This document shows positions 1-40,619 of a DNA stretch of 40,619 bases, one piece after another. Position numbers and translations under genes: made by a program. Within the stretch, counting starts at the first letter, position 1, and every line of letters begins with the position of its first letter. The notes under the pieces were generated by a model. The model was not told the origin of the DNA, made no database searches, and saw nothing but the letters and a program-made list of their open reading frames with translations. Source of the DNA: Oscillospiraceae bacterium. Lineage in GTDB: Bacteria; Bacillota; Clostridia; Oscillospirales; Ruminococcaceae. The stretch spans positions 1 to 40,619 of the forward strand of contig JAKSPL010000021.1 of the NCBI GenBank assembly GCA_024404815.1, read 5' to 3'.

Positions 1-36
1 GGGGGCTTGGGGGAACCCTATCAAGGGGTTCCCCCA
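1..36. repeat. Dispersed GC-rich palindromic repeat, copy 1
   Basis: A near-perfect hairpin: GGGGGAACCC (9-18) pairs with GGGTTCCCCC (26-35) around a short A/T-rich loop, preceded by gggggcttgg. The same hairpin in longer form lies at 15215-15245, and the gggggcttggggg lead-in recurs at 26271-26283. The copy may start before the window edge. No coding potential is seen. Confidence 0.7.
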
Positions 37-54
37 TACTTTTTCGACAGACTG

Positions 55-92
55 ACACGCTGCATCTCTTTTCAGGATGCAGCGTGTTTTTT
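55..92 (+). terminator. Intrinsic terminator of a gene left of the window
   Basis: Arm ACACGCTGCATC (55-66) pairs with GATGCAGCGTGT (76-87) and runs into a stretch of seven T (86-92). It probably ends a plus-strand transcript entering from outside the window, facing the tRNA transcript from the other side. Confidence 0.8.
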
Positions 93-126
93 ATCAGCCG
101 TATAATAAGTTCTCATAAAAAATATA

Positions 127-154
127 AACCCGTGACACTATCGTATCACGGGTT
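127..154 (-). terminator. Terminator of the tRNA-Thr/tRNA-Tyr transcript
   Basis: Nine-base-pair stem AACCCGTGA/TCACGGGTT (127-135 with 146-154), immediately beyond the tRNA-Tyr 3' end on the minus strand. A T-rich tail follows at 110-126 read on the minus strand. Confidence 0.75.
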
Positions 155-155
155 C

Positions 156-240
156 TGGTGGGAGAGGGTGGATTCGAACCACCGAAGCTGAAAGCAGCAG
201 ATTTACAGTCTGTCCCCTTTGGCCACTCGGGAACTCTCCC
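156..240 (-). tRNA. tRNA-Tyr (GTA)
   Basis: Read on the minus strand the 85 bases begin GGGAGAGTTCCCGAGTGG, carry anticodon GTA in the context CTGTAAA, have the long variable arm expected of bacterial tRNA-Tyr, a GGTTCGAATCC T-arm, an acceptor stem pairing GGGAGAG with CTCTCCC, and an encoded 3' CCA (156-158). It is the second gene of a two-tRNA transcript, 14 bases after tRNA-Thr. Confidence 0.95.
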
Positions 241-254
241 ATATGAAGTTTTGA

Positions 255-327
255 AGCTGGTGGACGGACTCGAACCCCCGACCTGCTGATTACAAATCAG
301 CTGCTCTACCAACTGAGCTACACCAGC
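255..327 (-). tRNA. tRNA-Thr (TGT)
   Basis: Read on the minus strand it begins GCTGGTGTAGCTCAG, has anticodon TGT in the context TTTGTAA, a GGTTCGAGTCC T-arm, and CACCAGC closing the acceptor stem. Unlike the neighbouring tRNA-Tyr it does not encode CCA: the sequence after the discriminator base reads TCAAAAC. It is the first gene of the pair, about 45 bases downstream of a consensus promoter. Confidence 0.95.
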
Positions 328-372
328 ATTTTTTCTTGGTTTCGGTTTCCGTTCTCCGTAACCAGCTTTATT

Positions 373-401
373 ATTATAGCATACAACCAATGAAATGTCA
401 A
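373..401 (-). promoter_or_regulatory. Sigma-A promoter of the tRNA pair
   Basis: Perfect consensus boxes on the minus strand: TTGACA (401-396), a 17-base spacer and TATAAT (378-373). The start site would fall near 366, about 40 bases before mature tRNA-Thr. Confidence 0.9.
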
Positions 402-481
402 GCACTTTTTAAGATTTTTTCTGCATATTCTAAAATATGTAGAATTGCACAAAATCATTTCTTGTTTTGTATCTCATTTAG

Positions 482-513
482 AAAGCGGCACAAGCCTATG
501 CTCATGCCGCTTT
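482..513 (-). terminator. Probable terminator of the dockerin gene
   Basis: Nine-base-pair stem AAAGCGGCA/TGCCGCTTT (482-490 with 505-513) beginning 5 bases after the dockerin gene stop codon. The T tract is short (TTTCTAAAT), so it may be inefficient. Confidence 0.5.
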
Positions 514-518
514 TCGGT

Positions 519-1406
519 TCAGTAGAACATACTCCAGTTCGGAGAATTGCCGACCAGCGTTTCCGTATAGTAGCACAGAATCGCCGATGCATCGTCTGCT
601 GTAATATGCTTGTCCTTGTTGGGATCTGCGCCGAGCTTTGCAGAATGAATATACGTTTCATTCAGCAACTGCGCGTCACATGACTCTTCCGACTCTCCCA
701 TGACGCTCAGCAGATAGTAGTAGAGCACGAGATTGGCGTCATCCGAATCAATATCGCCGTCCAGATCCACATCGCCCAGAATCGGTGTCGGCTCAACGAC
801 AAGATAGGCGCTGTCCTGCACAAATTCCAGTTCCTCGCCGTCCTCGTTGTAGGCAAAGGTCTGATATTCACGCTGTCCTGCCGCGTTAAGACTCCATCCA
901 TCCATGACGCATATATCATAGCAGCCTCTCGTGAGTCCCTTCGGCACACGGACATCATACGAAAGGAACGAAGTACCGTCCTTTGCAAGAACTGCATTCT
1001 TATACGGGAATGACTTGTTATAGAACATACAGGTATCTGTCACATTTGCTATGGCAACATTCCGATAGTATTCTGATTCATCCTTTGTGTTGGATGCATC
1101 AAACCCATCAAACAGCTCGGGAACGGTGAAACCGCCGTTTTCAATCTTCAACCCATAGCTGTGAAGGGAAAGCTTCATGTGCGCAATGCCGGGGTAATTG
1201 TCGATATACACATTGCCCTTGAGCACAACATCCTTATTTTTCAGATCGGACTCGAACAAATAGGCGACCTTATCACCGCCGAACGAAGTGCGGAACACCA
1301 TAGTATCCTTGGCAGCAGCGTTTGTACCGATACTCCCCGTGGAGATCAGCATACTGCCGACAGAAAGCAGTGCTGTCAGCTTGGTGAGATATTTTTTTAG
1401 TTTCAT
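519..1406 (-). CDS. Secreted dockerin-containing protein of unknown function
   Basis: A 295-residue exported protein that should attach to a cellulosome-type scaffold through its C-terminal dockerin. Residues 1-32 form a signal peptide (MKLKK start, hydrophobic core, probable cleavage after NAAA). Residues 33-208 contain no catalytic domain I recognise; the pattern of short beta strands (GIAHMKLSLHSYG, SYDVRVPKGL) could be a cohesin-like or binding module. Residues 210-286 are a type I dockerin with two calcium-loop repeats, GDVDLDGDIDSDDA and ADPNKDKHITADDA. I chose the ATG at 1406 because AAAGGAG lies 6-7 bases upstream and the signal peptide begins there; the open frame continues upstream without a ribosome site. 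It lies 120 bases downstream of metG; no clear promoter of its own was found. Confidence 0.85.
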   Translation of the reverse strand: MKLKKYLTKLTALLSVGSMLISTGSIGTNAAAKDTMVFRTSFGGDKVAYLFESDLKNKDVVLKGNVYIDNYPGIAHMKLSLHSYGLKIENGGFTVPELFDGFDASNTKDESEYYRNVAIANVTDTCMFYNKSFPYKNAVLAKDGTSFLSYDVRVPKGLTRGCYDICVMDGWSLNAAGQREYQTFAYNEDGEELEFVQDSAYLVVEPTPILGDVDLDGDIDSDDANLVLYYYLLSVMGESEESCDAQLLNETYIHSAKLGADPNKDKHITADDASAILCYYTETLVGNSPNWSMFY

Positions 1407-1526
1407 AATACTCCTTTCTGCCGCATAGGGTATTGTGAGGTGAGCCACATGAAAGAAAATCAAAATCGTCGTATTATCGTGCATTATGGAGAACAGCCGC
1501 TGGAATTGCTGCTAAAGCCGTTTCAA

Positions 1527-3509
1527 TTAGTGGAGTCTGGCACCGGCAGGGATGTCCTTGTCGGCAAACAGCACCTTGCATCCGCCGTCGGGGAGATCAG
1601 CCGCACAGATCATACCGTTGCTCTCGACACCGCAGAGTTTCACGGGCTTCAGATTGGCAACGAGCAGGACTTTCTTGCCGACTAGGTCCTCAGGCGCATA
1701 CCATTTCGCAATGCCGGACACGACCTGACGCTGTGCAATGCCGTCAAAAAGCTGGAGGCAAAGCAGCTTGTTGGATTTCTTGACCTTTTCGCAGGAAACG
1801 ACCTCTGCAACACGAATATCGGACTGTGCAAAGGTTTCGATACCGATTTCCTCTGCGAACGGTTCGGTTTTTGCAGCTTCCGCCTGCTTTGCCGCTTTTG
1901 CAGCAGCTTCCTGCATTGCCGCAACTTCCGCCATAACAGCCTTTGCATCGACACGCTGGAACAGCGGCTTTGCTTCGCCGACTGCTGCACCATACTGCAC
2001 CATGCCGTCAAATTTCTCGTATCTGCTGATTTCTGCTTCATCCTCAGAAACAGCAGTCTGCGGTGTATGCACAAGGATCTTTGCAGCGGTTTCAGGCATG
2101 AACGGTGCAATCAGACCACCGATGATACGGATACCCGACAGCAGATTGTACATGACCTTTGCAAGACGCGGACGGGCATCGGGATTCTTTGCCAGCACCC
2201 AAGGCGTTGTTTCGTCGATATATTTGTTGCAGCGGCGTGCCAGTTCCATGACGGAATCGACCGCATCGCTGACACGGAAAGCGTCCAGATATTTTGTCAG
2301 GTTTGCAGCGGTTTCTTCTGCCACACGCTGCAAATCCGCATCGCAGTCCTCAGACGGCGCAGATGCGATCAGTTCTTTTTCGGGAACAATGCCGCCGAAA
2401 TACTGGTTGACCATTGCCACGGTACGATTGACAAGGTTGCCGAGCGTATTTGCCAGATCGGAATTGAAGCGTTCAACCATCGTTTCATAGGTGATCGAAC
2501 CGTCCGATGCAAACGGCATTTCGGTCAGCAGATAGTAACGTACTGCGTCCACACCAAAGCGATTGACCAGTTCATCCGCATAGATCACATTGCCGCGGGA
2601 TTTGCTCATCTTGTCGCTGCCAAAGAGCATCCACGGGTGACCAAAAATCTGCTTCGGCAGCGGTGCGCCCAGCATATGCAGCATGATGATCCAGTAAATG
2701 CTGTGGAAACGAACAATGTCCTTACCGATGATATGCACATTGGCAGGCCAGTATTTCTTGTAGAGCTCGCCGTGATTGCCGTTTGCATCGTAACCAAGTG
2801 CGGTGATATAGTTCGACAGCGCATCGATCCAGATGTAGATGACATGGTTATCGTCAAACGGCACAGGGATGCCCCACTTGACGGTGGTACGGGACACGCA
2901 CAGATCCTGCAGGCCAGGCTTGATGAAGTTGTTGAGCATTTCCTTTTTGCGCGATTCTGGATAGATGAAATCAGGATGCTCCTCGATGTATTCTTCCAGC
3001 CACTTCTGATACTTGGACAGTTTCAGGAAATAGGCTTCTTCTCTTGCGTCGCGGACTTCTCTGCCGCAGTCGGGACATTTGCCGTCCACAAGCTGAGATT
3101 CCGTCCAGAAGCTCTCGCAGGGGGTGCAGTATTTGCCGACATACTCGCCCTTGTAGATGTCGCCCTGATCGTAAAGCCGCTGGAAAATGTCCTGAACCGC
3201 CTTGACATGGTAGTCATCGGTGGTGCGGATAAATTTATCGTAAGATGCACCCAGCAGGTCACAGATCGCACGGATCTCGCCTGCGATCTTGTCAACGTGT
3301 TCCTGCGGAGTGATGCCTGTTTCTTTCGCAATTTCTTCGATTTTCTGACCGTGTTCATCGGTGCCTGTCAGGAAGAATACATCATACCCCTGCATTCGGC
3401 GAAAGCGTGCCAGTGCATCGGTCATCACGATCTCATAGGTGTTGCCGATATGGGGCTTGCGCGATGTATACGCGATCGCAGTCGTCAGGTAATAGGGTTG
3501 TTTGTTCAT
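1527..3509 (-). CDS. metG: Methionine--tRNA ligase
   Basis: Charges tRNA-Met with methionine in the cytoplasm. The 660-residue protein has the class I signature HIGN at 20-23, the KMSKS loop at 300-304, and zinc-ligand cysteines C128, C131, C145 and C148 in a CxxC...CxxC knuckle. A C-terminal OB-fold tRNA-binding domain (about 555-660, IRVAEVVSCEKVKKSNKL) is fused, as in the long bacterial form. GGAGG sits 9 bases before the ATG. It has its own promoter (3562-3590) whose boxes overlap the end of the upstream antiporter gene, so it is not dependent on the fluoride switch. No T-box leader is visible in the roughly 45-base 5' UTR. Confidence 0.97.
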   Translation of the reverse strand: MNKQPYYLTTAIAYTSRKPHIGNTYEIVMTDALARFRRMQGYDVFFLTGTDEHGQKIEEIAKETGITPQEHVDKIAGEIRAICDLLGASYDKFIRTTDDYHVKAVQDIFQRLYDQGDIYKGEYVGKYCTPCESFWTESQLVDGKCPDCGREVRDAREEAYFLKLSKYQKWLEEYIEEHPDFIYPESRKKEMLNNFIKPGLQDLCVSRTTVKWGIPVPFDDNHVIYIWIDALSNYITALGYDANGNHGELYKKYWPANVHIIGKDIVRFHSIYWIIMLHMLGAPLPKQIFGHPWMLFGSDKMSKSRGNVIYADELVNRFGVDAVRYYLLTEMPFASDGSITYETMVERFNSDLANTLGNLVNRTVAMVNQYFGGIVPEKELIASAPSEDCDADLQRVAEETAANLTKYLDAFRVSDAVDSVMELARRCNKYIDETTPWVLAKNPDARPRLAKVMYNLLSGIRIIGGLIAPFMPETAAKILVHTPQTAVSEDEAEISRYEKFDGMVQYGAAVGEAKPLFQRVDAKAVMAEVAAMQEAAAKAAKQAEAAKTEPFAEEIGIETFAQSDIRVAEVVSCEKVKKSNKLLCLQLFDGIAQRQVVSGIAKWYAPEDLVGKKVLLVANLKPVKLCGVESNGMICAADLPDGGCKVLFADKDIPAGARLH

Positions 3510-3561
3510 AAATTCATTCCTCCGTATTTGTATTTACAGCAAATGAGCTGCATACTCTGTT

Positions 3562-3590
3562 ATTATATCACACTTTTGCTGCTCCGTCAA
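3562..3590 (-). promoter_or_regulatory. Sigma-A promoter of metG
   Basis: TTGACG (3590-3585), 17-base spacer, TATAAT (3567-3562) on the minus strand. The boxes lie on the last codons of the antiporter gene; the -10 box abuts its TGA stop. Confidence 0.88.
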
Positions 3591-4773
3591 GCTGTTTGGC
3601 TTGTTTCAGCAATTTTCCTGCGGTGTAATCCATCGTCCACGCACCAAACGGAGCCGTCAGCAGAATCGCCACAACTGCCACGCACAGCACCAGATCACCG
3701 CACGGCAATCCCATCGCAAGCGGTATCGCGCCGATCGCCGCCTGAACGGTTGCTTTGGGCGTGTATGCGAGCATACAAAACAGCCGCTCTTTCCATGTGA
3801 GCTTTGTCCCCAGCACCGCACAGAACACCCCTGCCATCCGAAAGCACATCGCACCGACCACCAGAAGCACCGCTTTTCCGCCATATTTCGGGATGCTTTC
3901 CAGATTCACCGCCGCGCCGACCAATCCGAACAGCAAAAGTTCTGCCGCCGTCCAGATTCCGCCGCAATGCGATGCACATTCTTTCGCCCCGTCCGAGTGT
4001 TTCGCGGCCAATGCCATGCCAAGCGTCATCACACCGATCATGCCAGAAATACGAATGCTCTGTTCTGTCCGCGTCTGTACACTCATCAGCAGAAATGCAA
4101 GTGACATCAGCAAAACCGTGCAGAGTACGCCGCGCATCTGCCGTTTCCGCAGGAAAATACCGAGCAAGAGACCGCAGACCGCGCCCAAGATGCCGCCCAG
4201 CAGAATCGAGGTCGGTATCTGTACAAAATCCAGCACAGAAGCCTTTCCGCCAGCAAGAATGCCTGCAAACGCCGAAAACAATACCATGACATACACATCG
4301 TCCGCAGACGCACCGGCCAAAAGCATCTGGGGGATTTGTTTGTTTGTGCCGCGTTTTTCCTCCATCAGTTTCAGCATTCGCGGAACGACCACCGCAGGCG
4401 ACACCGCCGCCAGTACCGCGCCGATGAGCGCCGCCTCCATACGGGAAATCCCGAACAGCGGCGGTGCCAGCAGCCAGACACCCAGCAGTTCTGCCGTTGC
4501 AGGAACAAAACACAGCAAAATCGCTGGTCTGCCTGCCTTTTTGAGCGATGCCACATCCAGCGAAAGTCCTGCCCGCAGCAGAATGATCACCAATGCAAAC
4601 TGCCGCAGCTGTGCAGAAATCGCCATGAGAGAATCATCGAGCAGACCAAACACGCTTCCCAGCAGAAGCCCTGCCGCGATCATGCCCGTCAGTTTCGGGA
4701 GCCGCAGTTTTTCTGCCGCAAATCCCAGTATCATGCCGCCGATCCATAAAAGCGCGATGCCTTCCAGAATCAT
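3568..4773 (-). CDS. CPA-family cation or fluoride/proton antiporter
   Basis: A 401-residue polytopic membrane protein of the monovalent cation:proton antiporter superfamily (Na_H_Exchanger type), with about 12 hydrophobic segments. The paired acids expected in the transport core are seen as ASADD at D158-D159, after a conserved AVSPAVVVPRML segment at about 123-134. The start is the second of two close ATGs: GGAGG lies 7-8 bases before the ATG at 4773 but only 1 base before the ATG at 4779. The gene sits directly behind a terminator-type fluoride riboswitch. Antiporters of this superfamily are a known class of fluoride-switch targets, some of which export fluoride, so fluoride/proton antiport is the likely role. 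That substrate is inferred from the switch, not from a diagnostic residue. Confidence 0.85.
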   Translation of the reverse strand: MILEGIALLWIGGMILGFAAEKLRLPKLTGMIAAGLLLGSVFGLLDDSLMAISAQLRQFALVIILLRAGLSLDVASLKKAGRPAILLCFVPATAELLGVWLLAPPLFGISRMEAALIGAVLAAVSPAVVVPRMLKLMEEKRGTNKQIPQMLLAGASADDVYVMVLFSAFAGILAGGKASVLDFVQIPTSILLGGILGAVCGLLLGIFLRKRQMRGVLCTVLLMSLAFLLMSVQTRTEQSIRISGMIGVMTLGMALAAKHSDGAKECASHCGGIWTAAELLLFGLVGAAVNLESIPKYGGKAVLLVVGAMCFRMAGVFCAVLGTKLTWKERLFCMLAYTPKATVQAAIGAIPLAMGLPCGDLVLCVAVVAILLTAPFGAWTMDYTAGKLLKQAKQLDGAAKV

Positions 4774-4787
4774 ATCCATACCTCCAA

Positions 4788-4893
4788 ACAAAAAAGCCGA
4801 CAACTCCTGCGTCAAATCGCAGAAGTCATCAGCTTTCATTCATCAAGCGGTTTCAGCCATGAAGGCTGTGGGAGAACCTCATTCCCATGTATT
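4788..4893 (-). promoter_or_regulatory. Fluoride riboswitch (crcB motif) with overlapping terminator
   Basis: On the minus strand the RNA starts with P1 GGGAAUGAGGUUCUCCC (4886-4870), then an extra hairpin CAGCC/GGCUG (4868-4854), then AAACCGCUU (4853-4845), loop, AAGC (4835-4832) and UGAUGACUUCU. This matches the crcB layout: P1 with a loop whose GAGGUU can pair with downstream GACUUC (pseudoknot), a short stem GCUU/AAGC, and the conserved GCUGAUG. The 3' part of the aptamer (4834-4818) is also the 5' arm of a 17-pair terminator stem (with 4811-4795, including G-U pairs) followed by TTTTTT, so ligand binding and termination are mutually exclusive. The T tract ends 4 bases before the antiporter ribosome site. 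A possible -10 box GATAAT (4905-4900) overlaps the GH94 stop codon. Confidence 0.87.
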
Positions 4894-4900
4894 TGCGTGA

Positions 4901-7294
4901 TTATCCGAGGACAACCACAATGTCATTATTCTCTGCCAGCGCATCTGCCGCGAGGAAGTTGTCAGCCATCGCCTTGCCGTTGACGGTCATCGACTTAACA
5001 CCGCACTCCACATGATTCGGATTCTGTACGGTGATATTCAGCCATTTTCCGCGGAACAGCTTGCGAATCTTGAAGCTTTCCCAGTCAGACGGGATAGACG
5101 GATCAATGCGCAGACCGCCAAGTTCGGTACGCATACCGCAGATACCCTCGACACAGCCGACCATGACCGTCGATGCCGTACCCGTCAGCCAATGTACGTG
5201 CGAACGGCCTGCGAACGGCGAACGCTTGCTCTCGGTGAACTGTCCGTGTACATACGGCTCCATGACGCGGATCTCCGCCTTATCGTTCATTGCCGCAGGC
5301 GAGGTTTCCATGAAGTATTCAAACGCTCTGTTGCCGTGGCCGAGCAAAGATTCTGCGAGAATCAGCCAGCCCTGCGACTGCGAGAAGATGCCGCCGTTTT
5401 CCTTCGTATCGGGGTTGAAAATGTGCATGAGCGCACCATCAAAATAGTGGTCAATATAGGGCGGTTCAAGCAGTTTTGCACCGTAGGGCGTATTGAGAAT
5501 GCTGTGGACGCTTTCCATTGCGGTTTCGGCCTGTTCTTTGCTTGCGAACTGCGAAATGACCGACCAGCTCTGCGGATTCAGCCACATATTCGCCTCGGGA
5601 TCTTTCTTCGCGCCGACGATCGTGCCGTCCTCGCGGATACCGCGGATAAATCTGTCCTCATCCCAGCACTTGCCGAGAATCTCGGACAAATCCGCCTGAA
5701 TCTTATCGAGATATGCAAGATACTCCGTGTCTTTCTGGTATTCTGCCATATCTTTCATGACGCAAATCGCGTAGTAAAGCTGGAATGCGACAAAGGTCGA
5801 TTCACCCTTTGCACCCAGACGCAGACAGTCGTTCCAGTCCGCGTGCAGACCTGCAGGCATATTGTGATTGCCCAGATGCTCCATCGAGAATTTGATCGCG
5901 CGTTTCAGGTGGTTGTAGACACTGTCCTCGCCGCCGTTTGCATAGACGATGACCTCATCGAGGAACGCCTGATTGCCGCTCTCACCGATGTACTTGACGA
6001 TCGTCGGGAACAGCCAGAGCGCATCGTCTGCACGGTAGGAGGGATGCCCTGTTTCCTTGACGTACTCAGGATCATCGGGCGTATTTTCATGACCTGCGTT
6101 GTGGTTGAACTTGACCAGCGGCAAACCGCCGCCGTTGTCCACCTGTGCAGAAAGCATAAAGCGAATCTTTTCGAGTGCCATTTCAGGATTCAGGTGAATA
6201 ATACCCTGAATGTCCTGCACGGTATCGCGGTAGCCGTAGCCGTTGCGCTCGCCGCAGTAAATGAGCGATGCCGCACGGCTCCAGATGGATGTAATGTAGC
6301 ACTGGTAAGCGTTCCATACGCCGACCATGTTGTTGAATTCCTCGGAGGGTGTTTCAACCTCGAAGTGTGCAAGCTGGTCATGCCAGTAGTCACGCAGATT
6401 TGCGATCTCTGCATCTGCCTTGCCTGCTTCCTCGTACTTTTTGAGGATCTCCGCAGCCTCTGCCGCATTGCGCTGACCGAACACGTAGATCAAAGTACGG
6501 GTTTCATTCGGCTGGAGTGTGATCTCCGACTGCAATGCGCCGCAGGAATTGGAGTTGTAGTTCATCATGCCGTCGCAGACACCATTCTCCACAGCAATCG
6601 GGTTGGAATAGGTGCGGTACGGGCCGATAAAGCTCGATAGATCGCCGTTTGCGGAGTTCACAGGCGCACCGACCATGCCGAAGAAACGCTCCATATGGTT
6701 AGAGCCTGTTTCATCTCTGCCGGAGTTCTCGTTGATATGCTGGACGATGCAGTTGCCGCCTTCCAGACTGGTGCGCGAGATGAACAGCGTGTACTGCAAA
6801 TTCACCTGATCCTGCTGATAGTTGCTCTCATTGGTGAATTCGATGAAGCCGAACACGGAAAGGGTACGCGGCTTTTCGGACTTATTTGTGATCTTGCACT
6901 GCCATACCTCATAGGTATCAGGAACATAGTAGGTCGTTTCGGACTTGATGCCAGCGTACTCAGAGGTAATGACGGTATAAGCCGTGCCGTGGCGGCAGAC
7001 GCTGCGGTATTCTTCCAGCGGCTTGCCGACAGGCTGCCACGATGCAGACCAGTAATCCTTGCTCGCGTTGTCGCGGAGATAGATGTATCTTCCGGGGAGC
7101 GACATCATGGAATTGAAACGGAAACGTCCGATTCTGCCGTTTGCACCGCTCTTGACAAAGCTGTATCCTGCGGCATTGTTGGTAATGATCGCACCATACT
7201 CAGGATCGCCGAGGTAGTTCGACCATGCGGCAGGGGTATCGGGACGGGTAATGACATACTCTTTGTTTTTTAGGTCAAAGTAACCGAAATTCAT
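4901..7294 (-). CDS. GH94 glycoside phosphorylase (cellobiose/chitobiose phosphorylase type)
   Basis: Cytoplasmic enzyme expected to split a beta-linked disaccharide with inorganic phosphate, giving a sugar 1-phosphate without spending ATP. The 797-residue length and domain order (N-terminal beta sandwich, helical linker, alpha/alpha barrel, C-terminal beta cap) fit GH94. The N terminus GYFDLKNKEYVITRPDTPA is typical; the general acid is D489 in HADWNDCL; the barrel has GYRDTVQD and, near the end, HWLTGTAST of the phosphate site. There is no signal peptide. Overall pattern (NNAAGYSF, YLRDN, DYWSASWQPV) resembles diacetylchitobiose phosphorylase about as much as cellobiose phosphorylase, so the substrate is left open. 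AGGAGG precedes the ATG by 9 bases and a promoter lies at 7370-7398. Its only visible terminator is that of the fluoride switch. Confidence 0.92.
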   Translation of the reverse strand: MNFGYFDLKNKEYVITRPDTPAAWSNYLGDPEYGAIITNNAAGYSFVKSGANGRIGRFRFNSMMSLPGRYIYLRDNASKDYWSASWQPVGKPLEEYRSVCRHGTAYTVITSEYAGIKSETTYYVPDTYEVWQCKITNKSEKPRTLSVFGFIEFTNESNYQQDQVNLQYTLFISRTSLEGGNCIVQHINENSGRDETGSNHMERFFGMVGAPVNSANGDLSSFIGPYRTYSNPIAVENGVCDGMMNYNSNSCGALQSEITLQPNETRTLIYVFGQRNAAEAAEILKKYEEAGKADAEIANLRDYWHDQLAHFEVETPSEEFNNMVGVWNAYQCYITSIWSRAASLIYCGERNGYGYRDTVQDIQGIIHLNPEMALEKIRFMLSAQVDNGGGLPLVKFNHNAGHENTPDDPEYVKETGHPSYRADDALWLFPTIVKYIGESGNQAFLDEVIVYANGGEDSVYNHLKRAIKFSMEHLGNHNMPAGLHADWNDCLRLGAKGESTFVAFQLYYAICVMKDMAEYQKDTEYLAYLDKIQADLSEILGKCWDEDRFIRGIREDGTIVGAKKDPEANMWLNPQSWSVISQFASKEQAETAMESVHSILNTPYGAKLLEPPYIDHYFDGALMHIFNPDTKENGGIFSQSQGWLILAESLLGHGNRAFEYFMETSPAAMNDKAEIRVMEPYVHGQFTESKRSPFAGRSHVHWLTGTASTVMVGCVEGICGMRTELGGLRIDPSIPSDWESFKIRKLFRGKWLNITVQNPNHVECGVKSMTVNGKAMADNFLAADALAENNDIVVVLG

Positions 7295-7369
7295 AGGGGA
7301 ATCCTCCTAATATACGAATACATTTCAAGATGCCGCTGCAAGAGAATTCTTCGCGCAGGGCATTGTTTT

Positions 7370-7398
7370 ATTTTACCATACTCTGCGGAGAATTGCAA
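7370..7398 (-). promoter_or_regulatory. Sigma-A promoter of the GH94 gene
   Basis: TTGCAA (7398-7393), 17-base spacer ending TGG (extended -10), TAAAAT (7375-7370) on the minus strand. The 5' UTR would be about 70 bases. An inverted repeat GGTAT-N4-ATACC lies about 30 bases upstream at 7427-7440. The rest of the 7295-7686 intergenic region holds the divergent plus-strand promoter and leader. Confidence 0.85.
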
Positions 7399-7511
7399 GG
7401 GGGCAAATGTGAATTTTTTTCGGTTCGGTATAGAAATACCTCTCATTTTACACACGCTGTATTATGTGCCCTCAGCTATACAGACAGTAGAAAAGAAAAT
7501 TTCGAAAATGC

Positions 7512-7540
7512 TTGACAAATCATTTCCTTTATGCTATACT
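7512..7540 (+). promoter_or_regulatory. Sigma-A promoter of the panT-like/coaX operon
   Basis: TTGACA (7512-7517), 17-base spacer ending TGC (extended -10), TATACT (7535-7540). Transcription should start near 7547, leaving an unexplained leader of about 140 bases before the first gene. The leader has only short possible hairpins (such as TCTCG/CGAGA near 7650) and no riboswitch class I recognise. Confidence 0.88.
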
Positions 7541-7686
7541 GTTCACGGATGAAATGAGCAGCCGTTTCAGGAGTACCGCGATTTGCGGATTCCATGCGCT
7601 GTTTTCCGTTTCGTCCCCGATCCGATGTCCGTGTCCGCGTATTGTATCTCGTTACGAGAATAATAACATGGAGGAGGCATTTCATT

Positions 7687-8298
7687 ATGCAGAACACGAA
7701 TAAAAAAACGTATAAGCTGGTCGTCACAGCCCTGCTTTCCGCAATCATCATCGTGATGGCGTTCACACCGCTTGGATTCCTCAAGATCGGTGCGGTCGAG
7801 ATCTCGTTCTTGATGCTCCCTGTTGCCATTGGCGCAGTCACCTGCGGAGTAGAGGTCGCAGCATTCCTTGCATTGCTGTTTGGTGTCGCCAGCTTTATTC
7901 AATGTTTCGGAATGTCCGCGCTCGGCGTCTTTCTGATGACCGTCAGCCCTGTCTTCTGCTTCATTACCTGCATCGTCACACGGTTGATCGCAGGTCTGAT
8001 CGCAGGCTTCACCGCAAAGCTCACCAAAAAGCTCGGTGTTGCCGGATATGCCCTGACAGGTCTTGCGGCGGCGCTTGCGAACACCGTTTTCTTTGTCGGT
8101 GCGATCATCCTGTTCTTCTTCCGGAATGACGCATTCATCGCCAAAATGACGGAATGGGGCATTTCGACAGAGAACGCATGGCTCTTTGCCTGCGCATTCG
8201 CAACAACAAACTGCCTGATCGAAGCTGTCGCAACCGCATTTCTCACAGGTGCTGTCGGCGCGGCACTCAAAAAAGCAGGACTCATCAAAGCAGAATAA
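7687..8298 (+). CDS. ECF transporter S component, probably pantothenate-specific
   Basis: A 203-residue integral membrane protein with about six hydrophobic helices, the fold and size of ECF-type substrate-binding (S) subunits. It starts with a short basic cytoplasmic tail (MQNTNKKTYK) followed by VVTALLSAIIIVMAF, which includes the small-residue helix 1 used by S components to dock on EcfT. The ATG at 7687 was chosen because GGAGGAGG lies 9 bases upstream; an upstream extension of the frame would be arginine-rich and out of place. It is followed after 32 bases by coaX, so pantothenate (a PanT role) is the best guess; the energising module EcfA1-EcfA2-EcfT is encoded at 15268-17837. Substrate is inferred from context only. 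Confidence 0.82.
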   Translation: MQNTNKKTYKLVVTALLSAIIIVMAFTPLGFLKIGAVEISFLMLPVAIGAVTCGVEVAAFLALLFGVASFIQCFGMSALGVFLMTVSPVFCFITCIVTRLIAGLIAGFTAKLTKKLGVAGYALTGLAAALANTVFFVGAIILFFFRNDAFIAKMTEWGISTENAWLFACAFATTNCLIEAVATAFLTGAVGAALKKAGLIKAE

Positions 8299-8330
8299 CC
8301 CTGCATTCTGCAACAGGAGGATTTTTCCCA

Positions 8331-9104
8331 ATGCAAATACTGACCATCGACATCGGAAACAGCAATATCGTCATCGGCTGTGCAGTTGACCACAAAGTCG
8401 AATTCGTAGAGCGGATGCACACCAGCAATACAAAAACAGATCTGGAATATGCCATCGACTGCCATATGGTGCTGGAACTGCACAAAATTGATGCAACCCA
8501 GCTCGACGGCGCAATTATTTCCTCTGTTGTCCCGCCCCTCACCGACAAGCTCGCACTTGCCATCAAAAAGCTCACGGGCATCGAGCCGATGATTGTCGGG
8601 CCGGGCATCAAAACAGGGCTTAACATTCTCATGGATCAGCCTTCTCAGGTCGGCAGTGATCTGGTCGTTGCATCCGTAGCGGCAATGCATGACTACGGCG
8701 CACCGGTCATCGTCATCGACATGGGCACGGCAACCACCATGACTGTGGTCGATAAAAACCGCAATTTCATCGGCGGACTGATTCTCCCCGGTGTCCAGCT
8801 TGCTTTGCAGTCGCTGGAAAACGGCACCGCACAGCTTCCGAAGATCCATCTCAAAGCCCCCGAAAAAGTCATCGGCGGCAACACCATCGACTGTATGCAG
8901 AGCGGACTGGTATTCGGAAATGCCTCTGCGATCGACGGTTTGCTTGACCGCATGATGAACGAAATGGGCTACACAGCAACCGTTGTGGCAAGCGGCGGAC
9001 TCGCACCGCTGATCGTGCCGCATTGCAGTCACAAGATCATCCTTGATGATGAACTGCTGCTCAAAGGTCTGGACATTCTGTTCGAAAAGAACCATAAGAA
9101 CTGA
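8331..9104 (+). CDS. coaX: Type III pantothenate kinase
   Basis: Phosphorylates pantothenate, the first step of coenzyme A synthesis, in the cytoplasm. The 257-residue length is normal for the type III family. Visible motifs: DIGNSNIVIG at the N terminus (phosphate loop and first acidic residue), GSDLVVASVAA in the middle, and IDMGTATTMTVVD (second ATP-site acid). The ATG at 8331 has AGGAGG 10 bases upstream. It follows the probable pantothenate S component in a two-gene operon and ends in a strong bidirectional terminator. Confidence 0.96.
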   Translation: MQILTIDIGNSNIVIGCAVDHKVEFVERMHTSNTKTDLEYAIDCHMVLELHKIDATQLDGAIISSVVPPLTDKLALAIKKLTGIEPMIVGPGIKTGLNILMDQPSQVGSDLVVASVAAMHDYGAPVIVIDMGTATTMTVVDKNRNFIGGLILPGVQLALQSLENGTAQLPKIHLKAPEKVIGGNTIDCMQSGLVFGNASAIDGLLDRMMNEMGYTATVVASGGLAPLIVPHCSHKIILDDELLLKGLDILFEKNHKN

Positions 9105-9147
9105 AAAATCCCCACAGCGCGGTATTTACCGTTCTGTGGGGATTTTT
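9105..9147. terminator. Bidirectional terminator of coaX and the glycosylase gene
   Basis: Arms AAAATCCCCACAG (9105-9117) and CTGTGGGGATTTTT (9134-9147) form a stem of about 13 pairs with T tracts on both strands. The minus-strand glycosylase gene reads its last codons and its TAA (9126-9128) inside this hairpin. Confidence 0.88.
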
Positions 9148-9617
9148 ATTGCCTGCCATGCCTCCGTCAGCCGTGGGAGCGTCCATGCCGCATTCGCAGG
9201 ACTGGTCGAAGGAAGTGTCACAGCAGGGATTCCTGTGCGCGGAAGCTGATATTTCGCATAGTATTTTGCCGCTGTGCCGCCGTTTGTGAAAATCGTTTGT
9301 ATCTGCGTGGTTTTCAGGATTTCCGACAAATCGTTCGGCACAACGTCACGGATACTGCTGTCCGATGAGCCTACGATCTCACAGGACGCGATCACATCCC
9401 ATACGGCAATGTGATTTGCAAGCAGAAACGCACGTTTTTCAGGAATACTCTGCGGCACTTCTGTCCCGAACACCGCCGCCGTCACACGCCAGAACCGATT
9501 CTGCGGATGTCCGTAGAAAAACATCGTTTCTCTGGATTTCACCGACGGAAAACTTCCCAGTATCAGAATCCGCGAATCTGCGTCGAAAACAGGGGCAATC
9601 GGATGCGTTTCCCTCAC
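9126..9617 (-). CDS. Hypoxanthine/uracil-DNA glycosylase family protein
   Basis: A 163-residue member of the uracil-DNA glycosylase superfamily, most like the DNA-deoxyinosine (hypoxanthine) glycosylases, which excise deaminated bases from DNA. Motifs: RILILGSFPSVKSRE followed by FYGHPQNRFWRV near the N terminus, and LPSTSPANAAW near the C terminus (the S-P-A-N motif of the superfamily). I prefer a GTG start at 9617 because GGAG lies 9 bases before it and family members start just before THPIAPVFD. An earlier GTG at 9656 lies inside the terminator of the upstream gene and has no ribosome site. The gene appears monocistronic. Confidence 0.85.
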   Translation of the reverse strand: MRETHPIAPVFDADSRILILGSFPSVKSRETMFFYGHPQNRFWRVTAAVFGTEVPQSIPEKRAFLLANHIAVWDVIASCEIVGSSDSSIRDVVPNDLSEILKTTQIQTIFTNGGTAAKYYAKYQLPRTGIPAVTLPSTSPANAAWTLPRLTEAWQAIKIPTER

Positions 9618-9636
9618 ACCGCATTTCTCCTTTCTG

Positions 9637-9673
9637 AAAAGAATACCGCCTGACACAATGTTCAGACGGTATT
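9637..9673 (-). terminator. Terminator of the long ruvC-to-clpE-like transcript
   Basis: Stem of 12 pairs, AATACCGCCTGA (9642-9653) with TCAGACGGTATT (9662-9673), allowing one G-U pair. It begins about 10 bases after the stop of the AAA+ gene and has CTTTTC on the minus-strand exit side. Confidence 0.75.
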
Positions 9674-9683
9674 TATTTTACAA

Positions 9684-11975
9684 TTATTCGCCTGCCGTGA
9701 CAGAAATACCGTCCTCGGTTTTGCCGATGTGGAGCGACTTTCCGCCGACATTGCCCTCGATGATGAGTGCGGCGATCTTGTCCTCGACTTCGTCACGCAG
9801 GACACGGCGAATGTCGCGTGCGCCGTACTTCTGTCCGTGCGACTTCTCTGCGATCCATTGGAGCGATGCCTCGTCCCAGTCGAGTGTCAGATTTTGTTCT
9901 GCCAACGCCTCTGCGGTCTCGCTGAGCATCAAGCCTGCGATCTTCGCATAGTCCTCAACGGAAAGCGGCTTAAATACGATGATTTCATCGACTCTTCCGA
10001 CAAACTCGGGGCGGAGGAACTCTTTCAGGGCTTTCATCGCCTTTTCCTTAGAAACTTCCTCCTCGGTGCGGTTGAAGCCGACACCTGTGGATTTATCGGT
10101 ACTGCCTGCGTTCGAGGTCATGACGATGATCGTGTTCTCGAAGTTGACCGTTCTGCCCTGTGCATCATTGATGCTGCCCTCGTCGAGAATTTGCAGCAGC
10201 AGGTTCATAACATCGGGATGTGCCTTTTCGATCTCATCGAACAGGACAACGGAATACGGTCTGCGGCGCACCTTTTCGGTGAGCTGACCTGCCTCGTCGT
10301 AACCAACATATCCCGGAGGCGAACCGATCATGCGCGAAATGGAATGCTTTTCCATATATTCGGTCATGTCCAGACGAATCAGCGGCTCGGTCGAATCGAA
10401 CAATTCCGACGAAAGCACCTTGACCAGCTCCGTCTTTCCGACACCTGTCGGGCCGACAAAGATGAACGATGCAGGTCTGCGGCGTTTTGTCAGCTGTACG
10501 CGACTGCGCTTGATCGCGCCCGACAATGCCGCAATCGCCTCGTCCTGACCAATGATTTTCTCCGACAGCCGCTTTTCGAGATTTTGCAGCTTGACGAATT
10601 CGGTTTCTTCGATTTTATTCGCAGGAATTCCCGTCCAGAGTTCGATGACGTGTGCCAGATCAGAAGCTTCGACATGAACCTCCTCGGCAATCTTCTTGAC
10701 TTCTTCCTCGCGCTGCTGCAAGCGGATGAGTTCTCCCTTGCGCTCCGCGAGTTTCTCATAGTCCGGGTTGACATCGGATTCGATGCCGTCGATCTCCGCC
10801 TGCTTTTCTGCGATTTCCTTAGCGATCACATCGACCTCACCCAATTCGGGGTGGCTGATGCTTGCATAGGCACAGCTTTCGTCCAGCAGGTCGATCGCCT
10901 TATCAGGCAGGAATCGGTCGGTGATATACCGCTCCGAAAGCACCGCGCAAAGACGCAGGAGATTCGGCGCAATATGGATTCTGTGGAATTCCTCATAATA
11001 CTTTGCGATGCCGTTCAAGATGCCGACAGTATCCTCAATGGTCGGTTCATCGACCTTGACGGGCTGGAATCTGCGCTCCAATGCGCCGTCTTTTTCGATA
11101 TACTTGCGGTATTCGGTGAAGGTCGTTGCACCGATCACCTGAACCTCACCGCGGGAAAGCGCAGGCTTCAGGATATTTGCGGCATTCATCGAGCCTTCCG
11201 CATCGCCTGTGCCGACCAGATTGTGTACCTCGTCAATGAACAGGATGATATTCCCCTGCTCCTTGACCTCCTGTACCAAGCCCTTGACGCGGCTTTCAAA
11301 CTGTCCGCGGAACTGCGTACCTGCGACCAAAGCAGTCAGGTCAAGCAGGTAGATCTTCTTATCGCGGAGATGATACGGAACATTTCCCGATGCAATTTTC
11401 AGCGCAATGCCCTCAGCGACTGCGGTCTTACCGACACCGGGCTCACCGATCAGGCAAGGGTTGTTCTTCTGTCGTCTGGACAAAATCTGGATAACACGCG
11501 CAATTTCGCGGTCACGTCCGATAATGCTGTCGAGTTTCCCCTCCTCCGCACGCGCACTCAGATTGGTGCAGTACGAGTCAAGGAATTTCAGTTCTTTCTT
11601 TTGTTTATCCTTTTTCTTCTGCTTGGATTCCTCTTTTTTGGAGCCATCGCCAGCCACATCTCCATCAGGTGACGGGATCTGCTCCTCAGGATCCACAGTA
11701 TTGTCGTTGCGGAACAGCTTCTGCATGAATGACGGGAAAGTGCTTGCACCGCCCATTTCAAAGGCATCGCCGTCCATCATGCCGAGCATCTGATCGGTCA
11801 TCTGTTCGACATCCTCGTCGCTCAGTCCCATATGTTCCATATACTCCGCGACCTGCGGAATATTCATTTTTTTTGCACAAACAAGGCAAAAGCCCTCGTT
11901 TTTCTTTTCGTTGCCGTGCATGGATGTCACAAACACAACAGCAGGACGTTTCTTACATTTGCTGCATAAAACCAT
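9684..11975 (-). CDS. ClpE/ClpC-type AAA+ unfoldase with N-terminal zinc finger
   Basis: A 763-residue, two-ring Hsp100 ATPase expected to unfold proteins for ClpP. The N terminus has four cysteines, C4-C7 and C30-C33, forming a ClpE-like zinc finger instead of the double Clp_N repeat of ClpC. Residues 34-130 are an acidic then lysine-rich linker. The first AAA module has Walker A GEPGVGKT (177-184) and Walker B IILFIDEVHN; a short coiled-coil middle domain follows (about 380-450); the second module has GPTGVGKT and VVLFDEIEKAHP. The tripeptide VGF in TGVGFNR fits the ClpP-docking loop. GAGG lies 7 bases before the ATG. It is the last gene of a long operon, after the CvpA-like gene, and no CtsR/McsA/McsB neighbours are present. 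Confidence 0.9.
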   Translation of the reverse strand: MVLCSKCKKRPAVVFVTSMHGNEKKNEGFCLVCAKKMNIPQVAEYMEHMGLSDEDVEQMTDQMLGMMDGDAFEMGGASTFPSFMQKLFRNDNTVDPEEQIPSPDGDVAGDGSKKEESKQKKKDKQKKELKFLDSYCTNLSARAEEGKLDSIIGRDREIARVIQILSRRQKNNPCLIGEPGVGKTAVAEGIALKIASGNVPYHLRDKKIYLLDLTALVAGTQFRGQFESRVKGLVQEVKEQGNIILFIDEVHNLVGTGDAEGSMNAANILKPALSRGEVQVIGATTFTEYRKYIEKDGALERRFQPVKVDEPTIEDTVGILNGIAKYYEEFHRIHIAPNLLRLCAVLSERYITDRFLPDKAIDLLDESCAYASISHPELGEVDVIAKEIAEKQAEIDGIESDVNPDYEKLAERKGELIRLQQREEEVKKIAEEVHVEASDLAHVIELWTGIPANKIEETEFVKLQNLEKRLSEKIIGQDEAIAALSGAIKRSRVQLTKRRRPASFIFVGPTGVGKTELVKVLSSELFDSTEPLIRLDMTEYMEKHSISRMIGSPPGYVGYDEAGQLTEKVRRRPYSVVLFDEIEKAHPDVMNLLLQILDEGSINDAQGRTVNFENTIIVMTSNAGSTDKSTGVGFNRTEEEVSKEKAMKALKEFLRPEFVGRVDEIIVFKPLSVEDYAKIAGLMLSETAEALAEQNLTLDWDEASLQWIAEKSHGQKYGARDIRRVLRDEVEDKIAALIIEGNVGGKSLHIGKTEDGISVTAGE

Positions 11976-12037
11976 AGTATAACCTCAAAGCGCACCCGTT
12001 CTCGGATGCGATATATCTCCTTTCCCGATTCCGCCTG

Positions 12038-12952
12038 TCAGAGCAGTAGATCAATTCGTTCGTACAAATATTTGAAAATTCTTGATGCGTAAATTGTATC
12101 CTCGTTGAAGCAAAGCAGACGACCGCCAAACAGCAGTACCAGCAGCCGCACGAAAAACGTCAGCAAAATCAGCATGACAGCCGCTTCGATCAAACCGAGC
12201 ACCGCACCATACAGATGGTCCTTCGCTGCGGAAATATTGATGAACAGGCTGTACTGCACACCTTTTGCAATGACTGCCGCAATCACCATGATTACAGAAA
12301 AAATCACCAGATAAATGAAAATCGTAAAGATCTGCACCGTGGATTCCTTGACAAAACGGTCCTCAACAAATTCCGCCTTATCCTTATCAGTCGCAGCAAT
12401 GCTGTAAAATTCGGTCAGCATTGTGTGGATCAGCGCGGGATCTTTCGACATGGCATCCTTGAAATTCACTTCTGCATAATAGGGCAGCTTTTCGCCGAGC
12501 GTTTTACCGTAGTCTTTCATAAAAGCGTCACTCAGAACCTTTTTGAACGCCATCGGTGTTGCGACTTCACCGCCGCATTTTTCGTTGATATACGCAAAGA
12601 TATTCTGGTCAAAATCATCGGTATTCGGCGGCAGCAGCAATGCCTGAATTCTGCCCTGTTCGATTTCCGTGCCATAATGCTGTTCGTCCAGCGCTTCACA
12701 GAAACACTTCGCCGTATCGAATTCCTTATTGACCTCCTGAATCGCCGCCAGATTGCTGTCGCGTGCATAGAGCTCATACATCACAGGCGCAGCGATCGTT
12801 GCTCCGAAAGAAGCTGCAACTGTTGCGATCAGATAGCCGATACTGAGCACCAGTACCTTATTTACACCTCGTCTGCCGTTCGAAAAAATCACCCATACGG
12901 CAATCAAGACGACCAGCGCATCAAATATCCACCAGAATTGTATCGCATCCAT
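12038..12952 (-). CDS. CvpA-like membrane protein with an extracytoplasmic insert
   Basis: A 304-residue membrane protein. The N-terminal pair of hydrophobic segments (WWIFDALVVLIAVWVIF, then VLVLSIGYLIATVAASFG) and the C-terminal segments (YGAVLGLIEAAVMLILLTFF and surroundings) follow the CvpA/colicin-V-production family plan. Between helix 2 and helix 3 is an insert of about 130 mostly polar residues (70-205) that typical CvpA proteins of 160-180 residues lack. The ATG at 12952 is supported by GGAGG 8 bases upstream. It lies between a DUF5711 gene and the AAA+ gene. Function unknown; CvpA relatives act in envelope maintenance and secretion of small proteins. Confidence 0.65.
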   Translation of the reverse strand: MDAIQFWWIFDALVVLIAVWVIFSNGRRGVNKVLVLSIGYLIATVAASFGATIAAPVMYELYARDSNLAAIQEVNKEFDTAKCFCEALDEQHYGTEIEQGRIQALLLPPNTDDFDQNIFAYINEKCGGEVATPMAFKKVLSDAFMKDYGKTLGEKLPYYAEVNFKDAMSKDPALIHTMLTEFYSIAATDKDKAEFVEDRFVKESTVQIFTIFIYLVIFSVIMVIAAVIAKGVQYSLFINISAAKDHLYGAVLGLIEAAVMLILLTFFVRLLVLLFGGRLLCFNEDTIYASRIFKYLYERIDLLL

Positions 12953-13073
12953 CCCAAATACCTCCAACTATCATTCTGTCACTTTAATGAGTACCGAAAA
13001 AAGCTCTGGTGTGCGCTCTCCAAATCCCATTCATTCCTGCTCTCATAATACATACTCCACTTTATATATTTTT

Positions 13074-14285
13074 CTATCCTGCATATTCCAGACGGTCGAT
13101 CCTGTCGTAACCCATCAGGAACAGATAATCGCCGATCCGCACGAATTTATCATACATATCGGAGATTCCCGCTTTTGCAGATGCACCGCCCGTCATCCAG
13201 TAGGAACGGACAGAATCGCGTGTCTGCAAGGTTACAAAATCGCCGCTGCCGCCGACCGATGCACATTTGATTTCCCCGTCAAATTCCAGCACCTTCGGCG
13301 AATTGGCATCGCCGTTCATCAGAACGACAGAATTGGTACGCTTTTCCTCGTTCCGCAGCACAACAACGGCAGAACCGTTTTTGCTGTCGCCGCAGACAAG
13401 TGTATCAGGATATGTGTAGGTACTCATGGTCGCACCTGCAAGACTGAGGTAAGCACAGCAGGTATCGCCCAGTACAAACACATCATCCCCCTTTGTATTA
13501 TATACCGAAATACAGAGTGTGTCAAGAGGCTGACTTGTCCATTTTTCGCCTTTTTCGGCGAAATCGAAATGATGGACAACCGATTTCATCGTACCGCTGT
13601 CAGTATGCATACTGACAGCGTAGCAGCCGCCGCTGTCGGAACGGAACGAAACCTCACTCAGCTTTTCCACACAGCTTCTCGAATAGATCTGCTTGCCCTT
13701 TTTGTTGAACACGATCAGCTTGCAGGCAGAAGTTTCCGAACCCGTCACCAGTGCGGTAAAGCCCATATCGGACACACGCCCGAATACGATCGGATCGCTG
13801 ACGGATTTTTCATAAAATGTTTTGCCGCTGCCTTCCAGACGGAAATGCGTACCGCCGCTTTCGTAGATCAGCGCATAGCTGCCTGCCGCCTGTAACATGG
13901 CACTGCCGTAGGCGTGCTGTCTGCGCGAAAGCAGAACACCGTCCGTCTGATACATATACAAATAGGAATCACTCAGAATCAGCAGCAGATTATCGATCGT
14001 TGCTGTCTGATAGGCGGCACCGCCGTAAATCGACAACGGGAAATTTCCATCGGAAAACGTGCCGTCATTCTGTGTAATGGTCTGCCGCGTGAAGCTCATT
14101 TCTTCGAGCCGCGGAAGCCAGATCTCACGACGCTGATACAAAATCAGCAGCAGCACAACCAGACAGGCAAAAATACCTGCGCGGCGAAGATGCCGTTTGC
14201 GCTTTTTCTGTTTCCGCAGCGCATGGACATCTTCCGTCTGCGGCACCTGCTGTATTCTGCGCTTCTTGGATGTTTGTCCGAACAT
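13074..14285 (-). CDS. DUF5711-type single-pass membrane protein
   Basis: A 403-residue protein with a basic cytoplasmic N terminus (residues 1-36, very rich in K and R), one transmembrane helix at about 37-51, and an extracytoplasmic domain of roughly 350 residues. That domain shows repeated short beta-strand units (such as LLLILSDSYLYMYQTDG and KLIVFNKKGKQIYSR), consistent with a beta-propeller. I assign it to the DUF5711 family by overall plan, with no known function. The ATG at 14285 has AAAGGA 5 bases upstream and lies 2 bases from the truA stop, so translation is probably coupled. It precedes the CvpA-like gene by 121 bases. Confidence 0.65.
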   Translation of the reverse strand: MFGQTSKKRRIQQVPQTEDVHALRKQKKRKRHLRRAGIFACLVVLLLILYQRREIWLPRLEEMSFTRQTITQNDGTFSDGNFPLSIYGGAAYQTATIDNLLLILSDSYLYMYQTDGVLLSRRQHAYGSAMLQAAGSYALIYESGGTHFRLEGSGKTFYEKSVSDPIVFGRVSDMGFTALVTGSETSACKLIVFNKKGKQIYSRSCVEKLSEVSFRSDSGGCYAVSMHTDSGTMKSVVHHFDFAEKGEKWTSQPLDTLCISVYNTKGDDVFVLGDTCCAYLSLAGATMSTYTYPDTLVCGDSKNGSAVVVLRNEEKRTNSVVLMNGDANSPKVLEFDGEIKCASVGGSGDFVTLQTRDSVRSYWMTGGASAKAGISDMYDKFVRIGDYLFLMGYDRIDRLEYAG

Positions 14286-14287
14286 TG

Positions 14288-15046
14288 TTATCCTTTCTTT
14301 ATCTCTGTTTCATCATAAAACACACGATTCAGGTACAGTCCGTGTGCCATTGCGGTTCTTCCAGCCGCCAGTCTGTCTTTTGCATCGAGAATCCCCTGCA
14401 TCGCATCGGGCGGGAAATATCCCTCGTTGATGTCCAGCAGCGTTCCGACAAAGATTCTAACCATATTATACAGGAAACCATCTCCGCTGACAAGTATATC
14501 CACGCTGCTTCCATGTCTTTCTATGGAAACATCATAGATGGTTCGGATGGTATTCGATTTTTCTGTCGCCTGTGCACAAAAGCTGTGGAAATCGTGCGTG
14601 CCGATCACAGGCATCGCCGCTTCCCGAATCAGATCCACGTTGAGCGGTCTGCGGTAGTGGAATGCCAGATCTGTCGCAAAAGGATCTTTGCTTTCGTGAT
14701 TGTGAATGCGGTAGAGGTATTCTTTTCCCTTGCAGTCAAAACGGGCGTGAAAGTTTTCGGGCATCTCCTCACAGGACAGCACAGAAATGTCGTCAGGGAG
14801 GTAGCCATTCGCCGCACGCACGAGATTTTTACAGGGAATGATGCGTTCTGTGTACAAGTGCAGACAGAACATATTCGCATGAACGCCCGTGTCTGTACGG
14901 GAACAGCCGTAGACTGTTACAGGCCCGTTCAGAATGCGCGAAAGGGCTTTTTCCAGCTCGCCCTGAATCGTCACCGCATTGGGCTGACGCTGAAAACCGT
15001 GGTATCTTGTTCCACGGTACGCAATCGTGAGCTTCAGATTTCTCAC
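14288..15046 (-). CDS. truA: tRNA pseudouridine(38-40) synthase
   Basis: Converts uridines 38-40 of the anticodon arm to pseudouridine. The 252-residue protein has the TruA catalytic motif GCSRTDTGVHA with the nucleophilic aspartate, the early KLTIAYRGTRYHGFQRQ strand, and MVRIFVGTLLDI near the C terminus. I chose the GTG at 15046, 7 bases after AAAGGAG; the family normally begins right at this strand, and the longer frame runs back into a repeat. In Firmicutes truA commonly follows ecfA1-ecfA2-ecfT, as here, though 222 bases with a repeat now separate it from ecfT. Confidence 0.94.
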   Translation of the reverse strand: MRNLKLTIAYRGTRYHGFQRQPNAVTIQGELEKALSRILNGPVTVYGCSRTDTGVHANMFCLHLYTERIIPCKNLVRAANGYLPDDISVLSCEEMPENFHARFDCKGKEYLYRIHNHESKDPFATDLAFHYRRPLNVDLIREAAMPVIGTHDFHSFCAQATEKSNTIRTIYDVSIERHGSSVDILVSGDGFLYNMVRIFVGTLLDINEGYFPPDAMQGILDAKDRLAAGRTAMAHGLYLNRVFYDETEIKKG

Positions 15047-15104
15047 GCGCACACTCCTTTCGGTTTTGGTTTTTGCTGCTTCGCAGGGAGCCCATATCAA
15101 AAGT

Positions 15105-15250
15105 TTTACTCGATTTTTTCAAAAAAATCGCGGGGTTCGAAAGGGCAGAACCCCTCGCCGCGCTCCGCAAAGCGCGGAACTCCCCCACTCGTCCAACGAA
15201 TCAGGATGGGGCATGGGGGGAAACCCTATTAAGGGGTTTCCCCCCATACA
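15105..15250. repeat. Dispersed GC-rich palindromic repeat, copy 2 (long form)
   Basis: Four hairpins in tandem: CGATTTTTT/AAAAAATCG (15111-15130), GGGGTTC/GAACCCC (15132-15154), CCGCGCT/AGCGCGG (15158-15177) and a 12-pair GGGGGGAAACCC/GGGTTTCCCCCC (15215-15245). The last is the longer version of the hairpin at 9-35 and both end in CCATAC. The element fills the ecfT-truA gap, where this operon is otherwise compact. No ORF and no transposase are present; it looks like a MITE- or REP-type element. Confidence 0.75.
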
Positions 15251-15267
15251 AAAAAATCAGAAAACAA

Positions 15268-16074
15268 TTATTTCGTCATCGTGTTCAGAACAATGACCGC
15301 AGCAAACAACAGCAGCATCAACGCAAGGGCAACATAATCACGCAGTCCGCTTTGCAGCTTTCTGAGGCGTGTTCTGCCCTCTCCGCCATGATAACAGCGG
15401 CATTCCATCGCAAGTGCCAGTTCCTCTGCGCGGCGAAATGCCGACACAAACAAAGGAATCAGAATCGGGACAAGTGCCTGCGCTCTCTGCACCAGACTGC
15501 CGCTTTCCAGATCTGCGCCGCGTGCTTTCTGCGCAGCCATGATCTTTGAGGTTTCCTCGATCAGCGTCGGGATAAACCGCAGCGCGATCGTCATCATCAT
15601 TGCAAGCTCATGGACGGGCATTTTCAGCTTTTTCAGCGGTGACAGAAGCGATTCAATCGCATCCGTCAGCACGATCGGAGAAGTGGTATACGTCAGCAGC
15701 GATGTCCCTGCGATCAGCAGACAAATACGGACGATCATAAACACGGAGGTCTGTACGCCCTCCTCGGTAATTTTCAGGAAATGCCAGTGCCAGTAAACTT
15801 CACCGCCGTCCAGCATCAGCAGATTCAGCAGTCCCGTGAATATCAGGATCGGGACAATCGGCTTGATACTTTTGAGAATCATTTTCGGCGGAATCTTCGA
15901 GCAGAGTGTTGCAACGATCGTAAACAACAGTCCTGCAACCAGACTCCAGATATGCTGTCCCCAGAAAAGCATGACCAGATAGAGCAGGGTGATCACGATT
16001 TTGAAGCGTGCATCCATACGGTGAACAACGCTTTTCATCGGGAAATACTGTCCGAGCGTAATGTCATTCAGCAT
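15268..16074 (-). CDS. ecfT: ECF transporter T component (EcfT)
   Basis: A 268-residue membrane scaffold that couples the two EcfA ATPases to exchangeable S components. It has an N-terminal amphipathic region, five to six hydrophobic helices, and the two cytoplasmic coupling motifs: KARGADLESG (ARG motif 1) and AMECRCYHGG at the position of ARG motif 2, which is normally AMEARGY-like; here the central residues read CRC. GGAGG lies 8 bases before the ATG, which overlaps the end of ecfA2 by 7 bases, so translation is likely coupled. It is the third gene of the ecfA1-ecfA2-ecfT block. Confidence 0.93.
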   Translation of the reverse strand: MLNDITLGQYFPMKSVVHRMDARFKIVITLLYLVMLFWGQHIWSLVAGLLFTIVATLCSKIPPKMILKSIKPIVPILIFTGLLNLLMLDGGEVYWHWHFLKITEEGVQTSVFMIVRICLLIAGTSLLTYTTSPIVLTDAIESLLSPLKKLKMPVHELAMMMTIALRFIPTLIEETSKIMAAQKARGADLESGSLVQRAQALVPILIPLFVSAFRRAEELALAMECRCYHGGEGRTRLRKLQSGLRDYVALALMLLLFAAVIVLNTMTK

Positions 16075-16934
16075 TCGGGATTCCTCCCTTCCAGCCGTGC
16101 TTTCAGCAGTTCCGCACCGTATTTCACGGTATACACTTCATCGTCAAAGCGAATGCCTTTTTCAGCAAGTCCGTTGAAAATACGTGTGATCTGCGGCAGC
16201 GCAAGTCCCATGCCCTCCAGCGACTGCGACTGTGCAAACACGCCTGACGGGGTATCGTAGCAGACGACCTTTGCCTGCGACAGCACCAGCAGCTTGGACG
16301 CATATCTTGCAACATCCTCCATGCTGTGTGACACAAGCAGGATCGTACAGCCTGTGCGCTTATGATACGCCTGTAACTGCGTGAGGATCTTGGTTCTTCC
16401 CTTTGGGTCGAGTCCTGCGGTCGGTTCGTCGAGAATCAGCACCTTCGGCTCCATCGCCATAACACCTGCAATGGCGGCACGGCGTTTTTGTCCGCCCGAC
16501 AGCGCATACGGTGCTTTTTTGAGATGCTCCTCAGTCAGGCCGACTGCCTCCGCCGTTTCGCGGACTCTGCGGTCGATCTCCGCTTCGGACAGCTTCATAT
16601 TTTTCGGGCCGAATGCGATGTCCTGATAGACCGTTTCCTCAAAGAGCTGATATTCGGGGTACTGGAACACCAGTCCCACCTGAAACCGCACTTTTCTGCG
16701 GTCGGTTTTCTTGTCCCAGATGTCAGCACCGTCCAGCAGGATTTGTCCGCTTGTCGGTTCGATCAGTCCGTTCATCATCTGCATCAGCGTGGATTTGCCG
16801 GAGCCTGTATGTCCGATAACGCCGACAAACTCACCCTCCTCGATCTGCAAATTGATATGGTCGATCGCAGTTTTCTCAAAGGGTGAACCGATGCTGTACG
16901 TATATGTCAGGTCTTTTGCTTCCAAAATTGGCAT
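16068..16934 (-). CDS. ecfA2: ECF transporter ATPase EcfA2
   Basis: A 288-residue ABC ATPase, the second of the pair that drives the group II ECF vitamin transporter. Walker A GHTGSGKST, Q-loop LVFQYPEYQLFEETV (typical of EcfA2), signature LSGGQKRR, Walker B VLILDEPTAGLDP and switch histidine in LLVSHSMEDV are all intact. The C-terminal 60 residues form the dimer-groove region that receives EcfT coupling helices. GGAGG lies 6 bases before the ATG. It starts 45 bases after ecfA1 and overlaps ecfT. Confidence 0.95.
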   Translation of the reverse strand: MPILEAKDLTYTYSIGSPFEKTAIDHINLQIEEGEFVGVIGHTGSGKSTLMQMMNGLIEPTSGQILLDGADIWDKKTDRRKVRFQVGLVFQYPEYQLFEETVYQDIAFGPKNMKLSEAEIDRRVRETAEAVGLTEEHLKKAPYALSGGQKRRAAIAGVMAMEPKVLILDEPTAGLDPKGRTKILTQLQAYHKRTGCTILLVSHSMEDVARYASKLLVLSQAKVVCYDTPSGVFAQSQSLEGMGLALPQITRIFNGLAEKGIRFDDEVYTVKYGAELLKARLEGRNPEC

Positions 16935-16979
16935 GGAAAGCCTCCGTTCTATGGGGCAGAATACAAGCAGAAGCGAGAT

Positions 16980-17837
16980 TTACCGCTTCTGCGAAAAGAG
17001 TTTTGCAAGTGCGTCCACGCACGCTTCCTCGGTGATGATCTCAGGATCAAGGTCGCAGCCAGATTCGCGCAGCAGGTGTACAAGTTCCGTTGCCTGCGGC
17101 ACGTCAAGCCCGATCTCCTTCATTTCATCCACACGGGCAAATACCTTTTTCGGCACATCGTCCATTCGCACCGTGCCGTGGTCAATGACCACAATGCGCT
17201 GACACTGTGCCGCCTCATCCATCTCGTGCGTGATCAGGATGACGGTAATGCCGTAATCCCGATTGAGCCGCTTGATGGTTTTCATAACTTCTTTGCGTCC
17301 CTGCGGGTCAAGCATCGCGGTCGGTTCGTCCAGAACGATGCAGTCGGGGCGCATGGCAATGATGCCTGCGATCGCAACACGCTGTTTTTGTCCGCCAGAA
17401 AGCTGGTGCGGTGCGTGTTCGCGGAAATCATACATCTTCACGGCTTTGAGGGCTTCGTCTACGCGCTCGCGCATCTCCACAGGATCAACACCCATGTTTT
17501 CCAGCGCAAATGCGACATCCTCCTCGACGATCGTTGCTACGATCTGGTTGTCGGGATTCTGAAACACCATGCCGACACGCTGCCGCACATCCAGCAGTTT
17601 CTCCTCGTCAGCGGTATCGATACCGTCCACAAGAACCTTTCCCGATGTAGGCAGCAGAATCGCATTCAAAAGCTTAGCGAGTGTCGATTTGCCCGAACCG
17701 TTGTGTCCGAGTACCGCGACCAGTTCGCCCTTGCCGATCTCCAGCGAAATGCCTTTCAAAACCTCTGTCGGCTGTTCGGTTTCATCCTCTGAGGCATACG
17801 AAAACCGAACATCCTGTATTGAAATCAAAGATTCCAT
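16980..17837 (-). CDS. ecfA1: ECF transporter ATPase EcfA1
   Basis: A 285-residue ABC ATPase, first gene of the ECF energising module. Walker [11 protein letters not shown]-loop [21 protein letters not shown] (the EcfA1 hallmark), signature LSGGQKQR, Walker [14 protein letters not shown] and H-loop LITHEMDEA are present. GGAGG sits 4-5 bases before the ATG. The gene follows the methyltransferase by 29 bases and belongs to the transcript that begins at ruvC. The substrate is set by S components elsewhere; one candidate is at 7687-8298. Confidence 0.95.
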
Positions 17838-17866
17838 TTGTCCTCCATACTATTGTGCCTGCGGAT

Positions 17867-18742
17867 TCATTTTGTATCTCCGCACTCCCAAATCGCAGTC
17901 GCACCGCAGGGCAATGCGGCACCTGCCAGCGCAACGGGCAATCCGATCTCATCCGCCGACACGCTGCCGCCGAATTTCGGCACCAGAAGCGCATTCAGCA
18001 GATAGCCCATAACAGACGGTGAAAGTCCCGTCGTGTAACTGTTCAGCAGGAAAAACAGCGGCTGCTCCGAAAGCACATCCATACACGCTTCGACCAGCGG
18101 ATAAATGCAGTTTTCCAGCTTCCAGATCTCGCCCGACGGTCCTCTGCCGTAGCTCGGCGGATCCATAATGATCGCATCGTAGGTCTTGCCGCGGCGTGCT
18201 TCTCTGCGGATAAATTTCTCGCAATCGTCCACGATCCAGCGAATCGGCTTGTCGGTCAGTCCCGATGCGGCGGCGTTTTCTCTCGCCCACTGCACCATGC
18301 CCTTTGCCGCATCCACATGACAGACCTCTGCGCCTGCCGCCGCGCACGCAAGCGTTGCGCCGCCTGTGTATGCAAACAGATTCAGCACACGGATCGGCCT
18401 GCCTGCATTTTTGATTTTCTCGGTCATCCAGTCCCAGTTGACTGCCTGTTCAGGAAACAGTCCCGTATGCTTAAAGCCTGTCGGCCGGACAATAAATTGC
18501 AGATCCCGATAGCGGATATTCCAGCTTTCGGGCGGCGTTTTGCGGTATTCCCATGAACCGCCGCCGCTCTTGCTGCGGTGATAGTGTCCGTCCGCTTTGT
18601 CCCATTGCGGTGAAATTTTCGGTGTCTGCCAAATGACCTGCGGATCGGGGCGAATCAAAATGATATTTCCCCAACGCTCCAGACGTTCTCCGCAGGAGGT
18701 ATCGAGAAGGCGGTAATCCGCCCAGTTTTCAGCTGCTCTCAC
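17867..18742 (-). CDS. Class I SAM-dependent methyltransferase, RlmI-like
   Basis: A 291-residue methyltransferase with SAM motif I VLNLFAYTGGATLACAAAGA, the following acid in CHVDAAKGMVQWARENA, and the catalytic IMDPPSYGRG, a DPPSY version of the NPPF/DPPSF motif of RNA m5C/m2G enzymes. The N-terminal part (HTGLFPEQAVNWDWM) matches the RlmI/RlmK-like group, so rRNA is the likely substrate, but no PUA domain is present. The start is GTG at 18742, with AAGGA 8 bases upstream; the nearby ATG reads into an immediate stop. It sits between the GlmM-like gene (30 bases) and ecfA1. Confidence 0.82.
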   Translation of the reverse strand: MRAAENWADYRLLDTSCGERLERWGNIILIRPDPQVIWQTPKISPQWDKADGHYHRSKSGGGSWEYRKTPPESWNIRYRDLQFIVRPTGFKHTGLFPEQAVNWDWMTEKIKNAGRPIRVLNLFAYTGGATLACAAAGAEVCHVDAAKGMVQWARENAAASGLTDKPIRWIVDDCEKFIRREARRGKTYDAIIMDPPSYGRGPSGEIWKLENCIYPLVEACMDVLSEQPLFFLLNSYTTGLSPSVMGYLLNALLVPKFGGSVSADEIGLPVALAGAALPCGATAIWECGDTK

Positions 18743-18772
18743 GTTTTCATTCCTTCCCGTTGTTGCTGCGTG

Positions 18773-20137
18773 TTATGCGGATGCACTTTGACCTGTGCGT
18801 GAACGGATCGTTTCCGCCACAGACATCGCATATTGATTGATGCGTGCAAAATCGCGGCCTTCCAGCAAAACCTGTATCACGCAGTCGCGGGACAACTCAC
18901 GCACCAGAATTCTGCCGTCTGTGCCGAGCATCTCCTCGCAGCGTGCGATCGCGTCCACGATTTGCGTATCGTTTTTCCAGATCTCACGCCATTTTTCTGC
19001 AATGCGTATTGTCAGCGAGACCTGCGGTGCGTGTTCCATAACTGCCGCAAGCTGTGACAGCGGTTTGCCTGTGCGGTGCATGAGATTGCAGATCCGCAAT
19101 GCCGTGCAAAGTCCGTCCGATGCAGGCATATCCGCAAAATACAGATATCCGCCGCGTTCACCGCCCAAAGACAGTCCCTCGTTGCGGATGCGTTCCTGCA
19201 CAAACCGCGGTGACGGTTCTGTAATATGGACCGTAATGCCGTTCGATTTTGCAAAGCGCAAAAAGCCGAGATTGGTCATTACCGTCGCAGCAACACCGTT
19301 TTTCGCTAGTGTTTTCTGTCTGAGCAGATCGCTTGTGAAAATCGCAAGCAGTCTGTCACCGTCCAGCAGTTCGCCGCGTTCGTCCACGGCGATACAGCGT
19401 TCTCCGTTGCCGTCAAACGCAAATCCTGCCGCACACTTATGTTTTTTGACATATTCCAGCAGCGTTTCCATCGAGGTCACGCCGCAGTCGTTGTTGATAT
19501 TGGTTCCGTCGGGTTCATTGCTGAGAATCAAAGCCTCCATGCCGTATGCCGTCAGCAGCGGCTTGGCAAGCGGACTCAGCGCACCGTTCGCACAGTCCAC
19601 AGCAACACGAATGGTTGCCTTTTTGCGCGGATTCGGGTTATGCTTCTGCAAGAGCTGCAAATAGCGTTTTTGAGCCGTATCGTCCCTTGTAATGACACCG
19701 CAGGAACGGTGTGATTTCGGGGGAATCTGAATGCCGCCGGGCATCATCGCTTCGATTTTGGAAAGCTGCTCCTCCGACATCGGCAGTCCGTCCTTTGTCA
19801 GCATCCGCAGTCCTGAGATCTCATATGTACCTGCGTCACCCGTCAGAACAAATCCGCCGTCCGCATCCTCCTCCGAAAGCAGGAGTGCCGCCGCCGCAGA
19901 AGAAAGCGTTCCCAGACAAACAGCATTGCCGCCGCCCGAACAGATCCCTGCACAGAGCGCAGCTTCCAGTGTATCCGCAGAACGTCTTGGGTCATGTGCA
20001 ACATAAAAAACAGGCGGACGGCCACAGCTTCTGCTGAGCACCTGTGCCGCCGCCCTGCCGATGTGCAGCAGCAGCTCACAGCTCAGCTCTGTCACGGCAA
20101 TGCCGTGCAGTCCGTCCGGTTTCAGGATCTTACTCAT
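18773..20137 (-). CDS. GlmM-like phosphohexomutase paralogue, probably catalytically dead
   Basis: A 454-residue protein that follows phosphoglucosamine mutase over its whole length: VDCANGALSPLAKPLLTAYG (about 180-199), EPDGTNINNDCGVTS (208-222), GTVM-like ATVMTNLGF (284-292), and DGLCTALRICNLM (341-353). However, all active-site loops are altered. The phosphoserine loop S-A-S-H-N-P is TGDAGT (99-104), with Asp101 at the catalytic Ser; the metal loop is DGNGER (242-247) instead of DGDGDR; the sugar loop is GGERGG (325-330) instead of GGEQSG; and the phosphate loop PSGTEP is ELSRDC (414-419). The N-terminal GTDGVRG reads KPDGLHG. GAGG lies 9 bases before the ATG. The frame is intact and embedded in the operon, so a non-catalytic role is more likely than decay. 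Confidence 0.85.
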   Translation of the reverse strand: MSKILKPDGLHGIAVTELSCELLLHIGRAAAQVLSRSCGRPPVFYVAHDPRRSADTLEAALCAGICSGGGNAVCLGTLSSAAAALLLSEEDADGGFVLTGDAGTYEISGLRMLTKDGLPMSEEQLSKIEAMMPGGIQIPPKSHRSCGVITRDDTAQKRYLQLLQKHNPNPRKKATIRVAVDCANGALSPLAKPLLTAYGMEALILSNEPDGTNINNDCGVTSMETLLEYVKKHKCAAGFAFDGNGERCIAVDERGELLDGDRLLAIFTSDLLRQKTLAKNGVAATVMTNLGFLRFAKSNGITVHITEPSPRFVQERIRNEGLSLGGERGGYLYFADMPASDGLCTALRICNLMHRTGKPLSQLAAVMEHAPQVSLTIRIAEKWREIWKNDTQIVDAIARCEEMLGTDGRILVRELSRDCVIQVLLEGRDFARINQYAMSVAETIRSRTGQSASA

Positions 20138-20155
20138 TCCGAAATTCCTCTTTGT

Positions 20156-20683
20156 TCAGGGTAGTACCTCATAAGCAGTCAGCAGACGCCGACCGTGAAA
20201 ATAGGCATCGGGCTTTGTGACGATCGCGTGCCCGAGATTGTTATAAGCATTGTAAACGTAAAGCTGTCCGCCTTTCAGTTCCATACAGACCGTATGGATA
20301 GAGGACATCATGCGCCGCTTTGTCCAGTAGACATATATGCAGCGTTTTCCTGATTCGAGCACCCGTTTGATGCTCTCGTGGCTCCGCAGTCTGCGCGGTT
20401 TCAAGCCGAAATGCCGCATACAATGTCCGAGCGCATAGGGGTCAGTCCCCCAGAGTCCCAGCAGCATGGAATAGCGTTCCATATATTTTGCGATTTTCTG
20501 GAACGGCTGCGGTTTTCCGCACAGCAGCAGTGCATTGTAAATAGCAATGACCTCACAGCCGCAGTGCCCGATACTGCCAAGTCCGAATTTCATGCCTGAT
20601 ACCGCCCCCAGCGACTGACCATTGATCAGTTCCGTGGAGAGCGGTATCGGCATCATTTCTTTTCGATTGTTTGAACGATCCAT
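20156..20683 (-). CDS. Papain-like (C39-type) cysteine peptidase domain protein
   Basis: A 175-residue soluble protein without signal peptide or membrane segment. GHCGCEVIAIYNAL places a catalytic-type cysteine (C41, followed by G) at the start of a helix; SSIHTVCMEL supplies H130 and LYVYNAYNNLGHA supplies N145, in the order C-H-N of papain-fold C39-like peptidases. The GxxxxxYNAL helix and the late HxxxYN pair are typical of these domains. The ATG at 20683 has GAGG 8 bases upstream; a TTG further up has none. It lies between ruvB (28 bases) and the GlmM-like gene (18 bases). Substrate unknown; it may equally be a cross-linking or non-peptidase member of the fold. Confidence 0.6.
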   Translation of the reverse strand: MDRSNNRKEMMPIPLSTELINGQSLGAVSGMKFGLGSIGHCGCEVIAIYNALLLCGKPQPFQKIAKYMERYSMLLGLWGTDPYALGHCMRHFGLKPRRLRSHESIKRVLESGKRCIYVYWTKRRMMSSIHTVCMELKGGQLYVYNAYNNLGHAIVTKPDAYFHGRRLLTAYEVLP

Positions 20684-20711
20684 TCCATATACCTCTATGG
20701 CGTGCGGATTT

Positions 20712-21803
20712 TCACGTATCTTCAAGCATATCTGTCAGAGAAAACTGTTTGGGCTTTACCTGTGCATCCTCGACAGGATACCCCAGATGGGCATATGCCA
20801 GTCCTGTCGCGCATCTGCCGCGCGGTGTTCTCGCCAGCATTCCCAGCTGCATCAGATACGGTTCACAGACGTCCTCCAGCGTGACCGCCTCCTCGCCGAT
20901 GGCAGAGGCAAGCGTTTCCAGTCCGACAGGACCGCCGTGATACCCGCGAATCATCATATCCAGCATTCTGCGGTCCAGCTTATCCAGCCCCAGCTCGTCG
21001 ATTTCCAGACGGTTGAGTGCCAGCTTCGTAGTCCGCTCGTCAATCACACCGCTGCCCATGACATCCGCAAAGTCGCGGACTCTCCGCAGCAGTCTGTTTG
21101 CGATACGCGGTGTGCCTCTGGAACGCTTCGCAAGCTCCATCGCGCCATCCGCTTCGCAAGGAATATCCAGTATCATCGCGCTTCTGCGAATAATATCGCA
21201 GAGCTGCTCAGGGGTATAAAGTTCCAGTCGCTGCACGATACCGAAACGGTCGCGCAGCGGCGGTGTCAGCTGACCGGCACGGGTTGTCGCACCGACCAGC
21301 GTAAATGGCTGAAGATCCACACGAATACTGCGTGCGGAAGGTCCTTTGCCGATCATAATGTCCAGCACTCTGTCCTCCATCGCAGGGTAGAGAATTTCCT
21401 CCACCGCACGCGACAGACGATGAATCTCATCGACAAACAGGACATCGCCGCGTCCGAGGTTGGTCAGCAGTGCTGCCAGATCGCCCGGCTTTTCAATGGC
21501 AGGACCGGATGTGACACGGAGATTCACGCCCATTTCGTGCGCAATAATGCCGGAAAGCGTGGTTTTTCCGAGTCCGGGCGGACCGTAAAGCAGGACATGG
21601 TCGAGCGGTTCTCCGCGGCGTCTTGCGGCTTCGATATAGACTGCAAGATTCTCCTTGACCTGCTCCTGTCCGATATAATCTTTCAGTTCTTTCGGACGAA
21701 GCGACAATTCCAGATCGCCGTCCTGTGCAATGACCTCGGGAGAGGAAAGCCGTTCATATGCGTCCTGCGGCTCGTAATTTGCCGCGTCCCCTGTCTGAAT
21801 CAT
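20712..21803 (-). CDS. ruvB: Holliday junction DNA helicase RuvB
   Basis: Hexameric AAA+ motor that drives branch migration with RuvA. The 363-residue protein has the RuvB N-terminal [20 protein letters not shown], Walker [10 protein letters not shown], Walker [11 protein letters not shown], sensor 1 LVGATTRAG, the arginine finger region LRDRFGI, and the C-terminal winged helix ending [13 protein letters not shown] lies 11 bases before the ATG. An SseB-like gene is inserted between ruvA and ruvB. Confidence 0.97.
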
Positions 21804-21842
21804 GCTGCTTTGTTCTCCTTCCGCCCACGGTCATGGTGCATT

Positions 21843-22568
21843 TTATTTCTCAAAATAACGTTTTTTCCGAATATAGAACGGTTCGACGCCCTCGATTGCC
21901 TTTTTCGCAGCGGCTTCTTCGAGGCTGATGAACACAAGACTGTCGCCTGACTTCGTGTAACTCTGCATATACTTCGAAAGCGGGAAGAACAGCTTGCGCG
22001 TATTGCCGATCATATCGAACACGAACAGTATCTGCGGCCGTTCACATCCGCGGATCATTTCCACAACATAGCAGGAATCGACATTCGACTGTCTTGCCAA
22101 ATATCTGGAAATCGGGCGGATCAGATGTTCAATACTCTTTTGCGGTGCGCGGTATTCGATCGTTTCCTCCTCTTTCATCGAGATCGCAGGAATATTGAGG
22201 TTTCGCGCAACCATCAGGATACTCTTGATCTCCTGTGAGGAGAACTCCTTGCCATAGGAATTGGGGTTCAGTACCGCAGAAGCCGACTGAATCAAATCGA
22301 ACAGACGCAGACAGTTCAGGCGGTAGCAGTTGACATACCGCTTTGCAAACTGCTGGAGCGAACGATAGCTCGTAAAAAACGGAATGAACACATCGCCGTC
22401 AGGATTCTGCGTGGTAACAAGTTCCATGGAAACACCGCCATTGATCTCGTCCTGCTTGACAGGTTTCTTGCAGATTACATAGACATCGCTCTTAATGAGC
22501 ATCTGCAAAAACAAAGAACGCTTTTCAGGTTTCGTAATCGCTTCCTTCAATAATTCGTCCAGATTCAT
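21843..22568 (-). CDS. SseB-family protein
   Basis: A 241-residue soluble protein. Residues about 1-120 fit the SseB N-terminal domain: short helix MNLDELLKEAITKPEKRSLF, then a strand VYVICKK, DVFIPFFTSYRSLQQF, and a closing segment with NPNSYGKEFSSQEI. The second half (about 125-230) resembles the SseB C-terminal domain with SYVVEMIRG-like and LVFISLEEA strands. The role of this family is not established; members occur widely in Firmicutes. AGGAGG lies 8-9 bases before the ATG. It interrupts ruvA-ruvB, with 80 bases between it and ruvA. Confidence 0.72.
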   Translation of the reverse strand: MNLDELLKEAITKPEKRSLFLQMLIKSDVYVICKKPVKQDEINGGVSMELVTTQNPDGDVFIPFFTSYRSLQQFAKRYVNCYRLNCLRLFDLIQSASAVLNPNSYGKEFSSQEIKSILMVARNLNIPAISMKEEETIEYRAPQKSIEHLIRPISRYLARQSNVDSCYVVEMIRGCERPQILFVFDMIGNTRKLFFPLSKYMQSYTKSGDSLVFISLEEAAAKKAIEGVEPFYIRKKRYFEK

Positions 22569-22649
22569 AAGTACACCCTCCTATAAAGAAAATTATCCGA
22601 TGAATTCCGTAAACATATCGGGACATCTGTCGAAATGGTTGTCAGGATC

Positions 22650-23252
22650 TCAGCCGAACATCTGCTTGCCGAGCCGCATCAGCGACTGGCGGATCAGTTC
22701 AGACGACGGCAATGACGGGTCGAGCGTCTGCAAAACACCTGCGACCTCACCCTGTGTATATCCAAGTACCAGAAGTGCGGACATTGCCTCCTCCATCGCG
22801 CCGCCTGCAATGCGGACGGGCGCAGGGGAAAGTCCCTCTGTCTGTACGGTCTTGGCAACTTTGTCTTTCAGCTCCAGCACAATGCGCTGTGCGGTCTTGG
22901 AGCCGATGCCTTTGGTTTTGGTGAATTCTTTCGGATCCCCTGCCGCAACTGCGAGTGCAAAGCGGTCAGGCGACAAGTCCGACAGAATCGCCAGCGCGTT
23001 TTTCGGGCCGACACCCGAGACGCCGAGAAGCTGATGAAAGCAGGTGCGCTCGCTTCTGGACGCAAATCCGTAAAGAGAGATCTCGTCCTCGCGCACCGCC
23101 AGATGGGTATAGAGAAATGCCTCCTCACCGACGGCACCGACTGCCGCCGCGGTCTGCATACTGCTTTTGCAGGCATAGCCCACACCGCCGCATTCAATGA
23201 CCACCAGATTCGGCTCTTTGTGCAGCACCTTGCCGCGCAGACTGTCTATCAT
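22650..23252 (-). CDS. ruvA: Holliday junction branch migration protein RuvA
   Basis: A 200-residue DNA-binding partner of RuvB. It has the N-terminal OB fold (MIDSLRGKVLHKEPNLVVIEC), two helix-hairpin-helix motifs (LLGVSGVGPKNALAILS and KTKGIGSKTAQRIVLELK), a flexible linker at about 140-150, and the C-terminal RuvB-contact three-helix domain (ALLVLGYTQGEV). The ribosome site AGGTGA is rather far (12 bases) from the ATG, but the start agrees with family length. It follows ruvC after 21 bases. Confidence 0.97.
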   Translation of the reverse strand: MIDSLRGKVLHKEPNLVVIECGGVGYACKSSMQTAAAVGAVGEEAFLYTHLAVREDEISLYGFASRSERTCFHQLLGVSGVGPKNALAILSDLSPDRFALAVAAGDPKEFTKTKGIGSKTAQRIVLELKDKVAKTVQTEGLSPAPVRIAGGAMEEAMSALLVLGYTQGEVAGVLQTLDPSLPSSELIRQSLMRLGKQMFG

Positions 23253-23273
23253 GGGAAGCTTTCACCTCGTCTA

Positions 23274-23753
23274 TCAGTAATCAGGGTTCGCACAATGTCC
23301 GTGACAGATCGCAAGGGCAAGCGCGTCCGCCGCATCATCGGGTTTTGGGATCTCGGCAAGCCGCAGGATCCTTCGCGTCATATCCATGACCTGCATTTTC
23401 TCCGCCTTGCCGTAGCCGACCACCGCCGATTTCACCTGCAGCGGCGTATACTCAAAAACGGGAATGTTTTTCTGGGCGCAGGCAAGGAGGATCACACCTC
23501 TTGCCTCTGCGACCATAATGCCCGTTGTTTTGTTGGTATTGAAATAGAGTTTTTCGACAGACAGCACCTGCGGACGATATTTCTCCAGCAAAAAGCACAT
23601 ATCCTCGTAGATCTGCGCAAGTCTGCCCGAAAAATCCGTATGGGCTTCCGTCAGGATCGCGCCGTACTCCACGGTCTGAAACCGCATTCCCTGATAATCG
23701 AGGATGCCGAAGCCGACGGTCGCATAGCCCGGGTCGATGCCCAAAATCCGCAT
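23274..23753 (-). CDS. ruvC: Crossover junction endodeoxyribonuclease RuvC
   Basis: Holliday junction resolvase of 159 residues, first gene of the long operon. The RNase H-fold acids are visible: D in GIDPGYATVGFG, E in SVEKLYFNTN, and the late DDAADALALAICHGH pair. The ATG at 23753 has GGAG 11 bases upstream and lies about 22 bases after the predicted start site; an upstream extension of the frame would cross the promoter. Confidence 0.97.
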   Translation of the reverse strand: MRILGIDPGYATVGFGILDYQGMRFQTVEYGAILTEAHTDFSGRLAQIYEDMCFLLEKYRPQVLSVEKLYFNTNKTTGIMVAEARGVILLACAQKNIPVFEYTPLQVKSAVVGYGKAEKMQVMDMTRRILRLAEIPKPDDAADALALAICHGHCANPDY

Positions 23754-23781
23754 ATAGCCTATCACTCCATATTCAAGGTTT

Positions 23782-23810
23782 AGTATACCATAAATCCATA
23801 CAAATTTCAA
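23782..23810 (-). promoter_or_regulatory. Sigma-A promoter of the ruvC operon
   Basis: TTGAAA (23810-23805), 17-base spacer ending TGG (extended -10), TATACT (23787-23782) on the minus strand. It could drive everything down to the terminator at 9637-9673, as no other clear promoter or terminator was seen between. The adjoining 23811-23939 holds imperfect repeats of GCCAAA/TTTTGC but no convincing terminator for the upstream topoisomerase gene. Confidence 0.87.
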
Positions 23811-23939
23811 GAGGTTTCCGAGAAGATTCTTTGGGATTTTGGCAAAATCGCAAAACTTTGGCGAAATGCACAGGATACACCCAAAATCTTTGGCAGGTAA
23901 TTCCCCCGCAAATTTCAAACGGCGTTCGTAATGCGCGTC

Positions 23940-26180
23940 TTACAGCGTCATCTGTCCTGCAATTTCCATATCTTTTGCCATGCCGCCTGCCACAGGAATA
24001 TTCTTGACGACATATTTTGCCCATTGTTCCAGCTGTTCTTCCGCAAGCGGTGCCGCATATTCCAGCTTTGCGCCCTTGGCTTTCAGCGTCATGACCTGTA
24101 CGCCGATGCTGTCGCGCGTGGTTTTCGGCATCAGCATCGCGCTGTTGAACACGATTGCCCTGCCATTGCTTGACCGAAGCAGAATATTGCAGTCCTCTGT
24201 CAGATGGATCACCGCCATCAGCGGAGACTTATCAGAGTACGCATTTGCGAGCTTTTTACGGTTTGTCTTTGTTTCATATGCCGAAACAGGAACTTTGGCG
24301 ATCTTGCCGTTTTCGAAGCAGAACAGCAGATATCCGCTGTAATCGCCTGCCGCAACAAGATGCATGACCGTTTCGCCCTCGTCAAAGCCAAGCTTGACAG
24401 GGACATAATCGCCCAGAACGCTTGCCTTTGTCGCAGCAAAACTGTTCGCACGCGCCTTGTAGACCTGTGCTTTATTGGTGAAGAACAGCAGTTCAATGTT
24501 GTTGGTCGTGTTGATCTGCTGACGCAGGACATCGCCCTCTTTGAGTTTCTGCTCGCCGCTCATGCGGAGGCTCTGCGGTGTAATTTTCTTGAAATAGCCC
24601 TCCGCCGACAGGAACAGATGTACGGGATCGTCGGGAATATCCTCGTCAGGCTCGTCATCTGGAGCATCCGTCATGTCATAGAACATGGTCTTACGCGGCT
24701 GTCCGTACTGCTGTGCCACTTCTTTCAGTTCTTCCATCATGATCTTGCGGATCTTCTTGACATCTTTGAGAATGTCATCCATCTCCGCAATATCTTTCCG
24801 CAGTTGTTCGATCTCCTTTGTGCGGTTGAGAATGTATTCGCGGTTCAGATGACGCAGTTTGATCTCTGCGACATACTCCGCCTGTATCTTGTCGATGGCA
24901 AAACCGATCATCAAATTGGACACGACCTCGGATTCTTCTTCCGTTTCGCGGATGATCTTGATTGCCTTGTCGATGTCCAGCAGGATTTTTTCAAGGCCTT
25001 CCAGCAGATGCAGCTTATCCATCTTCTTGTGCAGATCGAAATACACTCTGCGGCGGATGCACTCGGTACGGAATGCCACCCATTCTTCGAGGATCTCGCG
25101 CACACCCATGACTCTCGGCATTCCTGCGATCAGGATGTTGAAGTTGCAGGAAACCGTATCCTGCAAAGGTGTCATGCGGTAGAGTTTCTGCATCAGGCGT
25201 TCGGGATCGACAGCTCGTTTCAGATCAATCGTCAGCTTCAAGCCGTTGATATCCGTTTCATCACGCATATACGAGATTTCCCGAATTTTTCCTGCCTTGA
25301 CCAGTTCCACGATTTTCTCCATGATCGCTTCGATGGTGGTAGAATACGGAATCTGGGTAATGTCAATGCAGTTCGCATCCTTGTCGTAACTCCACTTGGA
25401 ACGCAATTTGATGCTGCCTCTGCCCGTGTCGTAAATGCGCTGCAATTCCTCCTCATCATACATGAGGAAGCCGCCTGTCGGGAAGTCGGGACCTTTCAGC
25501 GTGGAAAGCAGGTCGTGGTCTGGATTTTTGATGTAGGCAATGGTCGTTTCGCAGACCTCTGCCAGATTGAACGGGCAGACATTGCTTGCCATTGAAACGG
25601 CGATACCGACATTCGCATTGACCAGCACAGAGGGATAGGTCGCAGGGAGCAGTGTCGGTTCGGTCGTGGTATTGTCGTAATTCGGTACAAAATCGACAGT
25701 TTCCTTGTCGATGTCGCGGAACAGCTCGGCAGCGATCGCTTCAAGCTTGACTTCCGTATATCGCGGTGCAGCATATGCCATGTCGCGGCTGTATGCCTTG
25801 CCGAAGTTACCCTTGCTGTCCACGTAGGGGTGCAGGAGCGACTCATTGCCGCGTGCCATACGCACCATCGTTTCGTAGATCGCCGCATCGCCGTGAGGAT
25901 TCAGACGCATGGTCTGACCGACAACGTTTGCAGACTTGGTGCGTGCGCCGTTCAGCAAACCCATTTTGTACATCGTATAGAGCAGCTTTCGGTGCGAGGG
26001 CTTGAAACCGTCAATTTCAGGCAGCGCACGCGATACGATCGCACTCATTGCATAGGGCATGAAGTTCTTGCGGAGCGTTTCGGTAATGCGCTCCTCGACC
26101 ATCAGACCTGCGCCCTCGATGTAGGCGTTGCTCGGGTTTGCGGCTTTCGGAGTTTCTCTATTTTTTCTGGTTTTCGCCAT
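23940..26180 (-). CDS. Type II topoisomerase subunit A (ParC/GyrA family)
   Basis: The DNA-cleaving subunit, 746 residues. The catalytic tyrosine is Y141 in AAPRYTEVKL; the winged-helix/tower and coiled-coil parts follow to about 500, then a reduced C-terminal beta-pinwheel. The GyrA box (QRRGGKG) is not seen; the corresponding region reads ETKTNRKKLANAY, which favours a topoisomerase IV-like or clostridial second enzyme over gyrase. In the quinolone-determining region HGDAAIYET, residue A99 takes the place of the usual Ser83 and E103 that of Asp87 (E. coli GyrA numbering). AAAGGA lies 8 bases before the ATG. It is transcribed after the B subunit, 130 bases downstream with a repeat between. 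Confidence 0.92.
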   Translation of the reverse strand: MAKTRKNRETPKAANPSNAYIEGAGLMVEERITETLRKNFMPYAMSAIVSRALPEIDGFKPSHRKLLYTMYKMGLLNGARTKSANVVGQTMRLNPHGDAAIYETMVRMARGNESLLHPYVDSKGNFGKAYSRDMAYAAPRYTEVKLEAIAAELFRDIDKETVDFVPNYDNTTTEPTLLPATYPSVLVNANVGIAVSMASNVCPFNLAEVCETTIAYIKNPDHDLLSTLKGPDFPTGGFLMYDEEELQRIYDTGRGSIKLRSKWSYDKDANCIDITQIPYSTTIEAIMEKIVELVKAGKIREISYMRDETDINGLKLTIDLKRAVDPERLMQKLYRMTPLQDTVSCNFNILIAGMPRVMGVREILEEWVAFRTECIRRRVYFDLHKKMDKLHLLEGLEKILLDIDKAIKIIRETEEESEVVSNLMIGFAIDKIQAEYVAEIKLRHLNREYILNRTKEIEQLRKDIAEMDDILKDVKKIRKIMMEELKEVAQQYGQPRKTMFYDMTDAPDDEPDEDIPDDPVHLFLSAEGYFKKITPQSLRMSGEQKLKEGDVLRQQINTTNNIELLFFTNKAQVYKARANSFAATKASVLGDYVPVKLGFDEGETVMHLVAAGDYSGYLLFCFENGKIAKVPVSAYETKTNRKKLANAYSDKSPLMAVIHLTEDCNILLRSSNGRAIVFNSAMLMPKTTRDSIGVQVMTLKAKGAKLEYAAPLAEEQLEQWAKYVVKNIPVAGGMAKDMEIAGQMTL

Positions 26181-26240
26181 GAAAATGTTCCTTTCTGTCA
26201 GAATATGGGAACGGTTGTATCAAAAATCATCCTCAAAATG

Positions 26241-26297
26241 GGATCCCAAAGGGATAGTATCCCTTTGGAAGGGGGCTTGGGGGACAGCGTCCCCCAA
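26241..26297. repeat. Dispersed GC-rich palindromic repeat, copy 3
   Basis: Two adjacent perfect hairpins: CCAAAGGGAT/ATCCCTTTGG (26246-26268) and TTGGGGGAC/GTCCCCCAA (26277-26297), joined by AAGGGGGC. The segment gggggcttggggga is shared with copy 1 at position 1. It fills the gap between the two topoisomerase genes and would be present in their joint mRNA. Confidence 0.7.
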
Positions 26298-26310
26298 AAC
26301 GTATCCTCTC

Positions 26311-28293
26311 TCAGCTGATATCCGCCAGATCGAGGTACTCGCCGCCGTGTTCTGCGATATAGTCTTTACGTGCCTGCAAGTTATCGCCAAGGAGCATATC
26401 GAACATTTCGGAGGTCGCTTCTGCGTCCTCGGGAGTGACGCGGATGATACGGCGTGTTTCGGGGTTCATCGTGGTGAGTGCCATCATGTCCGCTTCGTTT
26501 TCGCCCAGACCTTTCGAACGCTGGAGCGTATATTTCTGCCCCTCCAGCATTTGCAGGATCTTCACGCGCTCTTTTTCATCGTAAGCAAAATATGTGCGCT
26601 CTTTCGTGGTGATCTCAAACAGCGGAGATTCTGCGATATAGACATATCCCTCACGAATCAGCGTCGGCGCAAGACGGTAGAGCATTGTCAGGATCAGCGT
26701 GCGGATATGGAATCCGTCCTCATCGGCATCCGTACAGATGACGATCTTGTTCCAGCGGAGATTGTCCAGCGAGAACGATGCGAGTTCCTTGTTCGCCTTT
26801 GCTGTTACCTCAACGCCGCAGCCAAGCACCTTGACCAAGTCTGTGATGATCTCGCTCTTGAAAATGCGGTTGTAGTCTGCTTTCAGGCAGTTGAGGATCT
26901 TGCCGCGGACGGGAATGACAGCCTGAAATTCCGCATCACGCGCCATTTTAACAGAACCGAGTGCGGAATCGCCCTCCACGATATAGACCTCTCTGCGCGA
27001 GGTGTCCTTCGAGCGGCAGTCCACAAATTTCGGTACCATATTGGAAAGATCAAGATTGCCCGACAGCTTCTTTTTGAGATTCAGTCTGGTACGTTCCGCA
27101 TTCTCACGGCTGCGCTTGTTGACCAGTACCTGCTCGGTAATTCTTGCCGCATCGTCCGGATTTTCTGTGAAATACACTTCCAGCTGATGCTTTAAGAATT
27201 CCGTCATCGCCTCGTAGATAAAGCGGTTGGTGATCGCCTTTTTCGTCTGGTTTTCATAGGATGCGATCGTTGAGAACGAGGAGGAGATCAGCACCAGACA
27301 GTCCTGCACATCCTCGAATGAAATTTTATTCTCATTTTTCTGGTAGCGGTTATTGTTTTTCAGGTATGCGTCGATCTGCGCGGTAAACGCACGTTTTACT
27401 GCATCATTCGGCGAACCGCCATGCTCCAGAAAGCTCGAATTGTGGTAGTATTCAATGCGCTGTACAGTATTGGAGAATGCCACCGCGACCGACAGTTTCA
27501 GCTTGTATTCCTCGCGGTCTGCGCTGTCTCTGCCCTTGCGGTCGGTCTGCCAGAACTGCACGGGCGTCATGCCCTTGCCGTCGAGAATTTCATTGGCATA
27601 GTCCGTAATACCGTTTTCGTAGAAATATTCTGTGGATTCAAAACTGTTTTTTGCGGTTTCCACACGGTACACAAACAGCAGATTCGGATTGACGACCGCC
27701 TGCCGTTTCAGCACATCCCGAAACCATTCGTCAGGGATCATCGTGTCCACAAACACGCTTCTGTCGGGCTTCCAGCGGGTTTTTGTACCCGTCTGACGGC
27801 GGTTGGTCGGTGCTTTGCGAAGTCCGCCGATGTTCTCACCGACTTCAAAATGCAGGGAGTATTCCTGTCCGTCGCGGACAACCGTGACATCCATATACTC
27901 CGATGCAAACTGTGTCGCACAAAGTCCCAGACCGTTCAGACCGAGCGAATACGCATAAGTATCCGCGTTGGAATCATACTTGCCGCCTGCGTACAGTTCG
28001 CAGTACACAAGCTCCCAGTTATATCGTTCCTCATTTGGGTTCCAGTCCACAGGACAGCCTCTGCCGAAGTCCTCGACTTCGATCGAGCCGTCCAGATATT
28101 TTGTAATGATGATTTTCTTGCCGAAGCCTGCACGCGCCTCGTCCACGGAATTCGTAATGACTTCAAAGACCGAATGCTCACAGCCGTCCAGACCGTCCGA
28201 GCCGAAAATGACCGCAGGACGCTTTCTGACCTTGTCGGGGCCTTTGAGCATCGTAATACTTTCGTTGCCGTATTCAGGTGTTTTCTTCGCCAT
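26311..28293 (-). CDS. Type II topoisomerase subunit B (ParE/GyrB family)
   Basis: The ATPase and TOPRIM subunit, 660 residues. The GHKL ATPase has NSVDEARAG, EDFGRGCP and the GLNGLG-type lid; the TOPRIM domain has EVYIVEGDSALGS and the metal pair in TDADEDGFHIRTL; QRSKGLGE follows near the C terminus. The EGDSALGS and NSVDEA variants resemble the second, non-gyrase type II topoisomerase of Clostridia. The ATG at 28293 has AAAGGA 8 bases upstream; a longer frame would cross the promoter. First gene of a two-gene transcript. Confidence 0.92.
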   Translation of the reverse strand: MAKKTPEYGNESITMLKGPDKVRKRPAVIFGSDGLDGCEHSVFEVITNSVDEARAGFGKKIIITKYLDGSIEVEDFGRGCPVDWNPNEERYNWELVYCELYAGGKYDSNADTYAYSLGLNGLGLCATQFASEYMDVTVVRDGQEYSLHFEVGENIGGLRKAPTNRRQTGTKTRWKPDRSVFVDTMIPDEWFRDVLKRQAVVNPNLLFVYRVETAKNSFESTEYFYENGITDYANEILDGKGMTPVQFWQTDRKGRDSADREEYKLKLSVAVAFSNTVQRIEYYHNSSFLEHGGSPNDAVKRAFTAQIDAYLKNNNRYQKNENKISFEDVQDCLVLISSSFSTIASYENQTKKAITNRFIYEAMTEFLKHQLEVYFTENPDDAARITEQVLVNKRSRENAERTRLNLKKKLSGNLDLSNMVPKFVDCRSKDTSRREVYIVEGDSALGSVKMARDAEFQAVIPVRGKILNCLKADYNRIFKSEIITDLVKVLGCGVEVTAKANKELASFSLDNLRWNKIVICTDADEDGFHIRTLILTMLYRLAPTLIREGYVYIAESPLFEITTKERTYFAYDEKERVKILQMLEGQKYTLQRSKGLGENEADMMALTTMNPETRRIIRVTPEDAEATSEMFDMLLGDNLQARKDYIAEHGGEYLDLADIS

Positions 28294-28312
28294 TCTACCG
28301 TTCCTTTCTTCG

Positions 28313-28333
28313 GTTCTGTCCGTCTGACAGAAC
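28313..28333 (-). promoter_or_regulatory. Perfect hairpin in the parE-type 5' UTR
   Basis: GTTCTGTC pairs perfectly with GACAGAAC (8 pairs) around loop AGACG (minus strand). It lies about 20 bases after the predicted transcription start and ends about 8 bases before the ribosome site. There is no T tract, so it is not a terminator; it might protect the 5' end or modulate initiation. Confidence 0.4.
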
Positions 28334-28358
28334 AATCGTTTTCGGACATACACTAGAT

Positions 28359-28387
28359 ATTGTAACACATTCTCCGAGAAAATGCAA
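28359..28387 (-). promoter_or_regulatory. Sigma-A promoter of the topoisomerase pair
   Basis: TTGCAT (28387-28382), 17-base spacer ending TGT (extended -10), TACAAT (28364-28359) on the minus strand. The 5' UTR would be about 60 bases. Confidence 0.85.
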
Positions 28388-28397
28388 GCGCGGCAGA

Positions 28398-28430
28398 CAA
28401 AAAAATCCGTCCCGCACAAAGGGGACGGAT
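28398..28430 (-). terminator. Terminator of the small membrane protein gene
   Basis: Nine-pair stem ATCCGTCCC/GGGACGGAT (28405-28413 with 28422-28430) followed on the minus strand by TTTTTTT. It starts 8 bases after the stop codon and directly precedes the topoisomerase promoter. Confidence 0.88.
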
Positions 28431-28437
28431 CTTCCTG

Positions 28438-28812
28438 TTACCGCTTCCATGTCATTTTCGCGGTTTTTTCCCAGTTTCCATTCTTATATTCCGCAGAGCC
28501 GACTGAGATATTCTCCTGATTGACTTTCATATCGCCGTCGAGAAGTGCCGCAGAATTCTTTTTCAGTTCTTCTTTCAGCGCAGCATCCAGATCCTCCTGT
28601 CTGCGTGCAGAAACCGTTGTTGTGATTTCTCCGTGCGGCGCATCGGGTTCTTTTTTGAGTGCCCAGCAAAACAGCCAGAAGCCGACCAGCGCGATCACGA
28701 TCAGAACCAAAAGCTGCTTTTCATCGTCCGACGAAAAACCGAGCGCATCTAATAATCTGTCTAGTTTCATGTCCTGCTCACCGAACCTTTCGCATTCAGC
28801 ATATATCGGCAA
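28438..28812 (-). CDS. Small single-pass membrane protein, unknown
   Basis: A 124-residue protein (110 if started at the internal ATG). One hydrophobic helix at about 34-52 (LLVLIVIALVGFWLFCWAL) follows an acidic segment, and the rest is a charged, mostly helical then strand-forming domain (TTVSARRQEDLDAALKEELKK). No family was recognised. The start is uncertain: a TTG at 28812 has AAAGGAG 7 bases upstream and lies soon after a perfect promoter, while the ATG at 28770 (MKLDRLLDALGF) has a poor ribosome site. An 11-codon ORF (ATG at 28798) ends by overlapping that ATG and could couple translation. It is divergent from the two membrane proteins at 29054-30574. Confidence 0.6.
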   Translation of the reverse strand: MPIYAECERFGEQDMKLDRLLDALGFSSDDEKQLLVLIVIALVGFWLFCWALKKEPDAPHGEITTTVSARRQEDLDAALKEELKKNSAALLDGDMKVNQENISVGSAEYKNGNWEKTAKMTWKR

Positions 28813-28839
28813 AAAACGGCTCCTTTCCCTGATGTTTCT

Positions 28840-28868
28840 ATTATAATGGGAAATCATCTGCTTGTCAA
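28840..28868 (-). promoter_or_regulatory. Sigma-A promoter of the small membrane protein gene
   Basis: Perfect consensus TTGACA (28868-28863), 17-base spacer, TATAAT (28845-28840) on the minus strand. About 118 bases separate it from the divergent plus-strand promoter at 28987; that stretch has only a weak palindrome GATTG-CTA-CAATC near 28900. Confidence 0.9.
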
Positions 28869-28986
28869 TAGCTTCCCTGTTTCTCTCCGTTTTTTTGTCG
28901 ATTGCTACAATCAAGCTATCCTCTTTTTATGGAAATCCACGTATTCCTACAATTTTCGGCATATCCTGAGAATTCGGTGAAAACGC

Positions 28987-29015
28987 TTGCATAATCGCGG
29001 CGGATATGGTAGAAT
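28987..29015 (+). promoter_or_regulatory. Sigma-A promoter of the two-gene membrane operon
   Basis: TTGCAT (28987-28992), 17-base spacer ending TGG (extended -10), TAGAAT (29010-29015). The start codon of the first gene follows about 32 bases after the predicted start site. Confidence 0.83.
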
Positions 29016-29053
29016 AGATATATCATTTCATTTACAAGAAAGGGACAGAACCA

Positions 29054-29968
29054 ATGGACAAGCAGAACCAACAGCAAAAAAAACAATCGCCCTCCGTTTC
29101 CGCATTTCATACTGCAAGAGAGCTTGCTGCAAAAGAAGCGCGTGAAAATGAGCTTGCAGAGCGCAAACGGCAGGCAGATGCCGAGGATGCCGCATACCAT
29201 GCGCGCGAGGAATATGCCAAAAATCTTTCCGAAAACAAAGTCGCGCTGATGCGGATGAAACAGGGCGTGGATTCCGAAGAAACCTCCGCACTCGATTTAA
29301 CAGAAGAACCGCAAAAAAAATATACGCTGTGGCAGAAAATCAGCAACTGGTTCTACCATTCCAAATGGTGGCTGGGCATTGCGGCATTCTGTGCTTTGCT
29401 GGCAGCTTTTCTGATTTACGATGCAGTCACGACCAAGGATCCCGATATGCGTGTGCTCGTCCTGACAAGTGACTCGTATTTTACCGCGCAGGAACCCGCT
29501 TTCTGCGAGTTGCTGACACCGTTCTGCGAGGATTACAACAAAGACGGAGAAGTTCTGGTCTCCACGATCTCCATTCCCATCAACAAAGCACTGACCGAAA
29601 GTGCCTCTGCCGCTGCACAGTCCTACAACACCCAGCTGACCGTACAGTTCCAGAGCGCAATGAGTATGCTTCTGCTGGTCGATGAGGATGCAGATGAGTG
29701 TCTGGACGAGGAACTCCCGTTTGTCGATCTGGAATCGCTGTTCCCACAGTATGATTTTATCGAGGGAAAACGCGCATATATCGAAAATACAAAACTTGCG
29801 GAACTCATCGGCATGGAACAGCCGATTCGCAAGGGCACCTATCTCGCCCTGCGTCAGCCCGTTGAAAACATGGACAGTCTGGAAGAAAATCAGGAAGCCT
29901 ATGATATTGCATATCAGGCACTCAGTCAGCTTCTCGAACTGATCACCGCTGAGGAAGGAGCGTCATAA
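29054..29968 (+). CDS. Single-pass membrane protein with charged helical N terminus, unknown
   Basis: A 304-residue protein of unknown function. Residues 1-100 are cytoplasmic-like: Q-rich start, then an alanine/charged helix (about 18-70, HTARELAAKEARENELAERK) with coiled-coil character. A transmembrane helix spans about 104-124 (KWWLGIAAFCALLAAFLIYDAV), and the remaining 180 residues form an acidic extracytoplasmic domain (MRVLVLTSDSYFTAQEPAF, MSMLLLVDEDADE). No signal peptidase site is seen. AAAGGG lies 9 bases before the ATG. The next gene starts 3 bases after its stop, so the two proteins are probably partners. Confidence 0.7.
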   Translation: MDKQNQQQKKQSPSVSAFHTARELAAKEARENELAERKRQADAEDAAYHAREEYAKNLSENKVALMRMKQGVDSEETSALDLTEEPQKKYTLWQKISNWFYHSKWWLGIAAFCALLAAFLIYDAVTTKDPDMRVLVLTSDSYFTAQEPAFCELLTPFCEDYNKDGEVLVSTISIPINKALTESASAAAQSYNTQLTVQFQSAMSMLLLVDEDADECLDEELPFVDLESLFPQYDFIEGKRAYIENTKLAELIGMEQPIRKGTYLALRQPVENMDSLEENQEAYDIAYQALSQLLELITAEEGAS

Positions 29969-29971
29969 ATC

Positions 29972-30574
29972 ATGCGTGAAGAACAGGATATGCAGAAAGA
30001 TACTGCGGAAGTCACAGAGCAGGTTTCGGGTATCTTCCCCGAAAAACCGCCTGCACAGCCGCTCAAGGTCAAAACAGGCACCCAGAAAGCCATTGAACTT
30101 GTCTGCGGCGCGGCGATTGTCCTGCTTGCCGTCATCATCATTTTCATCGTCCGCAGCAGCTATATGCGTCCCATCAACACCTACTACCGCGGACTCTCCG
30201 CCATGAAAGAACAGAAAATGTGCAACGCCTTCCCCTCATGGCTCTGCAATGCCAATGTAGACGATGATACGATCTCAATTGAGGGAATGTGCCGTACCAT
30301 TCTTTCTTCTGTCGTCACCGCCTGCGGAAATGACTACAAGGTATCGGCGGAAATGGTATCCTATGCCGACAAAGAGGACGCATATCTTCAAACGCTGGAA
30401 ACAGGCATCGAATCCCAATACGGCAAGAAAGTCAACATCTCAAAAGGCAGATGGGTAAAGCTCAATGTCACCTACGAATACGGCGAAACCAAACAGGAGA
30501 TGACCGAGTACGCCCGTGTCTATAAAATCAACGGCAGATGGGTATTGCTGGATATTCCGGGCGCAGAAGCCTGA
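29972..30574 (+). CDS. Single-pass membrane protein, unknown, partner of the preceding gene
   Basis: A 200-residue protein with a 38-residue cytoplasmic tail, one transmembrane helix at about 40-60 (IELVCGAAIVLLAVIIIFIV) and an extracytoplasmic domain of about 135 residues. That domain begins PINTYYRGLSAMKEQKM, contains cysteines that could pair (CNAFPSWLC, MCRTI, ACGND) and ends in strands VKLNVTYEYGE and GRWVLLDIPG, a layout like small NTF2/DUF4878-type lumenal domains. I cannot name a family. AAGGAG overlaps the end of the previous gene, 11 bases before the ATG. No clear terminator follows until 30690-30736. Confidence 0.68.
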   Translation: MREEQDMQKDTAEVTEQVSGIFPEKPPAQPLKVKTGTQKAIELVCGAAIVLLAVIIIFIVRSSYMRPINTYYRGLSAMKEQKMCNAFPSWLCNANVDDDTISIEGMCRTILSSVVTACGNDYKVSAEMVSYADKEDAYLQTLETGIESQYGKKVNISKGRWVKLNVTYEYGETKQEMTEYARVYKINGRWVLLDIPGAEA

Positions 30575-30657
30575 AACATACCGTTTTCTAAACAAAATCG
30601 ACAAAAATGCAAATACCGCCCACGGAAAAGATTGTCAGATAATCAGGCGGCACAGAC

Positions 30658-30686
30658 TTGCTTTTTTTGTCGAAAAAGGGTATAAT
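30658..30686 (+). promoter_or_regulatory. Promoter upstream of the acetylation module
   Basis: TTGCTT (30658-30663), 17-base spacer, TATAAT (30681-30686). The start site would lie near 30693, inside the 5' arm of a terminator-like hairpin at 30690-30727. The preceding 30575-30657 has CCGCC/GGCGG arms around a long loop and no other signal. Confidence 0.7.
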
Positions 30687-30689
30687 AAA

Positions 30690-30736
30690 GCAGAGTGGAT
30701 CTGATGGCTGCATCACGTCCATTCTGCTATTTTTTT
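30690..30736 (+). terminator. Terminator-like hairpin at the start of the module's leader
   Basis: Ten-pair stem GCAGAGTGGA (30690-30699) with TCCATTCTGC (30718-30727), one G-U, continued inside by TGATG/CATCA, followed by ATTTTTTT (30729-30736). It may end the upstream membrane-protein operon, or act as an attenuator only a few bases after the promoter. Confidence 0.65.
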
Positions 30737-30764
30737 ACCAACTCGAAAGGAACGTGACATAAAC

Positions 30765-32405
30765 ATGAAATCTTCCTATGTTCGCCGTCTGACCGCTGCG
30801 ATTCTTGCAGGTTCTGCGGTCCTCTGCTGCGTGACAGGCTGCGGCGATGAAAGCAGCGATGCTGCGATTGATCTGAGCGCAAAAGAATTCGCGGATATTT
30901 TGTATACCAAAGTTCCGCTCTCCGATAATCTTTCCTATCAGGACGGCAACACCATGGGACTCCTGATGAACCTCGGTGAATACACCGATGCGGCAGGCTA
31001 TACCGCAAACGGTCAGATTCCCGATATGATCGCCGTGTTCTGCGGTGCGGACAATACACAAGCGGAAACACTGGAAACCGCCATGCACGCCTATCTCAAT
31101 GAAATGACGCGCGAATATGAAAAATATGCACCCGAACAGGTCGAAAAACTCGAAAACGCTGTGGTGAAGTCCGCAGGCAACTATGCAGTTCTCTGCGTCA
31201 CCCCCGACGCAAAAACCGCTAAGCAGGTCATTTCCGATGTATTCGAAACGGGCACCTGCAAGCTCGCAAATCTCCGTGCGCTGCCAAACGGTGACAATGC
31301 GCCCGCAGAAACACAGCCGACAGCAGAGGAAACCCTGCCGCAGAGCGATATGACAGATATGCCGCTGCAATCGGACGATACAGCACCGCTCATGTCAGAT
31401 GCCACCGCAGAACCGGCAGGCTCGGAAACGACTTCCGCGCAGACCACACTCGGCGGCACCAATCCTGCACCGTCTGGCGAAGTCCCGATCGCTGCACAGA
31501 ACGATTTTCAGGATTTCGGCGCGGTGTTCCGCGACGGTGATACCGCATATGAGGCATTCTACTACAACGATGCCTATACCACACAGTATGCCAATGCACT
31601 CAACAATTTTGTCGGAAAAGTCCCCTCGACTGTCCATATCTACGATATGCTGATCCCGACAAGTGCAGGCATCACGCTCCCTGACGACCTTGTCGGCAAA
31701 GCAAACGCCGCAGACCAGAAAGATGCCATCAGCAAGACCTTTGCAAAGCTGAACAGCAGCGTCAAACAGGTCAACCTCTACGATATGATGCGTTCACACC
31801 GCGGAGAATACATCTATTTCCGCACCGACCACCATTGGACTGCACTCGGCAGCTACTACGCATTCGCGGACTACTGCAAACTCGCAGGCAGAACCGCTCC
31901 TGCACTTTCCAACTATACACCGAAGGATTTCACAGGCTTCCTCGGCTCGTTCTTCCGCGATACCAATGAACACCCGTCACTCGGTGCAAACCCCGATACC
32001 ATTACCGTCTACTATCCGCCGCACTATGACGATATTACCCTCCAGTACACCGACACCGACGGCAACACAAAAGACTGGCATCTCATTTCGGACGTCACCG
32101 ACTATATGGCACGTCTGAAATACTCCACCTTCGCCAGCGGCGACAACCCGATGGTCACGACCGTCAACAACGCGGTCACGGACGGCTCTGTCTGCATTCT
32201 CGTCAAGGAATCGTTCGGCAATGCACTGATTCCGTACCTCGCAGACGTCTACCAGTATGTCTATGCGTTCGACTATCGTTATGACACACGCGATTTCAAA
32301 GCGTTCGTGTCCAAATTCCCCAATGCGGATGTCATTTTTGCAAACAATATGTCCGCACTCCAGAGCAGCTACTCCTGCGGTAAAATCGCAGCGTATCTCG
32401 GTTAA
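30765..32405 (+). CDS. Lipoprotein fusing DUF4358 and DHHW (AlgJ/AlgX-like) domains
   Basis: A 546-residue exported lipoprotein: basic start, hydrophobic core, and lipobox VTGC with C26. Residues about 35-165 fit DUF4358 (LSAKEFADIL, IPDMIAVFCGAD, AVLCVTPDAKTAKQVI). Residues about 170-245 are a T/P/A/S-rich linker. The C-terminal half (250-546) is a DHHW domain, related to the SGNH-like acetyltransferases AlgJ/AlgX: D355-H356-H357-W358 in YFRTDHHWTALG and S483 in LVKESFGNALIPYL supply a plausible Asp-His-Ser triad. Role inferred: transfer of acetyl groups outside the membrane, with the MBOAT protein encoded next. GAAAGGA precedes the ATG. DUF4358 proteins are usually separate, so the fusion is unusual to me. 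Confidence 0.82.
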   Translation: MKSSYVRRLTAAILAGSAVLCCVTGCGDESSDAAIDLSAKEFADILYTKVPLSDNLSYQDGNTMGLLMNLGEYTDAAGYTANGQIPDMIAVFCGADNTQAETLETAMHAYLNEMTREYEKYAPEQVEKLENAVVKSAGNYAVLCVTPDAKTAKQVISDVFETGTCKLANLRALPNGDNAPAETQPTAEETLPQSDMTDMPLQSDDTAPLMSDATAEPAGSETTSAQTTLGGTNPAPSGEVPIAAQNDFQDFGAVFRDGDTAYEAFYYNDAYTTQYANALNNFVGKVPSTVHIYDMLIPTSAGITLPDDLVGKANAADQKDAISKTFAKLNSSVKQVNLYDMMRSHRGEYIYFRTDHHWTALGSYYAFADYCKLAGRTAPALSNYTPKDFTGFLGSFFRDTNEHPSLGANPDTITVYYPPHYDDITLQYTDTDGNTKDWHLISDVTDYMARLKYSTFASGDNPMVTTVNNAVTDGSVCILVKESFGNALIPYLADVYQYVYAFDYRYDTRDFKAFVSKFPNADVIFANNMSALQSSYSCGKIAAYLG

Positions 32406-32431
32406 TTATCAGAAAGGAATCGGCTTAACCT

Positions 32432-33829
32432 ATGGTATTCAGCAGTCTTATCTTCCTCTGCGGCTTCCTGCCCGTCACCATTATCGGCTATCGGCTGCTC
32501 CCGCAGCGGTTCCGCAATCTCTTCCTGCTCGTCATGAGCCTGCTGTTTTATGCATGGGGTGAGCCGATTTATATTTTGCTGATGGCGGCGTCCATTCTCG
32601 TCAACTATCTCGGCGGACTGTTCGTTGCAAATGCACAGCGCAGACGTCCAAACGGCGGAAAATTCGCCCTCGCAGTCACTTCGATTATTGACATCGGACT
32701 GCTCGGATTTTTCAAGTACACCGATTTTATCATCGGTACTGTCAATTCGCTTGCGGATGCAGGACTTTCCCTGCTGAAGATTGCGCTGCCCATCGGTATT
32801 TCATTCTACACATTTCAGGCAATGTCCTATGTCATTGACGTCTACCGCAAAGAGGTTCGCGTACAGCGCAGCCTCATCAATTTCGCCATGTACGTAACGC
32901 TGTTTCCGCAGCTCATTGCAGGTCCGATCGTCCGCTATGCGGATGTCGAAAACCAGATCGAAAAGCGAAACGACAATGCGGCAATGTTCTGGTCGGGCGT
33001 TGTGCGGTTCAGCATCGGTCTTGCCAAAAAAGCACTCCTTGCCAATCAGGCAGGCAAACTCTGGGACACCATCTCCGCACAGGCAGATATTCCTGCGGCA
33101 ACTGCATGGCTCGGCGCGATCGCTTTTACCTTCCAGATCTATTTTGATTTTTCGGGGTATTCCGATATGGCGATCGGTCTTGGCAGAATGTTCGGTTTCG
33201 AATTTGTCGAGAACTTCCGCTACCCTTACCAGTCCGACAGCATCACCGATTTCTGGCGCAGATGGCATATCACCCTCAGCACTTGGTTCCGTGAGTATGT
33301 CTACATCCCGCTCGGCGGCAACCGCAAGGGCAAAGGACGTCAGATCTTCAACCTGTTTGTTGTCTGGGCACTGACGGGGCTCTGGCACGGTGCAGGCTGG
33401 AATTTCCTCTGCTGGGGCCTGTATTTCTTCGTTCTGCTCGTGCTGGAAAAGAATTTCCTGCTTGATCTGCTGAAAAAGCTCCCTGCGATATTCCGACACC
33501 TCTACGCCCTCGTGCTGATCGTTCTGGGCTGGGTGCTGTTTGCGATTGAGGATTTCTCCGCACTCGGTACCTACTGCCGCTCGCTCTTTGGCGGAAGCGG
33601 CGGATACAATGAACAGACGCTCTATCTGCTCGGCAGCTATGCGGTGCTTCTTGTGATCATGGCGATCGCCTCCACAGAACTGCCTGCACGCATCGGGAAA
33701 TTCTTCTGCAAGCACGCAGGTGAGGGTGCGGTCGTACTGGAAACCATCTGGACGATCGCAATGCTTGTCCTGAGCGTTTCCGCTATTGTCGCAGACAGCT
33801 ACAATCCGTTTTTGTATTTCCGATTCTGA
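32432..33829 (+). CDS. MBOAT O-acyltransferase (AlgI/PatA-like)
   Basis: A 465-residue polytopic membrane protein of the membrane-bound O-acyltransferase family, which moves acetyl groups from the cytoplasm to exported glycans. The N terminus MVFSSLIFLCGFLPV and the blocks LPIGISFYTFQAMSYVIDVY, LFPQLIAGPIVRY, FDFSGYSDMAIGLGRMFGF and DFWRRWHITLSTWFREYVYIPLGG (two H/R-rich loops) are AlgI-like; the catalytic histidine is H319 in LTGLWHGAGWNF. The ATG has AAAGGA at a long spacing of 13 bases. It lies 26 bases after the DUF4358-DHHW gene and 18 before the second DHHW gene; I infer one functional unit. Confidence 0.92.
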   Translation: MVFSSLIFLCGFLPVTIIGYRLLPQRFRNLFLLVMSLLFYAWGEPIYILLMAASILVNYLGGLFVANAQRRRPNGGKFALAVTSIIDIGLLGFFKYTDFIIGTVNSLADAGLSLLKIALPIGISFYTFQAMSYVIDVYRKEVRVQRSLINFAMYVTLFPQLIAGPIVRYADVENQIEKRNDNAAMFWSGVVRFSIGLAKKALLANQAGKLWDTISAQADIPAATAWLGAIAFTFQIYFDFSGYSDMAIGLGRMFGFEFVENFRYPYQSDSITDFWRRWHITLSTWFREYVYIPLGGNRKGKGRQIFNLFVVWALTGLWHGAGWNFLCWGLYFFVLLVLEKNFLLDLLKKLPAIFRHLYALVLIVLGWVLFAIEDFSALGTYCRSLFGGSGGYNEQTLYLLGSYAVLLVIMAIASTELPARIGKFFCKHAGEGAVVLETIWTIAMLVLSVSAIVADSYNPFLYFRF

Positions 33830-33847
33830 GAAAGGGGAACGATTCTG

Positions 33848-34981
33848 ATGGCAAAATCTCTAAAAGCTGCCCTTTCCGTCTGTTTTTGCGCTGCGATCGC
33901 GGCGACAGGTCTGACGCTGTTGATTCGCAAACCGCGTCTTTACTCGGAAAACGAAAACCGTTATTTGCAGCAGCGTCCAAAACTCTCCGCCGCAGACATT
34001 GCGGACGGAACATGGCAGAACGATATCACCGACTACATGAGCGACCAGATGCCGTTTCGTGACACATGGACTGCCATGCAGGCGAAAACACAGCTTCTGC
34101 TCGGCAAAAAAGACATCGGCGGTGTTTATATCGGCAAAGAAGGGCATTATTTCGAGAAAATCACCGATGACGATCTGAGCCGTCTGCGGTATCAGTCCAA
34201 TCTGGACGCCGTTGCCGCAGCCGCAAAATTCGAACCGACTGTTCCGTTTTCGGTCATGTTTGTACCCTCCGCAGGCACGATTCAGACACAGTATCTCCCC
34301 GACCACGCAGAACTGTATGACGCAGAAAATCTGTACGCGCTCGCGCAGTACACCTTGCAGGATTCCTGCACGCTTGTCGATTGCAGCGAGGGGCTCAAAG
34401 CACACAAAGACGAGGAAATTTACTATCGTACCGACCACCATTGGACTACCTACGGCGCATGGTTCGGCTATCAGGCATTTATGGAGTCGCAGGGAATGAC
34501 CGCAAAACCGTTCGAACAGATGAACGTCCACCCGATTTCCACGAGTTTCTACGGTACACTCTACTCCAAGGTTCTGGACGCGGATATTATACCCGACACC
34601 GTTTCTCTCCGCTATCAGCCGCCGCAGTGCAGTGTCACCATTGACGGGCAGGAAGCTGCTCTGTATGACATGGACGCGCTGAATGCCAAAGACCATTACG
34701 AAGTGTTCTTCGGCGGAAACTTCGGCGAAATTCGTATTCAAACGCAGAGTTCCGGCGGCAAATCGCTCCTGATTTTCAAGGATTCCTATGCGAACTGTTT
34801 TGTCCCCTACCTGCTGGACGACTATTCGACCATCACAATGATCGACCTGCGGTACTCAGACGGGAGCTGGAAAGACCGTCTGCTGGAACAGCCCGACCAA
34901 GTCCTGTTTCTCTATGAGATCAGCAACTTCGCGCAGGATGCCAATATCTCTGCAATGGCAGCCGCGCTCCAAACACAATAA
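33848..34981 (+). CDS. Membrane-anchored DHHW protein (AlgJ/AlgX-like)
   Basis: A 377-residue protein with an N-terminal signal anchor (about 5-26) and an extracytoplasmic DHHW domain. Motifs: the entry block LYSENENRYLQQRPKL typical of DHHW proteins, D196-H197-H198-W199 in YRTDHHWTTYG, and S313 in LLIFKDSYANCFVPYL, giving an intact Asp-His-Ser set. It is shorter than the first DHHW protein and has no DUF4358 domain, so the two may act in relay or on different acceptors. AAAGGGG lies 10 bases before the ATG. The operon ends in a strong terminator overlapping its stop codon. Confidence 0.87.
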   Translation: MAKSLKAALSVCFCAAIAATGLTLLIRKPRLYSENENRYLQQRPKLSAADIADGTWQNDITDYMSDQMPFRDTWTAMQAKTQLLLGKKDIGGVYIGKEGHYFEKITDDDLSRLRYQSNLDAVAAAAKFEPTVPFSVMFVPSAGTIQTQYLPDHAELYDAENLYALAQYTLQDSCTLVDCSEGLKAHKDEEIYYRTDHHWTTYGAWFGYQAFMESQGMTAKPFEQMNVHPISTSFYGTLYSKVLDADIIPDTVSLRYQPPQCSVTIDGQEAALYDMDALNAKDHYEVFFGGNFGEIRIQTQSSGGKSLLIFKDSYANCFVPYLLDDYSTITMIDLRYSDGSWKDRLLEQPDQVLFLYEISNFAQDANISAMAAALQTQ

Positions 34982-35022
34982 AAAAAGACTGCATTCCCAC
35001 GAATCGGAATGCAGTCTTTTTT
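34981..35022. terminator. Bidirectional terminator between the DHHW and cohesin genes
   Basis: Seventeen-pair stem: arm 34981-34997 (A-rich, then GACTGCATTCC) with arm 35006-35022 (GGAATGCAGTC, then T-rich). T tracts on both strands serve the convergent genes ending at 34981 and 35032. Confidence 0.92.
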
Positions 35023-35031
35023 GTACATTAT

Positions 35032-36234
35032 TTATTTCACCCAATCAAGCTGTGCGATGATTGCAAGCACCCAAATGACATCATGTCCGGTGTAACGACT
35101 GTCGCCATTCACATCGCCGTTTTTCTTTCCCTGATCGGTAATGACCAGCGTCGGATCTTCTGTGATATAGCGGCTCAGCATGATCGCATCAGAAATATCT
35201 ACGCTGCCGTCCACATTGACATCGCCGCTCATGTTGATATTATATCGCGGTGCAGCGGATTTCGGAACAGCCACCCAGCCGTTCGTCACGGATGTATATT
35301 CTTTCAGGCTCACATGGCTTCCTGTTTCGAAGTAGTCCATTTCCAGCCAAACGGGGAATTCCTGTCCTGCCATTGCCGTACTTGGAAGTTTGAACGCAAC
35401 TTTCAGCAGTTCGCCGTCCAGAATCTCTTTCTGTGTGCCCGTGAAATTCAGTCCGATGAAGCATTTCTCTTTATTCACATAGGAATCAACGCCCATACCG
35501 CCGAGTGCCTCGCCGTTTTCCAGCACCAATTTGCCGTTGGCATCCGTTACAGGTGTCAGAGCCTTGTCATAACAAAGCCGCATTCCGCCGCCCGTAAATC
35601 CTACATTCTGAAGAATGTCCAGAGCGTACTCCACTTCGCTGCCTGCCGAACCATATGCGGTATCGCATCGCAGCTGGACCTTGTCCTCCTCCAGTCCCGA
35701 AAAGACGGAGCCTGTGACCATTACAGAACCATCCTGCGCGTTCACGCTCGAAAGGTAGCTGTCTTGCGTACAGTCAGAGAACATATCCACATCGACATCG
35801 ACATCATATTCCGTGCCGATCGCCGCATCGCGTGGGACTGCAAAATACACCTTAAACAACATACAGTCTGTGGTAATGTCCTGACATCCCGATACCGCAA
35901 ACCCGATCGTATGCTCACTCAAGTTGACCGAGCAGGCAGAAAAATGGTTTGCAGACTGGACTCCGTACTGGCAGGTCGGAATGGTTTTTGTTCCGGACTT
36001 ACTGTAAAGCGGTGTGAGTTCCGAATCATATGTCAGCACCACGCCGCAGTTGCAGAAGCCGATGTTATCTGCAATGGAAACGGTGAATTCAGCGACCTCT
36101 CCGGCATTCGCCCGACTTTCCGCGCCGTAAATCAACGATTTGGAAGCCGCAGCCGCCTCGGTCGGTACAATGCTGCTGAACCCACATGATATTGTTAAAA
36201 TAACAGCCGATGCTGCTGCGATAAGCCGCTTCAT
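35032..36234 (-). CDS. Secreted protein with two cohesin-like domains and a dockerin
   Basis: A 400-residue exported protein. Signal peptide at 1-30 (cleavage near EAAAA/SK). Two related beta-sandwich units of cohesin type follow: 33-176 (RANAGEVAEFTVSIADN, CGVVLTYDSELTPL, LFKVYFAVPRDAAIGTEYDV) and 184-325 (GSAGSEVEYALDILQN, GGGMRLCYDKALTPV, LLKVAFKLPSTAMAGQEFPV). A dockerin at 337-397 has two calcium loops, GDVNVDGSVDISDA and GDVNGDSRYTGHDV, the second less canonical. Such a layout suits a small adaptor scaffoldin that carries dockerin enzymes and itself docks on an anchoring scaffold. GGGAGG lies 7 bases before the ATG at 36234. It is monocistronic under its own promoter. The cohesin call is by pattern and could be another immunoglobulin-like module. 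Confidence 0.8.
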   Translation of the reverse strand: MKRLIAAASAVILTISCGFSSIVPTEAAAASKSLIYGAESRANAGEVAEFTVSIADNIGFCNCGVVLTYDSELTPLYSKSGTKTIPTCQYGVQSANHFSACSVNLSEHTIGFAVSGCQDITTDCMLFKVYFAVPRDAAIGTEYDVDVDVDMFSDCTQDSYLSSVNAQDGSVMVTGSVFSGLEEDKVQLRCDTAYGSAGSEVEYALDILQNVGFTGGGMRLCYDKALTPVTDANGKLVLENGEALGGMGVDSYVNKEKCFIGLNFTGTQKEILDGELLKVAFKLPSTAMAGQEFPVWLEMDYFETGSHVSLKEYTSVTNGWVAVPKSAAPRYNINMSGDVNVDGSVDISDAIMLSRYITEDPTLVITDQGKKNGDVNGDSRYTGHDVIWVLAIIAQLDWVK

Positions 36235-36284
36235 TTGAATCCCTCCCATCACTCCGTCACAGCGGAGTCACTCCTTCAATGTTA

Positions 36285-36313
36285 ATTATACACAAAATAA
36301 TCATAGAATGCAA
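36285..36313 (-). promoter_or_regulatory. Sigma-A promoter of the cohesin-dockerin gene
   Basis: TTGCAT (36313-36308), 17-base spacer, TATAAT (36290-36285) on the minus strand. The 5' UTR of about 45 bases contains a hairpin ACTCCG/CGGAGT at 36251-36268, ending just before the ribosome site. The remaining intergenic stretch to 36504 is A/T-rich with a small TGCCG/CGGCA hairpin near 36400 and no gene. Confidence 0.87.
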
Positions 36314-36504
36314 GGGCTTTTTTTAGATTCTATGTTTCATACAAATTACGATTTGCCTTTTTGGGGGATTTGTCGCTTAATTTCTGTTTTTTACTTAATG
36401 CCGGAACGTCAACGGCAAAGCATACAAAAAATTTAAGTTTAATGATATTCCGCGCACAAGTTTTTAAGAAATTCTGAAATCTCAATGATATTTTGGAAAA
36501 GTAC

Positions 36505-36533
36505 TTGAATTTCAACGCAGATTCATGTATAAT
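36505..36533 (+). promoter_or_regulatory. Sigma-A promoter of the MacAB-like operon
   Basis: TTGAAT (36505-36510), 17-base spacer, TATAAT (36528-36533). A short palindrome TTGGTTTT/AAAACCAA lies in the leader around 36561-36577, before the AAAGGAG ribosome site. Confidence 0.84.
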
Positions 36534-36606
36534 AGTATTCAGCACTGCAATACAAAACTTTGGTTTTCAAAACCAATCATGACAAAACAGATAAAGGAGT
36601 ATCCCC

Positions 36607-38049
36607 ATGAAAAAACTTTCTCTTTTCGCGCGGATGACAGCACTTGCCGTTGCCGCGGCGGCACTGCCCCTGCTCTGCATGACAGGATGCGGCGGCACAG
36701 AAATCGTAGAAGAAGCAAATTTTATTCCCGTTCAGGCGCTGGAACAACAGGATCTGATGGACTTCATCAGCGTTTCCGGAACCGTTGAAGGCTCCAATAC
36801 TGTTCACGTTGCAACAGAACTGACGGCGAAAGTCGCATCGCTGAACGTGGAACTCGGCAGTCAGGTCAAGGAAGGCGATATTCTCTGTACATTCGACTCC
36901 ACAGACCTCCAAAAAGAATATGATGCACTCAAAAAACAGGCTGACCGTTCCAACACGCTCCAGCAGCGTACAAACGATAAGCATAAACGTGCATTGCAGG
37001 ATGCAAAGACCACGAAGGCGGAAATGCTCCAAAAGGCACAGCGCGAGATCGACACCATCACGAATAACCGTGCAGCCGCACAGGCACAGATGGACAATCT
37101 CCAGCGTCAGCTCAACGAAATGGGAAAGCAAATCGAAAGTTTTTCCGCAGACGATCCCGAAATGCAGCAGGAACTGATTGCCACATACAACCAGATGGGC
37201 GAACAGATCGCTGAAATCAACAAGTCCATTGTGGAATTTGATGCCGCCCTCGCAGAGGCAAAGGAAGCGTACAAAGATGCAGAACGCAGCGGACAGGATG
37301 CCATTGATGCTGCACAGGAAGCCATCGACGATGCACTCTACGAACAGGAAGACGAAACCGCGGAACAACTCGAAGAAATCCAGAAGCAGATCGACAGCTG
37401 TGTTGTCAAGGCAGACCGCAGCGGCGTTGTAACTGCGCTGAACATCGCAGAAGGCAGTATTCCCTCCTCCCCCACGCTGATGACCATTGAGGATACCAAT
37501 ACCCTCCGCATCAATGTCACCATCGCAGAAACCGACATTCTCGATGTCCATGAGGGACAGCTTGCGACCATCGCCACCAACGCAACAGGCGACACCGAAT
37601 TCACAGGAAAAGTCTCCCGTGTTGTCAATATTTCCAGCAGTAATTCCGACAGTCCCTACGGCGAACCCAGCACAGGCTACTCTGCTGAGATCACCATCGA
37701 CGGTACAGGCAATCAGCTTCTCATCGGCATGAGTGCAAGAGTCAAGATCGTTCTCGATGAGAAAAAAGACGTCTTTGCTGTTCCCTACGATGCCATCGGT
37801 GAAAACGAGGACGGCGACAGCGTGGTCTATGTTGCAGACGAAAGCGGCGATGCACATACCGTCCGCTGTGTCAAAGTCGAAACCGGCATGGAAGCAGACT
37901 TCTTGACCGAGATCAGCAGCAGCGAACTCAAAGAAGGCGATTTGATTATTACCGACATTTTTGCCGTTGCAGAGGGCGATTCCATTCAGATCATGGAAGG
38001 CTACAACGATGCGATGGACGAAGAAAATGCTATGAATGCGATCTCCTGA
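36607..38049 (+). CDS. MacA/HlyD-type lipoprotein adaptor of an ABC exporter
   Basis: A 480-residue periplasmic-adaptor-like protein anchored as a lipoprotein: lipobox MTGC with C28. The N-terminal biotinyl-lipoyl half (SVSGTVEGSNTVHVATELTA, GSQVKEGDILCTFD) is followed by a coiled-coil hairpin of about 160 residues (98-260), the second lipoyl half (CVVKADRSGVVTALNIAEG), a beta-barrel (RINVTIAETDILDVHEGQLATI) and a membrane-proximal domain (DVFAVPYDAIGENEDG). In Gram-positive bacteria such adaptors work with MacB-type ABC transporters to export peptides or toxic compounds. AAAGGAG lies 8 bases before the ATG. The ATPase gene follows after 20 bases. Confidence 0.9.
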   Translation: MKKLSLFARMTALAVAAAALPLLCMTGCGGTEIVEEANFIPVQALEQQDLMDFISVSGTVEGSNTVHVATELTAKVASLNVELGSQVKEGDILCTFDSTDLQKEYDALKKQADRSNTLQQRTNDKHKRALQDAKTTKAEMLQKAQREIDTITNNRAAAQAQMDNLQRQLNEMGKQIESFSADDPEMQQELIATYNQMGEQIAEINKSIVEFDAALAEAKEAYKDAERSGQDAIDAAQEAIDDALYEQEDETAEQLEEIQKQIDSCVVKADRSGVVTALNIAEGSIPSSPTLMTIEDTNTLRINVTIAETDILDVHEGQLATIATNATGDTEFTGKVSRVVNISSSNSDSPYGEPSTGYSAEITIDGTGNQLLIGMSARVKIVLDEKKDVFAVPYDAIGENEDGDSVVYVADESGDAHTVRCVKVETGMEADFLTEISSSELKEGDLIITDIFAVAEGDSIQIMEGYNDAMDEENAMNAIS

Positions 38050-38069
38050 GAAGAAGGGAGCAGCACAGC

Positions 38070-38822
38070 ATGAGTAATTTTATCATAGATATGCGCGACA
38101 TCTATAAACGCTACTTCATCGGTCAGCCGAACGAACTGCAAATTCTCAACCGCATTTCGTTTCAGGTGAAGCAGGGCGAATTTGTTGCGATCGTCGGACC
38201 GTCCGGTTCGGGAAAGTCCACGCTGATGAACATTATCGGCGCACTCGACAAGCCGACCGAGGGGACCTATCTCCTCAACGGCACGGACATCGGAAAACTC
38301 TCCGACAAGGAACTCTCCAACATCCGAAACAAGGAAATCGGCTTCGTATTCCAGACATTCAACCTCATCCCGCGTTCCAATGCGCTGAAAAATGTTGAAC
38401 TTCCGATGATGTATGCAGGTGTATCGAAACACGAACGCACGGCGCGTGCAAAGGAACTCCTGAAGCTTGTCGGCATGGAGGACAGAATGACACACCAGCC
38501 GAATGAACTTTCGGGCGGACAGAAACAGCGTGTGGCGATCGCCCGCGCAATGGCAAACAATCCCTCGATCATCCTTGCCGATGAACCGACGGGCGCACTC
38601 GACAGTAAAACAGGCCATCTGGTCATGGATATTTTCCATAAACTCCACAAGGAGGAAGGCAAGACCATCGTCCTCATCACGCACTCTCCGGAACTTGCCG
38701 CTGAAACAGAACGTACCATCTCCATTTATGACGGTTCGATCATCTCCGACACGGCAAATCCTTCACTCAATGCAGCCCCGACAGCAGAGGCTGAACAGAC
38801 TGACGGGGAGGTGAACGCATGA
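38070..38822 (+). CDS. MacB/LolD-type ABC transporter ATPase
   Basis: A 250-residue nucleotide-binding subunit. Walker A GPSGSGKST, Q-loop FVFQTFNLIPRSNALKNVELP (typical of the MacB/LolD/FtsE group), signature [14 protein letters not shown], Walker B IILADEPTGALDS and H-loop LITHSPELA are intact. The C-terminal 25 residues are a variable acidic tail. Its TGA overlaps the permease ATG as ATGA, so the two are translationally coupled. Confidence 0.95.
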   Translation: MSNFIIDMRDIYKRYFIGQPNELQILNRISFQVKQGEFVAIVGPSGSGKSTLMNIIGALDKPTEGTYLLNGTDIGKLSDKELSNIRNKEIGFVFQTFNLIPRSNALKNVELPMMYAGVSKHERTARAKELLKLVGMEDRMTHQPNELSGGQKQRVAIARAMANNPSIILADEPTGALDSKTGHLVMDIFHKLHKEEGKTIVLITHSPELAAETERTISIYDGSIISDTANPSLNAAPTAEAEQTDGEVNA

Positions 38823-40147
38823 GCTTTCTGGAAAGTATCAAATCCGCACTTTCTTCCATTGCGGCAAACAAAATGCGTTCGCTGCTGACCATGCTCGGTA
38901 TCATCATCGGTATCAGCGCGGTCATCACCATCACCACCCTCGGCTCATCGCTGACAGCGACCATTCAGAACGCATTCTCCACCCTCGGCGCGAATTACTT
39001 TGACGTTTATCTGAATGAGGAATGGATCTACGACGAATCGACCAATTCCTACTATCCAGACCCTAACAGTTCACTGGAAGACCATCTCATCACGATGGAT
39101 ATGCTCGATGAGCTGAACGAACGCTACCCCGACTGTTTCTATAATTGCAGTACAAACGGCATCGGCGGCGGTTCTTTGCTGAATACTGAGAAAGATACGG
39201 TCAACGTCCATATCGCAGGTGTTTTTGACGGATTTGTCCCCTATGAGGATTTCGATATTCTCGCAGGCAGAAACATCACGCTGCGCGACAATGCCGAATG
39301 CAAATACAGCGCACTCGTTTCCAATATCTTCGTCAAACAGTATTTTACACGCGGCGAAGAACCGATCGGACAAACGATTTCCGTCACACTCGATTCGGGT
39401 TCAGCGGCGGAATTCACGATCGTCGGTGTCTATGATTACTCCGAATTGTACAAGCGATATGCTATGGGTGACCAGCGTGAGGAAGATATGACCACTCATC
39501 TGCTGATCCCCTATACCGCAGCCAACGAGATCTCACACGTATCGGAACGCGGATTCAGTTATGTGGAATTCACCTGCAACTCGAAAAAGGATGCCAGTGC
39601 GCTCAACGAAGACCTTCGTGCATTCTTTGAGGAGCAGTATGAAAAATACCCCTCCATCAATGTTGAAATTTACAGCAGCGTCGAAGATTTCGACATTGCC
39701 ATTACGGTCATCAACATTGTCACGATCGTTATTTCGATCATCGCAGCCATTTCGCTGCTGGTCGGCGGTGTCGGCGTTATGAACATCATGCTCGTCAGTG
39801 TCACAGAGCGTACCCGTGAAATCGGTATCCGCAAGGCACTCGGCGCGAAACGCAGAAACATCCGTCTGCAATTCGTCATTGAGGCGATCGTCATTTGTCT
39901 GATTGGCGGCATCATCGGTATCCTCATCGGCATTCTGAACGGTGAACTTGTCGGCTTTATCGCAAAACAGGTCATCGCAAGCAATGAGGATTACAGTATG
40001 CTGTTCAGCGCAGTCAAGGTTGTACCTTCCCTGACAGCAATCATCATTTCTGTATTGTTCTCGACGCTGACCGGTATATTCTTCGGTCTGTATCCTGCAA
40101 ACAAAGCAGCAAAGATGAACCCCATCGACGCTCTGCGCTACGATTGA
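38819..40147 (+). CDS. MacB/FtsX-type ABC transporter permease
   Basis: A 442-residue permease with the MacB plan: transmembrane helix 1 at about 18-45 (NKMRSLLTMLGIIIGISAVITI), a large extracytoplasmic domain (about 50-295), then three helices (about 300-330, 350-385, 395-425) with the FtsX-like signature VGGVGVMNIMLVSVTERTREIGIRKALGA, which continues into helix 3. It ends with the usual PANKAAKMNPIDALRY. With the adaptor and ATPase it forms a complete mechanotransmission-type exporter; the substrate is not shown by the sequence. Confidence 0.94.
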   Translation: MSFLESIKSALSSIAANKMRSLLTMLGIIIGISAVITITTLGSSLTATIQNAFSTLGANYFDVYLNEEWIYDESTNSYYPDPNSSLEDHLITMDMLDELNERYPDCFYNCSTNGIGGGSLLNTEKDTVNVHIAGVFDGFVPYEDFDILAGRNITLRDNAECKYSALVSNIFVKQYFTRGEEPIGQTISVTLDSGSAAEFTIVGVYDYSELYKRYAMGDQREEDMTTHLLIPYTAANEISHVSERGFSYVEFTCNSKKDASALNEDLRAFFEEQYEKYPSINVEIYSSVEDFDIAITVINIVTIVISIIAAISLLVGGVGVMNIMLVSVTERTREIGIRKALGAKRRNIRLQFVIEAIVICLIGGIIGILIGILNGELVGFIAKQVIASNEDYSMLFSAVKVVPSLTAIIISVLFSTLTGIFFGLYPANKAAKMNPIDALRYD

Positions 40148-40165
40148 TCCCAAATTTCGGCAAAC

Positions 40166-40207
40166 AAAATACCGAACGGCAGAATCTTCCTGCTGTTCGG
40201 TATTTTT
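40166..40207 (+). terminator. Terminator of the MacAB-like operon
   Basis: Stem AAATACCGAACGGCAG (40167-40182) with CTGCTGTTCGGTATTT (40190-40205), one G-U, followed by TTTTT. Confidence 0.9.
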
Positions 40208-40219
40208 ATGCCCAAAACA

Positions 40220-40256
40220 AAACATCCCCAAGCCTTTTTCAGACTTGGGGATGTTT
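40220..40256 (-). terminator. Terminator of the Thr-rich protein gene
   Basis: Thirteen-pair stem AAACATCCCCAAG (40220-40232) with CTTGGGGATGTTT (40244-40256); the minus-strand exit reads TGTTTTGGG. It lies about 28 bases after the stop codon at 40284. Confidence 0.8.
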
Positions 40257-40283
40257 GCATTAGTTGTTTGGCATCGGGAAGAA

Positions 40284-40619
40284 TTATTCTTCATCCTCTG
40301 CTTCCTTGCGCTTGCGTGCCACAAATGCCACAGGAACAGCCATCATCATGAGCACCAGAGCACCAATCGGTCTGGTCGAACCGGTCTGCGGAGCCGGAGC
40401 GGCGGTCGTACCATTTACAGTCGTCTTTGCCGGAGCGGTAGTCGTAGTAGTTGTAGTTGTCGCTGCGGTAGGCGGAACTGTTGTAGTAGTGGTGGTAGTG
40501 GTAGTCGTCGTCGTGGTAGTGGTCACATCCGAAGAAGTGGGTGTCGTTTCGGTTGTGGTCGTTTCCGTCGTCGTAGTGGTTTCAGAAGTTTCTTCGGTTT
40601 CCGAGGTAGTAGTTTCAGT
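40284..40619 (-). CDS. C-terminal end of a Thr-rich, membrane/wall-anchored surface protein (partial)
   Basis: The frame is open to the window edge, giving 111 visible residues; the start is outside. The first ~60 visible residues are almost pure Thr with interspersed E, S, V and P (ACN codon runs), a mucin-like extended linker of the kind found in ruminococcal cellulosome proteins. Then come APAPQTGSTRP, a hydrophobic helix (IGALVLMMMAVPVAFVA) and a charged tail RKRKEAEDEE. PQTG followed by a helix and basic residues resembles a sortase sorting signal, with A instead of L before the P (APQTG, not LPXTG); the acidic end after the basic patch is unusual, so simple membrane anchoring is also possible. 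Nothing can be said about the N-terminal domain. Confidence 0.75.
   Translation of the reverse strand, partial: TETTTSETEETSETTTTTETTTTETTPTSSDVTTTTTTTTTTTTTTTVPPTAATTTTTTTTAPAKTTVNGTTAAPAPQTGSTRPIGALVLMMMAVPVAFVARKRKEAEDEE

Follow-up and report, generated by a model that had tools for sequence, protein, structure and literature searches.

A fluoride riboswitch before an NHA2/SLC9B-like cation:proton antiporter gene in an Oscillospiraceae genome, and the recurrence of this pairing across a bacterial antiporter family

Fluoride riboswitches located before genes for Na+/H+ antiporters have already been published (Baker 2012, as cited in PMC11139923), and the 2024 review citing them places such antiporters second in frequency only to the exporters among fluoride-riboswitch genes and assumes for them a role in pH homeostasis (PMC11139923). 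One described example is the riboswitch-linked antiporter operon CD0656-7 of C. difficile (PMC11477304). An ON arrangement, in which a terminator overlaps the aptamer, was predicted already in the first description of the motif (PMC2864571).

The locus described here lies on a 40,619-nucleotide stretch of DNA from an Oscillospiraceae bacterium (contig JAKSPL010000021.1 of assembly GCA_024404815.1; hereafter the window) and is a further case of this published pairing (Table 1). As in CD0656-7, a fluoride riboswitch is found upstream of an antiporter gene, whereas the C. difficile operon also holds a CLC gene, and no second gene is evident at the window locus. Within the open-access PMC literature, no prior description of such antiporters as an NHA/SLC9B-like family with coupling as tight as that reported below was found. 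CLC-F, for its part, is not a CPA protein. The premise of the first-pass annotation that fluoride exporters of the CPA superfamily are known finds no support in a 2026 paper, which gives two classes of protein for fluoride export, CLC-F and CrcB/Fluc (PMC13104614); the annotation's placement of the riboswitch and gene at 3568-4893 was correct to within 2 bases.

Table 1. Features of the antiporter locus, numbered from the first position of the window
Feature	Coordinates	Strand	Basis
Methionine--tRNA ligase gene, downstream neighbour	1527..3509	-	872.6 bits with NF008900 (cut-off 598)
Promoter-like TTGACG-17-TATAAT where the antiporter gene ends, a possible metG promoter	3562..3590	-	Consensus scan, 11/12
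NHA2/SLC9B-like cation:proton antiporter gene, CPA superfamily, 401 aa	3568..4773	-	PF00999; nearest structure NHA2 7b4l
Shine-Dalgarno GGAGGT	4780..4785	-	Read directly
Intrinsic terminator hairpin, 20 pairs, expression platform; 5' arm holds aptamer strand GCUGAUGACUUC	4792..4837	-	
Fluoride (crcB) riboswitch aptamer RF01734	4813..4895	-	cmscan 46.2 bits, gathering score 34, model 1-64/64
GH94 glycoside hydrolase/phosphorylase family gene, upstream neighbour	4901..7294	-	PF17167, 464.6 bits

On the antiporter family tree, proteins identical or close to those of Butyricicoccus, a Flavonifractor and a Faecalibacterium record group with its order and family mates, which points to a host of Oscillospirales/Ruminococcaceae type, probably a gut bacterium; its genome, in 59 contigs, is 84% complete. 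The first-pass annotation suggested a fibre degrader of gut or rumen, and the upstream neighbour of the locus is a GH94 gene. Elsewhere in the window, at 30765-33829 on the plus strand, the gene for a DHHW protein adjoins one for an MBOAT O-acyltransferase, a kind of gene pair familiar from polysaccharide acetylation.

The claim that the leader is a crcB RNA was borne out by the covariance-model search that had been proposed for it: with cmscan over the whole window, the entire RF01734 model was matched above its gathering score at an E-value of 8.1e-10, and this was the single above-cut-off match in the genome, other Rfam candidates there falling below threshold at 12-17 bits. The crcB layout reported at the outset can be read in the sequence in all its parts, namely P1 (GGGA/UCCC), the P1 loop GAGGUU, AAACCGC, GCUU/AAGC and GCUGAUGAC, and the GAGGU of the loop is complementary to an ACUUC further 3', a pairing that we take to be the aptamer pseudoknot of this riboswitch class. 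Among 20 distinct leaders from related genomes, 98% of the pseudoknot cells and 92.5% of the P1 cells are paired, with two-sided changes at one pair in each helix; the paired-cell share and the two-sided changes exceed those of nearly all shuffles, and the count of pair types does not. The 126-nt leader has a folding energy of -49.6 kcal/mol (z -4.92), and none of 200 shuffles was as good. Compared with the RF01734 class, nothing essential differs, since the whole model is matched and P1, the loop pseudoknot and the terminator overlap are all in common, and the window leader adds a potential hairpin between P1 and AACCGC. A hairpin-capable stretch of variable length occurs here in 20 of 22 aligned leaders, being absent from the Fluc-linked L150 and L156. 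The window leader is confirmed as a fluoride riboswitch; by analogy with its class, it would bind fluoride and follow an ON logic.

A match arising by chance, or a leader that has decayed and lost its function, is very improbable at this locus given the E-value, the complete pseudoknot and terminator, and the intact 401-aa gene that follows. Decay does occur elsewhere, as intact aptamers scoring above the gathering threshold stand before broken antiporter genes in three genomes of the same genus (G016:C21, G018:C42 and G019:C20) and in one of the same family (L254, G118:C34, 140-425); the breaks are internal deletions or stops, and these cases suggest recent loss in some species. An intact close homologue is present in just 3 of 30 same-genus genomes (G000, G015 and G018, the window's own genome being counted), so the gene is accessory in the genus, and broken copies are found in G016, G018 and G019.

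The first-pass annotation had also described a terminator sharing a strand with the aptamer. Both the terminator and the overlap stand, the aptamer 3' strand GCUGAUGACUUC being part of the terminator 5' arm, while the length was understated at 17 pairs, as the hairpin has 20 pairs and a 6-nt loop followed by a T-rich tail. Terminator-like sites number three in the 2-kb region versus 1.8 in shuffles, and this hairpin (4837-4792) is by far the longest. The same overlap with the conserved aptamer strand was computed in 52 of 61 leaders, comprising the window and 60 named homologues (51/60 without the window), L095 being excluded from the count since its riboswitch lies 2.2 kb upstream. The nine leaders with no overlap include three from Bacteroidales (L108, L123 and L129), two with weak hairpins only (L118 and L145) and four more; in L084, L119, L132 and L140, the failure may stem from the choice of motif or hairpin. 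Because the terminator 5' arm is shared with the aptamer, fluoride should turn on the antiporter gene. Intracellular fluoride, together with Mg2+, would bind the nascent leader RNA, and the bound aptamer would hold GCUGAUGACUUC, block the overlapping terminator and allow transcription to continue into the antiporter gene.

The leader ends, as had been noted, just before the ribosome site of a CPA-type antiporter, with the GGAGGT located 6 nt upstream of the ATG at 4773; a second in-frame ATG, at 4779, abuts it. A consensus scan returned no promoter upstream of the aptamer, and a GATAAT immediately 5' of the aptamer is our guess at a promoter element. As only about 6 nt separate the end of the GH94 gene from the aptamer, the leader promoter would lie inside that gene, or the leader would be transcribed by readthrough from it. 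The promoter-like site at the far end of the antiporter gene is a weak candidate for metG, because the one site found in the region compares with 1.3 in shuffles.

The antiporter gene is intact, and its product scores 135.8 bits against PF00999 (cut-off 26.2), its only Pfam match; no NCBIfam model matched above cut-off. Membership in the CLC-F family (PF00654) and in the Fluc/CrcB family (PF02537) was considered and neither model was matched, and the NCBIfam models for K+/H+ antiporters reached 60.9 bits at best against a cut-off of 355. The protein thus shares with CLC-F (6d0j) a position behind fluoride riboswitches and the character of an antiporter but belongs to a different Pfam family, and it shares the same position with Fluc/CrcB, whereas Fluc is a channel. 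The closest solved sequences are those of mammalian NHA2 (7b4l, E 9.2e-37; 7p1i, E 2.4e-32), with 4cza and 4cz8, both "Na+/H+ antiporter, putative", following at a wide distance (E 2e-05), and 124 of 377 positions are identical between NHA2 and the window protein. In a tree of the window protein and 35 random family members, NHA2 and the bacterial family stand together, apart from 14 further CPA proteins of the order, with support of 100/100; the NHA2 branch is long, and its position outside the bacterial members has support of only 89/69, so whether it lies beside or within the family is unsure. The window protein lacks the long N-terminal region of mammalian NHA2, its residue 10 aligning with chain residue 126, and since the N-terminal extra helix of NHA2 is missing, kinship is claimed at the level of the family and not of NHA2 itself. 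At the other end, two plasmid-borne cyanobacterial members, L296 from Picosynechococcus PCC 7002 and L298 from Leptolyngbya, have a longer C-terminus (538 and 541 codons, respectively).

For NHA2 (SLC9B2), exchange activity and its loss in a double-aspartate mutant are experimental findings, and the residues at or near the ion site include E214, D277, D278, R431, K459 and T461 of the bison protein (PMC8850199). In the window protein, these correspond to E95, D158, D159, R312, K340 and T342. Among 146 family members, E95 and R312 are kept in all 146 and D158, D159, K340 and T342 in 145 each, whereas in the 14 other CPA proteins both aspartates are kept and the remaining four positions differ, with P or a gap at E95, K at R312, R or Q at K340, and E or G at T342. 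The first aspartate is replaced by S, giving S-D for D-D, in L292 and both of the cyanobacterial members examined (L296 and L298), and the second by G in L142. Two segments lining the NHA2 site, for which TM5 and TM12 are our own labels, are identical between the window protein and NHA2 at 14/18 and 12/17 positions, and the segment around the two aspartates at just 5/15. Judged by this site, the window protein would most simply be a monovalent cation/H+ exchanger. A different substrate cation whose level turns toxic or unbalanced in the presence of fluoride, such as K+ or a divalent ion, is improbable, as the site matches that of a Na+/Li+ exchanger, although the 2024 review states that other ion transporters are over-represented in fluoride-related operons (PMC11139923).

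The association between riboswitch and antiporter family was computed in an even sample of 295 genomes of the window's order (the order sample). There, 46 genomes hold 47 homologue places, of which 43 carry a riboswitch, 41 above cut-off and two weaker (the filters of the genome search lose weak matches), and the four places without one are in G227, G102, G246 and the second copy of G198. The 41 riboswitches, 40-203 bp upstream of their homologues, make up most of the 48 found above cut-off in the sample, the remainder preceding a Fluc gene (three), a CLC gene (one) or none of these: G081 has the first of its two riboswitches in such a place, in G118 one stands upstream of a broken antiporter gene, and in G258 one stands upstream of another gene. 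Eleven weaker matches were divided among the antiporter (two), Fluc (two), CLC (one) and none of these (six). Only 5 of 30 Fluc places in the same sample carry a riboswitch, a sixth, in G044, having been seen in a separate search only, and the 2024 review places about 15% of Flucs and about 30% of CLC-Fs under riboswitches (PMC11139923). Coupling far tighter than this, together with the family's hold on 41 of the order's 48 riboswitches, argues for a rival and, in our judgement, rather unlikely reading, namely that the antiporter itself exports fluoride, by F-/H+ exchange or HF export, and forms a third exporter family next to Fluc and CLC-F. The ion site, being that of a proven Na+/Li+ exchanger, argues against it, and we know of no NHA-type protein that transports an anion.

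The pairing extends well beyond the order sample. Among close relatives, six more homologues (48-55%) carry a riboswitch above the gathering score and that of G015 lacks one. Elsewhere in the phylum, 18 of 21 places were fetched (not the window's own, G049, which was already included, or G538, which is partial at a contig start), and 16 of these 18 homologues, 35-49% identical, have a riboswitch above gathering, L284 and L286 being the exceptions. In a tblastn search, 798 plasmid records were matched, mostly from Klebsiella and Escherichia, and in 12 of the 798 one place covered at least 80% of the query. All six plasmid homologues examined, from Acetoanaerobium, Peptoclostridium, Ilyobacter, Cetobacterium, Picosynechococcus and Leptolyngbya, have a riboswitch, which in Peptoclostridium lies upstream at a distance of about 570 bp, beyond a CBS-domain gene; the other six of the 12 records are four of Picosynechococcus, one of Synechococcus and one of Cetobacterium. 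Among the best 80 of 562 named loci, which are top matches and not a random sample, 61 have a riboswitch, four (L091, L138 and two from Brachyspira) have a weak match at the corresponding position, and the other 15 lack both; at one of the 15, just about 30 bp of sequence precedes the gene. Of the 58 strong riboswitch matches in the named set, 56 lie at most 250 bp from the protein match, the others being 724 bp (L132) and 2.2 kb (L095) away. The riboswitch-linked bacterial NHA/SLC9B-like family occurs in Bacillota, Bacteroidota, Fusobacteriota and Cyanobacteriota.

On a tree of the family, members with no riboswitch are scattered among those bearing one (15 changes for 19 rows), some of them clustering in a group rich in Lachnospiraceae, and this scatter is read as repeated loss. 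Excluded from the tree were L078, L098, L101, L051 (internal stop), L053 (short) and L273 (duplicate), as well as distant CPA loci with no tblastn match (L050, L052, L060, L061 and L069).

Several other arrangements were encountered. On the Enterobacter hormaechei plasmid pHD7405-NDM (L299, 2516-3064), a truncated "cation:proton antiporter" gene adjoins rmtB; the product of this truncated gene is related, at 43%, to the C-terminal portion of the family. In L256 (G081:C25, 3865-2051, minus strand) and L095 (Anaerotignum neopropionicum, 2720-4540), the riboswitch is followed by a two-gene unit, presumably encoding an iron-sulfur-scaffold-like protein and a GGGTGRT-motif protein, and then by the antiporter; in G081, the unit and the antiporter each have their own riboswitch. 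In L255 (G258:C10, 301-1611), a 36-bit fluoride riboswitch precedes a gene with no known link to fluoride, which by its look we take to be methyltransferase-like.

The complement of other fluoride genes bears on the exporter reading in both directions. Neither a Fluc nor a CLC gene was found in the window's genome, also by tblastn with CLC-F, an absence that is provisional given the completeness and fragmentation of that assembly. In the order sample, no Fluc was found in any of the 46 genomes with the antiporter, versus 26 of the 249 without it (Fisher p 0.02, uncorrected for relatedness), and in 20 of the 46 neither a Fluc nor a CLC-F-branch gene was found; both observations favour export by the antiporter. 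A CLC is, however, commoner in genomes with the antiporter (30/46) than in those without it (114/249; E 0.001, four below the family cut-off), and 26 of the 46 have a gene of the CLC-F branch, which count against it. The 30 CLCs comprise 26 that score closer to riboswitch-linked CLC-F and four that score closer to a CLC with a GREGP motif, which we take to mark the chloride type; the label "CLC-F branch" is a sequence score, and the fluoride selectivity of the 26 is putative, as the GREGT/V element of the CLC-F signature is present in one of them and most have GREGA. One CLC compared with solved structures had the fluoride CLC 6d0j as its best match (E 1.5e-61). In G018 (L017, G018:C74, 1501-1964), a further fluoride riboswitch stands before a CLC-F-like gene with a GMGLI motif, which is cut by the contig end and escaped the Pfam search, a caveat for the counts above.

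The tight coupling suggests a protein useful mainly at high fluoride, and the likeness of its ion site to that of NHA2 suggests cation-for-proton exchange. Taken together, they point to a Na+(Li+)/H+ antiporter dedicated to fluoride stress rather than to a fluoride exporter, a reading that we consider reasonably probable. The NHA2/SLC9B-type protein would exchange protons against a monovalent cation, most probably Na+ or Li+, and, being made during fluoride stress, would correct the cytoplasmic pH and the transmembrane pH difference disturbed by the entry of HF. Outward proton movement would ease the acid load, and inward movement would diminish the pH gradient by which fluoride is trapped.

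Several observations weaken this reading. An exchanger for pH homeostasis should be under varied control, and most of the members examined are under a fluoride riboswitch. A second PF00999 antiporter gene is present in the window's genome, so ordinary cation/H+ exchange may exist there already, and with no Fluc or CLC found in that 84%-complete assembly, nothing else is known to remove fluoride. One of the two aspartates is also lost in the four members noted above (L142, L292, L296 and L298). It is conceivable, if doubtful, that the bacterial NHA/SLC9B-like family constitutes a third dedicated fluoride-exporter family, working with an ion site known from an animal Na+/Li+ exchanger.

What the comparison provides is the singling out of one coherent family, mostly under a fluoride riboswitch, whose closest solved relative is mammalian NHA2 and whose genomes are often without a known fluoride exporter. 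With a defined set of proteins, the question of the substrate, Na+/H+ or F-, becomes directly testable.
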